Positions 1-64,000 of a stretch of 64,000 nucleotides of DNA are shown in pieces. This DNA is from Asanoa ishikariensis (lineage in GTDB: Bacteria > Actinomycetota > Actinomycetes > Mycobacteriales > Micromonosporaceae), in NCBI RefSeq assembly GCF_900107455.1, contig NZ_FNQB01000003.1:124001-188000 (forward strand). The letters run 5' to 3'. A program made the translations under genes and the position numbers. The notes beneath the pieces were generated by a model. It did no database searches. It was given only the letters and a program-made list of their open reading frames with translations, and was not told the origin of the DNA. Position 1 is the stretch's first letter, and every line of letters starts with the position of its first letter.

Positions 1-537
1 CTCCTCCGCGTTGAACCCGCGGCACAACGCCAGCAGCGCCGCCTTGGTGGCGCCATAGACCGCGAGCGACGGCTCCGCGTACACCCCACCGATGGACGCG
101 AGGGCGATCACCTTCGCACCGTGGGAAGGACGCCGCGACGCCGCGGTACGCAGCATCGGCAGCGCGTCGCGGATCAGCAGGAACGGCGCGCGGGTGTTGA
201 GCGCGAACTGCTTGTCGTAACGGTGGGTCTGGTAACCGTGCAGCGGAGCCGCCGAGCCGACCCCGGCGGCGAGGACGAGCGCGTCCAACGAGTCGTGGTG
301 GACGGCGTGGGCGGCGACGACGGCGGCCGGCGCCTCGGGTGCAGCCAGGTCGACCTCCACACACTCCACATGGGACGCACCGGCGGCGGTCAGCTCCAGG
401 GCCGCCGCGGCCAGGCGGGACGGGTCCCGTGCGACGAGGGTCAGCCGCCAGCCCCGCTGGGCCAGGTCGAGCGCGATGCCCCGCCCGATCCCGCGGGACG
501 CGCCGGTGACCACCGCGGACCGCGCCGCGGCCGTCAC
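1..537 (-). CDS. SDR family oxidoreductase, 3' part outside window
   Basis: This is a short-chain dehydrogenase/reductase, an NAD(P)-dependent enzyme that acts on alcohols or ketones. About 179 residues are visible and the C-terminus lies left of the window. The N-terminus shows the Rossmann glycine motif TGASRGIG after the first beta strand, a later ALASIGGVY segment that supplies the catalytic serine, and the YGATK active-site Tyr-Lys pair. The GTG start overlaps the stop of the upstream TetR gene by four bases (GTGA), so the two are translationally coupled. It is the last visible gene of a leftward operon that includes acetoacetyl-CoA synthetase and a flavin monooxygenase, which suggests a step in ketone or fatty-acid-like catabolism. 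The substrate cannot be read from the sequence. Confidence 0.85.
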   Translation of the reverse strand, partial: MTAAARSAVVTGASRGIGRGIALDLAQRGWRLTLVARDPSRLAAAALELTAAGASHVECVEVDLAAPEAPAAVVAAHAVHHDSLDALVLAAGVGSAAPLHGYQTHRYDKQFALNTRAPFLLIRDALPMLRTAASRRPSHGAKVIALASIGGVYAEPSLAVYGATKAALLALCRGFNAEE

Positions 538-1145
538 CGCGGTGTCTCTTCGCTGATGCCCACGATCGAGCGCGCGATGGTCAGGTAGCGGTCGAGCAGC
601 GCTTCGACCGGCAGGCTGCCGTCCGGCCGGTACCACGACGCGACACCCACGCACAGCGACGCGATGGCCCGGCTGGCGTCCTTCGGGTAGGACGTCGAGA
701 AGTCGCCGTCGCGCACGCCGGCCAGGATCACCTCGTCGAGCATGTGCTGCTGCTCGTCGCGCTTGGCGACGTAACGCTCCCGGTTGCCGGGCTCCAGGCT
801 GCGCAGCTCGGCGGTCGAGACCATCGCACCCGTGCGCCGGTACATGTGGAACCGCAGCATCGACTCGACCAGCGCGTCGAACTGCGACCGGGGGTCCGGC
901 GTCGCGCCGGACAGCGCCGCACGGCTGCGGGTCAGCAGCTCGTCGATGATGACCGTCATGAGGTCGACGAGGATGTCCTGCTTCGACGGGTAGTAGTGGT
1001 AGACCCCGGGCACCGACAGCCCCGAGCGGCGGGCCAGGTCACGCGTCGTCGTGCCGTGGTAGCCGTGCTCGTAGAAGGCCGACAGGGCCGCGTCGAGGAT
1101 GCGCGGGAAGTCGAGGGTTTCGTACTCGCGCCACTGCAACGTCAT
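534..1145 (-). CDS. TetR/AcrR family transcriptional regulator
   Basis: This 203-residue protein has the usual length and layout of a TetR regulator. The N-terminal helix-turn-helix is visible at about residues 10-55 (ILDAALSAFYEHGYHGTTTR, then LARRSGLSVPGVYHYYPSK). The rest is a helical ligand-binding and dimerisation domain ending near IARSIVGIS. The ATG at 1145 overlaps the acetoacetyl-CoA synthetase stop by four bases. A longer reading frame upstream of this ATG is antisense-like sequence inside the synthetase gene, so I took this start. It probably represses its own operon in response to an acyl-CoA or ketone-type ligand. A candidate operator is the perfect palindrome at 8131-8145 in front of the operon's first gene. 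Confidence 0.88.
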   Translation of the reverse strand: MTLQWREYETLDFPRILDAALSAFYEHGYHGTTTRDLARRSGLSVPGVYHYYPSKQDILVDLMTVIIDELLTRSRAALSGATPDPRSQFDALVESMLRFHMYRRTGAMVSTAELRSLEPGNRERYVAKRDEQQHMLDEVILAGVRDGDFSTSYPKDASRAIASLCVGVASWYRPDGSLPVEALLDRYLTIARSIVGISEETPR

Positions 1146-3106
1146 CGCTGTCCCCGCTTCGTGCGTGCGGCGGCGACGAGGGCGTCGAGCGCCTCCGGAT
1201 CGTCGACCGCGCCTCGGTTGATCACTTGCTCCGGATCGGCGCCCTGGAGGATCCGCTTGACCGGAACCTCCAAACGCTTGCCGGTACGCGTGTGCGGCAG
1301 CCGCGAAACGATGACCACGTCGTCCGGCGCGTGCCGTGGCGAAGCCCGCTCCGTGATGCGCTGCCGGAGAAGGGAGACGAGATTGGCCGGGTCCGGCGAG
1401 CCGTGCGGGACGACGAACAGCGGCAGCCAATAGCCGCCGTCGGGCTCTTCCACACCCACGACCAGGGCGTCCGCCACCTCGGGCAGGTCGCTGATCGCGT
1501 CGTAGATCTCCGCCGAGCCCAACCGGACCCCGTGGCGGTTGATGGTCGCGTCCGAGCGCCCGAGGATGACAACCGTGCCACGCTCCGTGCGCACGGTCAG
1601 GTCTCCGTGCCGCCAGACACCGGGGAAGTCCGCGAAATAGGTGTCGTTCAGCTTCCGGTCGTCGGGGTCGGCCCAGAAACGCAGGGGCATCGACGGCATC
1701 GGCTCGGTGATCACCATTTCTCCCGGCGTGCCGGCCGGGACCTCCTCGCCGTCAGCGTTCCAGACCTGGACCGCCGCTCCGAGCGCGGGGGCACTGATCT
1801 CCCCGTCGTAGACGGGTGTGGTCGGTGCACTGGCGACGAAGATCCCGCAGATGTCCGTACCTCCACTCATCGATCCTAGTTGGACGCTCGCGCTGACGTG
1901 GTGCCGGAACCAGGCGTTGGCGGAGGCCGGCAGCACCGATCCGGTGACGCCGACCAGCCGCAGCTTTGACAGGTCGAGCTCCCGTCCAGGTTCGAGGCCG
2001 GCCCGCTGGGAGGCCTCCAGAAAGCCCGGGCTCGTGCCGAACACGGTGACGCCGAGGTCGGCGACCAGTGGCCACAACGCGTCCGGGCGCGGCCGGCCGT
2101 CGTAGAGGACGATGGTCGCGCCGTGCAGCAGCCCGCAGACCTGTGCGTTCCACATCATCCAGTTGGGCGTGGTGAACCAGAAGAACACGTCGTCGCCGCG
2201 TACGTCCATGTGGAGGCCGGGGGAGACCAACTGCTCCAGGAGTACGCCGCCGTGCCCGTGGACGATGCCCTTGGGCTTGCCGGTCGTGCCCGAGGTGAAC
2301 AGCACCCAGAGCGGGTGCGCGAACGGCACGGCGACGGCGGTCGGGTCGGGGTCGGCGGCCAGGGCGTCCGCCCAGGTGCTGGCGTCGTCGAGGGGATGGG
2401 TGAGCCCGGCGGTCTCGACCGTGATGGTGTGCTGGAGCCCGGGCAGCAGGTCCCGCAGGGCGTGGGCGTCGGCGCGACGGTCGTGCACCGTGCCGCCGAA
2501 GTGGTAGCCGGAGCCGGCGATCAGGACGCGGGGCTCGAGTTGGGCCATCCGGTCCGCGGCCGAGGGCGCCGCGTAGTCGAGTCCCGTCTGCGCCCAGACG
2601 GCGCCGACCAGTGCGGTGGCAACGAAGGCGACCACACCCTCGACGCAGTTGGGCAGGTAGGCGGCGACCCGGTCGCCCGGCTCGACCCCGAGCGCGCGCA
2701 GCCGGCCCGCCACCGCGAACGCTTGCGTCCGCAGTTCGGCGTACGTGATCGCGGTCCGCGAGCCGTTCTCCGCGACCAGGACCACGGCGTCCTGGTCGTC
2801 GGCGCCGGCACGCAGCAGGTGCGCGCCGAAGTTCAGCGTGCCGTCGGGGAACCAGACCGCACCGGGCATGCGACGTTCGGTGAGCGCGCCGGTGGGTGCC
2901 GTGGACCAGTCGACCTCGAAGAACTCGGCGACCGCCGCCCAGAACTCGCCCGGGTGGGCCACCGACCACGCGTGCAGCGCGGCGTAGTCGGTGACGTCGT
3001 CGAACGACGCGTAGCCCCGTGTGCCGAGCCAGGTCGCGAACCGGACGATCCGGGTCTTCCCGACGAGCGACGGGTCCGGCACCCAGTCCGGCTGGATCAC
3101 CGTCAT
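1142..3106 (-). CDS. Acetoacetate--CoA ligase (acetoacetyl-CoA synthetase)
   Basis: This 654-residue member of the acyl-adenylate-forming (ANL) superfamily should convert acetoacetate, ATP and CoA to acetoacetyl-CoA, AMP and PPi in the cytosol. The length matches the acetoacetyl-CoA synthetase family. The N-terminal ACAS-type extension runs over about residues 1-110. The AMP-binding P-loop LFTSGTTGKPKGIVHGHGG is near the middle, and the C-terminal swivel domain carries GRSDATINRHGVRLGSAEIY and the catalytic-lysine region HTRTGKRLEVPVKRI. It overlaps the permease gene upstream and the TetR gene downstream by four bases each. Placement behind a flavin monooxygenase and ABC importer suggests it activates a short keto-acid released by the pathway. 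A related acyl-CoA ligase specificity is possible. Confidence 0.9.
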   Translation of the reverse strand: MTVIQPDWVPDPSLVGKTRIVRFATWLGTRGYASFDDVTDYAALHAWSVAHPGEFWAAVAEFFEVDWSTAPTGALTERRMPGAVWFPDGTLNFGAHLLRAGADDQDAVVLVAENGSRTAITYAELRTQAFAVAGRLRALGVEPGDRVAAYLPNCVEGVVAFVATALVGAVWAQTGLDYAAPSAADRMAQLEPRVLIAGSGYHFGGTVHDRRADAHALRDLLPGLQHTITVETAGLTHPLDDASTWADALAADPDPTAVAVPFAHPLWVLFTSGTTGKPKGIVHGHGGVLLEQLVSPGLHMDVRGDDVFFWFTTPNWMMWNAQVCGLLHGATIVLYDGRPRPDALWPLVADLGVTVFGTSPGFLEASQRAGLEPGRELDLSKLRLVGVTGSVLPASANAWFRHHVSASVQLGSMSGGTDICGIFVASAPTTPVYDGEISAPALGAAVQVWNADGEEVPAGTPGEMVITEPMPSMPLRFWADPDDRKLNDTYFADFPGVWRHGDLTVRTERGTVVILGRSDATINRHGVRLGSAEIYDAISDLPEVADALVVGVEEPDGGYWLPLFVVPHGSPDPANLVSLLRQRITERASPRHAPDDVVIVSRLPHTRTGKRLEVPVKRILQGADPEQVINRGAVDDPEALDALVAAARTKRGQR

Positions 3107-4305
3107 GCGCGGCGTCCCGGCAGCAGGGAGCCGCGGGTGAGGACCACGTCGACGGCCACGGCGATGATGAGGACGGCACCGGTGGCGAAGTACTGGACCT
3201 CGGTGGACAGGCCCAGGAGCTGCACGCCGTTGCTGATCGAGCCGATGACCAGCGCACCGAGCAGCGCGGACCAGATCGAGCCGCGCCCGCCGAAGAGGCT
3301 GGTGCCGCCGACGACCGCCGCGGCGATCGCGTTGAGCATCAGAGGACCAGCGCCGGAGGTGACCGAGACGCCGAGCTGGCGGGACGAGTCGACCATGCCG
3401 GCGATCGCGGCGCAGGCGCCGAGGATCAGGAAGGAGTAGAGCACCATCCGGCGCACGGGGATGCCGGCGCGCTGGGCCGCCTCGCGGTCGCCGCCGACGG
3501 CGTACATGTGGATGCCGTAGCGGGTCTGGGTCGTGGCGTACCAGGCGATCAGCAGCATGACGGCCAGGATCAGCAGCGGCATCGGCAGGCCGCGCTGCTG
3601 GGTCAGCGTGAAGACGCCGCCGAACAGGACGACCGCCACCACCGCCGCGGGCACGAGGACCGTGGCCAGGGAGGTCAGGGAGCCGGTGGACACCCGCTCG
3701 CGGTGTTGGAAGAACCGGTAGGCCGCGTAGGCCAGGGTGCCCGCCGCCGCCAGGCCGTAGCTCGCGCCGGCCGGGATCGCCGTGCTCGCGATCTTCGCGA
3801 ACGGGGTGCCGGCCACGCTGATCGTGAACTCGGGCGGGAGCACGACCAGGATGAGGCCCTGGAGGATGACCATGCCGCCCAGCGTGACGATCAGCGACGG
3901 CACGCCGAACATGATGATCTGGGCCTCGACGAACGTGACGACCATGCCGGTGGCCACGCCCGCCGCGATGCCGACCACCAGCGGCAGGCCGTGGTTGACG
4001 GTCAGTCCGGCCGCCACGGCCGCGCAGACGCCGGACAGCACCGCTGATGACAGGTCGATCTCGCCGACGATCAGGACGAACACCACGCCCAGGGCGAGGA
4101 TCGCGGTCGTCACGATCTGCAGGGTCAGGTTCGTGATGTTCTGGAAGCTGAGGTACGCGGAGCTCTGGCTGTAGAAGACGGCCCAGATGATCGCCAGGAC
4201 GACGAGCACCGGGATGCTGCGGTGTCCGCGGGCGGCGGTCTCGATCGCCCGGCCGATCGTGCGGGAGGCGGTGGGCGCCGTCGCCGCGGTTTTCGTCGTC
4301 GTCAC
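3103..4305 (-). CDS. Sugar-type ABC transporter permease (CUT2-like)
   Basis: This 400-residue integral membrane protein resembles the RbsC/XylH permeases. It has about ten hydrophobic segments, including PVLVVLAIIWAVFYS near the N-terminus, TTAILALGVVFVLIVGEIDL, and GPLMLNAIAAAVVGGTSLFG. The LIVGEIDLS and AVVGGTSLFGGRG stretches are typical of this permease family. The start is GTG at 4305, which overlaps the ATPase stop by four bases. The longer frame upstream has no basis because it runs antisense through the ATPase gene. It would form the channel with the ATPase at 4302-5066 and be fed by the lipoprotein at 5122-6267. The imported compound is not determined; the neighbouring oxidative genes make a non-sugar or glycosylated substrate possible. 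Confidence 0.88.
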   Translation of the reverse strand: MTTTKTAATAPTASRTIGRAIETAARGHRSIPVLVVLAIIWAVFYSQSSAYLSFQNITNLTLQIVTTAILALGVVFVLIVGEIDLSSAVLSGVCAAVAAGLTVNHGLPLVVGIAAGVATGMVVTFVEAQIIMFGVPSLIVTLGGMVILQGLILVVLPPEFTISVAGTPFAKIASTAIPAGASYGLAAAGTLAYAAYRFFQHRERVSTGSLTSLATVLVPAAVVAVVLFGGVFTLTQQRGLPMPLLILAVMLLIAWYATTQTRYGIHMYAVGGDREAAQRAGIPVRRMVLYSFLILGACAAIAGMVDSSRQLGVSVTSGAGPLMLNAIAAAVVGGTSLFGGRGSIWSALLGALVIGSISNGVQLLGLSTEVQYFATGAVLIIAVAVDVVLTRGSLLPGRRA

Positions 4306-5066
4306 TGGTCTCCGCCCTCGTTCGTGGACTCGTGTGCGCCGGTCATCGCGCCGACCAGGTCTGCCGGCGTGTAGCCGCCGCGCGCGAACTCGGCGACCTT
4401 CGAGCCGAGCCGCAGCACCACGATCCGGTCGGCGACGCGCCGCACGTCCTTCATGTCGTGGGAGATCACGACGACCGCCCGTCCCTGGTCGCGCAGGCGG
4501 TCGATCAGGTCGAGCACCTCGCCGCGTTGGGAGACCCCGAGGGCCGCGGTCGGCTCGTCGAGGATCACCACGGCCGGGTCGCTGATCAGCGCGCGGCCGA
4601 TCGCGATGCCCTGGCGCTGGCCGCCCGACAGCGCGACCACCGGGGTGTTGAGGGCGCGCAGCTTGACCGACAGCGACTCGAGCACCCGCTGGGCCTGTTC
4701 CTCCATGACGTGGCGCCGGACGCGGCGGCCCGACCACACCGGGCCGTAGCGTTCCTGGCCCAGGAACAGGTTCTGCACGGCGTCGAGGTTGTCGCACAAC
4801 GAGAGATCCTGGAAGACGGTGCGGATGCCGGCCTCGGCCGCGGCCCGCGGTGACTCCAGTCGCCTGGCCTCGCCCCGGACCTGGATCTCGCCCTCGTCGG
4901 GGGACTCCACACCGGACACGATTTTCACCAATGTGGACTTTCCGGCGCCGTTGTCGCCGACGAGCGCCACGACCTCGCCCGCGTGCACCGCCATGTCGAC
5001 CTCGTGCAGGGCGCGGACACCGCCGAAGTGCTTCGAGATCTTCGTCAGCTCGAGTAAAGCGGTCAT
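4302..5066 (-). CDS. Sugar-type ABC transporter ATP-binding protein
   Basis: This 254-residue single nucleotide-binding domain energises the permease encoded just downstream. Walker A is GDNGAGKSTLVKI near residue 36, the signature is LSGGQRQGIAIGRAL, Walker B is VVILDEPTAALG, and the H-loop is VVVISHDM. CUT2 importers commonly use a duplicated ATPase of about 500 residues; this one has a single domain, like the FrcA/single-domain variants, so the complex probably needs two copies. The ATG at 5066 follows a strong ribosome binding site (GGAGG, six bases upstream). It is separated from the binding-protein gene by about 55 bases and overlaps the permease by four. Confidence 0.9.
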   Translation of the reverse strand: MTALLELTKISKHFGGVRALHEVDMAVHAGEVVALVGDNGAGKSTLVKIVSGVESPDEGEIQVRGEARRLESPRAAAEAGIRTVFQDLSLCDNLDAVQNLFLGQERYGPVWSGRRVRRHVMEEQAQRVLESLSVKLRALNTPVVALSGGQRQGIAIGRALISDPAVVILDEPTAALGVSQRGEVLDLIDRLRDQGRAVVVISHDMKDVRRVADRIVVLRLGSKVAEFARGGYTPADLVGAMTGAHESTNEGGDQ

Positions 5067-5121
5067 GGTTTCCTCCGCCGGGCGGTCGGCGTCGCCGCCG
5101 ACCGCCCGCTAGCGATGGGGG

Positions 5122-6267
5122 TTACTTGTTGCGGGTCTTGCAGGTTTCGGTGTCGGCGGCCGGTCCTGTGCAGATCTGCTGCCAGGTGAACATCCCGAGG
5201 TCGACGGCCTGCTGCACCGCGTCGCCGGGGTCCTTGCCGTCTTCCAGGTGGATCAGCGTCGCGTCCAGCTTGGCCGTCGGCACCTGCATCGCACCGTTGT
5301 CGATCTTGTCCTTGACCAGGTCGGCCGGGGGCTGCTGGCCACCGATCGCCGCGATCGCGATCTTCGCCGCGGCCTCCGCCTCGACCTTGAACGCCTTGAG
5401 CACGTTGTCCTGCTGGTCGCCGGTCAGCATGTACTGAAGTCCGGTCAACTCAGGGTTCTGTCCTCCGTACACCGGAACCTTGATGTTCTTGCCCTTGAGC
5501 GCCGCGATGATGCCCGCCGTGATGCCGTCGTAGAAGCCGAAGAAGGCACCGACGCCGTTCTGCGTCTTGGTCAGGCACTGCTCGGTGGCCTTGGTCGCGT
5601 TGTCCGGCGCCCAGTCCTTGATGTAGTCCTCGCAGACCACCTGGATGTCGCCGCTGGCGATCAACGGGTCGATGATCTTGTTCTGCCCGGCCAGCATCTG
5701 GGTCGTGTAGACGTCGCCCTTGTTGCCGTACTGGCGCGCGACCTTGACCGGCTTGGCACCGAGCTTGCCGCTGGTGACCTGCTCGGCGAAGTAGGTGGCC
5801 TGCTGCGCGCCGACCTTCTCCGGGTCGAAGATCACCTGGCTGTAGAGCGTCCCCTTGACCGGCGGGTTCTCGTAGCCGATGACCGGGACCTTGGCCTGCT
5901 CGGCGGCCTGGAGCAGGCCCGCGCTGGTGTTCGGGTCGGCGGCGACGACGACCAGTGCCTTGGCGCCGGCGGCGATCGCCGCGTTGGCCTGGGCGAGCTG
6001 CTGGTTGGAGTCGCCGCCGGCGTTGACGAACTTGACCTCGACGGTCGGGTCCAGCGCCTTGATCGCCTTCTCGAACGCCGGGCCGTCCTGCTGGATGTAC
6101 CGGGTAGGTGTGGTGTTGGGTGCCATGAAGTAGACGAGCTTCGAGCCGGAGCCTGAGCCGCCGTCGCCGGCGGCGTCGTTGCCGCCGCACGCGGCGACCA
6201 GAAGGATGCTGGCGCTGGCCGCTCCGGCTATGACTGCCCGGAGGGTGGCGCCACGGGAACGCTTCAC
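5122..6267 (-). CDS. Sugar-type ABC transporter substrate-binding lipoprotein
   Basis: This 381-residue extracytoplasmic binding protein belongs to the periplasmic-binding-protein type I fold (Peripla_BP_4-like). The N-terminus MKRSRGATLRAVIAG is followed by a hydrophobic stretch and the lipobox LVAACGG, so it should be lipid-anchored on the outer membrane face after cleavage before the cysteine. Typical fold segments include VKFVNAGGDSNQQLAQANAA and KALVVVAADPNTSAGLL. I chose GTG at 6267 because AAAGGAG lies seven bases upstream and the signal peptide begins there; the longer frame adds an arginine/proline-rich leader that does not fit. It is the first gene of the transporter set and would define its specificity, which is unknown. 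Confidence 0.9.
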   Translation of the reverse strand: MKRSRGATLRAVIAGAASASILLVAACGGNDAAGDGGSGSGSKLVYFMAPNTTPTRYIQQDGPAFEKAIKALDPTVEVKFVNAGGDSNQQLAQANAAIAAGAKALVVVAADPNTSAGLLQAAEQAKVPVIGYENPPVKGTLYSQVIFDPEKVGAQQATYFAEQVTSGKLGAKPVKVARQYGNKGDVYTTQMLAGQNKIIDPLIASGDIQVVCEDYIKDWAPDNATKATEQCLTKTQNGVGAFFGFYDGITAGIIAALKGKNIKVPVYGGQNPELTGLQYMLTGDQQDNVLKAFKVEAEAAAKIAIAAIGGQQPPADLVKDKIDNGAMQVPTAKLDATLIHLEDGKDPGDAVQQAVDLGMFTWQQICTGPAADTETCKTRNK

Positions 6268-6375
6268 TGGGTACTCCTTTCGGCTGCGCGGTTTATCGGT
6301 CGGGCCCGGGCGGTCGAGGGCGCGCGGCATCGGGGTGGCCTTGGTCAGGCCACCCGCTTTGCCGGCGCTCGGCCG

Positions 6376-8112
6376 TCAGGGCGTGTGGAGTTCCGCGTGC
6401 TTCGCGGTGATCTGCAGGGCGAGGTGCTTGGAATAGATGCGGACCCAGGCGAGCGGTCCACCCATGTACCAGAACGCCGGGTGACCGGTGCGTCGGTAGA
6501 GCCCGCCGATCTCCCCGTCTTCCCCGATGCCGAGGACGAGCGGCAGCCGGTCGGCGACCTCGTCGCCGAAGAGCCGGCGCGCGGTCTCGCGCATGTTCTG
6601 GTAGCCGGTGGCGAGCACCACGAGGTCGGCGTCGAGCGTGCGGCCGTCCTCGAGGCGGATGCCCTCCGGCGTGAACTCCGCGAGCCCGGAGCCCTGGGCG
6701 AGCTTGATCTTCCCGTCGGCGATGAGCCCCGAAGCACCCACGTCGATGTAGTAGCCGCCGCCGTACGCCAGCGCGTACCCCATCAGGCCGGTGCCGTCAG
6801 GGCCGTCGTTGCGCTTGAAACCGACGGCGTCGAGCGCGGCGAGCAGGTCGGCGTCCTTCTTCGCGGTCTCCTTGACGCCGTCCTTGGCGAACTCGAGGAC
6901 CAGCGGCCACGGTGTGCCGGCGGCCAGCAGGTCCGCGTACGCGGTCGGCGGGCCGCCCTCGACGAAGTTGCTGCCGAAGATGGCCGGGATGCCGTGCTCC
7001 TGGCTGATGATGTGCGTCGACGAGCGCTGCACGAGCGTGACGTCCGCGCCGGCCTCGTAGAGGTCCTGCGCGATGTCGTGGCCGCTGTTGCAGGCGCCGA
7101 CGACGACGGCCTTCTTGCCGGCCCACTGGCGTGCGTCGGCGTGCCGGCTCGAGTGGTAGGTGGTGCCCGCGAACTCGTCGCGGCCCGGGACGGCGGGGAT
7201 GTTCGGCTCGCCGGCGGCACCGGTCGCGAGAATGACGTCGCGCGGGTGGAGCTCACGCTCACCGTCCGGCGTGCGGACGTGCAGCGTCCACCGGCCGGTC
7301 TGCTCGTCGAAGACGCTGCTGGTCAGCTCGGCCGAGGTCCAGACGTTGAGCTCCATGGCGGCCGCGTACGACTCGAACCAGTCGGCGATCTTGTCCTTGG
7401 GGCAGTAGACCGGCCACGACTCGGGATAGCGCATGTACGGCAGGTGGTCGGCCCACACGGGGTCGTGCAGGACCAACGAGTGGTAGCGCTTGCGCCACCC
7501 GTCGCCGACCCGCTCGCTCTTCTCGAGGATCAGCGTGTCGACGCCCATGAGGCCGAGGTTCGCGGCGACCGTCAGGCCGCCCTGGCCGGCGCCGATGACG
7601 ACGACGTCGGGGTCTTTGCTCTCGTATCGGACGTGGTCCTGGCGCTCTTCCCGCCAGTTACGGCCGTTGTCCGCCGGGTTGTGTCGGGGGCCGCGCGACC
7701 GGTGCGGGCCGATCGCCCGCTCGTGGCCGCGCAGGTCGTCGAGCTCGGTCAGGATCGTCCAGGCGACCCAGTCGCCGTCTTCCTGGACCAGCCGGACGGC
7801 GCCGCGGCCGAAGCCCAGCGGGGTCTCGAACGTGATGAAGCCTTCGACGACGCCGTCCGCGTCCCGGGGGCCGAACTCGGTGGTCATCGTGATGTTGGTG
7901 ATCGCGCCCGGGGTCGCGTGCTTGTCGAGCAGCTCCGCGACGCGCTCCTGGCCGTGGTAGGTGCCCAGGTCCCAGGTCAGTGCCAGCAGGTCGCGCCACC
8001 AGCAGTCGCGGGCGAGCAGCGCGGTGGTGCCCGCGGCGTCGGCGTTGCGCAGTGCCGCGGTGAATCGGTCCAGCCACGTGGCGAACGTGGTTTCGGGTGT
8101 CTCCGTCGCCAT
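6376..8112 (-). CDS. NTF2-like domain fused to flavin-containing monooxygenase
   Basis: This 578-residue cytosolic protein joins two domains. Residues about 5-130 look like a SnoaL/NTF2-type cone fold (FATWLDRFTAALRNADA, then RAVRLVQEDGDWVAW-like strands). Residues about 168-578 are a CzcO/Baeyer-Villiger type flavoprotein: the FAD motif GAGQGG at 174-179, a second dinucleotide motif VVVGACNSGHDIA for NADPH, and the ATG-containing segment LVVLATGYQNM near the end. It should oxygenate a ketone or heteroatom using NADPH and O2. It heads the leftward operon; the start ATG at 8112 faces the divergent acyl-CoA dehydrogenase with palindromic DNA between. The family is widespread but substrates are mostly unknown, so a Baeyer-Villiger role is inference. 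Confidence 0.87.
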   Translation of the reverse strand: MATETPETTFATWLDRFTAALRNADAAGTTALLARDCWWRDLLALTWDLGTYHGQERVAELLDKHATPGAITNITMTTEFGPRDADGVVEGFITFETPLGFGRGAVRLVQEDGDWVAWTILTELDDLRGHERAIGPHRSRGPRHNPADNGRNWREERQDHVRYESKDPDVVVIGAGQGGLTVAANLGLMGVDTLILEKSERVGDGWRKRYHSLVLHDPVWADHLPYMRYPESWPVYCPKDKIADWFESYAAAMELNVWTSAELTSSVFDEQTGRWTLHVRTPDGERELHPRDVILATGAAGEPNIPAVPGRDEFAGTTYHSSRHADARQWAGKKAVVVGACNSGHDIAQDLYEAGADVTLVQRSSTHIISQEHGIPAIFGSNFVEGGPPTAYADLLAAGTPWPLVLEFAKDGVKETAKKDADLLAALDAVGFKRNDGPDGTGLMGYALAYGGGYYIDVGASGLIADGKIKLAQGSGLAEFTPEGIRLEDGRTLDADLVVLATGYQNMRETARRLFGDEVADRLPLVLGIGEDGEIGGLYRRTGHPAFWYMGGPLAWVRIYSKHLALQITAKHAELHTP

Positions 8113-8130
8113 TGACGCGCCCTTCCGTCC

Positions 8131-8145
8131 GTATCAGTCTGATAC
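8131..8145. promoter_or_regulatory. Perfect palindrome GTATCAG-T-CTGATAC, candidate TetR operator
   Basis: A 15-base perfect inverted repeat (7-base arms, 1-base centre) sits between the divergent monooxygenase and acyl-CoA dehydrogenase genes, 18 bases upstream of the monooxygenase ATG. A second smaller palindrome, CGAGCGCTCG, follows at 8150-8159. Farther right, TGAAACTT occurs twice in direct orientation (8210-8217 and 8221-8228) before the dehydrogenase. Size and symmetry suit a TetR dimer, and the operon encodes one at 534-1145. Binding by that protein is inference. Confidence 0.6.
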
Positions 8146-8250
8146 AGGCCGAGCGCTCGCTCGGTAGCGAGAGTCTGGACCTTGGACCGAGTGACGAGCA
8201 ACACCTACATGAAACTTTTTTGAAACTTGGTCCCCGACAGCGAGGTGCCC

Positions 8251-9411
8251 ATGACCAGCCCATCCGAAGATCTCGTCACGCGTACGAGGGCGTTCGTCGA
8301 GTCCGAGGTCCTTCCCCTGGAGGACGCGTTCGACGGAGATGTCGCGGCCGCCGGCGGTGACCGGCTCCGCGTCGACCTCCAGAAGCTGGCGCGCGCCGCG
8401 GGAGTTTTCGCGCCCCATGCCCCCGAGGAGTTCGGCGGGCTCGGCCTGGGGATGGTGGAGCGGGCGCCGGTCTTCGAGGCCGCCGGGCGCGCCCTGTTCG
8501 GGCCTATGGCGCTGAACATCAACGCTCCCGACGAGGGCAACCTGCACCTGCTCGACCAGGTCGCGTCCGGCGACCAGCGGGCGCGCTACCTCGCGCCGCT
8601 GGCCCGGGGCGAGCAGCGTTCGGCGTTCGCGATGACCGAGCCGCCGCCCGGTGCCGGGTCGGACCCGGGCGCGCTGCTGACTGTCGCCCGACGCGCCGGC
8701 TCCGGGTGGCTGGTCACGGGCCAGAAGAAGTTCATCACCGGGGCCGACGGTGCGGGGTTCTACATTGTCATGGCCCGAACTCCCGGCGGTGCAACGATGT
8801 TCCTGGTGCCGGCCGACCGTCCCGGGATCTCGATCACTCGCCATGTCCCCACAATGGACAGGTCGATGGTCGGTGGGCATTGCGAGCTGTCTTTCACCGA
8901 TGTGGAGGTCGGCGACGAGGATGTGCTCGGTGCGGTCGACGAAGGGTTCCGCTACGCCCAGGTCCGCCTCGGCCCCGCGCGGCTGACGCACGTGATGCGC
9001 TGGCTGGGTGCGGCGCAGCGGGCCCACGAGGCGGCGGTCTCATACGTCAGCACGCGCTCGGCCTTCGGCGCCCCGCTGGCCCGGCAGGGCATGGTCGAGC
9101 TCATGATCGCGGACAACGAGATCGACCTGGCGGCCACCCGTTCGCTGCTCCTGACCGCGTGCCGGGTGCTCGACGCGGGTGGTGCCGGCCGGGAGGAGAC
9201 CTCGTTGGCCAAGGTCTTCGGCGCCGAGGCCCTGCACCGGGTGGCCGACCGCGCGATGCAGATGTGCGGCGGAGCCGGCGTCTCCGCCGATCTGCCGGTC
9301 GCCCGGATCGCCCGCGAGCTCCGGCCGTTCCGGATCTACGACGGGCCCTCGGAGGTGCACCGCATGTCGCTGGCCCGGCGCGCCGTCCGCCGCTACGGCG
9401 CGTCCGCCTGA
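8251..9411 (+). CDS. Acyl-CoA dehydrogenase family protein
   Basis: This 386-residue FAD enzyme introduces an alpha-beta double bond into an acyl-CoA. The N-terminal helical domain, the beta domain with FAMTEPPPGAGSDPGAL, and the C-terminal domain with MQMCGGAGVSADLPVARIARELR and YDGPSEVHRMSLARR are in the normal order and spacing. I took ATG at 8251, which has GAGG six bases upstream, instead of the TTG at 8227. It is transcribed away from the monooxygenase operon across a shared regulatory region and may belong to the same pathway. It ends just before a 25-bp terminator-like inverted repeat. The chain length or branched nature of the substrate cannot be told. Confidence 0.9.
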   Translation: MTSPSEDLVTRTRAFVESEVLPLEDAFDGDVAAAGGDRLRVDLQKLARAAGVFAPHAPEEFGGLGLGMVERAPVFEAAGRALFGPMALNINAPDEGNLHLLDQVASGDQRARYLAPLARGEQRSAFAMTEPPPGAGSDPGALLTVARRAGSGWLVTGQKKFITGADGAGFYIVMARTPGGATMFLVPADRPGISITRHVPTMDRSMVGGHCELSFTDVEVGDEDVLGAVDEGFRYAQVRLGPARLTHVMRWLGAAQRAHEAAVSYVSTRSAFGAPLARQGMVELMIADNEIDLAATRSLLLTACRVLDAGGAGREETSLAKVFGAEALHRVADRAMQMCGGAGVSADLPVARIARELRPFRIYDGPSEVHRMSLARRAVRRYGASA

Positions 9412-9414
9412 ACC

Positions 9415-9467
9415 GCAAGGAAGGGACCCTTGTTAACGCTATGCGTTAACAAGGGTCCCTTCCTTGC
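9415..9467. terminator. 25-bp perfect inverted repeat, bidirectional terminator; copy 1 of a dispersed repeat
   Basis: Two perfectly complementary 25-base arms (9415-9439 and 9443-9467) flank a 3-base loop, TAT. The core of each arm is AAGGGACCCTTGTTAACGC or its complement. The element lies exactly between two convergent genes, the acyl-CoA dehydrogenase and an SDR, so it can end transcription from both sides. A diverged relative lies at 20134-20190, also between convergent genes. Confidence 0.85.
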
Positions 9468-9471
9468 TCGG

Positions 9472-10272
9472 TCAGCGGCCCGCGCGGCGGCGGAGCCCGG
9501 CGGCGAGGGGTGAGTCGTCGAACGAGCCTGTGGCGAGGCGCTTCGCGACCGTGCGGTTGACCATTCGCCGGGCCAGGGCGGGGAAGTGGCGGGCGATCGC
9601 GATCTCCAGCCGGCCTCGGCGGGTGGTGGCGAGGTTGGCGGGGGGCCGGCGGGCCGTGGCGGCCCGGACCACCGCGGCCACGACGCCCTCGACGGGTTCG
9701 TAGTGGGAGACCCCGTCCAGCGACAGGCCCGCGGCGGCCGTCGAGTCGTGTATCGGCGAGGCGATCATGCTCGGGTAGACCACGGTGACGCCGACGTGGG
9801 TGCCGACCTCCAGCCGGAGGGCGTCGGCGTAGGCGACCAGGGCGCGTTTGCTCACGCCGTACGCGGCGGCCAGCGGCAGCGCCAGGGCCGCCATGCGGCT
9901 GGCGATGAAGACGACCCGGCCGCGGGCCGCCTCCAGCGCGGGCAATGCGGCCGCCGTCGTCGACCAGGCGGCGAGCAGGTTCACCTCGAGCTGCCTTCGG
10001 ACGGTGTCGTCCGGTGCGAGCTCGGCCGGGGCCGGCCCGCCGATGCCGGCGTTGTTGACGAGCAGGTCCAGGCCGCCGAGGCGGGCGATCGCCTCGGCCA
10101 CGGCCGTCGCGACCTGGGCCTGGTCGGTCAGGTCGCAGGCGAGGATCGGCACGGGCGCGTCCGGCGGCACCGTCAGGTCCAGGCCGATCACCTGGGCGCC
10201 GGTGTCGCGGAAGCGCTCGCACAGTGCGCGGCCGATGGTCCCGCCGGCGCCGGTGACGATGACCCGCCTCAT
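9472..10272 (-). CDS. SDR family NAD(P)-dependent oxidoreductase
   Basis: This 266-residue short-chain dehydrogenase has the glycine-rich motif TGAGGTIGRAL at the N-terminus, the structural NNAG motif (LVNNAGIGG), and the active-site YGVSK pair in AAAYGVSKRALVAYADALR. The C-terminal region (PANLATTRRGRLEIAIARHFP) resembles the FabG-like SDRs often found beside flavin monooxygenases and lipid-modifying genes. Its ATG overlaps the stop of the upstream flavin monooxygenase by four bases, so the pair forms a two-gene operon. Together they could interconvert an alcohol and a ketone and then oxygenate it. The exact substrate is unknown. Confidence 0.88.
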   Translation of the reverse strand: MRRVIVTGAGGTIGRALCERFRDTGAQVIGLDLTVPPDAPVPILACDLTDQAQVATAVAEAIARLGGLDLLVNNAGIGGPAPAELAPDDTVRRQLEVNLLAAWSTTAAALPALEAARGRVVFIASRMAALALPLAAAYGVSKRALVAYADALRLEVGTHVGVTVVYPSMIASPIHDSTAAAGLSLDGVSHYEPVEGVVAAVVRAATARRPPANLATTRRGRLEIAIARHFPALARRMVNRTVAKRLATGSFDDSPLAAGLRRRAGR

Positions 10273-11549
10273 CGCGTACCCCTGCGCAGTTCGTCGGCGG
10301 CCAGCTTCTGATAGGCGTCGAAGTCGATCCGCATGGCGGTGCGCCGGTCACCCCACCGGCGATGGGCCTGGCGCAGCCGGTCTGCCCGGTCGGCGCGCTG
10401 CTGCTCGGGCGACGGCAGGGTGTATGCGCCGGCCAGGTGGGCCGCGACCAACCGGGCCTGGGATTCCACGATGGGCAGTGCGGATCCCGTGGACTGCATG
10501 AGACCTACGAAGTACAGGCCGGGATCGTCCAGGTGGAAGATGTGCCGGTACAACGGGACCTCGTCGCCCGCGACGTCGAGGAACGGGATCTCCGGCCGGT
10601 AGCCGGTGCACCACACGACCAGGTCGACCTCCTCGCGGGAGCCGTCCTCGAACTCCACCGTGGAGGTCTTCGCGTCGGTGATCCCACCCCGGACGGTGAT
10701 CTCGCCGTGGCCGATACGAGAGATGAGCACATCGGACAGCGTGGGGTGGTCCTGGAGGAACCCGTGCTGCGGGCTGGGCAGGCCGTGCGCGCGGGGGTGG
10801 CCGGCGGCCAGGCGGAGCATCGTCTGGCTGACCCCCTGCCGCAGCCGCCACGGCAACCGGGTGGCGAGCGCGCCGTTGAGCGTGTCCGACGGCCGGCCGA
10901 AGAGATATTTGGGCACCACCCACACGCCACGGCGCAGCGACAGGATCGTCCGGGCCGCCACCTGTGACGCGTCGGCGGCGATGTCCATGGCCGAGTTGCC
11001 GCCGCCGACGACCAGCACCCGGCGGCCGGCGAGCTGCTCCGGGTCGCGGTAGTCGTGACTGTGCAGTTGGTCGGCGGTCAGTCCGGCGGGCGGGGGATCG
11101 GGCCAGCGCGGGACGCTGTTGTGGCCGGAGGCGACGACGACGGCTCGCGCGTTCGTCGACACCCGGCCGTCCGGCCCGTCCGCGTCGACCGACCAGCCGC
11201 CGTCGTCGGTGCGGCGGACATTGGTGACGACGTGCCGGTGCCGGATCGCCTCACGCAGGCCGAACTTCTCCGCGTACGCCGTCAGGTAGTCCAGGATCCG
11301 GTCGTGGCTCGGATAGTCGGGCCAGTCGGTCGGCATCGGGAAGTCCGCGAACTGCGTCCGGGTCCGGCTGGTGTTGAGGTGCAGCGTCCGGTAAGCGCCG
11401 GAGCCCGGGCCGCCGAAGACCCACAGCCCGCCCGGCCGGTCGCCCGCGTCGAAGCACACCGCGTCGATGCCGCGGTCGGTCAACGCCTTGAGGGTGGCCA
11501 GACCCGCGGGCCCCGCACCGATCACGACGACCTCTGGCCGTGCAGCCAT
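10269..11549 (-). CDS. Flavin-containing monooxygenase (FMO-like)
   Basis: This 426-residue flavoprotein has the FAD motif VVVIGAGPAGLATLKAL at its N-terminus and a second dinucleotide motif VLVVGGGNSAMDIA for NADPH. Between them is LHSHDYRDPEQLAGRR, close to the FMO fingerprint around HSxxY. The segment LVVWCTGYRPEIPFL is the conserved late FMO motif. It should oxygenate a nitrogen, sulphur or carbonyl carbon. I chose ATG at 11549 because the Rossmann strand begins there; the upstream in-frame extension has no domain signal. The ribosome binding site is weak (GGATCGGG region). It is coupled to the downstream SDR and lies divergent to a GPH-type transporter with about 95 bases between them. 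Confidence 0.87.
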   Translation of the reverse strand: MAARPEVVVIGAGPAGLATLKALTDRGIDAVCFDAGDRPGGLWVFGGPGSGAYRTLHLNTSRTRTQFADFPMPTDWPDYPSHDRILDYLTAYAEKFGLREAIRHRHVVTNVRRTDDGGWSVDADGPDGRVSTNARAVVVASGHNSVPRWPDPPPAGLTADQLHSHDYRDPEQLAGRRVLVVGGGNSAMDIAADASQVAARTILSLRRGVWVVPKYLFGRPSDTLNGALATRLPWRLRQGVSQTMLRLAAGHPRAHGLPSPQHGFLQDHPTLSDVLISRIGHGEITVRGGITDAKTSTVEFEDGSREEVDLVVWCTGYRPEIPFLDVAGDEVPLYRHIFHLDDPGLYFVGLMQSTGSALPIVESQARLVAAHLAGAYTLPSPEQQRADRADRLRQAHRRWGDRRTAMRIDFDAYQKLAADELRRGTR

Positions 11550-11644
11550 TGCATACCCGATCCGTAGACAATTAAGTTCGCCAGTGGATCGTGCTGGCAG
11601 CAGGTGGGTCCGGTCAATCCTCCAAACCACGCCGAGGAGTGCGC

Positions 11645-13003
11645 ATGACCCGGACCCCGACCGAGCCGGTCACCGAGACCGGCACCGTCAGCCTGCCCCG
11701 CACCGGCCTGCTGGCCTTCGCCGGCGGCTCGATCGGGATGGGCGTCTGGATCACCGTGCCGGGCCTGCTCCTGCTCTACTTCCTCACCGACGTGCTGGCC
11801 GTGGCGCCACTGGCCGCCGGCTTCGCCCTGCTGGTGCCGAAGATCGCCGACGTGCTGCTGCACCCGTTCGTCGGTCACGTCTCCGACGTGCAGCGCGCCC
11901 GGCACGGCCACCGGCTGACCCTGATGCTGCTGGCCTGCGTACTCCCGCTGGCCTTTGCCGGCCTGTTCGCCGTGCCCGGCGGGCTCCACGGCAACGCCGC
12001 CGCGATCTGGGTCGCCGCCTTCTACGTGCTCGGCAACCTGCTCTTCGCGGCGTACCAGGTGCCCTATCTCTCGACCCCGGCCGACCTCGCGATCGGCTAC
12101 CACGAGCGCACCCGGCTCATGTCGTTCCGGATGGTCGTGCTCACCGTCGGCATCCTGCTCAGCGGCGTGCTCGCCCCGGTCCTCGTGGGGGGCGACGACC
12201 CGACCCGCACCGGGTACGTGGTGATGGGGTGCGCGCTCGCCGCCGGGATGCTGGCCGCGATGCTGGTGGGCATCAACGGTGTACGCCGGCTCGGTGCGGT
12301 GGCGGGAACGCCCGTGAACGCGGCGCCGCCCCCGCTGCGCGGCATCCGGGTGCTGCTGAACTCGCTGCGTGACCCGCAGTTCCGCCCGCTGGTCACCGCG
12401 TACCTGCTGACCGGCACCGCCACCCACCTGGTGCTCGCGGCGGTGCCGTACTACGCCACGTACGAGCTTGGCCGTTCCGGGTTGACCACCGTGCTGATCG
12501 CCGCCTTCCTCGGGCCGGCGCTGGTGGCCACGCCGGTCTGGCTCGCGGTCACCCGGCGGATCGGCAAGCAGCGCGGCCTGCTCGTCGCCCAGGGCGTCTT
12601 CGCGGTGGGCGGGCTGGTCCTCGCCCTCGGCGGCCGCGTCCCACTGGCCGTGCTGGTCGCGGTCGTGGCGGTGCTCGGCGTCGCGTTCGCCGCGTTGCAG
12701 CTGCTCTACTTCGCGATGCTGCCCGACGTGGTGGCCGCCGCCTCGGGGCGCAAGATCGCCGACGCCGGCAGCTACACGGGCGTCTGGACGGCCGCGGACT
12801 CGGCCGGCGGAGCGATCGGCCCCTATATCTACGCCGCCTGCCTGGCCATCGGCGGCTTCGTGGGTTCGAGCGGCGATGACGTGACGCAGTCGGCGTCGGC
12901 CCTGGACGCGGTCCGCTACGGGTTCGGCATCGTGCCGGCCGTGCTGCTGGTCGCGGCGCTTCTGGTGCAGCGCCGCTACACCCTGGACCGCACTCACCGT
13001 TAG
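11645..13003 (+). CDS. MFS transporter, GPH (melibiose-type) family
   Basis: This 452-residue protein has twelve predicted membrane helices. The early loop with PKIADVLLHPFVGHVSD and RARHGHRL corresponds to the conserved aspartate and basic loop of glycoside-pentoside-hexuronide:cation symporters. A second landmark is the central YHERTRLMSFRMV segment. It would import or export a polar or glycosylated small molecule in symport with a cation. The ATG at 11645 has GAGGAG seven bases upstream. It faces away from the flavin monooxygenase-SDR pair and could supply or remove their substrate, though co-regulation is only suggested by position. Confidence 0.82.
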   Translation: MTRTPTEPVTETGTVSLPRTGLLAFAGGSIGMGVWITVPGLLLLYFLTDVLAVAPLAAGFALLVPKIADVLLHPFVGHVSDVQRARHGHRLTLMLLACVLPLAFAGLFAVPGGLHGNAAAIWVAAFYVLGNLLFAAYQVPYLSTPADLAIGYHERTRLMSFRMVVLTVGILLSGVLAPVLVGGDDPTRTGYVVMGCALAAGMLAAMLVGINGVRRLGAVAGTPVNAAPPPLRGIRVLLNSLRDPQFRPLVTAYLLTGTATHLVLAAVPYYATYELGRSGLTTVLIAAFLGPALVATPVWLAVTRRIGKQRGLLVAQGVFAVGGLVLALGGRVPLAVLVAVVAVLGVAFAALQLLYFAMLPDVVAAASGRKIADAGSYTGVWTAADSAGGAIGPYIYAACLAIGGFVGSSGDDVTQSASALDAVRYGFGIVPAVLLVAALLVQRRYTLDRTHR

Positions 13004-13012
13004 AATGCCCGT

Positions 13013-13102
13013 GTGATCCCCGCTGCCGCCTTCGCACGCTGGATCACTCCGCCGCTGCCGCTGTATGGCAACGATCACAACCGCGGCGACTTCGCTCCCT
13101 GA
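13013..13102 (+). CDS. Putative 29-residue leader peptide of the MFS efflux gene
   Basis: A GTG-started frame runs 29 codons (VIPAAAFARWITPPLPLYGN and nine more residues ending GDFAP) and stops with TGA at 13100-13102, 56 bases before the MFS gene. The peptide is proline-rich in the middle. Its DNA contains GTGATCC (13013-13019), which can pair with GGATCAC (13041-13047) or, as six bases, with GATCAC (13073-13078). A GC-rich hairpin starts at the stop codon. This arrangement is what ribosome-mediated attenuation looks like. There is no clear Shine-Dalgarno, so leaderless translation from a transcript starting at the GTG is possible. Function is inferred from layout only. Confidence 0.55.
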   Translation: MIPAAAFARWITPPLPLYGNDHNRGDFAP

Positions 13103-13142
13103 GACCGGGGCTTTTTCTGGCCCCTCGTCCATTCCCCTTTTT
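13103..13142 (+). terminator. Candidate attenuator hairpin upstream of MFS gene
   Basis: GGGGC (13107-13111) pairs with GCCCC (13120-13124) across a T-rich loop, extended by GAC (13103-13105) with GTC (13127-13129) around a small internal loop. A second run CCCC at 13134-13137 is followed by five T residues. The structure begins immediately after the leader peptide stop, so a ribosome paused in the leader would change its folding. The stem is short, so the exact terminator is uncertain. Confidence 0.45.
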
Positions 13143-13158
13143 CCGGGAGCGATGTCTT

Positions 13159-14328
13159 ATGTCTACAGTCACGTCCTCTCCACCCGGCATCCGGACCGTG
13201 CTGCGCGCGCCGCGCGTGCCGAGGCTGCTGCTCGCCAGCCAGGTCGGTCGCCTGCCGCTGGCCTCGGGTCCGCTGGCCCTGCTGCTGTTCGCCCGCGAGT
13301 CCGTCAGCCTGACCCTGGCCGGCGTGGTCGTCGCGGTCTACACCGCTGGAATGGCCGTCAGCAGCCCACTGCTGGCCCGCTCGGTCGACCGCTGGCGCCA
13401 GCCACCGGTGCTCTACGGCTCGTCGGCTCTGTCCGCGGTCGGCTTCCTCCTGGTCGCGGCCGGCGGGGGTGCTCTTACGCCGACGTTGGCCGGTGCGGCG
13501 CTGGCCGGACTTGGCACACCGCCGCTGGAGGCCTGTCTGCGGGCGCTCTGGCCGGCGCTGGTGCCGCCACCCGCGGTTCCGGCCGCGTACACCCTCGACA
13601 TCGCCCTCCAGGAAGTGATCTTCGTGGCCGGCCCGTTGGTGACGCTGGCGGCGGTCGGGATCGCGGGCCCGCCGGCGGGCCTGATCGCGGCGGCCGCGTG
13701 CCAACTCGTGGGTGCGATCGTGTTCGCCCTGGCCCGCCCGGTGCGGGTCTGGCGCGGTGAGCCGGCGCCGCGGCACTGGGCCGGTCCGCTGCGGGTGGGG
13801 CGCTTCGTCGTCCTGGTGGCGGGCGTGGCCTGCGCCGGTGCGGCCGTGGGCAGCCTGCCGGTGGTCCTGACCGGCTACGCGGAAGCGACCGGCGACCGAG
13901 GCCTGAGCGGCTGGCTCCTGGCGGCGCAGGCGGGTGGGGCGTTGCTCGGCGGCCTGCTCTACACCCGCGCGAAGCCCGGCGGGACGGGTCGGCTGCCGTG
14001 GCTGGCGGTGTGCTTCGCCGTCGGCTACCTGCCGTTGCTGTTGCTGCCTGGTGTGGGCACGATGGCGGTCCTGGTTGCGGTGAGCGGCTTCGCCCTGCCG
14101 CCGCTGCTGACCGCGGTCTTCCTCACCACGGACGAGCTCGCCCCGCCTGGCACGGTCGTGGAGGCGTTCGCCTGGATCGTGACCGCGTTCACGGTCGGCA
14201 GCGCGACCGGGGCGGCGCTGACGGGCCCGCTCGCGGCCGCCGACCTGCGGGCCGGGTTCGCCCTCGCACCTGTCGTCGGCGTGCTGGGCATCGTCGCGAT
14301 GACCACGGTCCACCGCCGGGCGGCGTGA
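13159..14328 (+). CDS. MFS transporter, probable drug efflux type
   Basis: This 389-residue membrane protein has about twelve hydrophobic helices (LLLASQVGRLPLASGPLALL, LAGVVVAVYTAGMAVSSPLL and others) and the PLLARSVDRWRQ loop expected between helices 2 and 3. It belongs to a family of actinobacterial MFS exporters often found behind leader peptides. Substrate is unknown, but antibiotic export is a reasonable guess because of the attenuator-like leader at 13013-13142. The ATG at 13159 has GGGAG about ten bases upstream. The stop overlaps a GTG of the next frame, so the downstream helical-repeat protein is probably cotranslated. Confidence 0.82.
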   Translation: MSTVTSSPPGIRTVLRAPRVPRLLLASQVGRLPLASGPLALLLFARESVSLTLAGVVVAVYTAGMAVSSPLLARSVDRWRQPPVLYGSSALSAVGFLLVAAGGGALTPTLAGAALAGLGTPPLEACLRALWPALVPPPAVPAAYTLDIALQEVIFVAGPLVTLAAVGIAGPPAGLIAAAACQLVGAIVFALARPVRVWRGEPAPRHWAGPLRVGRFVVLVAGVACAGAAVGSLPVVLTGYAEATGDRGLSGWLLAAQAGGALLGGLLYTRAKPGGTGRLPWLAVCFAVGYLPLLLLPGVGTMAVLVAVSGFALPPLLTAVFLTTDELAPPGTVVEAFAWIVTAFTVGSATGAALTGPLAAADLRAGFALAPVVGVLGIVAMTTVHRRAA

Positions 14329-14330
14329 AG

Positions 14331-15491
14331 ATGAGCTGGGTGCACGGGCTGGTCGCCGCGGACGAACGCGTCCGGTCGGAGGCGCTGGCCCGGCATCTGG
14401 CGCAGATCGAGGCTTCGGGAACGGGCACGTTGCCGGGCCTGCTGGCCGCGTTCATGGCGTCGGCGGGACGGCCGGGCGTCCCGGATCCGGAGGCCTACCC
14501 GCGGCTGGCGCCGCACGCGGTGCTGTTCCTGGAATGGGAACGCCGCTTCCCGAGCGAGTGGCGGGAGTCGTGGACCTACTCGCCCTGGACGGCGAAACTG
14601 GTGCTGCTGCGGACCTTCACCCGGTCGGGCGTGCCCGACGGCGTCCGGCCCGCGCTGGTCGACCTGCTGCTTTCCGTGGTTCACCGAAGGCAGCGCTGCC
14701 AGGACCACTGGTACACGAAGCTCGCCCGCCGGCTCGACGACGCACCGCTGCGGGAGCGGCTCCGGGCGGCCGCGGACGGCGGCGACGAGCGCACGCGGCT
14801 CCGCGCGCGCTTCGTCCTCTGGGCGTTGGACCACCCGACCGCGAACGTGGACGGTCGCGCCTGGCGGCGCTGGTTGCGGGAGGTGGTCCGGCCCCTCACC
14901 CAACCGGCCTCGGCCGCGGAGCTGTCCGCGATGGCACCGGCCGCGGTCGCGTCTCTCCTGGCGGAGATGACGCCAGGAGAGATCGGGCGGGTGCTCGAAG
15001 GGCTGCACACCGGTCCCGCCGCACGGGTCCTCGCCGCCATCCGGCCACTGCGGCTCGCGGCCTCCGCCGTGGCGTCGATGGATGCCTCGCTGGCCAGGCG
15101 GGTGCTCAGAACGGTGGACCAACCGGCCGCCGCGGCCATCCTCGCGGAGCTGGGGCCGGCCGTGGCGGGCCCGCGCTTTCCGGGTCCGGGCCGAGCCGAC
15201 CTCCTCGAGCTGATGGGCAGCGAAGCCGATTTTGCCCTGCTGGCCGCCATGCCAGCCGCGACCGCGGCGGAGCACATCAGGCACCGTCCGCCGGATTCCG
15301 TGGCCGCGATGCTGTCCCGGATGGACGCCGAGGCCGCGGCCGCGATCCTCACCTGGCGAGGGGAGCGGGCGGAGGTGCTCAACGCCATGGGTCCGCCGGC
15401 GTCACATGCGGTGTTCGCGGCTCTGCCCGCCCGGATCAGGGCGAGATACGAGCGTGGCGGACCGATGTCGGCGGTCAGTCAGCGGGTCTGA
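14331..15491 (+). CDS. Helical-repeat protein resembling MgtE N-terminal domains, no channel
   Basis: I do not recognise a named family for the whole 386-residue protein. The N-terminal half (SWVHGLVAADERVRSEALARHLA, WERRFPSEWRESW, HRRQRCQDHWY) is cytosolic-looking and charged. From about residue 200 there are repeats of the type LSAMAPAAVASLLAEMTPGE, AAAILAELGP, SVAAMLSRMDAEAAAAIL, which match the superhelical repeats of the MgtE magnesium-channel N-terminal domain or flagellar FliG-like modules. No membrane helices follow, so it is not a transporter. GTG at 14325 overlaps the MFS stop; ATG at 14331 is equally possible. The last 17 bases overlap the convergent gene on the other strand. Perhaps it senses or scaffolds together with the exporter. 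Confidence 0.7.
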   Translation: MSWVHGLVAADERVRSEALARHLAQIEASGTGTLPGLLAAFMASAGRPGVPDPEAYPRLAPHAVLFLEWERRFPSEWRESWTYSPWTAKLVLLRTFTRSGVPDGVRPALVDLLLSVVHRRQRCQDHWYTKLARRLDDAPLRERLRAAADGGDERTRLRARFVLWALDHPTANVDGRAWRRWLREVVRPLTQPASAAELSAMAPAAVASLLAEMTPGEIGRVLEGLHTGPAARVLAAIRPLRLAASAVASMDASLARRVLRTVDQPAAAAILAELGPAVAGPRFPGPGRADLLELMGSEADFALLAAMPAATAAEHIRHRPPDSVAAMLSRMDAEAAAAILTWRGERAEVLNAMGPPASHAVFAALPARIRARYERGGPMSAVSQRV

Positions 15492-16485
15492 AGACCACCT
15501 GCCATTCGCCGGTCTGGTGTTCGGGGACGATCTCGATCGTCACCTGGTCGCCGGGTTTCGGGTCGAGGCGGAACTCGTCCTTCCATTGGCCGCCCTGGTC
15601 GCCGTACATGCCGTGGCCGCCCAGTTCGTAGTCCCACCATTCGCCTGTGGCGATCTCGACGTTGTTTACCTTGAGGTGCAGGAAGCCGGGCGTCTGGCCG
15701 ACCATGTCGATGTCGCTGATCGGCTTCCAGGTCAGGGTTCGCCGCACCGGGAGGGTCGGGTCGTTCGGGTCGGAGCGGATGATGACCGCGTCCGGGCAGC
15801 TTTCCTGCGAGCAGGTGCCGGGGTGCTCGTCGAGCGGGCGGAGCGTGCCGGCCGGTCGGGGCGGCAGGGGATAGCTGTCGAACGGGATCCGTTCGCCCAG
15901 GGCGAGCCCGAACGTGCCGGTCGCGGGGATCGCCGCCGCGACGGTCTGTTCCCCTTCGGAACGGCGGGCGCCGGTGACGGTCATGACGAAGGTCGCGGGC
16001 TTGCCCACCGCCACGCCCAGCTCGGGTGTCCAGCTCCACCACCGGGCGGCGCCGCCGCAGCTTCCGCTCGTCAGCTCGTGGTTGTTGACGGTGACGGTCA
16101 TGTCCATGACCACGTTGTCCGCGGGGCTGTCGCAGCGGGTGAACACGGTCAGGTCGAGGGTGCTCGGCACCATCGTGACCTCGACGCGTCGGACGGAGAG
16201 GTCGGCGGACGCCGCGGCGGCGACTCGGGTGCCGCGCGCGTACTCCGGGAAGCCTTCGATCGTGTGTGTCGCCGGGGGACCGGGTGGCGTCGGGCGCGGG
16301 AGGAGCGCGACCCCGGAGACGGCACCGAGGACGACCAGCACGCACGCGGTCCAGGTGGCCACCCGACGGCGGCGGCGCCTGCGGACCTTCGTTGCCACGC
16401 CGTGTAGCCGTAGGTGGTGCATGACCTGTTCGGCCGAGTGGCTGGAGCGCTCGTCGAGTACCTGCCGGAGGTCCGTCGTGTTCAT
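15475..16485 (-). CDS. Membrane-anchored protein coupled to sigma factor
   Basis: This 336-residue protein begins with a short cytosolic region (MNTTDLRQVLDERSSHSAEQ), then an arginine cluster KVRRRRRRRVATW followed by one membrane helix (TACVLVVLGAVSGVALLP, about residues 45-62). The remaining 270 residues should be outside the cell and are rich in beta-type sequence with scattered cysteines (SGSCGG, HPGTCSQESCPDA). It overlaps the sigma factor gene by four bases (ATGA). Many SigE-type sigma factors in actinomycetes are followed by such single-pass proteins, some of which act as anti-sigma factors. There is no zinc-binding anti-sigma motif here, so that role is inference. Confidence 0.75.
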   Translation of the reverse strand: MNTTDLRQVLDERSSHSAEQVMHHLRLHGVATKVRRRRRRRVATWTACVLVVLGAVSGVALLPRPTPPGPPATHTIEGFPEYARGTRVAAAASADLSVRRVEVTMVPSTLDLTVFTRCDSPADNVVMDMTVTVNNHELTSGSCGGAARWWSWTPELGVAVGKPATFVMTVTGARRSEGEQTVAAAIPATGTFGLALGERIPFDSYPLPPRPAGTLRPLDEHPGTCSQESCPDAVIIRSDPNDPTLPVRRTLTWKPISDIDMVGQTPGFLHLKVNNVEIATGEWWDYELGGHGMYGDQGGQWKDEFRLDPKPGDQVTIEIVPEHQTGEWQVVFRPAD

Positions 16486-16976
16486 CGCAGCAGTCCTTCC
16501 GGTGCGAGCGTCTCGTCGAGGCGGAGCTTGGCCACGGCGCGGCTGGCCTGGCTTTTGACGGTGCCGATCGAGCAGCCCAGCGCCTCCGCGATCTCGGCCT
16601 CCGAGAGGTCCTCGAAGTACCGGAGCACGAGCACTGCCCGCTGTCGGCGGGGGAGTCGGCCGAGGGCGCGCCACAACGAGTCCCGGTCGTCGAAGTCGCC
16701 GTTCGGGTCGGCGCCAGGTGGCTCGGGCAGGTCCGCTGTCGGCAGCTCACCCCGCCATCGGCGGCGCCACGCGGAGGCGTACGTGTTGACGATGATCCGC
16801 CGCACGTACGGCTCCGGGTCGCCCTCGATCCGGGACCAGGCCTCCCATGCTCGCGCCAGGGCCGTTTGCAGCAGGTCCTCAGCCAGTGCCCAGTCGCGGG
16901 TGAGCAGGTACGCGGTGCGCAGCAGGCGTGGTGAGCGGCCGACGACGAAGTCCTCGAAGCCCTCCGGTGTGATCAC
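16482..16976 (-). CDS. SigE-family ECF RNA polymerase sigma factor
   Basis: This 164-residue sigma factor has region 2 at residues about 8-70 (FEDFVVGRSPRLLRTAYLLT, DWALAEDLLQTALARAW, YVRRIIVNTYASAWRRR) and region 4 at about 100-155 (LPRRQRAVLVLRYFEDLSEA, EIAEALGCSIGTVKSQASRA). The length and the YLLTRDWALAEDLLQ signature match the actinobacterial SigE family (SigE-like sigma-70, often called the SigM/SigE50 group). The start is GTG at 16976; no ATG is near. It is coupled to the membrane protein downstream, suggesting an envelope-related signal. It is divergent to lsr2 with about 150 bases between. Confidence 0.9.
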   Translation of the reverse strand: MITPEGFEDFVVGRSPRLLRTAYLLTRDWALAEDLLQTALARAWEAWSRIEGDPEPYVRRIIVNTYASAWRRRWRGELPTADLPEPPGADPNGDFDDRDSLWRALGRLPRRQRAVLVLRYFEDLSEAEIAEALGCSIGTVKSQASRAVAKLRLDETLAPEGLLR

Positions 16977-17130
16977 GTGCGCGCCTTCCTGCCGAGTCGG
17001 TCACGGGGTAGTACCGGCTGGGATCAGGAAAGGTTGCATGACCAGGCACCGTGGAACTACGGGCCGGATCGGTGATCAGCTACGGTAGGCGGAGCAAAAC
17101 GCTCGTTCATCCAGGTAAGGGACGCGCTCA

Positions 17131-18782
<1,652 letters not shown>

Positions 18783-18839
18783 CTAAACACCCTGCCGTCG
18801 CGCCACGAGGGCCAAACGGGGTTCAGTGGCCAGCCATGG

Positions 18840-18899
18840 GCAACCAAAGGTTGCGCAAAGCCAAGCGCCGAGCTAGCGTTACATGCAACAAAAGGTTGC
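18840..18899 (+). promoter_or_regulatory. Two operator-like inverted repeats before the SRPBCC-ArsR operon
   Basis: GCAACC-AAA-GGTTGC occupies 18840-18854 and a near copy, GCAACA-AAA-GGTTGC, occupies 18885-18899, 45 bases apart. The second is 14 bases before the GTG of the first gene and would overlap the promoter or leader. The size and symmetry fit ArsR-type dimers, and the operon encodes an ArsR protein, so autoregulation is likely. Confidence 0.7.
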
Positions 18900-18913
18900 G
18901 GAAGGGCAGAACT

Positions 18914-19360
18914 GTGGAGTACGGATCCATCGAGCGCGACATCCTCGTCGACGCCTCGCCCGACGTGGTGTTCGACGTGGTCAGCAAGCCCGAGCACATC
19001 CAGGAGTGGTGGCCCGACGAGGCCCGGTTCGAGTCGGTCCCGGGCGCGCCCGGCGAGCTGGTCTGGCGAGACGCGGACACCGGCGAGACCAAGACCGTCG
19101 CGCTCACCGTCGTCGAGGTCGACCCGCCGAAGCGCTTCTCGTTCCGGTGGTGCTACCCCGAGCCGGACCGCACGGAGCCGGCGTTGCTCGTCACCTTCGA
19201 CCTCCTGCCCAGCGGCGATGGCACCCGGATCCGGATGACCGAGACCGGGTTCCGCGAGATGGGTTGGGAGATCGCGGTTCTGGAAGAGGCCTACAACGAT
19301 CACGTGTCCGGCTGGGACCACTACATCCCGGCGCTGGGCGCATACCTCGCGCAGAAATGA
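18914..19360 (+). CDS. SRPBCC/AHSA1-like domain protein
   Basis: This 148-residue protein has the START/Bet v 1-like fold of the AHSA1 group, a hydrophobic-cavity fold that binds small ligands or clients. Typical segments are IERDILVDASPDVVFDVVSK near the start, IQEWWPDEARFE, and the C-terminal helix GWEIAVLEEAYNDHVSGWDH. GTG at 18914 has GGAAGGG seven bases upstream, and the domain begins immediately, so I preferred it to the upstream ATG at 18836, which would run through the operator sites. Its stop overlaps the ArsR start by four bases. Such SRPBCC-ArsR pairs are common in actinobacteria; the ligand is usually unknown. Confidence 0.87.
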   Translation: MEYGSIERDILVDASPDVVFDVVSKPEHIQEWWPDEARFESVPGAPGELVWRDADTGETKTVALTVVEVDPPKRFSFRWCYPEPDRTEPALLVTFDLLPSGDGTRIRMTETGFREMGWEIAVLEEAYNDHVSGWDHYIPALGAYLAQK

Positions 19361-19695
19361 ACGACGACCTCTGGTCCGCGATCGGCGACCCGACCCGGCG
19401 CACGATGATCGATCTGTTGCTCGCCGGCGGATCGGGCACCGCCACGTCGCTCGCCGAGAAGCTGCCCGTCACCAGGCAGGCGGTGGCCAAGCATCTGGCC
19501 GTCCTGGACCGGGTCGGGCTGGTCACCGCGAAACCGGCCGGGCGCGAGCGGCACTACCAGGTCGACGAGGCCCAACTCGCCAAAGCCGTCGCCCAACTCG
19601 CATCGGTCGGCGCGAGCTGGGATGCCCGACTGCGCCGGATCAAGCGCCTCGCAGAGGCAATAGAGCGAAAGAGCAAGGGAGATCAAGATGGTTGA
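19357..19695 (+). CDS. ArsR-family helix-turn-helix regulator
   Basis: This 112-residue winged-helix repressor starts MNDDLWSAIGDPTRRTMIDL, the usual ArsR opening, and has the recognition helix in AEKLPVTRQAVAKHLAVLDR and the wing GRERHYQVD. It lacks the cysteine metal-binding motifs of metal sensors, so it belongs to the SRPBCC-linked type that responds to unknown cues. It is sandwiched between two SRPBCC genes, overlapping the first by four bases and the second by eight. It likely binds the two GCAAC(C/A)AAAGGTTGC sites at 18840-18899 and represses all three genes. Confidence 0.9.
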   Translation: MNDDLWSAIGDPTRRTMIDLLLAGGSGTATSLAEKLPVTRQAVAKHLAVLDRVGLVTAKPAGRERHYQVDEAQLAKAVAQLASVGASWDARLRRIKRLAEAIERKSKGDQDG

Positions 19696-20131
19696 CATCC
19701 TGCACCGGGTCGGCGCGATCGCGCCGCTCGACGACTTCTACCGCGCCGTGGCGACCCCCGAGGGTCTGGCCGGCTGGTGGACCACGGACACCGTGGGCAA
19801 GAGCGAGGTCGGTGAGAAGCTGGCCTTCCGGTTCGGCGACCTCGGCGGCTTCGACATGGAGATCCTCGAGCTTGACCCGGCGGGCCACGTGCGGTGGCGG
19901 GTCGTCGAGGGACCGCCCGAGTGGATCGGCACCGAGATCGACTGGCGGTTCGAGCAGCGCGACGACTACACGATCGTGCTCTTCAAGCACGAAGGTTGGA
20001 AGGAGCCGGTCGAGTTCATGCACCACTGCTCGACCAAGTGGGGCTCGTACCTGTTGAGCCTGCGGGAGCTCGTGGAGACCGGGCGCGGCCGTCCGGCGCC
20101 GCACGACGTCAAGGTCGCCGACTTCGACTGA
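19688..20131 (+). CDS. SRPBCC/AHSA1-like domain protein
   Basis: This 147-residue second SRPBCC protein of the operon shares the AHSA1-like pattern: VDILHRVGAIAPLDDFYRAV, GLAGWWTTDTVGKSEVGEKL, and the late segment EFMHHCSTKWGSYLLSLREL. It begins inside the end of arsR with GGGAG seven bases before the ATG. It is not a close copy of the first SRPBCC protein, so the two probably have different ligands or act as a pair. The gene ends just before a terminator-like element at 20134-20190. Confidence 0.87.
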   Translation: MVDILHRVGAIAPLDDFYRAVATPEGLAGWWTTDTVGKSEVGEKLAFRFGDLGGFDMEILELDPAGHVRWRVVEGPPEWIGTEIDWRFEQRDDYTIVLFKHEGWKEPVEFMHHCSTKWGSYLLSLRELVETGRGRPAPHDVKVADFD

Positions 20132-20133
20132 GG

Positions 20134-20190
20134 CGTTAGCAAGGGTCCCTTACGCTGCGGAAAGCGTTAACAAGGGACCCTTGCTTAACG
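20134..20190. terminator. Imperfect inverted repeat, copy 2 of the GTTAACAAGGGTCCCTT family
   Basis: The arms at 20134-20151 and 20172-20190 pair with a single one-base bulge; inside, ACGCT (20152-20156) pairs with AGCGT (20163-20167). The element holds AAGGGTCCCTT and GTTAACAAGGGACCC, the same words as the perfect copy at 9415-9467. It lies between convergent genes and probably terminates both. Confidence 0.75.
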
Positions 20191-20193
20191 TCC

Positions 20194-20712
20194 TCAGTAG
20201 ACGACGCCGCCCGGTGCGTTGCCGCTGCGGGCGGTGATGGCGTCACCGTTCGGGTTGACCGTCCACCACAGTGCGCCGAACGCGTTCACGCCCTGGCCGT
20301 TGGTCTGGCCTGGCGCGGTGTCGGCGATGAACGTGTAGAGCGGGTGGTTGTTGTACGTCGCCTGCTTCGTGTTGTCCTGCCGGGTCGACGTGGCCAGCTT
20401 GGCCGCGTCGACACCGCTGCCGGCGACGACGGCGCCCTGCGTGACCAGCGGCGGCCACTGTGCGGCGCACGCGTCGTTGCAGGTCGACTTGTTGCTCGTG
20501 TCAGCCACGAACAGGTACAACGTGTTTCCCTGGCTGTCGGTCAGGTAGGCCCCATTGGGACCGTTGCGGGTCTGCACGGTGACGCTGGCCGGCGGTGCGG
20601 CCTTCGCGTCGTTCGCACTCGCGGTGGTCGCGGCCGTGAGACCGGTGACCACCAGCGCCGCACCGGCAACACCGGCACCGACCTTCACCCAGAGCCTGGA
20701 AAACCCAGACAT
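20194..20712 (-). CDS. Secreted repeat protein of the Lipoprotein_15 / COG4315 type
   Basis: This 172-residue exported protein has a signal peptide (VKVGAGVAGAALVVTGLTAA, then TTASA) and two copies of a short secreted repeat: YLTDSQGNTLYLFVADTSNK followed by CNDACAAQWPPLV, and YNNHPLYTFIADTAPGQTNG followed by GALWWTVNPNG. The pattern is that of small secreted proteins of unknown function seen throughout actinobacteria. There is no lipobox cysteine at the cleavage site here, so it should be released or loosely wall-bound. GGAAGGA lies upstream of the ATG. It stands next to a sulfite-oxidase-like gene, and both could be involved in outside-cell redox work, but this is a guess. Confidence 0.82.
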   Translation of the reverse strand: MSGFSRLWVKVGAGVAGAALVVTGLTAATTASANDAKAAPPASVTVQTRNGPNGAYLTDSQGNTLYLFVADTSNKSTCNDACAAQWPPLVTQGAVVAGSGVDAAKLATSTRQDNTKQATYNNHPLYTFIADTAPGQTNGQGVNAFGALWWTVNPNGDAITARSGNAPGGVVY

Positions 20713-20773
20713 GGTGCTGTCCTTCCCCCCGTGAACAGTTACCCCGACGCTAGCCCGGGTAGGGGGAGGGTTC

Positions 20774-21874
20774 TCAGGCTTCCAGGCAGGTCACCGGGAT
20801 CTGGTGCGCGGCGTTGTTGACGAACCCGCCGCGGTTCCAGGGCGCCTCGACGGGCTGCGTCTCGCCGTCTGCCGTCACCGCGCGCGCGGTCACCACATGC
20901 GCCCCCGGCGTGGCCAGCCACTCGTGGCTCCACCGCCGCCAGGCCCACCGATGCCCACCGTCCGGCGCCAGCGCGGCCGACGACCAGGTCGAGCCGCCGT
21001 CGACACTGACCTCGACCCCCGTCACCGGTGCGCGGCCGGACCAGGCGCGGCCCTCCAGCGTCACCAACCCCGGGCGGACCACCCGGCCCCGGGTCATGAA
21101 GTCGGGGAAGCCGGGCGGGATCACCAGTGCGCGCGGCGCGATCCGGGTGATGGGCTCACCGGGCTCGTCGGTGCTCTGGCGCACCACATACGCCTTCTGC
21201 TGGAAGCCGTTGAACTCGTGGTCCAGCACCTCGACGCGGGTCAGCCACTTGACGTTGGTCATGCCGTACCAGCCCGGCACCAGCAGCCGCACCGGGAAGC
21301 CGTGCTGCGGGGCCAGGGGTGCGCCGTTCATCGCGTACGCCAGCAGCACGTCGGGGTCGAGCGCCTCGGCGACGGTGAGCTTGCGCTGGTAGTCCTGCTC
21401 GACACCGCGTTCGACCCCGTGGTCGGCACCGGTGAAGACGACATCGACGGCACCGGCGGAGACGCCGGCCGCGGTCAGCACGTCACGCAGGGGCACGCCG
21501 GTCCACTCCGCGGTGCCGACGGCCTCGACCAGCCACGGCTGGCTGACCGGGCGGGGTTCGAGCCGGGCGCGGCCGTTGCCGGCGCACTCCATGGTCGACC
21601 GCACGGTCCGGGCCGGGAGGGCCTTGAGCGTGTCCAGGTCGATGGTCAGCGGGCGGTCGACGAGCCCGTCCAGGCGCAACGACCACGTCGCCGGATCCAC
21701 GAACGGGATGTCGTAGTGGATCAGGAGGTAGTGCAGGCCGGGCGGCGTGAGGTCGTAGCGCATCGCCTCCAGCGGCATGCCGTGGTTGCGTGCGGCCAGC
21801 CCGAGCTCCGCGGTGCTGACGCCCTCGTCGACGCCGGCGACCCGGCTCGGGGTGCTGATCTGGTCGAGACTCAC
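20774..21874 (-). CDS. Sulfite oxidase-like molybdopterin enzyme
   Basis: This protein of about 366 residues has the oxidoreductase molybdopterin domain with the Mo-ligand cysteine in STMECAGNGRARLEP, followed by VPLRDVLTAAGV, HGFPVRLLVPGWYGMTNVKW, and a C-terminal Mo-co dimerisation domain (VEVSVDGGSTWSSAALAP). There is no haem domain and no obvious Tat signal, so it may be a cytosolic sulfite-oxidase-family protein; electron acceptor unknown. The GTG at 21874 was chosen because upstream in-frame codons have no domain content; no ribosome binding site is evident and the exact start is uncertain. Related enzymes oxidise sulfite to sulfate. Confidence 0.85.
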   Translation of the reverse strand: MSLDQISTPSRVAGVDEGVSTAELGLAARNHGMPLEAMRYDLTPPGLHYLLIHYDIPFVDPATWSLRLDGLVDRPLTIDLDTLKALPARTVRSTMECAGNGRARLEPRPVSQPWLVEAVGTAEWTGVPLRDVLTAAGVSAGAVDVVFTGADHGVERGVEQDYQRKLTVAEALDPDVLLAYAMNGAPLAPQHGFPVRLLVPGWYGMTNVKWLTRVEVLDHEFNGFQQKAYVVRQSTDEPGEPITRIAPRALVIPPGFPDFMTRGRVVRPGLVTLEGRAWSGRAPVTGVEVSVDGGSTWSSAALAPDGGHRWAWRRWSHEWLATPGAHVVTARAVTADGETQPVEAPWNRGGFVNNAAHQIPVTCLEA

Positions 21875-21991
21875 CGCATGAGCGTACAAGGGCGAGCAGA
21901 CGTGGATTGACATCGATCTGTTAGGGGTGTTTCCTATTAAGCACCCTGTCGGCGAGGGGCAGTGACATCCATCGATCAAGAAGGGACGAGC

Positions 21992-23869
21992 ATGTCACGA
22001 GCACGGATCGCCGGCAGCATCGCGCTGGGCCTCGTGATAGCGGCCGTAGTCGTCGGGCAGCCCGCGTACGCCGCCAACGAACCCGTCAATGTCTGGCTCA
22101 CCACCACCTCCGACGGCGGCGGCCGCACCGTCACCCGCGGCCTGCAACAGCAGGCGTCGGTCGCGTTCGCGGCCAGCAGCCCCGGCGCCACGCACACCAT
22201 CACCGTCAACGAGAACACCCGCTACCAGACGTTCGAGGGCGCCGGCGCGTCGATCACCGACACCACCGCGTACCTGTTGCGGGGTGGTCCGATCAGCGCG
22301 GCCACCCGCGACAACGTGATGCGCGCCCTGTTCTCGCCGACCGACGGCATCGGGCTCTCCTTCGTCCGCAACCCGATCGGGGCGTCGGACCTGTCCCGGC
22401 CCGGCAACGTCTCGCTCGACGACACGTGCTGCAACCTCAACGACTTCCACGCCAACGGGTACGACAACAACGTGCGGCTGCTGACGCAGCAGGCCCGGCA
22501 GCTCAACCCGGCGCTGCGGGTCAAGGGTGTCCCGTGGAGCGCGCCTGGCTGGATGAAGGACAACGGCCGGATGGACCAGATGGGCTGGCTGCAATCGCAG
22601 TACTACCCGATGTACGCCCAGTACTTCGTGCGCTACGTGCAGATGTACCAGGCGGCCGGCATCCCGGTGAACTACGTGTCCGTGCAGAACGAGCCCAACT
22701 GCTGCCAGGCCGGCAATCCGCCCGCGATGAACTACCCGGGGATGAGCTGGAACTCGTCCGGGCTGCTGGAGTTCACCAAGAACCACCTGCTGCCCGCGTT
22801 CCGGGCCGCCGGCATCACCACGAAGGTGATGGTGCACGACTGGAACTACGGCGACTGGGGTCAGATCGGCGCCGGCATCGTCTCCGACGCCACGTTGCGC
22901 AACGACCCCCTCTTCGGCGGGATCGCCTGGCACGGGTACGCCGGCAGCCCGTCGGTCGGCTCGCAGGTGAAGAGCCAGTACCCGGCCGTGCACCAGTTCT
23001 CGACCGAGCACTCCGGCGGCACCTGGATCGGCAACCAGCACAACGAGGACATGGCCGACATCGTCAACTACACCCGGAACTGGAGCGAGTCCGTCGTCAA
23101 GTGGAGCCTCGCGCTCAACCAGTCGATGGGTCCGCACAACGGCGGCTGTGGCACCTGCACCGGGCTGATCACCGTGCAGGAGGGCGGTTCGCGGGCCGGC
23201 CAGGTCGACTACACCATCGAGTACTACACCACCGGGCACCTGACCAAGTTCGTCCGGCCGGGCGCGCAGCGGATCGACTCGACGGCCAACGGCACGGTGC
23301 AGAACGTGGCCTGGCGCAACAGTGACGGCTCGAAGGCGCTGATCGCGCACAACGGAGGCACCGGCAGTCAGTCGATCCGGGTTGTCTGGGGTGGACAGTC
23401 GTTCACGTACACGCTGCCCGCGCGTACGACCGCGACGTTCACGTGGTCCGGAACCCAGGGCGGACCTTCGAACCCGCCGACGGGTGGGACCGGGCCGATC
23501 ACCGGCCTGGGCGGCAAGTGCCTCGACGTGGCAGGTGCCAACAGCGCCGACGGTACGGCGGTGCAGGTCTACGACTGCAACGGCACCGCGGCCCAGCAGT
23601 GGACGGTCGGCAGCGACGGCACCGTGCGGGCGTTGGGCAAGTGTCTCGACGTGCGTGACAACTCGACCGCCAACGGCGCCCGGGTGCAGATCTGGACCTG
23701 TGGCGGCGGGGCCAACCAACGCTGGACGGCGACCTCGGCGCGGGACCTGATCAGTGCCAGCGCCAACAAGTGCCTGGACGTCACGGGCAACACCTCGGCC
23801 AACGGCACGCCGGCGCAGATCTGGACCTGCACCGGCGCGGTCAACCAGAAGTGGAACGTCCCCGCTTAG
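21992..23869 (+). CDS. Secreted GH30 glycoside hydrolase with CBM13 (ricin-type) tail
   Basis: This 625-residue exoenzyme has a Sec signal peptide (MSRARIAGSIALGLVIAAVV to QPAYA), a GH30 catalytic domain over about residues 60-485, and a C-terminal beta-trefoil CBM13 over about 505-625 with three repeats of the type GKCLDV...QVYDCNGTAAQQW. The acid/base is the glutamate in VQNEPNCC (about E234) and the nucleophile is that in FSTEHSGG (about E339). The family includes beta-1,6-glucanases, glucosylceramidases and xylanases; the sequence looks closest to the beta-glucanase type. A TTGACA at 21907-21912 may be part of its promoter. AAGGGA precedes the ATG. It is paired with a second secreted glycosidase downstream, so both may attack fungal or plant wall glycans. 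Confidence 0.9.
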   Translation: MSRARIAGSIALGLVIAAVVVGQPAYAANEPVNVWLTTTSDGGGRTVTRGLQQQASVAFAASSPGATHTITVNENTRYQTFEGAGASITDTTAYLLRGGPISAATRDNVMRALFSPTDGIGLSFVRNPIGASDLSRPGNVSLDDTCCNLNDFHANGYDNNVRLLTQQARQLNPALRVKGVPWSAPGWMKDNGRMDQMGWLQSQYYPMYAQYFVRYVQMYQAAGIPVNYVSVQNEPNCCQAGNPPAMNYPGMSWNSSGLLEFTKNHLLPAFRAAGITTKVMVHDWNYGDWGQIGAGIVSDATLRNDPLFGGIAWHGYAGSPSVGSQVKSQYPAVHQFSTEHSGGTWIGNQHNEDMADIVNYTRNWSESVVKWSLALNQSMGPHNGGCGTCTGLITVQEGGSRAGQVDYTIEYYTTGHLTKFVRPGAQRIDSTANGTVQNVAWRNSDGSKALIAHNGGTGSQSIRVVWGGQSFTYTLPARTTATFTWSGTQGGPSNPPTGGTGPITGLGGKCLDVAGANSADGTAVQVYDCNGTAAQQWTVGSDGTVRALGKCLDVRDNSTANGARVQIWTCGGGANQRWTATSARDLISASANKCLDVTGNTSANGTPAQIWTCTGAVNQKWNVPA

Positions 23870-23882
23870 GCATCGACGAACG

Positions 23883-23912
23883 TTGACTGATCGGACCTCT
23901 CGGGTCTACCTT
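23883..23912 (+). promoter_or_regulatory. Candidate housekeeping promoter for the GH71/99-like gene
   Basis: TTGACT (23883-23888) is followed after 18 bases by TACCTT (23907-23912), a fair match to actinobacterial housekeeping -35 and -10 boxes. It sits 71 bases upstream of the next ATG, in a gap between two same-strand genes, so the second glycosidase probably has its own transcript. Confidence 0.45.
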
Positions 23913-23982
23913 GGGGTCCGGTCAGTTAACAAACCCGACGCAATGCGGCCATTCGGCGGTGGCCCGAAAGGGGAAAGGCCCG

Positions 23983-25623
23983 ATGGGTCTCACACGCCGA
24001 ACCGTGCTCGCGGGCGCCGGTGCCACCGCGCTCGCCGTCAGCTCGTCCACCACGTCCGCGGCCGCTGCTGCGGCGAGCCCGCCGGGTGACGTGGTGGGCA
24101 AGATTTCCGTCGGTTACCAGGGGTGGTTCGCCTGCCCGGGTGACGGCGCCCCGATCGGTGGCTGGTGGCACTGGTCGCGGGACCGGTTCCAGCCGCCGTC
24201 GCCCTCGAACACGACGATCGTCTCCTGGCCCGACATGCGCGAGTACACGCGCGGCTACACCACCGCCTACCCCAACCTTGGCAACGGGCAGCCGGCCCAG
24301 TTGTTCTCGTCGTACGACGACCAGACCGTCGACACGCACTTCAAGTGGATGCAGCAGTACAACTGCGACACCGCCGCGCTGCAACGCTTCAACCCGGTCT
24401 CGGGGGAGGGGCCGACCCGGGACGTGATGGCGCAGAAGGTGCGGGCGGCCGCCGAGCGTTACGGGCGCAAGTTCTACATCATGTACGACGTCACGAGCTG
24501 GACGAACATGCAGTCGGAGATCAAGACCGACTGGACGTCGAAGATGTCGGCCCACGTGGCCTCGCCGGCTTATGCCCGGCAAAACGGCAAGCCCGTCGTC
24601 TGCATCTGGGGCTTCGGCTTCAACGACCCGGGCCGCCCGTTCACCCCGGCGCCGTGCCTGGACGTGATCAACTGGTTCAAGGCGCAGGGTTGCTACGTGA
24701 TCGGCGGCGTCCCGACGTACTGGCGGCAGGGGATCAACGACTCCCGGCCGGGCTTCTCGGCGGTTTATCACGCGTTCAACATGATCTCGCCTTGGATGGT
24801 CGGCCGCACGGGTGATCTGGCCGGGCTGGATTCCTTCTACGCCAACGTGAACGTGCCGGACCAGGCTGACTGCAACGCCAACGGGATCGACTACCAGCCG
24901 TGTGTGATGCCGGGCGACCTGTCGTCGGGGCATCGGCGGCACGGTGACTTCTACTGGCGGCATCTCTACAACATGATCAGGGTCGGTGCGGCCGGGTTGT
25001 ACGTGTCGATGTTCGACGAGTACAACGAGGGCAACCAGATCGCCAAGACGTCCGAGACACAGGCGAGCACGCCGGCGGGGGCTGGTATCCGCGCGCTCGA
25101 CGAGGACGGCACGTTCTGCTCGTCGGACTACTATCTGCGGATCACGGCGGACGGCGGCCGGATGCTCAAGGGCCAGCTAGCCCTGACCGCCACCCGGCCC
25201 ACGCAGCCGGTGGTCGGCACGACCCCGCCTCCGCCGACCGGTGCGTCGGGTCTGCGGTCGCGGGCCAACAACCTCTGGGTGCAGGCGGGCGACAGCCCCC
25301 TCATCGCCCGCGGCACCGCCCTGGGCGCCTCGGAGGGATTCGACATCGTGCAACTCAGCGGCGGCAACGTGGCGTTGCGGGCGCGGGTCAACGGCCGCTA
25401 CGTGTGCGCGGAGAACGCCGGCGCCAACCCGCTGATCGCCAACCGCACCGCCGTCGGCGGCTGGGAGACGTTCCGGCTGATCCGCAACGCCAACGGCACG
25501 GTCAGCCTCCAGGCGACGGTCAACGGCCGCTACGTCTGCGCGGACAACGCGGGCGCGAACCCCCTGATCGCCAACCGCACCGCGATCGGCCCGTGGGAGC
25601 AGTTTGATCTTGCCACGGCGTAA
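23983..25623 (+). CDS. Secreted GH71/GH99-like protein with fascin-like tail
   Basis: This 546-residue protein starts with a Tat-type signal (MGLTRRTVLAGAGATALAVS) and alanine-rich cleavage region. The catalytic-type domain (about residues 40-415) begins VGKISVGYQGWFACPGDGAP and includes WWHWSRDRF, FYIMYDVTSW, VVCIWGFGFNDPGRP and YVSMFDEYNEGNQI, as in GH71/GH99-like proteins, which cleave alpha-mannans or alpha-1,3-glucan. The tail (about 430-546) has repeats NGRYVCAENAGANPLIANRT and NGRYVCADNAGANPLIANRT that resemble fascin-like actin-crosslinking beta-trefoils used as carbohydrate-binding modules. GGGGAAAGG precedes the ATG. The precise linkage it cuts cannot be stated. Confidence 0.82.
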   Translation: MGLTRRTVLAGAGATALAVSSSTTSAAAAAASPPGDVVGKISVGYQGWFACPGDGAPIGGWWHWSRDRFQPPSPSNTTIVSWPDMREYTRGYTTAYPNLGNGQPAQLFSSYDDQTVDTHFKWMQQYNCDTAALQRFNPVSGEGPTRDVMAQKVRAAAERYGRKFYIMYDVTSWTNMQSEIKTDWTSKMSAHVASPAYARQNGKPVVCIWGFGFNDPGRPFTPAPCLDVINWFKAQGCYVIGGVPTYWRQGINDSRPGFSAVYHAFNMISPWMVGRTGDLAGLDSFYANVNVPDQADCNANGIDYQPCVMPGDLSSGHRRHGDFYWRHLYNMIRVGAAGLYVSMFDEYNEGNQIAKTSETQASTPAGAGIRALDEDGTFCSSDYYLRITADGGRMLKGQLALTATRPTQPVVGTTPPPPTGASGLRSRANNLWVQAGDSPLIARGTALGASEGFDIVQLSGGNVALRARVNGRYVCAENAGANPLIANRTAVGGWETFRLIRNANGTVSLQATVNGRYVCADNAGANPLIANRTAIGPWEQFDLATA

Positions 25624-25633
25624 CATCGCGTAG

Positions 25634-26827
25634 GTGACTTTTCCGCTCGAGCCGGCGCCGATCCACGTGTCCGACGAGGTGCTCGATGACCTCCGGCGCC
25701 GGCTCGACGGGGTCCGTTGGCCGGACGATCCCCACGATGGCTACTACGGCGTCGACAGCGGTCAGCTACGGGACCTGGTCGACCATTGGCGCGACGGGTT
25801 CGACTGGCGCCGGGCCGAGGCGGCGATCAACGCGTACGAGCACTACCGGGTCGACATCGAGGGCGTGCCGATCCACTTCATGCGCCGGCCCGGCGTCGGT
25901 CCCGCGCCGACCCCGCTGATCCTCAGCCACGGCTGGCCATGGACGTTCTGGCACTGGTCGAAGGTGGTCGACCCGCTCGCCGATCCCGGCGCGTACGGCG
26001 GCGACCCGGCCGAGGCGTTCGACGTCATCGTGCCGTCGCTGCCCGGTTTCGGTTTCTCCACGCCGGTGCCGCCGGACCTGAACTTCTGGAAGATCGCCGA
26101 CCTCTGGCACACGCTGATGACAGACGTGCTCGGGCACCCGCGGTACGCGGCCGGCGGCTGCGACGTCGGCGCGCTGGTCACCGGCCAGCTCGGCCACAAG
26201 TACGCGGACGCACTGCACGGCATCCACATCGGTTCGGGCCTGAAGCTCACGTTCTTCAACGGCGACCGGGCCTGGGACCTCACCGGCGGCCGCCCGATCC
26301 CATCAGGTCTCCCACCAGAGACGCTCGCCCAGCTCATGGCGTACGAGAAGCGATTCGCCGTGCACCTGGCCGCGCACGTGCTGGCACCGCAGACGCTCGC
26401 CTACGGGCTGACCGACTCCCCGGTGGGGATGCTCGCCTGGATCCTGGAGCGGTGGGCCAAGTGGAGCGCGCCCGACACCGTGCTCGACCCTGACGACGTG
26501 CTGACCCACGCCATGATCTTCTGGGCCGGCAACGCGATCGGCCCGTCGATGCGCACCTACGCCAACAACAACCGCTACCCGTGGACTCCGGCGCACGACC
26601 GGTGGCCACCGGTGGAGGCGCCGACCGGGATCACCTTCGTCGGCCACGAGAACCCGCCGGGCGTGTCCACCGACCAACGTGTGGCGCACTTCCTGGCGAG
26701 CGACCGCGCGGACTGGTACAACCACGTGAACCTGACCGCCCACGACCGGGGCGGCCACTTCATCCCCTGGGAGCTCCCCGACGCCTGGGTCGACGACCTG
26801 CGCCGGACCTTCCGTGGTCGCCGCTAG
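25634..26827 (+). CDS. Epoxide hydrolase (EHN-domain alpha/beta hydrolase)
   Basis: This 397-residue protein has an N-terminal epoxide hydrolase domain (IHVSDEVLDDLRRRLDGVRW, FDWRRAEAAINAYEHYRVDI) and an alpha/beta hydrolase core. The oxyanion motif is SHGWPWTFWHW, the nucleophile is the aspartate in GGCDVGALVTG, and the late histidine lies in HDRGGHFIPWE. These are hallmarks of the microsomal-type epoxide hydrolase family that opens epoxides with water. The start is GTG at 25634, only ten bases after the preceding stop, and the following esterase gene starts eight bases after its stop, so it is probably part of an operon. Why it sits among glycan enzymes is unclear. Confidence 0.88.
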   Translation: MTFPLEPAPIHVSDEVLDDLRRRLDGVRWPDDPHDGYYGVDSGQLRDLVDHWRDGFDWRRAEAAINAYEHYRVDIEGVPIHFMRRPGVGPAPTPLILSHGWPWTFWHWSKVVDPLADPGAYGGDPAEAFDVIVPSLPGFGFSTPVPPDLNFWKIADLWHTLMTDVLGHPRYAAGGCDVGALVTGQLGHKYADALHGIHIGSGLKLTFFNGDRAWDLTGGRPIPSGLPPETLAQLMAYEKRFAVHLAAHVLAPQTLAYGLTDSPVGMLAWILERWAKWSAPDTVLDPDDVLTHAMIFWAGNAIGPSMRTYANNNRYPWTPAHDRWPPVEAPTGITFVGHENPPGVSTDQRVAHFLASDRADWYNHVNLTAHDRGGHFIPWELPDAWVDDLRRTFRGRR

Positions 26828-26835
26828 GAGCTTGA

Positions 26836-27801
26836 ATGCAGCTCGACCTCTCCCTCGACGAACTCGCCGCCTACCGCTACGCCGACGAGCCCGAGCCGGC
26901 CGACTTCGACGCGTTCTGGTCGCGCACCCTTTCCGAGGCGGGCCGCATCCCCGTGGCCGCTGAGTTCGCGCCGTACGACGCGTTGCTGCGCACTGTCGAC
27001 ACGTTCGACGTCACGTTCGCCGGCTACGGCGGCGACCCCATCAAGGGCTGGCTCATCCTGCCCGCCGACCGGTCCGGTCCGCTGCCCACGGTCGTGGAGT
27101 ACATCGGGTACGGCGGTGGCCGCGGTGAGCCGCTGGAATGGCTCGCGTACGCCAGCGCCGGCTACGCGCACTTCGTGATGGACACCCGTGGGCAGGGCAG
27201 CACCTGGCGCACCGGCGACACCGCCGACCCGGGTGCGTCCGGGCCGGCGGTGCCGGGTTACGTCACGCGCGGGATCCTGGACCCGCACGACTACTACTAC
27301 CGGCGGCTCTACGTCGACGCGTACCGCGCGGTGGACGCCGCGGCGGCGCACCCCGACGTCGACCCTTCCCGGATCGCGGTCACCGGCCGCAGCCAGGGCG
27401 GCGCGTTGTCGGTCGCGGTCGGCGGGCTGCGCCACGACATCGCCGCGGCCATCCCGCACGTGCCGTTCCTGTCGGCGTTCCGCCGGGCCACGTCCATCAC
27501 CGACGCCAACCCCTATGCGGAGATCGTGCGCTGGTGCGCCACCCACCGGACCAAGGCGGAGCAGGCGTTCGCGACGCTGGCCTACTTCGACGGCACCTCG
27601 TTCGCGACCCGGGCCACCTGCCGCGGCTCGTTCTCGGTTGCCCTGATGGACCCGATCTGCCCACCATCCACCGTGTACGCCGCGCACAACGTCTGGGGCG
27701 GCCCGAAGGACATCGCAGTGTGGCCGTACAACGACCACGACGGCGGTGGCCCCGAGGATCAGCTCCGCACGATCCGAGTGCTGCGGGAGCTGTTCGGCTA
27801 G
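26836..27801 (+). CDS. Acetylxylan esterase / cephalosporin-C deacetylase family (AXE1)
   Basis: This 321-residue alpha/beta hydrolase belongs to carbohydrate esterase family 7, which removes acetyl groups from xylo-oligosaccharides and also from cephalosporin C. Clear marks are the opening LDLSLDELAAYRYADEPEPA and DFDAFWSRTL, VMDTRGQGST, the nucleophile serine in VTGRSQGGALSVAVGG, the acid in LMDPICPP, and the histidine in NDHDGGG. No signal peptide is present, as usual for the cytosolic family. GGAG lies eight bases before the ATG. It follows the epoxide hydrolase closely. With the secreted glycosidases upstream it could deacetylate imported oligosaccharides. Confidence 0.88.
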   Translation: MQLDLSLDELAAYRYADEPEPADFDAFWSRTLSEAGRIPVAAEFAPYDALLRTVDTFDVTFAGYGGDPIKGWLILPADRSGPLPTVVEYIGYGGGRGEPLEWLAYASAGYAHFVMDTRGQGSTWRTGDTADPGASGPAVPGYVTRGILDPHDYYYRRLYVDAYRAVDAAAAHPDVDPSRIAVTGRSQGGALSVAVGGLRHDIAAAIPHVPFLSAFRRATSITDANPYAEIVRWCATHRTKAEQAFATLAYFDGTSFATRATCRGSFSVALMDPICPPSTVYAAHNVWGGPKDIAVWPYNDHDGGGPEDQLRTIRVLRELFG

Positions 27802-28532
27802 CTCCTCAGATGCCGGACGAAGAAGCGGACCGCGCTGTCGGACTCGAACCTCGGCAGGTCCTTGTGCCGACCCGGGTTGGCGTGCAGCGTCTTCTCCGTC
27901 GAGGCGAAGGCGTCGAACAACGCCAGCCCGGACTCGCGCGGGATGTGCTCGTCGTCCCACTGCATCGCGTACTCGATCGGGATCGTGATCTTCCTGGCGG
28001 CCTCGGCCAGGGCGTCGGGCCAGTGCAGGCCGAAGACGGCGGCGGTGATCCTGGGTTCGGTCGCCACGAACGGCACCCCGATCGCGGTCGCCATGTTGAG
28101 ACCGTAGAAGCCGACGGGGCCGGCGATCTCCGGAACCTCTTCGAGGGCGTCCAGGGTCGCCCGCCACTCGGGCACGGCGCGCTCGGCCAGGTGGGCGTTG
28201 TAGCGGACGACGACCGGCCCCTCCGGCTCACCGGCCGCCCTCGCCCGGAAGAGCTCCGCGACCTCCCGCTCGTCATGGGCCGTGCGGGGGCGGTCGCCGT
28301 GCCCGGGAGCGTCGACGACGGCGACATGGAAACCGCCGCCGGCTACGAGGAGCGCGGCCCGGCCGGTCATCGCCGGCCACCGCTTGTGGGTGCCGCCGCC
28401 GTGGCCCATCAGCACCAGGGGCGCGGGTTCGGAGCGGTCGGCCGGCGACCAGAGCACGCCGGGGACGTCGCCCACGATGAAGTCGCGTTCGAGAACGCCG
28501 TTCGCTGACGTCTGCGCGGTGAACTGAAGCAT
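27798..28532 (-). CDS. Alpha/beta hydrolase-fold protein lacking the serine nucleophile
   Basis: This 244-residue protein has a dienelactone hydrolase-like alpha/beta fold: LVLMGHGGGTHKR (oxyanion loop), VAVVDAPGHGDRP, and AMQWDDEHIPRESGLALFDA near the acid position, with late histidine in KTLHANPGRHKDLPR. The nucleophile elbow, normally GLSMG in this family, reads YGLNMATAIG: the serine is asparagine and the second glycine is alanine. The protein is otherwise intact, so it may be a non-catalytic or altered-function member. The ATG at 28532 has AAAGGC upstream; a longer frame runs over the leader region. It overlaps the convergent esterase by four bases. A short leader ORF with a strong ribosome binding site precedes it. 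Confidence 0.8.
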   Translation of the reverse strand: MLQFTAQTSANGVLERDFIVGDVPGVLWSPADRSEPAPLVLMGHGGGTHKRWPAMTGRAALLVAGGGFHVAVVDAPGHGDRPRTAHDEREVAELFRARAAGEPEGPVVVRYNAHLAERAVPEWRATLDALEEVPEIAGPVGFYGLNMATAIGVPFVATEPRITAAVFGLHWPDALAEAARKITIPIEYAMQWDDEHIPRESGLALFDAFASTEKTLHANPGRHKDLPRFESDSAVRFFVRHLRS

Positions 28533-28557
28533 CGGTGTTGCCTTTCGGGAGTGCCTT

Positions 28558-28580
28558 GTGTCGGGCGCTCCCGGCGACAC
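28558..28580 (-). promoter_or_regulatory. Stem-loop just after leader ORF stop
   Basis: GTGTCG (28558-28563) pairs with CGACAC (28575-28580), with GGG/CCC able to extend the stem inside. On the minus strand it begins immediately after the TAG of the 19-codon ORF and ends 26 bases before the hydrolase ATG. This is a likely position for attenuation or translational control. Confidence 0.5.
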
Positions 28581-28640
28581 CTATGCGGGTCGCTGGACCA
28601 TGACGACGAGGGGGAGCACCCATCCTGACAGCGCGTGCAT
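28581..28640 (-). CDS. Putative 19-residue leader peptide with consensus ribosome binding site
   Basis: On the minus strand GGAGGTGAG (complement near 28647-28655) lies eight bases before ATG at 28640. The frame reads MHALSGWVLPLVVMVQRPA and stops with TAG. The ribosome binding site is one of the best in the window, much stronger than that of the hydrolase gene it precedes. The peptide is hydrophobic in the centre and ends RPA. A stem-loop follows directly. I know no family for it; a regulatory leader peptide is the best reading, while a small membrane peptide is an alternative. Confidence 0.55.
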   Translation of the reverse strand: MHALSGWVLPLVVMVQRPA

Positions 28641-28701
28641 GGGGTCTCACCTCCTCGGGCAGGTCACGATCACCCGAAAGCTATCAGCCCGGCCAACTGA
28701 T

Positions 28702-29394
28702 TTAGAAGATGCGCGCCCGCGTGGTCGGGCCGACGCGCTGCTCCGGCGGGCGCAGCGTGCAACGGCCGTCGGTGTGCGCACGAAGGCGCTCGTCGGCGGC
28801 CTCGACCAGATCGGCGGGCAGCAGGTACGGGTTGATGACGATCGGCGTGCCGTAAGTGACCAGGTGGAGGAGCACCGGCGAGTCCTCGTCGACGCCCGCG
28901 GACCGGGCGAGCTGCCGGCGTTCGGCCTCCATGCGTTCCGGGTCGAGCGGCCACTCCCGCGGCAGGAACGCCGGCCGGCCTTCGAGGCCTTCGACGACCG
29001 GTGCGTACAGGCACCAGAAGAAGCCCGTGTTGTTCACACCCTGCCGATAGGCGCACGTCATCGGCACCGCCCACGAGACGTGCAGCTCGAACTCACCCGT
29101 GTACGCGGCGCTGTAGTCCAGCCCGGCCTCCGTGAGCCGCATGGCCGGCAGCGGGCTGCCGCGCCACCGCAGCCACGTGCCGACCTGCCGGAGATGAACG
29201 CCGAGCGCCCGCAGCGCGACCAGACCGATCAGCCCGAGCAGGATCGTGGCGGTCCACCGGATCCGACCGGGTGCGTCGGCGAGCCGCCAGATGCCCCAGC
29301 CGACGCCGCCGAGCACGCCGGCCATGACGACCGCCGTGATCGCACTGGCGGCCGCCCGCGGCCGGGGCGTCACCAGGACCAGGTCCGCGTCCAT
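28702..29394 (-). CDS. Hypothetical protein with two N-terminal membrane helices
   Basis: I do not recognise this 230-residue protein. Two hydrophobic segments are visible (AITAVVMAGVLGGVGWGIW at about 18-36 and WTATILLGLIGLVALRALG at about 47-65), followed by a soluble region with no known motif: LPAMRLTEAGLDYSAAYTGE, VSWAVPMTCAYRQGV, and FLPREWPLDPERMEAERRQL. The pattern (membrane hairpin, then a PH-like beta-rich domain) is common in actinobacterial envelope proteins that are only annotated as hypothetical. It is separated from the amidohydrolase gene upstream by ten bases on the same strand, suggesting cotranscription. Confidence 0.75.
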   Translation of the reverse strand: MDADLVLVTPRPRAAASAITAVVMAGVLGGVGWGIWRLADAPGRIRWTATILLGLIGLVALRALGVHLRQVGTWLRWRGSPLPAMRLTEAGLDYSAAYTGEFELHVSWAVPMTCAYRQGVNNTGFFWCLYAPVVEGLEGRPAFLPREWPLDPERMEAERRQLARSAGVDEDSPVLLHLVTYGTPIVINPYLLPADLVEAADERLRAHTDGRCTLRPPEQRVGPTTRARIF

Positions 29395-29404
29395 GTGCGC
29401 ATTA

Positions 29405-30298
29405 TCAGCCTTCGAGGGCGAAAAGGTGAGCCGCGTTCTCCCAGTAGACCGCGCGCAGCCAGGCGTCGCCGAAGTCCAGCCGGGCCAGGCCTTCGAGCTG
29501 GCGTGCGTACGGGTAGGGGATGTTCGGGAAGTCCGAGCCGAGCAGCACCTTGCCCGCCGTGCCGAGGTCGCGCAGCCGCGGCAGCGCCAACGCAGGAAAC
29601 GGCTGAGCCAGGTCGAAGAAGCCCGTGAACATCATGGTGGTGTCGAGCGCCACGCGCTCGTAGGTCTCCGCGAGCCGCAGGAAGTCGAGGTATTCGGGCG
29701 CCCCGAGGTGCGCGATGACCGCGCGCAGCCGGGGATGCCGCGCGAGCACTGAGCCGAACGGCCCCGGCCCGGTGTGCCCGTGTGCGACCGGACCAGAACC
29801 GGCGTGCACGATCACCGGCACGTCGGCCTCGGCCAGCAGCCCCCACACGTCGTCGAGCAACGGGTCCGCGGGGTGGAAGTCGGCGACCTGGAGATGCAGC
29901 TTGAACAATCGCGCACCCCGCGCCAGAGCGTCCCGCGTGTAGTCGAGCACGCCCGGCTCGGGGAAGAACGTCGCACAGGGCAGGCATCCGGGTGTACGCG
30001 CGGCGAAGTCCAGCGTCCACGCGTTGAGGTCCAAAGCCATCCCGGGCCGGTGGGCGTACGCGAGCGCGCTGAACGCCCGTACCCCCAGGCTGCGAAGCAC
30101 CGCCACCCGGGAGTCGTCGGAGCCCCGGTAGCGGATCGGCCACGGCATCCCGACCAATGGCCCGGCCTCGTCGAAGTGCGCCCATACCCGGCGCATCATC
30201 CGCTCGGGCAGGAAGTGGGTGTGCACGTCGGCCAGACCGGGCAGACCGAGCGCCGCCCAGAACCGCGGCACGTCCTCGTCGGAAACGGGCGGCGCCAT
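29405..30298 (-). CDS. Amidohydrolase family protein (amidohydrolase-2 type)
   Basis: This 297-residue TIM-barrel metal hydrolase has the metal-binding HxH motif in LADVHTHFLPERMM, a second histidine in VPVIVHAGSGPVAHGH, another in VIAHLGAPEYLDFL, and the catalytic aspartate in LLGSDFPNIPYPY. The layout is that of the decarboxylase/lactonase-like amidohydrolase group (ACMSD, PDC hydrolase relatives). Its substrate is unknown. The ATG at 30298 starts close to the barrel. It runs into the hypothetical membrane protein downstream and is followed upstream by a short gap to the M23 peptidase gene, so the three might be one leftward unit. Confidence 0.85.
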   Translation of the reverse strand: MAPPVSDEDVPRFWAALGLPGLADVHTHFLPERMMRRVWAHFDEAGPLVGMPWPIRYRGSDDSRVAVLRSLGVRAFSALAYAHRPGMALDLNAWTLDFAARTPGCLPCATFFPEPGVLDYTRDALARGARLFKLHLQVADFHPADPLLDDVWGLLAEADVPVIVHAGSGPVAHGHTGPGPFGSVLARHPRLRAVIAHLGAPEYLDFLRLAETYERVALDTTMMFTGFFDLAQPFPALALPRLRDLGTAGKVLLGSDFPNIPYPYARQLEGLARLDFGDAWLRAVYWENAAHLFALEG

Positions 30299-30334
30299 GA
30301 CGATCGAGCCTAGCGCCGCCCGCTTCGACGTGCG

Positions 30335-31108
30335 TCAGCAGCGGGGCACGCCGGGTATGAAGCCGTCGTGGCCGGTGTAGACGTACGCGTCCGAGATGAA
30401 GCGGCCGGAGCCGATCCGGTCCCAGATCGTGCTGGTGCCGTACGTGCCGGTCACCGAGGTCCCGTTGGTCTGGCACGAGATGGTCACGCCCGCGCCGTCG
30501 GCGACCGTGCCGACCGACGCGTACGAGGTGCCCGGGCCGGAGCGCACGGTCAGCGGCGAGCCCGCGGTGTTCACGGTGCCACTTGCCGTGCCGCCGCCGG
30601 AGCAGGCGTTGTCGCTCGTGTAGGTCCTGGTGCCCCAGTACAGCCCGAGGGTGCCGTTGAACCGGACCTGCACGGCGGAGCCGTTGAGCCGCTGCTCGTA
30701 GTGCAGGTGCGGGCCGGTCGACCCGCCGCTCGTGCCGACGTAGCCGATGACCGAGCCGTAGCCGACGGACTGCCCGACCGAGACGTTGAACGCGCTCAGG
30801 TGCGCGTAGTAGGTCGTGTAGCCGCCGCCGTGGTTGATCCGGACGTACCGGCCGTAGCTGGTGTTGCCCAGGTTGGTGACCACGTCGACGGTGCCGGCCG
30901 CGCTGGCCACGACCGGGTCGCCGTCGTCGTTGGCGCGGTTGAAGTCGACGGCGTTGGCCGGGCTGTGGTTGGTGCGGGTCTGGCCCTCCCAGGCCTGCCC
31001 GCAGGGGAACGGGACCTTGAACGTCGGTGCCGCGAGCGCCGGTGCGGTCGGCAGCAGGAAGAATGCGACGCACACGGCGCCGAGCAGGCGCCACCAACGG
31101 TTTCTCAT
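30335..31108 (-). CDS. Secreted M23 metallopeptidase with SH3-like domain
   Basis: This 257-residue exported endopeptidase should cut peptidoglycan cross-bridges or stems. The signal peptide is MRNRWWRLLGAVCVAFFLLP to APALA. The M23/LytM domain (about 30-150) has the zinc ligands in NHSPANAVDFN and GPHLHYEQ, with the usual SYGRYVRINHGGGYTTYYAHL. The C-terminal part (about 185-257) has SPLTVRSGPGTSYASVGTVA, an SH3-type wall-binding repeat. I chose ATG at 31108 because GGAGG lies seven bases upstream; the ATG at 31126 precedes that site. An imperfectly symmetric TGAAG-AAATA-CTTCA palindrome lies upstream at 31128-31142 and may be an operator. Confidence 0.9.
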   Translation of the reverse strand: MRNRWWRLLGAVCVAFFLLPTAPALAAPTFKVPFPCGQAWEGQTRTNHSPANAVDFNRANDDGDPVVASAAGTVDVVTNLGNTSYGRYVRINHGGGYTTYYAHLSAFNVSVGQSVGYGSVIGYVGTSGGSTGPHLHYEQRLNGSAVQVRFNGTLGLYWGTRTYTSDNACSGGGTASGTVNTAGSPLTVRSGPGTSYASVGTVADGAGVTISCQTNGTSVTGTYGTSTIWDRIGSGRFISDAYVYTGHDGFIPGVPRC

Positions 31109-31127
31109 ACACGGACCTCCACTCATA

Positions 31128-31142
31128 TGAAGAAATACTTCA
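31128..31142. promoter_or_regulatory. Palindrome TGAAG-AAATA-CTTCA upstream of the M23 peptidase
   Basis: Perfect 5-base arms around a 5-base AT-rich centre, in the AT-rich gap between the divergent peptidase and ABC exporter genes. TATGAT at 31150-31155 on the plus strand resembles a -10 box. It is a candidate operator or promoter site; no regulator is adjacent. Confidence 0.4.
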
Positions 31143-31209
31143 ATGCGTGGATATGATCCTGGCAGAAAACTGCGTGGGGCGAAACAGCGGCCGACGGTAG
31201 GTTGAACTC

Positions 31210-32922
31210 GTGCCCCCGCAGATCCCGCATGCCCAGCCCGGGGTGCCCGACATACGGGGACCGTTCCGCTACATCTGGTGGCTCATCCGCAGCCAGCCGT
31301 GGCGGGTGCTGCGCGGTGGCTTCTTCGGCACCGTCTGGATGGTCGGCCTCGCGGTGCGCCCCTACCTGATCTCCCGGGCCGTCGACGACGGGCTGCGCGC
31401 CGGCCACCGCCGCGACCTGCTGCTCTGGGTCGGCGCGATCGTCCTGTCCGGCCTGCTGCTCGCCTGGCTCGGCATCATGCGGCACCGCACGATGACGTTC
31501 GTCCGGGAGGACGCCACCGCCCGCTCGGCCGAGGTGGTGCTGCGCCACCTGTCCCGGGCGGGCGCGGCGCTGCCCCGCCGGCTCGACGCGGGCGAGGTCG
31601 CCACCGTCAGCGGGCGCGACATCAACTACGTCTCCCACGTGCTCACCTTCACCGGGCCGGGCATCGGCGCGCTGGTCGCGTACGCGGTGGTCGCCGTCGT
31701 GCTCTGGTCCGCGGCACCGGTCCTCGCGCTGCTCGTGCTGGTCGGCGTGCCCGTCGTGGTCGCCGTGATCTCGCCGCTGCTGCGGCGGCTGGAGACGGTC
31801 GAGACCGACTACCGGCGCCGGCAGGGCGCACTGACCGCACGGGCCGCCGACATCGTCGCCGGGCTGCGGGTGCTGGCCGGGGTCGGCGGCCGTGGGCTGT
31901 TCGCCGACCGCTACGACCGGCAGTCGGCCACGCTGCGCACGGAGGGCTACCGGGTCGCCTCCGTCAACAGTTGGATCGAGTCCCTGGCCGTCGCGGTCCC
32001 GGCGTTCTTCGCGGCCATCGTCGTCTGGGTCGCGGCCCGGCTCGCCGCCAGCGGCCAGATCACGGTCGGCGAGATGGTCGCCGTCTACGGCTATGTCGCG
32101 ATGCTCACGATCCCGTGCTGGATGCTGCTCGGCAGCGCGTACGACGTGATCCGCGGCCGGGTCGCGGCCCGCCGGATCATCGCGCTGCTCGCCGTCGAGC
32201 CTGACGACCACGCCGGCGGCGCTCCCGTGCCCGCTCCGGCCGGACCGGCCGACCTGCACGACCCGGACAGCGGCCTGACCGTGCCGGCCGGCCGGCTGGT
32301 CGCGGTCGCCGCCGACGACCCCGCGCACGCCACCGCGCTCGCCGACCGGCTCGCCCGCTTCGCGACCAGCGACGTCACCTGGGGCGGCGTGCCGCTGGGC
32401 GCGGTGCCGCTGCCGGACGTGCGGCGGCGGATCCTGGTCGGCGACCACGACGCCTACCTGTTCGCCGGTCCGCTGCGCACCACGCTCTCCCGCGACGCGC
32501 CCGGCGAGGTCACCGCCGGCGTCCACGCGGCGGCCGCCGAAGACGTCGTCGACGCGCTGCCCGAGGGTCTGGACACCGACCTGAACACCCAGGGGCGCAC
32601 GCTGTCCGGCGGGCAGCGCCAGCGGGTCCGGCTCGCCCGCGCGATGCTGGCCGACGCCGAGGTGCTGATCCTGGTCGACCCGACGTCCGCGGTCGACGCG
32701 CACACCGAGGCCCGGATCGCGCAGCGGCTGCGGGCCGCCCGGTCCGGCCGCACCACGGTGCTGGTGGCGACCTCGCCGCTGCTGCTCGGCCAGGCCGACG
32801 AGGTCGCGTTCCTGCGCGGAGGCCGGGTCACCGCCACCGGTAGCCACGCCGACCTGCTCGTCCGCGACCCGGCCTACCGCACCCTGGTCGCCCGGGACGC
32901 CGACGCCGAGGTGGCCGGATGA
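31210..32922 (+). CDS. ABC exporter half-transporter with degenerate nucleotide-binding site
   Basis: This 570-residue half-transporter has six membrane helices (about 25-320) and a C-terminal nucleotide-binding domain. Where Walker A should be the sequence reads LVAVAADDPAHATALADRLA, with no GxxGxGK[ST]. The Q-loop is VGDHDAYLF instead of VxQ. Walker B is VLILVDPTSAVD, with valine in place of the metal-binding aspartate, and the H-loop histidine is missing (VATSPLLL). The signature LSGGQRQRVRLARAM is intact. It therefore supplies only the signature half of an ATP site to its partner at 32919-34652, which it overlaps by four bases. GTG start with AGGTTG upstream. Substrate unknown; lipids, peptides or drugs are typical. 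Confidence 0.9.
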   Translation: MPPQIPHAQPGVPDIRGPFRYIWWLIRSQPWRVLRGGFFGTVWMVGLAVRPYLISRAVDDGLRAGHRRDLLLWVGAIVLSGLLLAWLGIMRHRTMTFVREDATARSAEVVLRHLSRAGAALPRRLDAGEVATVSGRDINYVSHVLTFTGPGIGALVAYAVVAVVLWSAAPVLALLVLVGVPVVVAVISPLLRRLETVETDYRRRQGALTARAADIVAGLRVLAGVGGRGLFADRYDRQSATLRTEGYRVASVNSWIESLAVAVPAFFAAIVVWVAARLAASGQITVGEMVAVYGYVAMLTIPCWMLLGSAYDVIRGRVAARRIIALLAVEPDDHAGGAPVPAPAGPADLHDPDSGLTVPAGRLVAVAADDPAHATALADRLARFATSDVTWGGVPLGAVPLPDVRRRILVGDHDAYLFAGPLRTTLSRDAPGEVTAGVHAAAAEDVVDALPEGLDTDLNTQGRTLSGGQRQRVRLARAMLADAEVLILVDPTSAVDAHTEARIAQRLRAARSGRTTVLVATSPLLLGQADEVAFLRGGRVTATGSHADLLVRDPAYRTLVARDADAEVAG

Positions 32923-34652
32923 CCGGGCTGCCCGTCGCCGACCGGGCCACCACCCGGCGGTCCAGCCGCGACCTGTTGCGCGGCGAGCGCACGGCGGTGC
33001 TGACGGTCCTGCTGCTCCAGGCCGCGGCGGCGGCCGCCGCCCTGGCCGCGCCCCGGCTGCTCGGCGCGATCGTCGACGACGTCATCTCCGGCGCCGCGAT
33101 GGCCCGGATCGACCGGCTCGCGCTGGCGATCGCCGTCTGCACGCTGGTGCAGGGTGTGTTGCTGCGCTACGGCTACCTGGTCGGCTACCGCCTGGGCGAG
33201 CGGGCCGTCGCCCGGCTCCGGGAACGGTTCGTCCGCCGCGCGCTCGACCTGCCGACCGCGGTCGTCGAGCGGGCCGGCACCGGCGACCTCGCCAACCGCA
33301 GCTCGGTCGACGTGTCCCAGGTCGGCACGACGGTGCGCGACGTGGTGCCGATCCTGCTGATCGCGGCGTCGCAGGTGGTGCTGCTGATCGGCGCGGTCTT
33401 CCTCATCCATCCCGTGCTCGGCCTGGTCGCGCTGGCCGGGCTGCCCAGCATCCTCGGCGTCACCCGGTGGTACCTGCGCCGGGCCAGTCCGGCCTACCTC
33501 GCCGAGGGCGCGGCCGCCGCCGACCTGACCGAGGCGCTGACCACCACCGCCGAGGGCGCCCGCACCGTCGAGGCGTTCCGGCTCAGCGGTGAGCGGGTCA
33601 CCAGCGGCACGGTCCGGGTGAAGCGGCAGTGGGCGACCCGGCGGGCGACGCTGGCGCTGCGCTCGGTGTTCTACCCGGTCGTCGAGGCCAGCTACGCCGT
33701 GCCGATCGCGGTCGTGCTGGTGGCCGGCGGTGCGCTGGCCCGACGTGGTGCCGTCAGCATCGGCGACGTCGTCGCGGCCGCGCTGCTGCTCCAGCAGGCG
33801 ATCGAACCCCTCGACCGGGTGCTCCAGTTCATCGAGCAGGCCCAGCGGGGCGTCGCCTCGTACGCCCGGGTGCTCGGGGTCGGCTTCGGTGTGCCCGAGC
33901 AACGCGGCGTCGCGCCCGCACCCGGCGACGAGCGGATCGAGGTCCGCGGAGCCAGGTTCGCCTACGCCAACGGCCATGACGTGCTGCACGGCATCGACCT
34001 CGACCTGCGCCCGGGGGAGCGGCTGGCGATCGTCGGGCCGTCCGGTGCCGGCAAGTCCACTCTGGCCCGGCTGCTGGCCGGCAACGAGGCGCCCCACCAC
34101 GGTGCCGTCACGCTGGGCGGCGTGCCGGTCGCCGAGATCGACCCGGCCGAACGCCGCCGGCTGGTCGCCCTGGTCACCCAGGAACACCACGTCTTCATCG
34201 GTACGCTTCGCGACAACCTGTCGTTCGCCGCGCCCGACGCCACCGACGGCGACATGCTCCGCGCGCTGGTCTCCGTCGGCGCCGACTGGTACGCGACGCT
34301 GCCCGACGGGCTCGACACCCCGCTCGGCGAGGGCGCCGCGCACCAGCTCGGCCCGGCCGACGCGCAACAGCTCGCGCTGGCCCGGATCGTGCTCGCCGAC
34401 CCGCACACGCTGATCCTCGACGAGGCCACGGCGGCGCTCGACCCGACCACCGCGCGCCGCACCGAGCGGGCCCTCGCGGCGGTGCTCGGCGGCCGCACGG
34501 TCATCGCGATCGCGCACCGGCTCAACACCGCCCGGGACGCGGACCGGGTCGCGGTGCTCGCCGACGGCCGGATCACGGAGCTCGGGACGCACGACGAGCT
34601 GGTCGACGCCGGCGGCGCGTACGCGGCCCTATGGCGTTCCTGGCACGGCTAG
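32919..34652 (+). CDS. ABC exporter half-transporter with intact Walker motifs and altered signature
   Basis: This 577-residue partner subunit has six helices over about 20-310 and a nucleotide-binding domain with normal Walker A (AIVGPSGAGKSTLARLLAG), Q-loop (LVTQEHHVF), Walker B plus catalytic glutamate (LILDEATAALD) and H-loop (VIAIAHRLNT). The signature, however, reads HQLGPADAQQLALARIVL in place of LSGGQ. Combined with the upstream subunit, one composite ATP site has all working parts (Walker motifs here, LSGGQ there), and the other site lacks them all. This is an extreme form of the asymmetric heterodimeric exporters. The stop overlaps the convergent gene by four bases. Confidence 0.92.
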   Translation: MTGLPVADRATTRRSSRDLLRGERTAVLTVLLLQAAAAAAALAAPRLLGAIVDDVISGAAMARIDRLALAIAVCTLVQGVLLRYGYLVGYRLGERAVARLRERFVRRALDLPTAVVERAGTGDLANRSSVDVSQVGTTVRDVVPILLIAASQVVLLIGAVFLIHPVLGLVALAGLPSILGVTRWYLRRASPAYLAEGAAAADLTEALTTTAEGARTVEAFRLSGERVTSGTVRVKRQWATRRATLALRSVFYPVVEASYAVPIAVVLVAGGALARRGAVSIGDVVAAALLLQQAIEPLDRVLQFIEQAQRGVASYARVLGVGFGVPEQRGVAPAPGDERIEVRGARFAYANGHDVLHGIDLDLRPGERLAIVGPSGAGKSTLARLLAGNEAPHHGAVTLGGVPVAEIDPAERRRLVALVTQEHHVFIGTLRDNLSFAAPDATDGDMLRALVSVGADWYATLPDGLDTPLGEGAAHQLGPADAQQLALARIVLADPHTLILDEATAALDPTTARRTERALAAVLGGRTVIAIAHRLNTARDADRVAVLADGRITELGTHDELVDAGGAYAALWRSWHG

Positions 34653-35257
34653 GAAGGGCTGTTCCGGCACAGGTTCTCGAGGAACTGCACCCAGAACTTC
34701 GCGCCGATCTCCACCGGGGTCTCGATGGTGCGGGTCTGGCCGTCGGCGGTGCGGACCCGCAGCCGCAGCGGCAACGGTTCGCCGGAGATCGTGTGCCGCG
34801 CGCAGGCGAAGCTGATCGAGACCGCGACGGTGCGGAAGCCCGGGCGGATGGTGGCCTGCTGGGAGGCGTTGCGGAAAACGAGGCCGTTGCGTTCGCCTTC
34901 GAAGTCCTCCACGTCGATCGGCAGTGGACCGAGGTTGACCAGGGTCAGGTTGGCCACCATCGTGGAGTCGGTCCCGTCGCTGCTGCCGCTCAGGTCGCTC
35001 GGGTCGAGCAACTGCGCCCGCACGATGACGGTCGACACTTCGGCCGCGTGCGCCTGCCGCGCCTCCCAGCGGTGCACGCCGACCCCGCCGGCCACCGCGC
35101 CGACCACCGCGGCCAGTGCGACGGCGCCGACCTGGAGCCGGGCCGTGCGCATCCGCCGCCAACCGGCGCGCAGCCGCTCGCGCGGCTCCCGCGTCGGTCG
35201 CTGGGGTGGCGGGCGGTCGAGATCGACCATCGGCTCCCGCCCGTAGGCATCGACCAT
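34649..35257 (-). CDS. Single-pass membrane protein of unknown function
   Basis: This 202-residue protein has a proline/arginine-rich cytosolic N-terminus (DRPPPQRPTREPRERLRAGW), one membrane helix (LQVGAVALAAVVGAVAGGVG, about residues 41-60), and an extracytoplasmic domain that looks like an immunoglobulin-type beta sandwich: VANLTLVNLGPLPIDVEDFE, TIRPGFRTVAVSISFACARH. I do not recognise the family. Two starts are possible, ATG at 35257 and ATG at 35230, the second with GGGAG close upstream. It is convergent with the ABC exporter and divergent to the YihY-like gene, so it appears to be a single-gene unit. Confidence 0.68.
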   Translation of the reverse strand: MVDAYGREPMVDLDRPPPQRPTREPRERLRAGWRRMRTARLQVGAVALAAVVGAVAGGVGVHRWEARQAHAAEVSTVIVRAQLLDPSDLSGSSDGTDSTMVANLTLVNLGPLPIDVEDFEGERNGLVFRNASQQATIRPGFRTVAVSISFACARHTISGEPLPLRLRVRTADGQTRTIETPVEIGAKFWVQFLENLCRNSPS

Positions 35258-35321
35258 GGCGAGCAGGGTACGCGGCACGCCGCGCCCGCCGTGATCCTCG
35301 GGTGTCCCGTTGAAAGGACGC

Positions 35322-36311
35322 ATGATGGGGTTGAACCGCCCGCAGCGGGGCAAATGGGAGGTGCCGGTGAGGAAGGACCGTCCCACCGCACTGCCGCGGT
35401 CGGAGTGGCTGGCCAGCGCGAAGCGCGCGGTCAAGGAGTTCTCGGCCGACGGCGTCAGCGACTGGGCGGCCGCCCTGACCTACTACGGCATCCTGTCCAT
35501 CTTCCCGGGCCTGCTGGTCGTGGTGTCCATCCTCGGCCTGCTCGGCCCGGACACGGTCAAGGCCGTGCAGGACAACCTGAGCGACACGCTGCCGGGCGCC
35601 ATCGCCGACTTCGTCAACAGCGCGATCGACCAGGTGGCCGGCAACTCCTCGCTGGCCAGCGTCGGCGCCGTGATCGGCGTGGTGGTCGCGTTCTGGTCGG
35701 CGTCCGGCTACGTGTCCGCCTTCATGCGCGCGGCCAACACGATCTACGACGTGCCCGAAGGGCGGACGATGTGGAGGATCCTGTCGACCCGGGTCGCGCT
35801 CACCGCCGCGGTCGGACTGCTGCTCATCGCGTGCTGCCTGATCGTGGTCTTCACCGGCCGGTTCGCCCAGTCCATCGGCGACGCGATCGGGCTCGGCTCG
35901 GCCGCCGTGACCGCCTGGAACATCGCCAAATGGCCGGTGCTGGTCGTGCTGGTGAGCCTGATGTTCTCGATCCTGTACTACGCCTCGCCGAACGCCCGGC
36001 ACGGCAGTTTCCGCTGGGTCACGCCCGGCGGCCTGGTGGCCGTGCTCCTGTGGATCGTCCTGTCCGGACTGTTCGCCCTCTACCTCACGTTCTTCAACTC
36101 CTACAACAAGACCTACGGTGCCGTCGCCGGCATCATCGTGTTCCTGGTGTGGCTCCAGCTCTCGAACATGGCGGTCCTGCTCGGTGCGGAGTACGACGCG
36201 GAGCTCGAGCGTGGGCGGGCGATCGCCGCCGGACACCCGGCCGACGAGGAGCCCTATCTGGAGCTGCGGGACGACCGCAAGCTCGAGGACAAGCGGCCTA
36301 GAACTGGGTGA
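35322..36311 (+). CDS. YihY/BrkB-family inner membrane protein
   Basis: This protein of about 329 residues belongs to the YihY/virulence factor BrkB family of polytopic membrane proteins whose activity is not established. Landmarks are SDWAAALTYYGILSIFPGLL near the start of helix 1, FWSASGYVSAFMRAANTIYD, and the C-terminal AVAGIIVFLVWLQLSNMAVL followed by LGAEYDAELERGR. Six helices are expected. Start choice is open: ATG at 35322 or 35325 behind AAAGGA, or GTG at 35370 behind GGGAGGT. The last 14 bases overlap the convergent ppk2 gene. No functional link to neighbours is evident. Confidence 0.88.
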   Translation: MMGLNRPQRGKWEVPVRKDRPTALPRSEWLASAKRAVKEFSADGVSDWAAALTYYGILSIFPGLLVVVSILGLLGPDTVKAVQDNLSDTLPGAIADFVNSAIDQVAGNSSLASVGAVIGVVVAFWSASGYVSAFMRAANTIYDVPEGRTMWRILSTRVALTAAVGLLLIACCLIVVFTGRFAQSIGDAIGLGSAAVTAWNIAKWPVLVVLVSLMFSILYYASPNARHGSFRWVTPGGLVAVLLWIVLSGLFALYLTFFNSYNKTYGAVAGIIVFLVWLQLSNMAVLLGAEYDAELERGRAIAAGHPADEEPYLELRDDRKLEDKRPRTG

Positions 36312-37230
36312 ACGCCCGGGCGGGCGGCTCGCCGTCCTCGAACAGCTCGCTGGCCGGCCCGACGATCTGCGGATCCGGCTTGCCCACGATCTCCTCGTCC
36401 TTGTTGTCGTAGGGGAACCGGGTCAGCACGTGGCGCATCGCGGCGAGCCGGGCACGCTTCTTGTCGTTGCTCTTGATCATCGTCCACGGCGCGTCGGCGG
36501 TGTGCGTGTAGAAGAACATCGCCTCCTTCGCCTCCGTGTACTCGTCCCACTTGTCGAGTGACGCGAGGTCGGTCGGCGAGAGCTTCCACTGGCGCACCGG
36601 GTCGACCTGGCGGATCAGGAAGCGCGTGCGTTGTTCGTGCCGGGTGACCGAGAACCAGAACTTGATGAGGTTTATGCCCGAACGCACGAGCATCCGTTCG
36701 AGCTCCGGCGTCTCCCGCATGAACTCGAGGTATTCCCCTCGGGTGCAGTAGCCCATCACCCGCTCGACGCCGGCGCGGTTGTACCAGGACCGGTCGAACA
36801 GCACGATCTCGCGCGCCGCCGGCAGGTGGGCGATGTAGCGCTGGAAGTACCACTGCGACATCTCGCGCTGGCTCGGCTTCTCCAGCGCCACCACGCTCGC
36901 GCCGCGCGGGTTGAGGTGCTCCATGAAGCGCTTGATCGTGCCGCCCTTGCCCGCCGCGTCCCGACCCTCGAACAGGATCACCAGGCGCTGGTCGTTGGCT
37001 TTGATCCAGTTTTGCAGCTTGAGCAACTCGATCTGGAGCAGCCGCTTGTCCCGCTCGTAGTCGGTGCGGTCCAGCCGCTCCTCGTACGGGTAGTTCTCGC
37101 GCCAGGTGTCGACCACCTCGCCGTCGGACTTGAGCAGCACGGGGTCGTCATCGTCGTCGTCGAGCACCCGGTAGCCGTCGTACCGGTTGAGCAGGTTCGG
37201 TGTGCCGCCGTTGCCGCTGTCCGCGCTCAT
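36298..37230 (-). CDS. ppk2: Polyphosphate kinase 2
   Basis: This 310-residue P-loop kinase transfers phosphate between polyphosphate and nucleotides (usually making GTP/ATP from GDP/ADP). The Walker A motif is FEGRDAAGKGGTIKRF, the Walker B/lid region is EIVLFDRSWYNRAGVERVMG, and the family's KFWFSVTRHEQRTRF and DLASLDKWDEYTEAKEAMFF are intact. The single-domain length matches class I PPK2. The N-terminus has a run of six aspartates (VLDDDDDDPV), an acidic stretch not needed for catalysis. ATG at 37230. It is divergent to an SDR gene and shares its 3' end with yihY. Confidence 0.93.
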   Translation of the reverse strand: MSADSGNGGTPNLLNRYDGYRVLDDDDDDPVLLKSDGEVVDTWRENYPYEERLDRTDYERDKRLLQIELLKLQNWIKANDQRLVILFEGRDAAGKGGTIKRFMEHLNPRGASVVALEKPSQREMSQWYFQRYIAHLPAAREIVLFDRSWYNRAGVERVMGYCTRGEYLEFMRETPELERMLVRSGINLIKFWFSVTRHEQRTRFLIRQVDPVRQWKLSPTDLASLDKWDEYTEAKEAMFFYTHTADAPWTMIKSNDKKRARLAAMRHVLTRFPYDNKDEEIVGKPDPQIVGPASELFEDGEPPARAFTQF

Positions 37231-37297
37231 GTGGTGACGCTACCCAGCCTTGGTGACGACCAATCGCGCATCGGGTGAACAGCGGTAGCGTGGTCAC

Positions 37298-38080
37298 ATG
37301 ATGATCGACCTTTCGGGAAAGACGGCCGTGGTGACCGGTTCGTCCTCCGGAATCGGGCTGGCCATCGGGGCCGGCCTCGCGGCCGCCGGTGCGCAGGTGG
37401 TGCTCACCGGCCGTGACGAGCAGCGGCTGGTCGCGGCGGCGGAGCCGCTGCGGGCCTCCGGCGCGGTCGTCCGGACCGTCGCGGTCGACCTCGCGGCCGA
37501 CGCCGGCCCGCTGCTCGACCAGGAGCCCGAGACGGACATCCTGGTCAACAACCTCGGGATCTTCGAGGCGCGGCCCCCACTGGAGATCTCCGACGACGAG
37601 TGGCAGCGCTACTTCGAGACCAACGTGCTGGCCGGTGTCCGGCTGACCCGGCACTACCTGCCGGGCATGATGGACCGCGGCTGGGGCCGGGTGCAGTACA
37701 TCGCCAGCGACTCCGCGGTGGTGACGCCGGCCGAGATGATCCACTACGGGATGACCAAGACCGCGCTGCTCGGCGTCTCGCGCGGCTTCGCGAAGGCCGC
37801 CGCCGGCACGGGCGTCACCGTCAACACCGTGATCGCCGGGCCGACGCACACCGGCGGGGTGGAGACCTTCGTCCGCCAACTCGTGCCCGGCGACCTCCCG
37901 TGGGAGGAGGCGCAGCACCGGTTCATGCGAGAGTATCGGCCGCAGTCGCTGATCCAGCGGCTGATCGAGCCGGAGGAGATCGCGAACATGGTGGTGTACC
38001 TGAGCTCGCCGCAGGCGTCGGCGACCACGGGCGGAGCGCTGCGCGTAGACGGCGGTTACGTCGACGCGATCCTGCCCTGA
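37298..38080 (+). CDS. SDR family oxidoreductase
   Basis: This 260-residue short-chain dehydrogenase has TGSSSGIGLAIGAGLAAAGA at the cofactor site, NNLGIFE in place of the usual NNAG, the catalytic serine in QYIASDSAVVTPAEM, and YGMTK for the Tyr-Lys pair. The late segment GPTHTGGVETFVRQLVPGD is typical of the FabG-like subgroup. Two consecutive ATG codons (37298, 37301) are possible starts. Its TGA overlaps the ATG of the LtrA-like gene by one base, so the two are translationally coupled. The substrate is unknown. Confidence 0.88.
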   Translation: MMIDLSGKTAVVTGSSSGIGLAIGAGLAAAGAQVVLTGRDEQRLVAAAEPLRASGAVVRTVAVDLAADAGPLLDQEPETDILVNNLGIFEARPPLEISDDEWQRYFETNVLAGVRLTRHYLPGMMDRGWGRVQYIASDSAVVTPAEMIHYGMTKTALLGVSRGFAKAAAGTGVTVNTVIAGPTHTGGVETFVRQLVPGDLPWEEAQHRFMREYRPQSLIQRLIEPEEIANMVVYLSSPQASATTGGALRVDGGYVDAILP

Positions 38081-39258
38081 TGACGGCCGAGCCGGCGCCG
38101 GACACGTCGGCGGCGGAACGGCACGCGTCCTGGCTGGAGCTGTTCTTCGACCTGGTCGTGGTCGTCGCGGTGGCACAGCTCGCGCACCAGCTCGAGGGCG
38201 AGCCCAGCCTGCGCGACGCCGGCCTGTTCGTGGTGCTCTTCTACGCCGTCTGGAGCGTGTGGACCAGCTTCACGTTGTACGCCAACGTCGCCGCCACGAA
38301 GACCCGTACCCGGGCGATGCTCGTCGCGATGTTCGGCATCGCGGTGATGGCCGCGGCGATCCCCGAGGCGGCGGGGGAGCGGGGCGAGGCGTTCGCCATC
38401 GCGTACGTCCTCTGCCGGTGGTTGGGCATGCTCTCGTGGCGCCGCACCGGCCGACTGCTGTTCAGCTGGCCGGCGGCGCAGGCGGGCGCCGGCTTCGTGC
38501 CCTGGGTGGCCTCGATCTGGGTCCAACCGCCGGCCCGCTACTGGCTGTGGACCGCGGGTGTCGTGCTGGACATCGCCATCTCGGTGTACCAGGGCAGCCG
38601 CGGACCCGCGATGCTCGCGCGGATGCGCCGCTCGACCTCCCGCCGCCGGCAGTCCGTGCCGCTGGTCCCCGCCAGCCTGGACCCGGCCCACTTCGGCGAG
38701 CGACTCGGCCTGTTCATCATCATCGTCCTGGGCGAGGCGGTGGCCCAGGTCGTCCTCGCGGCCTCCGAGGTGGACTGGACCCGGCCGCTGTTCATCGCCG
38801 CCCTGGCCGGCTTCGGCCTGCTGGTCTGCCTCTGGTGGCTGACCCTGGAATACGGCGCCCTGGCCGTGCCCCGCTTCAGCGAGCACCGCATCGAGGCATG
38901 GCTGGGGCTGCCCGCCCACTTCGCGATCACCATGGGCATCACCGCCGTGGCCGCCGGCCTGGGCATGCTGGCGGAGGACCCGACCGAGCCGCTGTCGTTC
39001 GCGTCCCGCTGGGTCCTGTGCGGCGGCCTGGCGCTCTACTTCCTGACCGCGACGGTGGTCGGCTTCGTGACCCGGGCGCCGAAGGGCTGGCTCTACGGCC
39101 GGGTCCTGCCGGCGACGGCGGCCTGCGTCCTGCTGGCGACCTTCGGCTGGTTGCTGGAGGCCCGCTGGCTGGCCCTGATCCTGGTGGCGGTCGCGATCTG
39201 GCAGGTCCGCTACGCCCGCCGGCACAACGTGGCGTCAGCCGGGTCGAGCCCGGCGTAG
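38080..39258 (+). CDS. Low temperature requirement protein A (LtrA) family membrane protein
   Basis: This 392-residue polytopic protein opens with ERHASWLELFFDLVVVVAVAQ, the diagnostic LtrA motif, and has about ten to twelve membrane helices. A central HFGERLGLFIIIVLGEAVAQ is the second family landmark. LtrA was linked to growth at low temperature in Listeria, but its activity is not known; pairing with an SDR is found here by direct translational coupling. The 3' end runs 49 bases into the 3' end of the convergent Crp-like gene, an unusually long coding overlap. Confidence 0.88.
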   Translation: MTAEPAPDTSAAERHASWLELFFDLVVVVAVAQLAHQLEGEPSLRDAGLFVVLFYAVWSVWTSFTLYANVAATKTRTRAMLVAMFGIAVMAAAIPEAAGERGEAFAIAYVLCRWLGMLSWRRTGRLLFSWPAAQAGAGFVPWVASIWVQPPARYWLWTAGVVLDIAISVYQGSRGPAMLARMRRSTSRRRQSVPLVPASLDPAHFGERLGLFIIIVLGEAVAQVVLAASEVDWTRPLFIAALAGFGLLVCLWWLTLEYGALAVPRFSEHRIEAWLGLPAHFAITMGITAVAAGLGMLAEDPTEPLSFASRWVLCGGLALYFLTATVVGFVTRAPKGWLYGRVLPATAACVLLATFGWLLEARWLALILVAVAIWQVRYARRHNVASAGSSPA

Positions 39259-39938
39259 CGGTTCAGGGCCGGCACGTCGACCAGCAGGATGCGGCCGGGT
39301 TCGAGGATGAGCCAGCCGCGGCGTTCCAGGCGGGACAGCACGGCGCTGACCGACTGGCGGGCGCCGCCGGCCACGTTGGCCAGGACGGTGACGCCGATGT
39401 CGACGCTCATCGGGTCGGTGTGCCGCGCCATCCGCAACAACGCCTTCGCCACGCGCCGCGCCAGGTCCAGAATCATCAGGTCGGCGCGTTGCTCGGCCAG
39501 GGTGCGCACGTGTCCCGCGAATTGCAGGATGACATTGCGGGTGAGTAACACCGACGCCGCAGCCATCGTCACCACCGGCTGCGCGGGAATGGCGAGAATG
39601 ACGCTATCCCGGATTGCTTCCACCGACGCCAGGTGCGGACGGCGGTCGAATATCGCGATGTCGCCCACCGCGTGTGGTGGCCCTTTCACGTGCAACACGG
39701 AACGGCGCCCGGATCGGCTCGGCTGGAACTCGCAGAGCTGGCCGCTGTGCACCACCACCAGATCGAGCGGCTCGTCGCCCTGGTCCCAGAGGATCGTGCC
39801 GGTGTGCACGTCGAACGGCGTCACCTGCGTCGTCAGGTCCGCCAGCGCCTCCGGCGGCAGGCCGCGGAAGAGCGGGCAACGGGCCAGGGTGGCGGTGATC
39901 TGGCGGTCGGTCGGGATGCGCGCGGAATCGTCGGCCAT
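39210..39938 (-). CDS. Crp/Fnr-family transcriptional regulator
   Basis: This 242-residue protein has a cyclic-nucleotide-binding-type beta barrel (about 20-130: LFRGLPPEALADLTTQVTPF, GTILWDQGDEPLDLVVVHSG, GDIAIFDRRPHLASVEAI) and a C-terminal winged helix (about 175-225: TVLANVAGGARQSVSAVLSR, GWLILEPGRILLVDV). The phosphate-binding cassette expected for cAMP binding (GE...R[ST]A) is not conserved (VGDIAIFDRRPHLAS), and no cysteine cluster for iron-sulphur is present, so the signal is unknown. ATG at 39938 has GAGGGAG four to ten bases upstream. It is divergent to the Hsp90 gene with 332 bases between. Confidence 0.88.
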   Translation of the reverse strand: MADDSARIPTDRQITATLARCPLFRGLPPEALADLTTQVTPFDVHTGTILWDQGDEPLDLVVVHSGQLCEFQPSRSGRRSVLHVKGPPHAVGDIAIFDRRPHLASVEAIRDSVILAIPAQPVVTMAAASVLLTRNVILQFAGHVRTLAEQRADLMILDLARRVAKALLRMARHTDPMSVDIGVTVLANVAGGARQSVSAVLSRLERRGWLILEPGRILLVDVPALNRYAGLDPADATLCRRA

Positions 39939-40270
39939 CGGGCTCCCTCGGTCGGGTGGCGCTGGTGGTCGTTCCGGGTGAATCACCGTGTCGCGTGAGC
40001 TGAATTTGTAGGTTCATCCGCCGGCGGAGCGAATGTGAACCAACCAGGATCGCAGGTGGATAGGTGGTCGGTAAACCACGTCGTCCGATGTCCAGTATGG
40101 ATGATGACGAACGCAAGTCAATCGCACACGATGGGGTTGCGCCAATGGCAATTGTCATTGGCGCGACAGAAACTCCGGAGGCATTACTGGGGGTGGCCGC
40201 CGTGGCCCGACGGCGGCCACCGCGGCCGGGCACACGAGATCGCCGGTCGGGCGGTAACTTGGGCACCGCC
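39939..40270. promoter_or_regulatory. 332-base divergent control region between Crp-like and Hsp90 genes
   Basis: No gene was seen. A perfect 12-base palindrome TCCGCCGGCGGA (40017-40028) is bracketed by GGTTCA (40011-40016) and TGAACC (40035-40040). A larger inverted repeat has 9-base arms GCGCCAATG (40139-40147) and CATTGGCGC (40156-40164) around an 8-base AT-rich centre that itself contains CAATTG, so 24 of 26 positions are symmetric. Either could be an operator for the adjacent regulator. A CIRCE or HspR heat-shock element was not found. Confidence 0.6.
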
Positions 40271-42046
40271 ATGGACGCTCACCGCACTTTCCAGGTTGAC
40301 CTCGCCGGCCTGGTCGACCTGCTCAGCCACCATCTCTACGCCAGCCCGCGGGTCTACGTCCGCGAGCTGCTGCAGAACGCCGTCGACGCGATCACCGCGC
40401 GGCGCCTGCGGGAACCGGGCGCACCGGGAAGCGTCGAGCTGGACACCGCCGGCGACGGGCTGCGGGTCACCGACTCCGGCGTCGGGCTCACCGAAGCCCA
40501 GGTCCACGAGCTGCTGGCCACCATCGGTCGCAGCTCCAAACGCGACGACCTCGGCTTCGCCCGGCACGAGTTCCTCGGCCAGTTCGGCATCGGCCTGCTG
40601 TCGTGCTTCCTGGTCGCGCGGGAGATCGTCGTGCTCACCCGGGCCGCCGGCCACGCCGCCGTGCGCTGGACGGGCTACGACGACGGCCGCTACCTGGTCG
40701 AGAAGGTTGACGGCGAGCACCCCGTCGGCACCACCGTCACCCTGCTGCCCCGGCCCGGCGCCAAGATCTGGTTCGCCCCGGCGACCGTGCTGGAGCTGGC
40801 CCGGCTCTACGGCGACCAGCTTCCCGTCGAGGTGACCGTCGACGGCACACCGACCACCGGCCCGGTGGTGAGCGCGCCGTGGGAGGTGACCAGCACCCGC
40901 GCGTGGACCGCGTACGCCGAGCGCACCATGGGCCTGACCCCGTTCGACGTGATCCCGCTGTCGGTGCCCGAGGCGGGGCTGACCGGCGCGGCGTTCGTCA
41001 TGCCGCAGCCGCTGAACCCGGCCCAGCGCGGCGGCCACCGGGTCTACCTCAAGCACATGCTGCTCGCCGAGAGCGCCGAGGGCCTGCTGCCCGAGTGGGC
41101 CTTCTTCGCCCGCTGCGTCGTCGACACCAGCGAGCTGCGGCCGACCGCCAGCCGCGAGGCGCTCTACGAGGACGGCCTGCTCGACAGCACCCGCGAGGCG
41201 CTCGGCGACCAGCTCCGCGGCTGGCTGGTCCGGCTGGCCCGCACCGACCCGCGCCGGCTCGGCGAGTTCCTGCACGTGCACCACCTCGGCGTCAAAGCGC
41301 TGGCCCTGCACGACGACGTGATGCTCGACCTGGTCGCGTCCTGGTGGCCGATGGAGACCAACGTCGGCCGGATGACGCTGCGCGAGTTCCACGAACGGCA
41401 CGGCGTGATCCGCTACAGCGCCACCACCGACCAGTTCCGCCAACTCGCCGGCATCGCCGCCGCGCAGGACCTGGCGCTGGTCAACGCCGGCTACACCTAC
41501 GACGCCGAGATCATCGAGCGGTGGGCGCAGGTCGAGCGGGACGTGCGGATCGAGCGGCTCGACCCGACCGACCTGGCCACCCGGTTCGAGACCGTCGACC
41601 CGGCCACCGAGGTCGGCCTGCGCGGTTTCACCGTGGCCGCGCAGCGGGCCCTCGACCGGCTCGGCTGCGAGGTCGTGCTGCGTGCCTTCGACCCGTCCAC
41701 CGTGCCGGCCCTCTACCTCATCGACCGCGAGACCACGTTCCGCCAGGAGCTGCGCGCCACCCGTGAGAAGGCCGACCCGGTCTGGTCCGACGTGCTGGCC
41801 GCCCTCGACGACCGCCGCGCCGACACCCGGCCGCAGCTCGTGCTCAACCACCGCAACGCGCTGGTCCGCCGGATCACCGTGCTGCCCACCGCCGACCTGG
41901 TCGAGCTCGCCGTCGAGGCGCTCTACGGCCAGGCCCTGCTGCTCGGCTACCACCCCATCCGCCCGGCCGACGCCGCCCTGCTCAACCGATCGTTCCTGGG
42001 GCTGCTCGACCGCGCCGTGCCGACCGATCCGGAGGCCGGGCCGTGA
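40271..42046 (+). CDS. Hsp90-family protein (HtpG paralog)
   Basis: This 591-residue ATP-dependent chaperone homolog has the GHKL ATPase motifs: RELLQNAVDAITARR (catalytic E32, N36), RVTDSGVGLT (D68), and GQFGIGLLSCFLVA. The middle domain has the client/ATP-contact region RVYLKHMLLAESAEGLLPEW and VVDTSELRPTASREALYEDG, equivalent to the conserved NVSRE(x)LQ segment. The C-terminal region (about 500-591) is present but diverged, and the protein is somewhat shorter than standard HtpG (about 630). ATG at 40271; the frame is open farther up but without Hsp90 content. It overlaps the next gene, a large TPR protein, by four bases (GTGA). It is presumably not the organism's only Hsp90. Confidence 0.9.
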   Translation: MDAHRTFQVDLAGLVDLLSHHLYASPRVYVRELLQNAVDAITARRLREPGAPGSVELDTAGDGLRVTDSGVGLTEAQVHELLATIGRSSKRDDLGFARHEFLGQFGIGLLSCFLVAREIVVLTRAAGHAAVRWTGYDDGRYLVEKVDGEHPVGTTVTLLPRPGAKIWFAPATVLELARLYGDQLPVEVTVDGTPTTGPVVSAPWEVTSTRAWTAYAERTMGLTPFDVIPLSVPEAGLTGAAFVMPQPLNPAQRGGHRVYLKHMLLAESAEGLLPEWAFFARCVVDTSELRPTASREALYEDGLLDSTREALGDQLRGWLVRLARTDPRRLGEFLHVHHLGVKALALHDDVMLDLVASWWPMETNVGRMTLREFHERHGVIRYSATTDQFRQLAGIAAAQDLALVNAGYTYDAEIIERWAQVERDVRIERLDPTDLATRFETVDPATEVGLRGFTVAAQRALDRLGCEVVLRAFDPSTVPALYLIDRETTFRQELRATREKADPVWSDVLAALDDRRADTRPQLVLNHRNALVRRITVLPTADLVELAVEALYGQALLLGYHPIRPADAALLNRSFLGLLDRAVPTDPEAGP

Positions 42047-44808
42047 ACGTCACCGAGATGCTCGACCGGGCACGCGAGCTGCCCTACGGCGCCGCCCAGA
42101 TCGCCCTGCTGGAGCAGGCGATCGCGCACGCCGACGCGCAACGGCTCGTCGACGAGGCGTTCGAGGCGCGGGTGCTGGCCACCACCGGCTACGTCTACGG
42201 CGGCGAGCCGGCGCGCTCGTTCGTCACGTTCAGTTGGTGCCTGTCCGAGTTCGATCAGGACCCGGTGCGCCATGGCCGGTGGACGCACAACCTGCTGTGG
42301 TCGTTCAAGGCGATGGTCAACGCGATGACCAAGTTCCCGGAGATCCCGCTGGGCCGCACCACCGACGTGCTCGACGACATGGAGCGCCGCTGGCGCGCCG
42401 GCGGCCACAGCCTCCACGCCGTCTACGCGCACCGGCACATGCTGGCCCGCCACGTGGGCGACCTCGACGCCGCCGAGCAGTGGTTCGACCGCTGGAACAC
42501 CGCGCCGCGCGACGACCTGTCCGACTGTGTCGGCTGCGACCCGACCAGCAAGGCGCACTGGCTGGCCGCCAGCGGGCGCGACGAGGAGGCGGTCGCCCTC
42601 GCCGAACCCGTGCTCGCGGGCCGGCTGACCTGCACCGAGCAGCCGCAGTCGATCTACACCACGCTGCTGCTGCCTTACCTGCGCACCGGGCGCGCCGACG
42701 CGGCCCGCGACGCGCACCGGCGGGCGTACCGGCTGCACCGCACCCACCTGGCCGACCTGGCCGACATCGCGCAGCACGTCACGTTCTGCGGTCTGACCGG
42801 CAACGAGGTCCTCGGCCTGGAGATCGTCGAACGGCACCTCGGCTGGCTGGAGCGCTCGCCGACCCCGTACGCGACGATGACCTTCGCCGCGGCCGCGGCG
42901 CTCGTGCTGGGCCGCCTCGACACGTCCGGCCACGGCGGCCTGACCGTCGCCGGCCGGCCCGTGGGCGCGGTCGCCGAGGAGCTGTCCGCGCGGGCTCTGG
43001 ACCTCGCGGCCCGGTTCGACGCCCGCAACGGCACCGACCACCAGTCGGAGCGCATCCGGGAGACGCTGGCCGCCGCGCCGATCGATGCCGGCTTCCGGTT
43101 GGCCGCGCCGGGTTCCCGGCGGGCGCGACCGATGCCGGCCCCCGCTTCACGGGTGCCCGAGCGTCCGGTGTGGACCGATCCGGTGCCCGCCACCGACGGC
43201 CCGGACGAGCTGCTCGACGCGGCTGAGGCCCATTTCCGCACTCGCCGCGAGGGAGCCGCGTTCGCCGCCTGGGCGGCCTTCGACGAGCGTTACGGCGCCG
43301 ACCCGCTGACCGACCTGCAACGCGCCCGGCGCGCCGACGGTGCCGGCAGCCGGGCGGCGTCCGACGATGACGACGCCGGAGCCGAGGCGGCCTGGCGGGA
43401 GGCGGACGCGCTCTTCGCGGCGGCCGGTGACGAGGTGCGCCGCCAGGTGGTACGCGGCCGGCTCGGGATGGGGCTGCTCCGCTCCGGCCGGGCCGACGAG
43501 GGCCGGGACCTGATCGAGGAGTCCACCGCCTACCTGGTCGCGGACGGCGCGCCCGAGCGGCTGGCCCGGGCCTACCTGCGGCTGGCATACGCGCAGGCGG
43601 CCACCGGCCGGATCCCGGAGTCGGTGGCCACCGGCCGGGTGGCGCAGCAGCACGCCGGCGCGGCCGACGACCCCTCCGTGCTGGGCCAGATCCTCGCGCT
43701 GCGCGCCCAGGTGCTCAGCCGGCTCGGCGAGAGCGAAGAGGCCGAGTCAGCGGCCGCCGAGAGCCGTGCCCGGTTCCGGGCGGTCGGCCTGCCCGACGAG
43801 CTCGCGCACGCCTGCTTCCTGCACGGCGTCACACTGCGCCAACTCGACCGGGGCGAGGAGGCACTGGCCGCGTTCGACGAGGGGCTCGCGGCGCCGTGCG
43901 GCCCGGCCCTGCGCCGGCTGGTCACGCGCCAACGGGCGGGCCTGCTCGCCAACTCGGCCCGCGCCGCCGAGGCGATCGCCCCGCTGGCCGAGGAGATCGC
44001 CGCGCTGACCGCCGCCGGCGACCGGGAGACCGTCCCGCACACCCAGTACGAGCTCGCGATCGCCTACCTCAACGCCGGCCGGCCGCTGGACGCGGCGGAG
44101 GTCGGCGAGGAGGCGCTCGCCGCGTTCGACGCCGCCGCCGAGCCGCAGGCGCTGGCCGTGCGCGACCTGCTGGTCGCCGTCTACCACGAACTGTCCGAGC
44201 ATGATTCGGTGCTGGCCCAGTTGACGGCGATGGCCGAGACGATCGCGGCGGGCGGCGACCCCGAGGCACTGGCCCAGGTCACGGAGCGGCTGGCGGAGGC
44301 GCTCGACCGGCTGGACCGCGACGCCACCGCGGCGGCTCGGTTCGCCGACGCGGCCGCCGCCTGGTCCACCGCCGGACGGGCGGTCGACGCGCTGCGCGCC
44401 CGCCGCCGGCACGCCACCTCGCTGCTGTGGGCGGGGCAGCCGGAGGCGGCGCTGGCGGCGCTGGCCGAGGCCGACGCCGCCGCGGCGCCGTTGCCCGACG
44501 AACCGCACGCGGTGTGGGAGCGGGCGATGCTCGACTACGACGGCGCCCGGCTGTTGGACCGCCTCGACCGCTCGGCCGAGGCGATACCGCGGGCCGCCCG
44601 GGCGGGCGAGGGCTTCCGCGCGCTGGGCGCCGGCACCCAGGCCGGCTTCGCGGGCCTGCTGCACGGCGAGCTGTTGCGCTCGGCGGGCCGACCCGACGAG
44701 GCCGGGCCGGTGCTGTCCGCCGCGCTGGCCCAGGTGCCCGACGACGAGCCGGCGCTCCGGGGCCAACTCGAGCGTGCGCTGTCGGGCCTAGCAGAAGACC
44801 GGTTTTGA
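42043..44808 (+). CDS. 921-residue tetratricopeptide-repeat protein coupled to Hsp90
   Basis: This large soluble protein is made of helical TPR-like repeats in two blocks, about residues 1-330 and 385-915, joined by a proline-rich linker (RRARPMPAPASRVPERPVWT). Repeat units include ARVLATTGYVYGGEPARSFV, HRHMLARHVGDLDAAEQWFD, ARAYLRLAYAQAATGRIPES, and YELAIAYLNAGRPLDAAEVG. No enzymatic domain or membrane segment is visible. The GTG start overlaps the Hsp90 stop, so the two products are made together. In eukaryotes TPR proteins are Hsp90 cochaperones; here the C-terminal EEVD tail that recruits them is absent, so contact, if any, must be different. Its role as a partner is inferred from coupling. 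Confidence 0.85.
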   Translation: MNVTEMLDRARELPYGAAQIALLEQAIAHADAQRLVDEAFEARVLATTGYVYGGEPARSFVTFSWCLSEFDQDPVRHGRWTHNLLWSFKAMVNAMTKFPEIPLGRTTDVLDDMERRWRAGGHSLHAVYAHRHMLARHVGDLDAAEQWFDRWNTAPRDDLSDCVGCDPTSKAHWLAASGRDEEAVALAEPVLAGRLTCTEQPQSIYTTLLLPYLRTGRADAARDAHRRAYRLHRTHLADLADIAQHVTFCGLTGNEVLGLEIVERHLGWLERSPTPYATMTFAAAAALVLGRLDTSGHGGLTVAGRPVGAVAEELSARALDLAARFDARNGTDHQSERIRETLAAAPIDAGFRLAAPGSRRARPMPAPASRVPERPVWTDPVPATDGPDELLDAAEAHFRTRREGAAFAAWAAFDERYGADPLTDLQRARRADGAGSRAASDDDDAGAEAAWREADALFAAAGDEVRRQVVRGRLGMGLLRSGRADEGRDLIEESTAYLVADGAPERLARAYLRLAYAQAATGRIPESVATGRVAQQHAGAADDPSVLGQILALRAQVLSRLGESEEAESAAAESRARFRAVGLPDELAHACFLHGVTLRQLDRGEEALAAFDEGLAAPCGPALRRLVTRQRAGLLANSARAAEAIAPLAEEIAALTAAGDRETVPHTQYELAIAYLNAGRPLDAAEVGEEALAAFDAAAEPQALAVRDLLVAVYHELSEHDSVLAQLTAMAETIAAGGDPEALAQVTERLAEALDRLDRDATAAARFADAAAAWSTAGRAVDALRARRRHATSLLWAGQPEAALAALAEADAAAAPLPDEPHAVWERAMLDYDGARLLDRLDRSAEAIPRAARAGEGFRALGAGTQAGFAGLLHGELLRSAGRPDEAGPVLSAALAQVPDDEPALRGQLERALSGLAEDRF

Positions 44809-44836
44809 TCGGTCCGGATCGGGGCATTCCCCTTTT

Positions 44837-45160
44837 ATGTCGACCATCGAAGCGACCGACGAAGAGCCGCCCGCCATCGCCCAGGTCTCCCCGGGCATGG
44901 AGGTCCACGACGCGGGCGGGGTGCCGGTCGGCATGGTCGACGCGGTGCAGCAGCCCGACACCGACATCCGGCCGCAGTTGCCGGCCGGCCCGGCCGAGCT
45001 CTACATGGCCACCGGCTACCTGCTGGTCGACCGGGGCGAGCAGTTCGAGAACGACGTGTACGTCAGCGGCGCGCAGGTCGACCACGTCAGCGGCACGGGA
45101 GACGGCGCCCTCGTCACCCTGAACGTGAGTTGGGCCGAGCTGGACCGCGCCGTCGATTGA
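44837..45160 (+). CDS. Small PRC-barrel-like protein (DUF2171-like)
   Basis: This 107-residue protein has the pattern VSPGMEVHDAGGVPVGMVDA followed by a polar loop and LLVDRGEQFENDVYVSGAQV, which resembles the DUF2171/PRC-barrel proteins that mark stress or photosynthesis-related small proteins in many bacteria. The function is unknown. It starts 28 bases after the TPR gene. A small GGGG-CATT-CCCC hairpin followed by TTTT lies directly before the ATG (44820-44835) and may reduce read-through from the Hsp90-TPR operon. Confidence 0.72.
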   Translation: MSTIEATDEEPPAIAQVSPGMEVHDAGGVPVGMVDAVQQPDTDIRPQLPAGPAELYMATGYLLVDRGEQFENDVYVSGAQVDHVSGTGDGALVTLNVSWAELDRAVD

Positions 45161-45180
45161 GGCGTTGTAACGTGGCGCCA

Positions 45181-46109
45181 TGATCGAACCGCAGGCGGTG
45201 CTCGCGCCGCTCAGTCGCGCCGCGTTCGTGCTCGTCGTCACCATCGACGACGGTGCCGACGCCGCCGCGCGTACCCGGGACCTCTGTGGCGACCTGCCGG
45301 GTCTCGTGCGTTCCGTCGGCTTCCGCGACCTGGAGGCGCAACTGTCCTGTGTGGTCGGCTTCGGCGCGGCTGCCTGGAGCCGCATCTTCGACGGGCCCAA
45401 ACCCGCGCGGCTGCACGCTTTGCCGTTGATCCGCGGTGCCAAGCACGAGGCCGTCTCCACCCCCGGCGACCTGGTGTTCCACATCCGTGCGACCCGGCCG
45501 GACCTCTGCTTCGAGCTGGCCACCCAGATCCTGAGCCGCCTCGACGGCGCCGCCATGGCGGTCGACGAGACGCAGGGCTTCCGCTTCTTCGACTTCCGCG
45601 ACCTGCTCGGCTACGTCGACGGCACGGAGAACCCGACCGGCCCGGCCTCGGTGCAGGCGGCCCTGATCGGCAGCGAGGACCCCGACTTCGAGGGTGGCAG
45701 CTACCTGGTGGTGCAGAAGTACCTCCACGACCTGGCGGCCTGGAACACACTGTCGGTCGAGCAGCAGAACAACATCATCGGGCGCGACAAGCTGTCCAAC
45801 GTCGAGCTCGACGACGACGCCATCCCGTCGTCGGCGCACCGGCTGCTCACCACGATCAAGGACGCGGACGGCACCGAGCACAAGATCATGCGGGACAACA
45901 TGCCGTTCGGAAGCCCGGCCAAGGGCGAGTTCGGCACCTACTTCATCGGGTACGCGGCCCGCCCCTCGGTGATCGAGCAGATGCTGCGCAACATGTTCAT
46001 CGGTGACCCCGCCGGCAACTACGACCGCATCCTCGACTTCTCCCGCGCCGTCACCGGCAACCTCTTCTTCGTACCGTCGAAGACGTTCCTCGACGCCCTC
46101 GGGGACTGA
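45181..46109 (+). CDS. Dye-decolorizing peroxidase (DyP type, P/B class)
   Basis: This haem peroxidase of 309 residues has the catalytic aspartate in the GxxDG motif (LLGYVDGTENPTGP), the proximal haem histidine in SSAHRLLTTIKD, and the distal arginine region in HKIMRDNMPFGSPAKGEFGT. The C-terminal GNYDRILDFSRAVTGNLFFV is typical of DyPB-like enzymes. It should oxidise phenolic compounds or Mn with H2O2. No Tat signal is present, so it acts in the cytosol or inside an encapsulin shell, but no encapsulin gene or obvious encapsulin-targeting tail is seen here. ATG at 45181, 20 bases after the DUF2171-like gene. Confidence 0.92.
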
Positions 46110-46188
46110 CGTATTTAGGTGATGCGCGGAGTGCCCCGTCGTCGGCAGCGTGGACTGGTCCGGTTCAGCCGAGGACGGGGGTCCGCAG

Positions 46189-47019
46189 ATGCCGTACGTG
46201 ACCGTGGGTCAGGAGAACACCGAGCCGGTCAAGATCTACTACGAGGACCACGGCTCGGGTCCGCCGGTCGTGCTCATCCACGGCTACCCACTCAGCGGGC
46301 AGTCCTGGGAGAAGATCGTCAGCCCGTTGCGGGGCAAGCACCGGATCATCACGTACGACCGGCGCGGCTTCGGCAAGTCCTCACAACCGGGCGGCGGGTA
46401 CGACTACGACACGTTCACCGCGGACTTCAACATCCTGATGGAGACGCTGGACCTGAGTGACGCGGTGCTGATCGGGCACTCGATGGGCACCGGCGAGATC
46501 ACCCGCTACCTCGGCCAGTACGGCTCGGCCCGGGTGGCCAAGGGTGTGCTGCTCAGCCCGCTGGCGCCGTTCCTGCTCAAGACCGGCGACAACCCCGAGG
46601 GCGTCGACGGTTCGGTCTTCGAAGGCATCAAGCAACTCGCCGCGAAGGACCGGCCACTGTGGATCAAGCAGTTCTTCGACCTGTTCTTCAACGTCAAGGA
46701 CACCATGGGCAACCGGCTCAGCCAGGAGGCCTGGAACGCGCACTGGAACGTCGGGATCACCGCGTCGCCGATCGGCACCTACGAGTGCGTCGACTCGTGG
46801 CTCACGGACTTCCGCCAGGACGTCGTCGGCATCGACGTGCCGATGTTGGTGGTGCAGGGCACGGCCGACCAGGTGCTGCCGTTCGCGTCGACCGGCAAGC
46901 GGCTCCCGCCGCTGGTCAAGAACCTGAAGCTGGTCGCGCTGGAGAACGCGCCGCACAGTATCCCGTGGACCCACGCCGACGAGTGCAATGCCGCGATCAA
47001 GGACTTCATGGCGGGGTAA
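46189..47019 (+). CDS. Alpha/beta hydrolase, non-haem chloroperoxidase-like
   Basis: This 276-residue cytosolic hydrolase resembles the bromoperoxidase/chloroperoxidase group of esterases. The oxyanion loop is VVLIHGYPLSGQSWE, the nucleophile serine lies in VLIGHSMGTGEITRYLG, the acid in VVQGTADQVLPFAS and the histidine in ALENAPHSIPWTH, so the triad is complete. Members catalyse ester or lactone hydrolysis and perhydrolysis rather than true halogenation. GGGGGTCC sits before the ATG. It is followed by a 138-base gap that leads to a small peptide gene. Being next to a DyP peroxidase may reflect oxidative chemistry, but a direct link is not shown. Confidence 0.88.
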   Translation: MPYVTVGQENTEPVKIYYEDHGSGPPVVLIHGYPLSGQSWEKIVSPLRGKHRIITYDRRGFGKSSQPGGGYDYDTFTADFNILMETLDLSDAVLIGHSMGTGEITRYLGQYGSARVAKGVLLSPLAPFLLKTGDNPEGVDGSVFEGIKQLAAKDRPLWIKQFFDLFFNVKDTMGNRLSQEAWNAHWNVGITASPIGTYECVDSWLTDFRQDVVGIDVPMLVVQGTADQVLPFASTGKRLPPLVKNLKLVALENAPHSIPWTHADECNAAIKDFMAG

Positions 47020-47157
47020 GTCTGGCCGAACGGGAAAACTATCGGGCCGAAAGTGAAGATTGGGACACCGTCCGTCGCTCACTGTTACCGTAACGTTGCA
47101 GTCAGTTACGACTGCGGCGCGCGTCGTATCCGGTTTCCGAACGAACGGGGTCTCCAA

Positions 47158-47235
47158 ATGCTTACTGCTCTGCTTGGTAGCGTCGTCACCTTCCTCGGCG
47201 GTGTCCTTGGCAACCTCGGCGGCATCCTGAGCTGA
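47158..47235 (+). CDS. 25-residue hydrophobic glycine-rich peptide
   Basis: The frame reads MLTALLGSVVTFLGGVLGNL and five more residues (GGILS), then TGA. It has no charged residue at all and shows small residues spaced like a helix-packing surface (G7, G14, G15, G18, G21, G22). It is a free-standing unit: upstream are GTTAC-C-GTAAC (47084-47094) and the hairpin GCAGTC-AGTTAC-GACTGC (47098-47115), and downstream a 16-bp perfect terminator. ACGGGG about seven bases upstream is a moderate ribosome binding site. I do not recognise a family. A small membrane peptide, toxin-like peptide or surfactant-like modulin are the options. Confidence 0.6.
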   Translation: MLTALLGSVVTFLGGVLGNLGGILS

Positions 47236-47242
47236 CGCGGCA

Positions 47243-47279
47243 AAGGGGTGCCCGGACCGCACGGGTCCGGGCACCCCTT
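47243..47279. terminator. 16-bp perfect stem-loop terminator
   Basis: Arms 47243-47258 and 47264-47279 are perfectly complementary (core GGGGTGCCCGGACC) with a 5-base loop, GCACG. It lies seven bases after the small peptide stop and just before the stop of the convergent secreted protein, so it can terminate both. Confidence 0.9.
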
Positions 47280-47283
47280 CGTG

Positions 47284-48501
47284 TCACCACTGCGAGTTGG
47301 AACCGCCCAGCGCCAGCAGCACCTGGTCGTAGAGGTTGCCGTCGTTGTCGTCCGTGTAGGACACGACGATCTCGCCCCACGGCGACACGGCCAGGCTGAG
47401 CTGGTCCTGCCGTCCGGTGGTGACATTGCTGTAGGTCTGCGCGGGCAGCCGACCGTCCGTGGTGCCGTTCGGGTTGAACCCGCGGGCCCAGACGTCCTGG
47501 CCCTGCACGGTCCAGCCGACCACGGTGTTCGCCTGGTCGTCGATGCCGACCGCGGGTGTGGCCGCGCCGGCCGTCCTGGTCACCTCCACGTCGCCGTGCT
47601 TCGGGTCGCCGTTCGCGGCGAACGAACGGGACCAGATGCCGGGCGTGCCCGTGTGGTCGGACTCCCAGGCCACGGTGAAGTCGCCGGTGAAGTTCGCCGC
47701 GATCGCCGGATGCCGTTGCTGGCCACCGCCGTTGCTGTTGGCCGCCCGCCGGGTCAGGGTGACGGCGCCGTTGCCCCGAGCCAGGCGGACCAGGCCGATC
47801 TGGAAGAAGCCGTTGCCGTCGCTGTCCTCGTCCCACACGATCAGCGCGTCACCGGACGCCGACACCGCGATGTCGGGGAGGTGGTGCGCGCCGGTCGACT
47901 GGCTGGCCAGCACCTCGTACAACTTGGTCGCGACGTTGCTGTAGCCGGCCGCCTTGACGCGGGTGACCGTGCCCTGCACGTCCTCCCACACCACGGAGAA
48001 CGCGACCGACGACGGGTTGCTGGCCGTGCCGTCCGGGTCCACGGCCACCTTCGGGCTCAGTTGCTGACCGGCCGAGTCGGCGTTGACCTGTCCCTGGCCG
48101 AGCACCGTGCCCGCCGGCGAGATGACCCGATAGACCACGTTGTACGTGCCGTTGCCGTCCGGGTCGTCGTTCCACACCACGACGGTGTTTCCCTTGTCGT
48201 CGAGGCCGACGTCGGGGCTGACGTGCTTCCATTTCACGCCCGCGGTGCCGCCGGCGGAGAGCTTCTTCTCGTACGCGCTGGTGCCGTTGCGGAACAACCG
48301 CACGTAGATCTCGGAGTTGGTGTTGTCGCCGGGGTTCGACTCGGCCCGGTCGTCCTCCCAGACCACGGCGACGTCGCCGTTGCGGTTGGTGGCGACGGCG
48401 CCGCCGTCCTGGTCACCCGTGGCGACGCTGTTGGCAGTGCTTACCGTGACCCCTGCCGGAAGGGCGAGCAGGGCCGCGATGAGCACGGTGGGCAGTGGCA
48501 C
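47284..48501 (-). CDS. Secreted beta-propeller-like repeat protein
   Basis: This 405-residue exported protein has a signal peptide (MPLPTVLIAALLALPAGVTV, start codon GTG) and about six repeats of roughly 55-60 residues of the form D.NGDVAVVWEDDR...IYVRLF. Examples are GDVAVVWEDDRAESNPGDNT, KGNTVVVWNDDPDGNGTYNV, GDALIVWDEDSDGNGFFQIG and GDFTVAWESDHTGTPGIWSR. The aspartate-rich DxDGNG loops suggest calcium binding, and the repeat number fits a beta-propeller. No catalytic signature was seen. GGAGA lies upstream of the GTG. It sits nine bases after the PhoD stop on the same strand, so both secreted proteins are probably expressed together. Confidence 0.78.
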   Translation of the reverse strand: MPLPTVLIAALLALPAGVTVSTANSVATGDQDGGAVATNRNGDVAVVWEDDRAESNPGDNTNSEIYVRLFRNGTSAYEKKLSAGGTAGVKWKHVSPDVGLDDKGNTVVVWNDDPDGNGTYNVVYRVISPAGTVLGQGQVNADSAGQQLSPKVAVDPDGTASNPSSVAFSVVWEDVQGTVTRVKAAGYSNVATKLYEVLASQSTGAHHLPDIAVSASGDALIVWDEDSDGNGFFQIGLVRLARGNGAVTLTRRAANSNGGGQQRHPAIAANFTGDFTVAWESDHTGTPGIWSRSFAANGDPKHGDVEVTRTAGAATPAVGIDDQANTVVGWTVQGQDVWARGFNPNGTTDGRLPAQTYSNVTTGRQDQLSLAVSPWGEIVVSYTDDNDGNLYDQVLLALGGSNSQW

Positions 48502-48510
48502 TTTTGTCTC

Positions 48511-50034
48511 CTAGAGGGCCTGGAGGCCGGGGCGGCCGTCGAGGATGGCGAACGACTTTGCCGTGCTGACCGCGGCACCGTGCTCGGTGACACTGGCGAC
48601 GGCGCGGAAGTCGGCCCGGATCTGGGCGCGGGTGATGGTGGTCCGGGTGTAGCCCCGACGGTCGAGATAGAAGCGCAGGTGCGGGTTGGTCGCCACGTTC
48701 GGGATCGCGGTGGCGCCACTGCCGTCGCCGGTCGAGGAGATGGACGTGCAGACGAGCTCCGTGCCGATCGTCGCCGAGTTCGGGTTGGCGTAGTCGGCCT
48801 TGAGGTCGTTGGCCCAGGCTCGGTGCACGTCGCCGGTGAGCACCACCGGGTTGCGCACGCCGCGCTGCTGCCACCCGGACTGGATCCGCGACCTCGAGGC
48901 GCGGTAGCCGTCCCAGGCGTCCATGCTGGCCGCGCCCGTCGAGGTGAACTGGCGGGCGAAGAACACCTGCTGGCCGATGATGTCCCAGGTGCCGAGCTGT
49001 TGTCCCAGCCCGTCGAGCAGCCAGGCCTCCTGTGCCGCGCCGGTGATGCTGCGGCTGGCCAGGTCGGCGTCCGCGCACACCTTGCTGCCGTCGCCGCAGG
49101 CCTGGTCGTCGCGGAACTGCCGGGTGTCGAGCATGTGGAAGGTGGCCAGCGCGCCCCAGCGGACCCGGCGGTACAGCGGGATGCTGTTGCCGCTCGGCGC
49201 GGACGCCGGCCGCAGCGGCATGTTCTCGTAGTACGCCTTGTAGGCGGCGGTGCGCCGGGCCGTCCACTGCGCCGCGGTCAGCACCGGGGTGTTGTTCTCC
49301 CGCACAGTGCCGGCGTAGTTGTTCTCCACCTCGTGGTCGTCGGGCACCGTCAGCCACGGCGCCGCGTGGTGCGCGGCCTGCAGGTCGGGGTCGGACTTGT
49401 AGAGCGCGTACCGGCGCCGGTAGTCGGCCAGGCTGACGATCTCGGCGCCGACGTGCTGGCGGACGCCGCTGCCCACGCCGCCCTCGTAGATGTAGTCGCC
49501 CAGGTGCAGCACGAGGTCGGGCCGGTCCTCGGCCATCCGCCGGTATGCGGTGTAGTAGCCGCTCTCGTAGTGCGCGCAGGACGCGAACGCCATCGTGAAG
49601 TCGCGGCCGAAGGTGCCCGTGGCCGGCGTGGTGCGGGTGCGCGCGACCGGCGAGATGTGGCCCTGGGCGCGGAACCGGTAGTAGTAGTCGGCGTCCGGCG
49701 CCAGGTTGTTGGCGACCACGTGCACCGAGTGTGCGTCGGCGTAACGGGCGGTGACTGTTCCTTGGCTTTGGATGGTCGCGAACGTGTCGCTTGTGGACAC
49801 CTGCCACTCCACCGTCACGTCGGCGTTGGGCATGCCGCCCTGGCCGTCGGCGTTGAGCGGGGTGGGTGCCAGACGCGTCCAGAGGACCACGCTGTCCGCC
49901 GCGGGTTCACCGCTGGCGACACCGAGCTTGAAGGGGTACGGGGGCGCCGCCTGGGCGCGGGACAGGGGGGCGATCGTCGCGCCTACAGTGGCCAGTCCAC
50001 CGAGGACGAAGATGCGCCGGCTGAGCCGTGTCAT
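48511..50034 (-). CDS. phoD: Secreted alkaline phosphatase D (PhoD family)
   Basis: This protein of about 507 residues has a Tat signal (MTRLSRRIFVLGGLATVGAT, SRRIFVL) and a PhoD N-terminal Fn3-like domain (LGVASGEPAADSVVLWTRLA) followed by the metallophosphoesterase: FAFASC-like MAFASCAHYESGYY, LVLHLGDYIYEGG, VPDDHEVENNYAG, and VLTGDVHRAW. It releases phosphate from phosphodiesters and monoesters outside the cell using Ca/Fe. GTG at 50043 is an alternative start. No clear Pho box was identified by eye. The downstream secreted repeat protein is close enough to be cotranscribed. Confidence 0.9.
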   Translation of the reverse strand: MTRLSRRIFVLGGLATVGATIAPLSRAQAAPPYPFKLGVASGEPAADSVVLWTRLAPTPLNADGQGGMPNADVTVEWQVSTSDTFATIQSQGTVTARYADAHSVHVVANNLAPDADYYYRFRAQGHISPVARTRTTPATGTFGRDFTMAFASCAHYESGYYTAYRRMAEDRPDLVLHLGDYIYEGGVGSGVRQHVGAEIVSLADYRRRYALYKSDPDLQAAHHAAPWLTVPDDHEVENNYAGTVRENNTPVLTAAQWTARRTAAYKAYYENMPLRPASAPSGNSIPLYRRVRWGALATFHMLDTRQFRDDQACGDGSKVCADADLASRSITGAAQEAWLLDGLGQQLGTWDIIGQQVFFARQFTSTGAASMDAWDGYRASRSRIQSGWQQRGVRNPVVLTGDVHRAWANDLKADYANPNSATIGTELVCTSISSTGDGSGATAIPNVATNPHLRFYLDRRGYTRTTITRAQIRADFRAVASVTEHGAAVSTAKSFAILDGRPGLQAL

Positions 50035-50155
50035 GCGCAGCACATTGACGGTGTTTGATTAATAGAAGATGATCTCCAGGGGTCCTGCCGGCTGACCATG
50101 AGATGGCCGCGGGCTGTGCAATCGGTGCCGATGGCCTTGGCGGTAGGCTGTCGGG

Positions 50156-50923
50156 ATGCGCGCGGCTGGCCTCCCGGTCGCCCGGCCTGCCAGTGCCGGG
50201 CGCCATCTGTGCTGGGCATACGCCGACCGCGCCGACTTCCTGGCGACGGCCCGGCGGTTCTTCACCGAGGGCCGCGCCGCGGGTGCCGCGCTCCGGCTCG
50301 TCGGCGACGACCTGCCCGACATCGACGGGGTCCGGCCGGAGCCGCTGGGCTCGTCCTTCCCGCCGGGCGCCGACCCGGCCGCACAGGTCGAGATCTGGGC
50401 GTCGGCGACCGTGGCCGCTCTCGCCGACGGCTACACCGGGCTGTGGGTGGTCGGTGACGCGACCCCGCTGGTCTCGCCGGCGTTCGTCGCCTACGAGCAC
50501 CTGATCGACCGGTTCACGGCGCAACATCCGCTGTCCGGGCTGTGCGCCTATGACCGGCGTGTGGTTGATCCGGCCCTGTTGGCCGACCTGGCCTGCGTGC
50601 ACGCCGGCCACAACGTGCCCGGTGTGCCGTTCCGGCTGCACGCCGCGGCCGGCACCGGTCACCTGGCGCTCTCCGGAGAGCTCGACGCCACCGGCGCGGC
50701 GACCCTGGTCCGGGCGCTCGAGTGGGCCGCGCCCGCGGTGGTCGACGGCGAGCTCGTGGTCGAGGCCGGCAGCCTCGACTTCGTCGACCACCGGTCGCTG
50801 CTCCAGCTCGCCTCCTATGCCCGCGGGCGCGGCGCCACCGCGGTGCTGCGCACACCGCTGCCGGCCGCCGCCCGCCTGGTCGAGCTGCTGCGAGTCCCCG
50901 GCATCCGGGTCGAGGCGCGATGA
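50156..50923 (+). CDS. MEDS-domain sensor fused to STAS (anti-sigma antagonist-type) domain
   Basis: This 255-residue protein has a MEDS domain over about residues 1-155 (GRHLCWAYADRADFLATARR, GYTGLWVVGDATPLVSPAFV, HPLSGLCAYDRRVVDPALLA) and a STAS domain over about 160-255 (GHLALSGELDATGAATLVRA, VEAGSLDFVDHRSLLQLASY). The STAS site where anti-sigma antagonists are phosphorylated on serine reads DFVDHRSLLQ; serine is present. MEDS was described in the DcmR dichloromethane sensor and binds small molecules. It overlaps the next gene, a MEDS-ATPase, by four bases. The two likely form a partner-switching pair controlling a sigma factor elsewhere. Confidence 0.85.
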   Translation: MRAAGLPVARPASAGRHLCWAYADRADFLATARRFFTEGRAAGAALRLVGDDLPDIDGVRPEPLGSSFPPGADPAAQVEIWASATVAALADGYTGLWVVGDATPLVSPAFVAYEHLIDRFTAQHPLSGLCAYDRRVVDPALLADLACVHAGHNVPGVPFRLHAAAGTGHLALSGELDATGAATLVRALEWAAPAVVDGELVVEAGSLDFVDHRSLLQLASYARGRGATAVLRTPLPAAARLVELLRVPGIRVEAR

Positions 50924-51879
50924 CCCGCAGCGGCGCGCCCGGCGACCACGTCGGCTACTTCCACGAGGCGGTCTGTTACGACACCGACGACGAGCTGCTC
51001 GCCGTCCTGCTGCCGTTCCTGACCGGCGGAGTCGACGAGAAGGAACCCACGGTGGTCTCCCTCGGCCCGGAGAAGGCCGACCTGGTGCGCCGGGCGCTGC
51101 CCGCCGGTGTGCTGCCCGGGGTGACGTTCATGACCGGCGGCAGCGTCTACGCGCGGCCGGCCGCCGCGATCCGGGCCTACCGTGAGCTGATGGCCGGCTA
51201 CGTCGCCGAGGGTGCCGCGCAGATCCGGATCGTGGGGGAGATCCCGCGACCGTCGTTCGGCGCGACGTGGCACTGGTGGGCGCGCTACGAGTCGGCGATC
51301 AACCACGCGTACGACGAGTTCCCGTTGTGGAGCCTGTGCGCCTACGACTCGCGGATCACCCCGTCCGCGGTGCTGGCCGACGTCGCCCGCACCCACCCGC
51401 GTTCGCTGCACGCCGACGGCTCGCATCGTCCGAGTGACACGTACGCCTCGCCGGAGTCGTTCCTGGCTGCCTGGCCCCCGGTCGCGCCGGACGTGCTGCA
51501 GTCCGGTCCGCCGCTGATCACCCTGGTCGACCCAACCGCGTCCCGCGCCCGCGGCGCGGTGTCGCTGGTCGACCCCGGCCTGCCGACCGACGAGGTCGAC
51601 GAGTTGGTGATCGCCGTCAGCGAGGTAGTGACCAACGCGCTGCGGCACGGCCTTCCGCCGGTGCGGGTCTGCTACTGGTCCGGCCCTGACCGGATCGTGG
51701 TGTCGGTGACCGACGGCGGCACGGGGCCGACCGACCCCTTCGCGGGGCTGTTCCCGTCCCGCGACAGTGTGACCGGCGGGCTCGGCCTGTGGATCACCCA
51801 CCAGTCGTGCAACTACGTCGCGTTCTCGCGTGACGACTCGGGCTTCACGCTGCGGCTGACGGCGGGCAACCCGCTGTAG
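50920..51879 (+). CDS. MEDS-domain sensor fused to anti-sigma-type HATPase
   Basis: This 319-residue protein has an N-terminal MEDS domain (HVGYFHEAVCYDTDDELLAV, AYRELMAGYVAEGAAQIRIV, FPLWSLCAYDSRITPSAVLA) and a C-terminal RsbW-like ATPase (about 195-319). The N-box is VDELVIAVSEVVTNALRHGL, the G1-like box is VSVTDGGTGPTDPF, and GGLGLWITHQSC is the G2-type segment. Such ATPases phosphorylate STAS partners. It is translationally coupled to the MEDS-STAS protein, so kinase and substrate share the same type of input domain, an unusual symmetry. No sigma factor lies adjacent. The gene ends just before twin operator sequences of the next gene. Confidence 0.88.
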   Translation: MTRSGAPGDHVGYFHEAVCYDTDDELLAVLLPFLTGGVDEKEPTVVSLGPEKADLVRRALPAGVLPGVTFMTGGSVYARPAAAIRAYRELMAGYVAEGAAQIRIVGEIPRPSFGATWHWWARYESAINHAYDEFPLWSLCAYDSRITPSAVLADVARTHPRSLHADGSHRPSDTYASPESFLAAWPPVAPDVLQSGPPLITLVDPTASRARGAVSLVDPGLPTDEVDELVIAVSEVVTNALRHGLPPVRVCYWSGPDRIVVSVTDGGTGPTDPFAGLFPSRDSVTGGLGLWITHQSCNYVAFSRDDSGFTLRLTAGNPL

Positions 51880-51882
51880 GTT

Positions 51883-51927
51883 GTCAACCGTCGTTGACGG
51901 TTCTGGTGTCTGTCAACTACGGTTGAC
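51883..51927 (+). promoter_or_regulatory. Twin operators GTCAAC-N4-GTTGAC before the FAD monooxygenase
   Basis: Two perfect 16-base inverted repeats, GTCAAC-CGTC-GTTGAC (51883-51898) and GTCAAC-TACG-GTTGAC (51912-51927), lie 29 bases apart, the second ending three bases before the ATG. The arrangement would allow two repressor dimers to block the promoter. The matching regulator (TetR- or MarR-like) is not next to the gene. Confidence 0.72.
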
Positions 51928-51930
51928 GAC

Positions 51931-53058
51931 ATGGTGGTCGTTGTCGTGGGTGCCGGGCCGGTCGGGTTGATGCTGGCGTCGGAGCTTTCCCGGTCGGGCG
52001 TACGCCCTCTGGTGCTGGAGGCGTTGCCGTCACCGAGCCTTTCGCTGAAGGCCAACGGGGTGGTCGGGCGTTCAGTGCCGCTGCTGTACGAGCGGGGTCT
52101 CTTTCCCCGCCGGGGGCCGGCGCCGCGCTTCATGTACGGAGGATTTCCGCTGGACCTGCGCCGGCTGCGCGACAACCCGGTGTACGTGCAGCCGGTGCCG
52201 CAGCGGGAGCTCGAGTCTCTGCTCGCCTCGCGGGCTGGCGTGCCTGTCCATCGCGGGCACACGGTTGTCGCCCTTCGTCCGTCGTCGGACCGTGTGTTGG
52301 TCTCGGTCGAGGGGCCGTCGGGTCCCTACACGGTGGACGCCTCGTACGTCGTGGGCTGCGACGGTGCGCACAGCATGATGCGGAAGGCGGCCGGTCTCGG
52401 GTTCCCGGGTGTGTCGGACGACCGGGTGGTGTCCCGGAGCGCGCACGTGGTGCTGCCGTTGACGTTCTTCCGGCGGCGCCTTCGGGGGCCGGGCGGTCCG
52501 TACCGGCCGTACCTGTTCCACCGCACGCCGCAGGGGGTGTTCTCGTTCGCGCGGTTCGGTCGCGGGCCGCACCTGGTGACGACGCTGGAGTGGGACGCGA
52601 CGGTGGACGAGACCGTGCCGGTGACGGTCGACGAGGTGCGGCAGAGCCTGGGGCGGGTGCTGGGCCGGTCGGTCAGGTTCGCTGCCCCGGCCGGTCCTGG
52701 GCCACATGTGTTGCGCCGGTCGACCGCGCGGCAGAACCGGCTCGCCTCGTCGTACGCGTCCGGGCGGGTGCTGCTCGCCGGGGACGCCGCGCATGTCGTG
52801 GCGGGTTTCGGTGGACCGTTGCTCAACCTCGGGCTGCTGGACGCGGTCGACCTGGCGTCGCGGCTGGCCCGTGACGACGTCTCCGGCTACGACGCGGCGC
52901 GGCGGCCGTGGGCGGAGCGGGTGCTGGCCTCGTCGGCGGAGCAGGCCGCGTTGCTGTCACCGGGTGCGGAGACGGATGCGCGGCGGGCGGAGTTCGCCCG
53001 CTACCTCGCCTTGCCCGAGGGGCTGAAGCGGGTCGCGGACACGATCGCCGGCGGCTGA
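51931..53058 (+). CDS. FAD-dependent aromatic-type monooxygenase (PHBH fold)
   Basis: This 375-residue flavoprotein hydroxylase has the FAD motif MVVVVVGAGPVGLMLASELS, the DG motif in YVVGCDGAHSMMRKAAG, and the second FAD motif in VLLAGDAAHVVAGFGGPLLN, all normal. The family hydroxylates aromatic compounds, including drugs such as rifampicin or tetracycline in some members, using NAD(P)H. Length is slightly below that of antibiotic-modifying members because it ends soon after the FAD domain. The ATG lies directly after the second operator copy, with no clear ribosome binding site, so the transcript may be leaderless. It appears to be an inducible single-gene unit. Confidence 0.88.
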   Translation: MVVVVVGAGPVGLMLASELSRSGVRPLVLEALPSPSLSLKANGVVGRSVPLLYERGLFPRRGPAPRFMYGGFPLDLRRLRDNPVYVQPVPQRELESLLASRAGVPVHRGHTVVALRPSSDRVLVSVEGPSGPYTVDASYVVGCDGAHSMMRKAAGLGFPGVSDDRVVSRSAHVVLPLTFFRRRLRGPGGPYRPYLFHRTPQGVFSFARFGRGPHLVTTLEWDATVDETVPVTVDEVRQSLGRVLGRSVRFAAPAGPGPHVLRRSTARQNRLASSYASGRVLLAGDAAHVVAGFGGPLLNLGLLDAVDLASRLARDDVSGYDAARRPWAERVLASSAEQAALLSPGAETDARRAEFARYLALPEGLKRVADTIAGG

Positions 53059-53114
53059 CTTTTGTCGTACCCCTGGGGCATTCTGGCTCTCGAAGGTGCT
53101 GAGGGGAGATTGTG

Positions 53115-53828
53115 ATGATCGGAAAGCTGGAGGCCGTGGTGCTCGACACGGCCGACATCGCCGGCCTGTCGGCGTTCTACCAGGGCCTGGCCGGCTGGAA
53201 GGAGACCCGCGTCGGCGACGACTGGATCACCCTCCGCACGCCGGAGGGCTGGCGAGTCGACCTCCAGGCGGCCCCCGATCATCGACCGCCACTATGGCCG
53301 GGCCAGGAGCTCCCGCAGCAGGCGCATATGGACCTCCGCGTCCCCGACCTGGAGGCCGGCGTGGCGCTGGTGGTCTCCTTGGGCGGCAAGCTGCTACGCC
53401 GCAACGAAACCTGGCACACGGTCGCCGACCCGGCCGGCCACCCGTTCGACCTATGCCTGCGCGCCGACGACCCCGCCACCACGCTGGTGGGCGTGATGCT
53501 CGACTGCCCGGACGCTCGCGCCTTGACCGCCTTCTACGTGGAGCTACTGGGCAAGCCGATCACGTACGAGGCCGAAGGAATGGCAATGATCGGCGAGGAA
53601 GGCGCACAGCCGGTGATGTTCCAACAGGTGCCCAACTATGTGGCGCCGCGCTGGCCAGACCCGGCCTATCCGCAGCAGGTCCACCTGGACATCCTGGTCG
53701 ACGACCTGGACGCGGGGGAGCGAGCAGCGGTGGCCCTAGGCGCGACGCTGCTGTCGGCGAGCAACAAAAGCTTCCGCGTCTTCGCGGACCCGGCCGGCAA
53801 ACCCTTCTGCCTAAACCTCCCGGAATAG
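53115..53828 (+). CDS. Two-domain VOC (glyoxalase/bleomycin resistance fold) protein
   Basis: This 237-residue protein has two tandem VOC domains: LEAVVLDTADIAGLSAFYQG to DPAGHPFDLCL, and VGVMLDCPDARALTAFYVEL to DPAGKPFCLNLPE. The domain boundaries are near residue 120. Such two-domain proteins are mostly uncharacterised and may bind small toxins or act on metal-bound substrates. GGGAG lies before the GTG at 53112 and the ATG at 53115; I took the ATG. The last third uses more unusual codons (CTA, AAA) than its neighbours. Its final coding bases are repeated twice downstream in degenerate form (see 53781-54012). Confidence 0.87.
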   Translation: MIGKLEAVVLDTADIAGLSAFYQGLAGWKETRVGDDWITLRTPEGWRVDLQAAPDHRPPLWPGQELPQQAHMDLRVPDLEAGVALVVSLGGKLLRRNETWHTVADPAGHPFDLCLRADDPATTLVGVMLDCPDARALTAFYVELLGKPITYEAEGMAMIGEEGAQPVMFQQVPNYVAPRWPDPAYPQQVHLDILVDDLDAGERAAVALGATLLSASNKSFRVFADPAGKPFCLNLPE

Positions 53829-54012
53829 CCGGGTAGGTCGGCTCGGCGGCGGGCACAAGGCTTCGCCGACCTGAGGGCAAGCCGTGCTGCCTCTCGCGGA
53901 CTAGCGGGGGAGCATCCGGCCGGCGGAAGGGTTTGCCGACCTGGCGGGCGAGCCCTTCTGGCTGAACCTCCCGGAGTGGCCGTGGGATGTCCGGCTGGCG
54001 GCCGGTAGAAGG
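53781..54012 (+). repeat. Three tandem units derived from the 3' end of the VOC gene
   Basis: Unit 0 (53781-53861) is the last 16 codons of the VOC gene plus 33 bases. Unit 1 (53862-53931, 70 bases) and unit 2 (53932-54012, 81 bases) start with the same codons for FAD (TTC/TTT-GCC-GAC). Unit 2 still reads FADLAGEPFWLNLPE, matching FADPAGKPFCLNLPE, but its stop is changed to TGG. Unit 1 has lost about 11 bases. Each unit ends in AAGG. This is a duplication and decay of a gene tail, overlapping the 3' end of the gene on the minus strand. Confidence 0.8.
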
Positions 54013-54500
54013 AGTGACGGGGTTGCCAAGCGCGTGAGGCGATGATCGTTCGCGGCCCAGGCTGTTGCGGTCGAGTGCGGCTCGTCGGTGATCTTGTTTG
54101 CGCGGATCACTCGGGTCGTGGGGTCCGGGCTGTCCGGGTTGACCAGGCGGTCGGTGAGCAGGAAACCGGGCAGTCCGAAGCGGTCGCCGTGTTCGTGTTC
54201 GGTTAGCACGAGCGTGCCGCCACGCGCGGCGGGCGGCCATCCGTTTTCCAGGGCATAGCCGATGGTCGCGCGCACGTCGGACGCCGTCGGGTAGGCGTCG
54301 TCGCCGTCGCACTCGCCCCACGGCGGCGGCCAGGTGGCCGAGAGGAGGTCCGCTTGCAGTGCCCGGCCGGTCTTGCCGGCACCCCAAGCCCGCACCCGGA
54401 TGCAACGGTGGCATGCGCCGTTGCCCTGGACGCACCGGATCCGCGCGCGCCACGTGAAGCTCTGCCCGCCGAAATGCAGCCGCCGCAACCGGATCCACAC
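53901..54500 (-). CDS. Hypothetical protein, tail formed by antisense of the VOC repeats
   Basis: I do not recognise a named family for this 199-residue protein. The N-terminal 100 residues (WIRLRRLHFGGQSFTWRARI, HRCIRVRAWGAGKTGRALQA, DDAYPTASDVRATIGYALEN, GWPPAARGGTLVLTE) look like a conserved small actinobacterial protein. The last 35 or so residues (PAASRTSHGHSGRFSQKGSP and on) are read antisense through the VOC-derived repeats, so the original C-terminus was probably changed when those repeats formed. GTG at 54500 is chosen because AGGAGG lies ten bases upstream; an earlier GTG at 54521 is possible. It is divergent in function from both neighbours as far as can be seen. Confidence 0.6.
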   Translation of the reverse strand: MWIRLRRLHFGGQSFTWRARIRCVQGNGACHRCIRVRAWGAGKTGRALQADLLSATWPPPWGECDGDDAYPTASDVRATIGYALENGWPPAARGGTLVLTEHEHGDRFGLPGFLLTDRLVNPDSPDPTTRVIRANKITDEPHSTATAWAANDHRLTRLATPSLLLPAASRTSHGHSGRFSQKGSPARSANPSAGRMLPR

Positions 54501-54562
54501 GTGGTCCGCACCTCCTGTCACCGGGCAGACTACGGGGCCCGCTTAGGCAGCCGCATCGATAT

Positions 54563-55276
54563 TCAGAGCGTGGCCGTGAGGAGGCGGACGCCGGCGGTGA
54601 GGGCGGCGCGCGGGTTGGCGCGCCAGTCCGGGGTCGGTGGTGTCAGCGCTGTCGAGAATGGATAGCGGTCGCGCAGGTCCGGCACGTGTGTCTGGATCGC
54701 CGTGGCTCGGGCCAGCCACTCGTCGGCGCCGTCCGACGACATCCGCTGGTAGGCGGCGGTGGTCGAGGCGGTGGCCCGCACTGTCGCGTACAGCATCGTG
54801 ACCGCCGTCGAGCGGCGGTCGGCGGGGACCTGCCAGGTCGCGAGGATTTCCGCCAGGCGTTCCAGCCAGTCCTGCTCGTTGGGGCCCTGGCTGGCCTGCG
54901 ACCAGTTGCGCTCGGTCAGCCACGGATGGGCCAGATAAACGTCGAACAGCGCGGACGACCATGCCAGCAGTGCGTCCGTCAGCGACGACGGCGGGTCCGG
55001 CCACGTCGGCATTGCGCTGGCCTGGTCCTGCATCAGGGCGAGCAGGTTCTCCTTGGTGCCCACGTACGGGTAGAGCGCCATCGCGGTCTTGCCCAGTCGG
55101 GCCGCGACCGCTCGCGTGGACACTGCCTCCAGGCCGGAGGCGTCGGCGAGGGCGATGCCGACCCCGACGATCTCGTCGAGGTCGAGCTGCTGGGCGGGGC
55201 CGCGGCGCGGGGTGGGCACTGTGGCGCCCCGGTGCCGCCACAGCCGGCGGACGTGCGCGTCGATGTCCGGATCCAT
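54563..55276 (-). CDS. TetR-family regulator (TetR_C-type)
   Basis: This 237-residue regulator has its helix-turn-helix at about residues 30-75 (LDLDEIVGVGIALADASGLE, AVSTRAVAARLGKTAMALYP, YVGTKENLLALMQDQ). The long C-terminal domain resembles the tetracycline-repressor C-terminal group. The ATG at 55276 lies 25 bases from the divergent alpha/beta hydrolase start, so the regulator must control both genes from a very small region (55277-55301). It probably senses a substrate or product of the hydrolase. The family in this divergent arrangement is common in Micromonosporaceae and Streptomyces. Confidence 0.88.
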   Translation of the reverse strand: MDPDIDAHVRRLWRHRGATVPTPRRGPAQQLDLDEIVGVGIALADASGLEAVSTRAVAARLGKTAMALYPYVGTKENLLALMQDQASAMPTWPDPPSSLTDALLAWSSALFDVYLAHPWLTERNWSQASQGPNEQDWLERLAEILATWQVPADRRSTAVTMLYATVRATASTTAAYQRMSSDGADEWLARATAIQTHVPDLRDRYPFSTALTPPTPDWRANPRAALTAGVRLLTATL

Positions 55277-55301
55277 AGTCCTTACAGTGTATAGTGTTTT
55301 C
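55277..55301. promoter_or_regulatory. 25-base divergent promoter/operator region
   Basis: The whole gap between the two divergent start codons is 25 bases, AT-rich, and contains CAGTGTATAGTGTT, in which AGTGT occurs twice, separated by AT. With so little room, at least one transcript must be leaderless, and the TetR site must overlap the -10 boxes (TATA-like) of both genes. Confidence 0.6.
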
Positions 55302-56156
55302 ATGGCTACCGCACGAATGCACGACGACACCACGATCGACGTGTCGGTCCGCGGCGAAGGACCGGCCGTCCTGCTCCCCGTCAGCACCACGGTGATCGAG
55401 GGCGAGGCCGCCGAGCAGATGCGCGCCTGGGGCGTCGACCCGGCCCTCGGGCACACCCTCGCCACCGGCCTGGCCGAGGCCGGCTTCCGCGTGGTCACCG
55501 CCGACTACGAGGGCCATCTGACCGACCACCCCAAGCCCGACACCCTGACCGCCGACGCCGTCGCAGCGGACCTGCTCGCCATCGCCAGCGCGGCGGGTGC
55601 CGATCGGTTCGCCTACTACGGCTACTCCTGGCTCGCCCTCGCCGGCCTGCAGCTCGCGTTGCGCACCGACCGGCTCACCGCCCTGGTCATGGGCGGCTAC
55701 CCGCCCCTCGGCGGCCCCTACGCCGCGATGCGGGGCGTCACCGCCGCCGCGCACCGGATGGCCGTCGCGAACGAGGGCAAGCAGTTCGCCGAGGCCGAGC
55801 CCGGCGACTGGGACACCGCCGAGGTCACCCGGCGGCCTGACCAGACCGCGCAGTACGTCACGCTCTACGAGTCCCTTCGGGACTTCGACGAGCGAGCTGC
55901 CCTGAAAACCCTGACCGTCCCACGCCTGGCCTTCGCCGGCGCCGACGACAACATCACCTACGGTCCGAAGTGGGACGACGCCCACGTCGCGATCGGTGAG
56001 CCGCTCGCCCGGCACCGCGCGGAGCTCGAAGCGAGCGGCTGGACGGTGGAGGTGATCCCCGGCGCCGACCACCTGAGCGCCATGCGACCCGAGACGGTCC
56101 TGCCGATCCTCGCACCATGGCTGGCCGGCGCGCAGGCCGCGCGGCCGCACGTCTGA
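55302..56156 (+). CDS. Alpha/beta hydrolase
   Basis: This 284-residue alpha/beta hydrolase is induced or repressed by the divergent TetR. The nucleophile elbow is YYGYSWLALAGLQLAL (serine in GYSWL), the acid is probably in LAFAGADDNITYGPKWDD, and the histidine in VIPGADHLSAMRPE. The oxyanion region near the N-terminus is short (EGPAVLLPVSTTVIEGEA), unlike standard HGG or HGx motifs. The substrate is unknown. Its last codons and 3' flank are repeated three more times downstream (56083-56503), each unit with the gene's own stop and a hairpin. Confidence 0.85.
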   Translation: MATARMHDDTTIDVSVRGEGPAVLLPVSTTVIEGEAAEQMRAWGVDPALGHTLATGLAEAGFRVVTADYEGHLTDHPKPDTLTADAVAADLLAIASAAGADRFAYYGYSWLALAGLQLALRTDRLTALVMGGYPPLGGPYAAMRGVTAAAHRMAVANEGKQFAEAEPGDWDTAEVTRRPDQTAQYVTLYESLRDFDERAALKTLTVPRLAFAGADDNITYGPKWDDAHVAIGEPLARHRAELEASGWTVEVIPGADHLSAMRPETVLPILAPWLAGAQAARPHV

Positions 56157-56503
56157 ACGCCTTCGGGAGGCGTCAGGTCGTGGCGGGGTGCCGGCGGCCG
56201 GCTGCGATCCGAGGTGGTCCTGCCGCTTCTCGCGCCGGGGCGCAGGCCGCGGGGCTCCACGTCTGACGGCCTTCGGGAGGCGTCAGGTCGTGGCGGGGTG
56301 CCGACGGCCGCCTGCGATCCGAGGTGGTCCTGCCGCTTCTCGCGCCGGGGCGCAGGCCGCGGGGCTCCACGTCTGACGGCCTTCGGGAGGCGTCAGGTCG
56401 TGGCGGGGTGCCGACGGCCGCCTGCGATCCGAGGCGGTCCTGCCGCTCCTCGGGCCAGGGCACAGGCCGTGCGGCTCGACGTCTGAACGCCGGCGGCATC
56501 AGG
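56083..56503 (+). repeat. Four-unit tandem array built from the hydrolase 3' end and terminator hairpin
   Basis: Units begin at 56083 (inside the gene), 56203, 56313 and 56423, giving periods of 120, 110 and 110 bases. The two middle units look identical over about 110 bases, while the last is diverged. All contain GGTCCTGCCG, a GCGCAGGCCG-type core, CGTCTGA and, except the last, CCTTCGGGAGGCGTCAGG, which forms a GCCT/AGGC hairpin. Units after the first have lost ten bases in the coding part. The gap 56157-56519 holds nothing else. Confidence 0.92.
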
Positions 56504-56519
56504 CAGTTTCTGGCGATCG

Positions 56520-56939
56520 TCACGCCGTGGTTGGGCCACCCAGCCGCCGCCGGATCGCGGACTGGAAGTTCGGGCAACTGGTCAGGTCGTCGGCCGGGCA
56601 GCGTGCCCCGTGGTCCAGGGCGTCGCGGGCCGTCGTGAGGGCGCGGATCTGCGCGTCGACCGCATCTCGGTGGGCGCGCAGGGCCGCCCGCCGGGCCGGG
56701 CCGGGAGCACCGAGGATGTCCCGGATGTCGGCCAGCCCGAGCCCGGCCTCCTTGGCGAGCAGGATCGCGCCGATCCGTTCCGCGTCGGCCTCCGTGTAGC
56801 GCCGCCGCCCGGCGGTGGTCCGGGTCGGGCGCAGTAGGCCCATCTCCTCCCAGTGCCGCAGCACGTGGGTGGCCAGTCCGAACCGGGCGGCGAGGTCCCC
56901 GATCGCGACGGTTGACTTCAGGTCGACCTGAACTCGCAT
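56520..56939 (-). CDS. MerR-family transcriptional regulator
   Basis: This 139-residue regulator has the MerR winged helix (VAIGDLAARFGLATHVLRHW, EEMGLLRPTRTTAGRRRYTE, ADAERIGAILLAKEAGLGLA) and a C-terminal coiled-coil dimer helix. The tail has CPADDLTSCPNFQSAIRRRL with two cysteines, but not the CxxC metal loop of SoxR or CueR. The helix-turn-helix starts about ten residues after ATG 56939, a short extra N-terminus; two more ATG codons lie farther up (56948 and 56951), overlapping the divergent gene. It should control that divergent methyltransferase through the promoter at 56912-56942. Confidence 0.9.
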   Translation of the reverse strand: MRVQVDLKSTVAIGDLAARFGLATHVLRHWEEMGLLRPTRTTAGRRRYTEADAERIGAILLAKEAGLGLADIRDILGAPGPARRAALRAHRDAVDAQIRALTTARDALDHGARCPADDLTSCPNFQSAIRRRLGGPTTA

Positions 56940-56942
56940 GCT
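56912..56942 (+). promoter_or_regulatory. MerR-type promoter with 19-base spacer and 16-base palindrome
   Basis: TTGACT (-35, 56912-56917) and CATGCT (-10, 56937-56942) are separated by exactly 19 bases, the over-long spacer used by MerR-family activators. The perfect palindrome TTCAGGTCGACCTGAA (56917-56932) fills the spacer. Transcription should start about 7-8 bases after the -10, at the methyltransferase ATG (56950), giving a leaderless message. The site lies inside the 5' end of the merR gene. Confidence 0.75.
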
Positions 56943-56949
56943 CACCATC

Positions 56950-57663
56950 ATGACGATCCCCACCGGCTTCTTGAACGCCCTGGACAGCTTCGAGACTCTG
57001 CCGGCCGCCGCACGGCTCCGCGTCCACAGCTACGAACTGCTCGCGTTGAACAAAGGCGATCGGGTCGTCGACGTCGGCTGCGGCACCGGGCGGGCGGCCG
57101 CGGAGCTCGCCGCACGGCACGCCATCGCGACCGGCATCGACCATCACCCGGCCATGGTCGAGGTCGCCCGCGGGCGCCACCCGGACGGCGACTACCGCGT
57201 CGGCGACGCGCACCGCCTGCCGTTCGCGGACGGAGAGCTGCACGGCTACCGCACCGACAAGGTGCTGCACGACCTGACCGACCCGCACCTGGCCCTCCAC
57301 GAGGCCCGGCGCGTGCTGAGTAGGAACGGCCGGCTCGTCGTGGTCGACCTCGACTGGGACGCGATCAGCATCGCCAGCGACGACCCGGAACGGACCCGCG
57401 CGGTCGTCCACCGCCGCACCGACAAGCTGGCCGCCGGCTTCGCCGCACGGCAGGCACCGGAGATCCTCCGCGCGCTGGGCTTCACCGACGTACACACCAC
57501 CGCCGAGTCCGAAGTGGTCACCACCCCCGAGCTGGGCGGGCTGTTCCTGAGCCGGATCGCCGGAGACGCCGACGATTGGCTCGCCGGTCAGCGCAACCGC
57601 GCCAAGCGCGGCGACCTCCTGCTGGTGATCCCAATCCTGGTCACCGCCGCCACGAGAGCCTAG
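56950..57663 (+). CDS. Class I SAM-dependent methyltransferase
   Basis: This 237-residue methyltransferase has the SAM motif I VVDVGCGTGRAAAEL, motif II-like ATGIDHHPAMVEVARGR, and the post-motif segments YRVGDAHRLPFADGEL and EARRVLSRNGRLVVVDLDWD of the UbiE/Methyltransf_11 group. Its acceptor is unknown. ATG at 56950 fits the predicted start site of the MerR-type promoter; ATG at 56938 would begin within the -10 box. It is divergent from and probably activated by the MerR protein. The end overlaps the convergent acyltransferase gene by four bases. Confidence 0.88.
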   Translation: MTIPTGFLNALDSFETLPAAARLRVHSYELLALNKGDRVVDVGCGTGRAAAELAARHAIATGIDHHPAMVEVARGRHPDGDYRVGDAHRLPFADGELHGYRTDKVLHDLTDPHLALHEARRVLSRNGRLVVVDLDWDAISIASDDPERTRAVVHRRTDKLAAGFAARQAPEILRALGFTDVHTTAESEVVTTPELGGLFLSRIAGDADDWLAGQRNRAKRGDLLLVIPILVTAATRA

Positions 57664-59579
57664 GAGGTCGCGAGCCGGGCGACCTGCGGCAACAACCAGG
57701 GCGCGATCACCTGTTGTACGCCCTCCGGCGTGAAATGCAGCCCGTCGCTGCGCACCCGCACACCGCTGACGTCCCACGCGAAAGCGCCGCCGGGACAGAC
57801 CACCGCCTGGAGGTCCAGGACCGTCGCGCCACGTCGAGCGGCGGTCGATCGCAGCAGCCGGTTCCAGGCGTCGACCCGCGTGGGCTCGTCCTCCGGCCAC
57901 AGACCGCCGTCCGGACGTTCGGCCCGCCGGGTGTACGGCGCGGTCAGCACGACCACGCGCGCACCGCGTACGCCGACGATGTCGATCGCGAGGTTGGGCT
58001 CACGAAGCAGGTACGCGTCGAACTCCGGCTCACCGACGTGCTGATAGCGGCCGGACAGCTTGCGGTCCATCAGCTCCCACCGGTCCAACAGGATCACCGC
58101 GACGTCCGGGTCGTCGGCCGCGATGTTGCGCTTCCACCGTTGGTCCCACGTGGCGCAGCCGGGATAGTTCGGGTGCGGCGAGCCGACGTAGCGCACCTCC
58201 GGCAGCCGGGCGATGCCACACCCCGGCACCCCGCGCGCGGTGACCTCGAGTTGGGACTGCTTCGGCAGGTAGGTACCGAGCGACCACGACACCGAGTCGC
58301 CCATGAACGCGATCCGGGGCAACGCGCCCGGCGTCCGGCCCGGGCGCTGCACAGGCGGCGTGGCCGAGGCGCTCGGCCCCGGCCGCGTGTCCAACGCGAT
58401 GACCGGAGAAGGCCGCGCCGGCGGCGGGACCGTGACCACCACCGCCAGCACCGCGGTGGCCAGCACGGCCGTCGCCGCCACCGCACCACCGAGCCGGGGC
58501 CGCCGCCGCGTCCAGCGCGCTGTCCGCAGAGGCCGCTCGACCAGCAGGTACGAGGCCGTCGCGACCAGGAACACGGCGGCCAGCCGGACCCCGAGCAGCG
58601 CCGACCCGCTCAGCCCGGTGCGGGAAGACGTAAGCCAGCCGAACAGCGGCCAGTGCCACAGATAGAGCCCGTACGAGATCCGCCCGACCACGACCAGCGG
58701 CAGGAACCCGAGCACCCGGGCGGTCGGCGAGCGCGGACTGACCACGGCATGCGCGATCACCGCCGCGGTGGCCAGCGCCACCAACGTGAGCCCGAACCGG
58801 TACAGCCAGGGATCCCCGCCGCCGGCCGTGGCCCAGAAGAGCCCGGTGACCGCCACGCCGAGCACGGCAAGAGACCCGAGCACCGGGTGCCGCCCCGAAG
58901 CACGCCGGCCGGTCAGCAGCACCGCGAGCCCACACCCGACCAGCAGCGTCACCGCCCGCGTGTCAGTGCCGTAGTAGACCCGGTCCACGTCGGAAGGAGC
59001 GAACAACAGAAAAGAAGCAAGACCGGAGGCGATCGCGCCAAAGAGACAGACCCCGAGCAGCACCAGCCGGGTGCGCCGCCCCCGTGCCACCGCCACCGCA
59101 AGAATGAACACCAGTGGCCAGAGCAGGTAGAACTGCTCCTCGATCCCCAGCGACCAGGTGTGCTGGAGCGGCGAGAGAGCACCGGTCGCGGCGAAGTAGT
59201 CGCCGTCCCGGAACATCATTCGCCAGTTGGCCAGGTAGGCGACGGACGCGAGCGAGTCGAGCCGCAGCGCGGGAAGCTCGGTCGGCGGCAGCAGCCACCG
59301 GGACACCACCGCCACGGTGGCCAGCACGAGCAGCAGCGCGGGCAGCAACCGCCGTGCCCGGCGGCCCCAGAAGGCGACCAGGTCCGTGCGGCCCGTCGCT
59401 GACCGCTCGACGAGCAGCAACGAGGTGATCAGGAAGCCGGACAGCACGAAGAACGCGTCGACGCCGAGGAAGCCGCCCGGCAGTGCCGCCACTCCACCGT
59501 GGAACAGCAGCACCGCCAGGACGGCGCAGGCCCGGACCCCGTCGAGCGCAGGTTGGTACGGAAGGCGCGCCCCGGACAT
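57660..59579 (-). CDS. OafA/YrhL-type acyltransferase fused to SGNH domain
   Basis: This 639-residue membrane protein has an acyltransferase-3 domain with about ten helices (YQPALDGVRACAVLAVLLFH, FFVLSGFLITSLLL, LQHTWSLGIEEQFYLLWPLV, SYGLYLWHWPLFGWL) over residues 1-380, and a C-terminal SGNH/GDSL-type domain outside the membrane. The SGNH nucleophile serine is in IAFMGDSVSWSLG, and the Asp-His pair is in VRSDGLHFTPEGVQQV. It transfers acetyl or other acyl groups to cell-surface glycans or secreted metabolites. ATG at 59579. Close to a polyketide cluster it could tailor a product, but such enzymes are also common housekeeping genes. Confidence 0.92.
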   Translation of the reverse strand: MSGARLPYQPALDGVRACAVLAVLLFHGGVAALPGGFLGVDAFFVLSGFLITSLLLVERSATGRTDLVAFWGRRARRLLPALLLVLATVAVVSRWLLPPTELPALRLDSLASVAYLANWRMMFRDGDYFAATGALSPLQHTWSLGIEEQFYLLWPLVFILAVAVARGRRTRLVLLGVCLFGAIASGLASFLLFAPSDVDRVYYGTDTRAVTLLVGCGLAVLLTGRRASGRHPVLGSLAVLGVAVTGLFWATAGGGDPWLYRFGLTLVALATAAVIAHAVVSPRSPTARVLGFLPLVVVGRISYGLYLWHWPLFGWLTSSRTGLSGSALLGVRLAAVFLVATASYLLVERPLRTARWTRRRPRLGGAVAATAVLATAVLAVVVTVPPPARPSPVIALDTRPGPSASATPPVQRPGRTPGALPRIAFMGDSVSWSLGTYLPKQSQLEVTARGVPGCGIARLPEVRYVGSPHPNYPGCATWDQRWKRNIAADDPDVAVILLDRWELMDRKLSGRYQHVGEPEFDAYLLREPNLAIDIVGVRGARVVVLTAPYTRRAERPDGGLWPEDEPTRVDAWNRLLRSTAARRGATVLDLQAVVCPGGAFAWDVSGVRVRSDGLHFTPEGVQQVIAPWLLPQVARLATS

Positions 59580-59614
59580 ATCCCACTAAAACTACCGGGG
59601 CGCGCGTTCCCTGG

Positions 59615-60673
59615 TCAGCGTCGTGCGCGAACCGCTGCCGCCAACTCGTCGAGCAGGGCGGCGGTGGTGTCCCAGTCGATGCACGCGTCCGTCACCGACT
59701 GGCCGCGCACCATCGAGGACCCGCCCAGGTCCTGCCGGCCGGCGACCAGGAAGCTCTCCATCATCACGCCGGCGATGCCGCGCTCGCCGGCCGCCAGTCG
59801 GGCCGCGATGTCGCGTACGACGCCGGGCTGCCGGTTGTGGTCCTTGCCGCTGTTGCCGTGGCTGGCGTCGATCATCAGCCGCCGCGGCAGATCAGCCTTC
59901 TCCAGCGAGGCAAGCGCGTCCGAGACGTGCGCTGAGGAGTAGTTCGGGCCGCTCGCGCCACCGCGCAGCATCAGGTGCACGTCCGGGTTGCCGCTGGTGG
60001 TGACCAGGGCGGCGATCCCGTCCAGGTTGATGCCCATGAAAACGTGGCTGGCCGCCGCGGCGCGGATCCCGTCGACCGCGTCGCCGACGTCGCCCGAGGT
60101 GGAGTTCTTGATCCCGATCGGCATCGACAGGCCGCTGCACAACTGCCGGTGGGTCTGGCTGGCCGCCGTGCGCGCGCCGATCGAGCCCCAGCTCACGATG
60201 TCGGCGATGAACTGCGGGGTGATCGGGTCGAGGAACTCGCAGCCGACCGGCAGGCCCAGCGCCGAGACGTCGAGGAGGAGTTGGCGGGCCAGCCGCAGCC
60301 CGCGGTTGACGTCGAAGCCGCCGGACAGGTCCGGGTCGTTGATCAGACCCTTCCACCCGACGGTGGTACGCGGCTTCTCGAAGTAGGTCCGCATGACCAC
60401 CCGGATATCGCCGGACAGGCGGGAGGAAACCGCGGCCAGGCGCGAGGCGTACTCCAGGGCGGCGTCCGTGTCGTGAATCGAGCACGGCCCGACGATCACC
60501 AGCAGGCGGTCGTCACGGCCGTCGAGAATGTCGACAACCTCGGCCCGGCCGCGGCTGACCACGTCGGCGACCTCAGGGGAGACCGGGAACTCGTGGCGCA
60601 GCAGAGCAGGGGAGATCAGCGGGCTCATGCGGGCGATGCGGGCATCGTCGAGCGCCGCGGCGGTGACAGACAT
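59615..60673 (-). CDS. Class I 3-deoxy-7-phosphoheptulonate (DAHP) synthase
   Basis: This 352-residue enzyme condenses phosphoenolpyruvate and erythrose 4-phosphate, the first step of the shikimate pathway. It is of the class I-alpha (AroF/G/H) type: LLVIVGPCSIHDTDAALEYA, VVMRTYFEKPRTTVGWKGLI, DVNRGLRLARQLLLDVSALG, GARTAASQTHRQLCSGLSMP, MPIGIKNSTSG, and MIDASHGNSGKDH are all intact. Most actinobacteria rely on class II enzymes for primary metabolism, so a class I copy beside a polyketide cluster hints at a dedicated supply of an aromatic precursor. It is divergent to the ketosynthase gene, separated by about 305 bases. Confidence 0.93.
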   Translation of the reverse strand: MSVTAAALDDARIARMSPLISPALLRHEFPVSPEVADVVSRGRAEVVDILDGRDDRLLVIVGPCSIHDTDAALEYASRLAAVSSRLSGDIRVVMRTYFEKPRTTVGWKGLINDPDLSGGFDVNRGLRLARQLLLDVSALGLPVGCEFLDPITPQFIADIVSWGSIGARTAASQTHRQLCSGLSMPIGIKNSTSGDVGDAVDGIRAAAASHVFMGINLDGIAALVTTSGNPDVHLMLRGGASGPNYSSAHVSDALASLEKADLPRRLMIDASHGNSGKDHNRQPGVVRDIAARLAAGERGIAGVMMESFLVAGRQDLGGSSMVRGQSVTDACIDWDTTAALLDELAAAVRARR

Positions 60674-60978
60674 GGCGTCCTCTCATGGGCGAGCCGCCCC
60701 GGGACGCGTGCCGAGCCGGCTCAGGAATCCGGCTCAGGGGTGAAGGTCAGCGCGGCGAATCGCCCGCCGACCCATTCCGGGCCGGGGGTATAAACCGATA
60801 CCAGCGCTGCACGGGCGCAACCTTAGCAGGCTTCCGCGCGTTCTGGTGTGGGCCGGGCCACGCTGAGTCAGCTCTGCGACAGCGCCTGACTCGCCCGCCT
60901 AAGAGGCACTACATCCTATTCGTCCGGTTAAGCCGTACTCTCTTCCCCGAACGAGCGACCTTCGGGGAAGGAATGAAC
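60674..60978. promoter_or_regulatory. 305-base divergent control region between DAHP synthase and ketosynthase
   Basis: No gene was seen. Stem-loops and palindromes noted: GAGCCGG (60713-60719) with CCGGCTC (60729-60735) in the DAHP synthase leader; GGTAT-AAACCG-ATACC (60787-60802), an operator-like site; GAGTCAG (60865-60871) with CTGACTC (60886-60892); and a strong hairpin at 60942-60970 described separately. Two regulators or structured leaders could work here, one for each direction. Confidence 0.6.
60942..60970 (+). promoter_or_regulatory. 10-bp hairpin that sequesters the ketosynthase ribosome binding site
   Basis: CTTCCCCGAA (60942-60951) is perfectly complementary to TTCGGGGAAG (60961-60970) around a 9-base loop. 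The right arm contains GGGGAAG, the Shine-Dalgarno sequence seven bases before the ATG at 60979. When folded, the site would be masked, so translation of the ketosynthase may be switched by structure, temperature or a binding factor. Confidence 0.7.
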
Positions 60979-62298
60979 ATGATGAGGTCGGTTACCGACG
61001 CGCGCGACGTGGTCGTCACCGGCATGGGGTTCTGTCTGCCGGGCCTCGGCCGGGCGTCGATCACCACCCAGGACGTCTGGGAGATCGTGTCCCAGGGCAA
61101 GACCGCGATCTCGTCCCGTGACGACGGCGTCTACTACGGCTCCGTCGACCTGTCCGCGGAGACCTTCGCCGAGTACTTCCCGGAGATCCCGGGCATCTTC
61201 GCCGCACACTTCACCGACACGCACCGCTTCGGGCTGATGTCGTTCCTGGAGGCGTGCACAGACGCGAAGCTCGACGTGCGGGCCGGCGCCCTGACCAACG
61301 CCGGCATCCTGGTCGGGCGCGGCGGCGTCGACACCAACATCGCCGGCTACCTCAAGGTGCTCAACACCGAGATCGGCGACCTGAACATCATCGAGGCGAC
61401 CTCGCTCTTCATCGAGAGCTCGATCGCCGTCACCTCCTCGGACGTGGCGCTGGCCCAGTCGGCCTTCGCCCGCACCACCGGGCCCTGCTACACCGCCAAC
61501 GCCGGCTGCTCCTCGTCCTCCGTGCAGATCAACAACGCCCGCCTGCTGATCAACAGCGGCGCGTCCGACGTGATCGCCGTGACCGGCGTCGACAACTTCT
61601 ACTACCCGCTGCTCAAGAAGGTCTTCGACCTGGTCAAGATGGTCCAGGACCAGGGCGAGGACACCCGTCCGACCAACGCGCTGCCGGACGAGCCGATCGA
61701 GTTCGATCGCCTGATGCGCCCGTACGACCAGCGCCAGGGCTGCGTCAACTACGGCGAGGGATCGGTCTCGCTGATCCTGGAGAGCCGTGAGCACGCCGAG
61801 CGGCGCGGCGCGGCGATCTACGGCCAGGTGCTCAACCAGGCGATCACCCGCGACGGCCTGCCCCACCCGCTGGCCAGCGACCAGGACGGCGGCGGCCTCG
61901 TCGCGGCGGTCCGGCAGGCACTCGGCGACCGGCCGATCGAGCAGGTCAAGTACGTGCACGGCGGCAGCGACGGCGGCATGGCACAGCAGGAGGCCGCGGC
62001 GATCCGCGCGCTGTTCGGCGACCTCGCCGGCGACCTGCTGATGACCTCGCAGGAGGGCAGCTTCGGCCACAACGGTGCGCCCACCGGCGCCCTCGGCGTC
62101 GCACTGACCCTGCTGATGATGAAGAACCGCACGGTCTGCCCGACCGCCAACTGCGAGCGGCCGCTGGACTTCCTGCCCTTCGACCCGGTGCCCGGTTTCC
62201 AGAGCGTCCCGCTGGCCTTCGACCACGCGCTCAGCTTCACCTACCAGCTGGGCGGCGTGCAGAGCGCCATCCTGCTCGGCAGCCCCGACGCCCTGTAA
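60979..62298 (+). CDS. Stand-alone beta-ketoacyl synthase (KAS family)
   Basis: This 439-residue ketosynthase-fold enzyme has the active-site cysteine in TGPCYTANAGCSSSSVQINN and two histidines in VKYVHGGSDGGMAQQEAAAI and EGSFGHNGAPTGALGVALTL, so a Cys-His-His triad is kept, but the flanking motifs (HGGSDG for HGTGT, GHNG for NIGH) are unlike FabF or type II KS-alpha. It opens VVVTGMGFCLPGLGRASITT. It may load, branch or release polyketide chains, or act on a carrier-bound aromatic unit. ATG codons at 60973, 60979 and 60982 are in frame; spacing from GGGGAAGG favours 60979. The type I synthase follows 27 bases later. Confidence 0.85.
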   Translation: MMRSVTDARDVVVTGMGFCLPGLGRASITTQDVWEIVSQGKTAISSRDDGVYYGSVDLSAETFAEYFPEIPGIFAAHFTDTHRFGLMSFLEACTDAKLDVRAGALTNAGILVGRGGVDTNIAGYLKVLNTEIGDLNIIEATSLFIESSIAVTSSDVALAQSAFARTTGPCYTANAGCSSSSVQINNARLLINSGASDVIAVTGVDNFYYPLLKKVFDLVKMVQDQGEDTRPTNALPDEPIEFDRLMRPYDQRQGCVNYGEGSVSLILESREHAERRGAAIYGQVLNQAITRDGLPHPLASDQDGGGLVAAVRQALGDRPIEQVKYVHGGSDGGMAQQEAAAIRALFGDLAGDLLMTSQEGSFGHNGAPTGALGVALTLLMMKNRTVCPTANCERPLDFLPFDPVPGFQSVPLAFDHALSFTYQLGGVQSAILLGSPDAL

Positions 62299-62325
62299 CC
62301 CCTTTCAAGAAGAGGAACAGCTTTC

Positions 62326-64000
62326 GTGGAACACGAGCACATCGCGATCGTCGGGATCGGCTGCCGGTTGCCCGGCGACGTCGACTCGCCGGCCGCCCTG
62401 TGGCGACTCCTCGCCGACGGCCGCGACGCCGTCGGCCCGTTCCCGGCGGGCCGACCGTCGCCGGGCGCCGCGACGCCACCCGACGGCGGCTGGCTGACCG
62501 ACGTGACCGGGTTCGACGCCGACTTCTTCGGCGTCTCCCGCCGCGAGGCCGACGTGCTCGACCCGCAGCACCGGCTGATGCTGGAGGTGGTGTGGGAGGC
62601 GTTCGAGCATGCCGGCCTCCCGCCCGACGGGCTGTCCGGCGAGTCGACCGGCGTCTACCTCGGGCTCAGCTACGACGAGTACATGCAGCGCCTGGCCGGT
62701 CAGCCGGAGGAGCTGGCCGGCGGGATCCTGACCAACGGGCACTGCGTGGCCGCCGGGCGAATCTCGTACCTGCTCGGCCTGCACGGTCCCGCCGTCACCG
62801 TCGACACCGCCTGCTCGTCCGGCCTGGTCGCGGTGCACCAGGCCGCGCAGGCGCTGCGCGACCGGGAGTGTGACCTGGCGGTCGCCGGCGCCGTCAACCT
62901 GATCGTCGACGAACGCACGACCCGCGAGTTCACCCGGTTCGGCATGCTCTCCCCGACGGGCCGGTGCCGGGCGTTCGACACGCAAGCCGACGGCTTCGTG
63001 CGCTCCGAGGGCGCCGGCGCGGTCGTCCTCAAGCGGCTCGGCGACGCGCTGCGTGAAGGCGATCGGATCCTGGCCGTGGTACGCGGCTCGGCGGTCAACC
63101 AGGACGGCCGCTCCGACGGACTGAGCGCGCCGTCGGCCGAGGCGCAGGAGCAGGTCTACCGGGCGGCGCTGGTCCGGGCCGGCCTTGACGCCAGCCAGAT
63201 CGGCTACGTCGAGGCGCACGGCACCGGCACCCGGCTCGGCGACCCGACAGAGCTGTCCAGCCTGACCCGGGTGTACGGGGGCCAGGGCCGGGCGGTCGCG
63301 GTCGGCTCGATCAAGACCAACATCGGGCATCTCGAACCGGCCGCCGGCATCGTCGGCCTGATCAAGACCGTGCTGTCGCTGGACTACGGCCTCATCCCGG
63401 GCAACCTGCACTTCACCGGCTGGACCCCGGGCACCGACCCGTCGGCCGCCGGTCTGTTCGTGCCGACCGGCACCACCCGCTGGCCGGACGGCGCCGCCGT
63501 GCGCCGGGCCGCGGTCTCCTCGTTCGGCTTCTCCGGCACCAACGCGCACGTCGTACTCGAAGAGGCGCCGAACCTGCCGTCGGCCCCGGCCGTGCCCCGG
63601 CCGACCGTCGAGCCCGAGGTCGTGGTGATCCCGGCCGGCTCGCGCGGGGCGCTGCCCGCCGCGGCCGCGCGGGTCGCCGACTGGCTCGACGGCGACGGGC
63701 GCGACGTGCCGCTGCGCGACATCGCGCACACGTTCGCGCTGCGCCGCGGCGCCGGGCGTGGTCGGCTCGGCGTCGTCGCCACCGACACCGAGGAGCTTTC
63801 GGACCGGCTGCGGGCGTACGCGGCCGGCCACGTCGACCCGGCCGTGGTCGACGGCGAGGTGCACAGCGGCGTCGTACGCGGCGCGGTCTGGGTGTTCTCC
63901 GGTCAGGGTTCGCAGTGGCCCGGCATGGGCCGCGAGCTGCTGGCCGCCGAGCCGGCCTTCGCCGCCAGCCTGACCCGCACCGACGCGCTGATCGGCACCG
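62326..64000 (+). CDS. Type I polyketide synthase, KS and start of AT (continues past window)
   Basis: The visible 558 residues contain a complete ketosynthase (about 1-425) and the linker and beginning of an acyltransferase. KS marks: EHIAIVGIGCRLPGDVDSPA, VDTACSSGLVAVHQAAQAL (active cysteine about C163), GYVEAHGTGTRLGDPTEL, and KTNIGHLEPAAGIVGLIKT, so all three catalytic residues are present. The linker runs to about residue 520, and the AT begins VWVFSGQGSQWPGMGRELLA. The usual docking coiled coil at the N-terminus is absent, since the KS starts at residue 5, suggesting that this is a first or free-standing module. GTG at 62326 has AGAGGAA upstream. It is the core of a cluster lying to the right. 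Confidence 0.95.
   Translation, partial: MEHEHIAIVGIGCRLPGDVDSPAALWRLLADGRDAVGPFPAGRPSPGAATPPDGGWLTDVTGFDADFFGVSRREADVLDPQHRLMLEVVWEAFEHAGLPPDGLSGESTGVYLGLSYDEYMQRLAGQPEELAGGILTNGHCVAAGRISYLLGLHGPAVTVDTACSSGLVAVHQAAQALRDRECDLAVAGAVNLIVDERTTREFTRFGMLSPTGRCRAFDTQADGFVRSEGAGAVVLKRLGDALREGDRILAVVRGSAVNQDGRSDGLSAPSAEAQEQVYRAALVRAGLDASQIGYVEAHGTGTRLGDPTELSSLTRVYGGQGRAVAVGSIKTNIGHLEPAAGIVGLIKTVLSLDYGLIPGNLHFTGWTPGTDPSAAGLFVPTGTTRWPDGAAVRRAAVSSFGFSGTNAHVVLEEAPNLPSAPAVPRPTVEPEVVVIPAGSRGALPAAAARVADWLDGDGRDVPLRDIAHTFALRRGAGRGRLGVVATDTEELSDRLRAYAAGHVDPAVVDGEVHSGVVRGAVWVFSGQGSQWPGMGRELLAAEPAFAASLTRTDALIGT

Follow-up and report, generated by a model that had tools for sequence, protein, structure and literature searches.

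The window analysed here, a stretch of 64,000 nucleotides from Asanoa ishikariensis (NCBI RefSeq assembly GCF_900107455.1, contig NZ_FNQB01000003.1, positions 124,001 to 188,000), contains two overlapping forward-strand genes that had been singled out in an original prediction made from the sequence alone: an Hsp90-family gene and, directly downstream, a gene for a 921-aa protein. Both open reading frames are present where they were placed, with a correction to the first. The mechanical Hsp90 ORF begins at a GTG at position 40064 and encodes 660 aa, but the profile of its NCBIfam family, NF010683 (PRK14083), starts only at residue 72; this start is therefore too early, and the likely one is the ATG at 40271, which gives a protein of 591 aa (40271..42046, + strand). 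The protein scores 783.5 bits against NF010683 (cut-off 455) and 144 bits against the canonical HtpG model NF003555 (cut-off 371), and is thus a member of the former, a family named "HSP90 family protein" whose model covers the Hsp90 alone. Numbered from the ATG at 40271, the catalytic-site residues are E32, N36, D68, G72, GQFGIG at 103-108, and R295, comprising all of the GHKL ATP-site residues (E, N, DxGxG, and GxxG) and the middle-domain catalytic arginine; E32, N36, D68, and GQFGIG had been named beforehand and fall into place with this numbering. Seven checked positions are identical across 61 aligned Hsp90s, including 24 canonical HtpGs. Judged by its catalytic residues, this non-canonical Hsp90 is ATPase-competent. 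Its predicted model (pLDDT 75.6, pTM 0.51) has the full-length N-M-C architecture of the family, with full-length Foldseek matches to TRAP1/HtpG structures (best E 1.7e-27) for which the whole-chain fit is only TM 0.46, at an rmsd of 11 Å. The nearest named relative found, from Asanoa hainanensis (locus L003), has an Hsp90 that is 97% identical, and comparison with this locus gives a dN/dS of 0.14 for the Hsp90 and 0.27 for the partner, values that point clearly to purifying selection on both.

The stop codon of the Hsp90 gene and the start codon of the partner gene share a GTGA at 42043..42046 (+), as originally read, and a Shine-Dalgarno-like GGAGG lies inside the Hsp90 gene at 42031..42035 (+), 7 nt before the partner GTG. 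We infer that the two genes are translationally coupled. A scan for sigma-70 promoters and terminators returned one match, on the other strand, in DNA that is too GC-rich for such a scan to be informative. The Hsp90 ends in PTDPEAGP, without an EEVD tail, and this feature of the original prediction holds well beyond the window: EEVD is found in the last 30 residues of none (0/99) of the distinct Hsp90s in the extracted pairs described below. A small ORF with a sub-threshold DUF2171 match follows the partner gene (window positions 44837-45160).

The partner gene (42043..44808, +) encodes 921 aa that form two predicted helical solenoids in an AlphaFold2 model of mean pLDDT 89 (helices 3-342 and 387-918). 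The first is a constant N-terminal helical domain, hereafter the N-domain (residues 1-345, ~340 aa; 42043..43077, +), which is helical in the model and is hardly covered by the rows of our structure comparison. A linker of mostly low confidence (residues 350-386; 43090..43200, +; pLDDT <50 at 355-378) leads into a C-terminal TPR solenoid (residues 387-918; 43201..44796, +), assigned from the AlphaFold2 model and from structure comparison. In the predicted model, helical hairpins repeat as a solenoid across residues 383-921, and within residues 383-699 the alignment with the TPR domain of LGN (4wnd_A) extends over 314 residues (VIA-align Z 23.7, rmsd 4.5). The earlier description of the protein as almost wholly TPR-like is a fair one, in that the model is helical except near residues 355-378, with the qualification that residues 1-345 make up a domain separate from the TPR solenoid.

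TPR models are the sole Pfam matches of the window partner, and none reaches its cut-off, the best lying just under the gathering scores (TPR_8 23.0 of 25.7; TPR_12 22.8 of 30.1); relatives lie above them (L109, TPR_12 42.1 of 30.1; a Listeria partner, TPR_8 26.1 of 25.7). For the N-domain we found no Pfam family of its own, just single TPR motifs in some homologues (the same TPR_8 match in Listeria and a weak TPR_2 match in L134), so that this domain, too, is probably a TPR-like solenoid that has diverged. This N-terminal part of the partner is better conserved than the C-terminal part and carries three conserved cysteines, namely C162-x2-C165 (42526..42537, +) and C197 (42631..42633, +), each of which is found in 96 of the 97 distinct partners in the alignment; the only row to lack them is the partner of L089, which is of a YbjN type and in reversed gene order (see below). 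A C3H zinc site completed by H225 was considered and rejected, since H225 is absent in Listeria, Paenibacillus, and one other row that keep the three cysteines. We also rejected a generic TPR regulator of the AfsR type, for which the match to the AfsR PDB sequence is limited to TPR positions 494-752 of the profile. A viral structure library returned distant repeat proteins only.

The original prediction labelled the Hsp90 a paralog and proposed to look for a coexisting housekeeping htpG. In profile searches of the 9.09-Mb genome, the window protein is the sole match to either NF010683 or NF003555; the label is wrong for this genome, and an extra copy beside a housekeeping htpG is ruled out here, as no other Hsp90 was detected. 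Among the 36 genomes with the NF010683 family in the class sample described below, at least 10 have a further Hsp90-type match of at least 130 bits (with up to four candidates scored per genome), one of them, in genome G660, being odd. Canonical HtpG (NF003555) shares the fold and ATPase residues of the window protein, but differs from it in branch and in neighbourhood. In a tree of 61 Hsp90s (without the divergent loci L181-L185 introduced below), the 24 canonical HtpGs split from the other 37 with support 1.0. As a control we used 15 canonical HtpG loci of the phylum, each with ~4 kb downstream: in 14 of the 15, the first two downstream-side neighbours had no partner-model match at E 0.01, and at the control locus L202 no gene was called. 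Ten such neighbours compared with Pfam contained no TPR, eight matching other families and two none; the families seen include helicase, antiporter, methyltransferase, nitroreductase, GntR, and others. Six annotated plasmid htpG loci similarly have no TPR-annotated gene, some of their neighbours being unscanned hypotheticals.

A search of actinobacterial genomes for the pair, which the original prediction had put forward as a check, found it conserved and not confined to the genome of the window. A pattern-based scan yielded 21 Hsp90 loci, with a partner homologue directly downstream in 20 (the 21st, L020, ends inside the Hsp90); because of this recurrence and its dN/dS, we take the 921-aa ORF to be a real coding sequence. 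Three sampled surveys, which share some genomes, were then made with the Hsp90 family and the partner N-domain (alignment A3) at the level of phylum, class, and family. The phylum sample has 14 over-cut-off Hsp90s in 12 of 396 genomes, with the N-domain directly downstream of 13 (judged by eye); the exception, G325, which belongs to the same order, encodes a different TPR protein, of 297 aa, whose gene overlaps that of the Hsp90 by ATGA. The class sample has 41 Hsp90s in 36 of 296 genomes; 40 of them are followed by the N-domain on the same strand at a distance of no more than 500 bp, G325 again being the exception. In the family sample, 110 Hsp90s are spread over 94 of 121 genomes, and by the same limits of strand and distance at least 104 are followed by the N-domain. 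The remaining six are two Hsp90s at or near contig ends (G399, G483), one with the partner directly upstream and a 4-nt overlap retained (G417, locus L089), one with a divergent downstream relative (G460; 362 aa, scoring 19 bits against the N-domain model), one with an apparent partner remnant, judged by eye from antisense ORFs (G398), and one with no partner beside its Hsp90 and an N-domain gene on another contig (G427).

Counted by genome, the class sample contains 35 with both genes, 1 with the Hsp90 only, 3 with the N-domain only, and 257 with neither (Fisher p 8e-41, with kinship ignored). Among the 150 N-domain matches listed for the family sample, 46 were not assigned as a downstream partner; these include contig-split ends, tandem second copies, fusions with YbjN (some near FtsK), and TPR forms in G437 and G457, the latter genome being 77% complete. 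Gene content in these assemblies shows that the N-domain can exist without a nearby Hsp90 of the NF010683 family. TPR-type partner genes without an adjacent Hsp90 are seen at L090-L093, two of which come from G437 and G457, genomes without an over-cut-off Hsp90 of that family.

For the anatomy of the pair we examined 108 loci, leaving out L020, the orphans L069-L071, and L072 and L086, whose partners are divergent. The resulting 102 pairs correspond to 99 distinct ones after merging L130 with L017, L139 with L103, and L140 with L015; most were picked as already paired, so that the set gives anatomy and not frequency. The two genes overlap by exactly 4 nt in 44 of the 99, by 1 nt in 5, and by other lengths in 8; gaps measure 0-20 nt in 32, 21-60 in 4, and >60 in 5, and one pair is reversed. 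Tree distances of the Hsp90s and of the N-domains are correlated at 0.90 over 97 distinct pairs (the 99 minus two truncated), compared with a maximum of 0.22 in 1000 label shuffles, a correlation that by itself is no proof of contact, since the common ancestry of an operon survives the shuffling. The duplication of both genes together carries more weight. Among 21 double-operon genomes seen, cognate pairing fits better than swapped pairing in all 16 tested (run on a 100-row set with three repeated pairs included).

Complete partners range from 324 to 1055 aa, with 71 of 95 longer than 750 aa, 10 of 571-750, 12 of 480-570, and 2 of 300-400; the short partners L011, L077, and L143 look frameshifted. 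A group of ~520 aa carries a YbjN domain (Pfam matches in L089, L125, L134, L166, and L167), so that the C-terminal module is exchanged between TPR and YbjN. Across the aligned homologues the N-domain is the constant element, and what follows it varies: TPR solenoid, YbjN, short, or absent. The original prediction described a giant TPR protein; what stays constant is the N-terminal ~340-aa domain, the TPR array being one of several interchangeable C-terminal modules. Fusions of the N-domain with YbjN also occur away from Hsp90, at L069 (8087-9643, -), which lies in the window's own genome (G000:C4), at L070 (8005-9609, +), and at L094-L097, with the Pfam YbjN match shown for L069 and L070. The neighbour of L069 and of L070 is a gene for an FtsK-type translocase; at L094-L097 an ORF of 755-1267 aa occupies a similar position. 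At L102, L103, L104, and L106 (three actinobacterial loci and Listeria), a single Hsp90 gene is followed by a tandem duplication of the partner gene.

We consider it reasonably probable that the two genes form an operon of an ATPase-competent, non-canonical Hsp90 and a dedicated adaptor, that is, a cochaperone. From the anatomy, with one constant and one variable part, the ~340-aa helical N-domain would face the Hsp90, with C162, C165, and C197 perhaps serving this contact as a metal site or a redox switch, and the changing tail would face the client or target; the variable module (in the window protein, the TPR solenoid) would gather a client or client class, and the ATP cycle of the Hsp90 would act on the cargo so brought. 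Binding, orientation, client delivery, and the metal or redox role are all what we infer for the pair. The same anatomy could be read the other way round, with the partner as the dedicated client of the Hsp90, an extended solenoid whose folding or change of state would depend on this Hsp90 and whose own function would lie elsewhere. The Hsp90 comes first in nearly every operon (at least 104 of 110), and the majority of partners are long, modular proteins (>750 aa in 71 of 95 complete ones), as a client would have it, but N-domain proteins exist without a nearby Hsp90, gene order is reversed in G417, and standalone partners in Bacillota (below) are small, at 320-353 aa. We regard the client reading as unlikely.

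In a plasmid collection, 10 records cover at least 80% of the Hsp90. In three Streptomyces plasmid records the downstream genes match the N-domain. The Paenibacillus partner, of 353 aa and with a 4-nt overlap, consists of the N-domain alone (173 bits, E 5e-54 in a 13-sequence search), as do two tandem partner genes in Listeria (324 and 320 aa; 151 and 154 bits, E 3e-47 and 4e-48 in the same search); a second Listeria record has an ORF of similar size 11 bp downstream of the Hsp90. As far as homology of the encoded proteins goes, the pair is conserved in two phyla, Actinomycetota and Bacillota. Downstream proteins of 774 aa in Xanthomonas and 764 aa in Pseudomonas aeruginosa have weak TPR hits and are 62% identical to each other, with no significant similarity to the window N-domain (one further Xanthomonas record is truncated at its end), and in Pseudanabaena a TPR gene is the second gene downstream of the Hsp90. 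The TPR genes that follow such divergent Hsp90s are either unrelated to the window partner or far diverged from it.

Within the family sample, six Hsp90 matches score below the NF010683 cut-off, at ~248-354 bits; we fetched five (L181-L185), the sixth (G453) being partial and near a contig start. The odd 177-bit match of G660 (L187), where no Hsp90 gene is called, was excluded from the count. A long ORF lies directly downstream in all five. Pfam identifies the products of four as TPR proteins (E<0.01), and the remaining one shares 63% identity with one of the four. This pattern bears on the idea of mere adjacency, in which an ancient operon would have persisted by chance or through co-regulation without a common function. 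Related genomes do keep gene order elsewhere too, and some Micromonospora loci have further downstream genes in common, but the pair is also kept in paired duplicates, after the order reversal in G417, and, by sequence homology, in both Actinomycetota and Bacillota, and the five divergent Hsp90s likewise have their long downstream ORF; mere adjacency strikes us as very improbable. Two of the divergent Hsp90s, L182 (4555-6111, +) and L185 (4629-6116, -), are degenerate: in the alignment N36, the TASRE loop, and the stretch GQFGIG are missing from both, although L182 still seems to keep the Glu and Asp. Each is still followed by a TPR gene that overlaps it, and an over-cut-off pair is present as well in each of the two genomes.

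Partners of the Xanthomonas/Pseudomonas type recur at L183 and L184 (32-34% identity over ~784 aa). We note this second partner family, of ~764-784 aa and common to Micromonosporaceae and gammaproteobacteria, beside divergent Hsp90s at L183 (6776-9130), L184 (2308-4659), L108 (6846-9170), and L110 (6828-9122). From gene order we take L110 to be PA1068/PA1069 of P. aeruginosa. Its layout, an Hsp90-like gene followed by one for a 764-aa protein with weak TPR hits, is that of the window, but the partner belongs to the second family. One study notes that PA1069 seems to share an operon with an Hsp90 gene (PMC4053335), and another reports it down about fourfold at elevated temperature (PMC4957987).

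The Hsp90s of L107 (4932-7565, +) and L181 (3987-6596, -), of 877 and 869 aa, have a TPR gene downstream and are extended at the C-terminus by stretches whose weak hits are TIR-like or deoxyribosyltransferase-like; they are possibly defence-type relatives. Such extensions, and the resemblance of the TPR part to Rap, NprR, PlcR, and LGN structures (and to AfsR by sequence), would suit a signalling or defence switch in which an Hsp90-like ATPase clamp reads out a TPR sensor and is no general chaperone. However, TPR fold similarity is generic, the 591-aa window Hsp90 has no such extension, and PADLOC returned no hit for the partner and, for the Hsp90, weak TmtA/REase hits confined to the ATPase region, so that its models lend no support to a known defence system. 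We think a switch quite unlikely.

The adaptor reading invites comparison with eukaryotes, where TPR cochaperones of Hsp90 such as Hop/Sti1, FKBP51/52, Cpr6, and PP5 are likewise TPR proteins paired with an Hsp90. Cytosolic eukaryotic Hsp90 presents a C-terminal MEEVD, according to a review (PMC11687934). The window-type Hsp90s differ in lacking EEVD, and in their partners the constant domain, for which we found no dedicated Pfam family, bears a CxxC...C triplet. In the open-licence PMC literature we found no prior description of the pair as a cochaperone system, and a 2021 paper states that in remodelling bacterial Hsp90 works without identified cochaperones. In Leptospira biflexa, htpG directly follows bat genes, and one of these, batB, includes a TPR domain (PMC3557215). 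The classification of Chen et al. 2006 (PMC1525184) assigns Actinobacteria and Firmicutes sequences to HTPG Groups A and C and the two HTPG copies of S. coelicolor to different groups; NF010683 probably overlaps Group C.

Three observations count against the adaptor reading: the adjacent pair is broken in G427, N-domains occur away from this Hsp90 (46 of the 150 listed), and PA1069, taken as an analogous partner, goes down and not up at elevated temperature. What stands of the original proposal is that a TPR-type partner goes with an Hsp90 that lacks EEVD; adjacency in a single genome, which the proposal had named as refuting it, is not what we see, since the pair recurs across genomes and in Bacillota. 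Its description of the Hsp90 as a paralog does not stand, and the constant element is the N-domain and not the giant TPR array. Such recurrence, in many related bacteria and in another phylum, points to a dedicated partner protein for some bacterial Hsp90s. In its broadest form, to which we give chances slightly above even, the adaptor reading extends to a whole branch of non-canonical bacterial Hsp90s, each working with a helical-repeat adaptor dedicated to it. These adaptors would be the first bacterial Hsp90 cochaperone family, independent of EEVD and present by homology in at least Actinomycetota and Bacillota, while the analogous TPR partners of Pseudomonadota and Cyanobacteriota would either have replaced the adaptor or arrived separately. 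If so, the partnership of Hsp90 with TPR proteins would be no eukaryotic speciality bound to EEVD. The conserved operon partner is a directly testable candidate cochaperone in ordinary actinomycetes, and its constant domain with a swappable tail may provide a natural series for finding clients.
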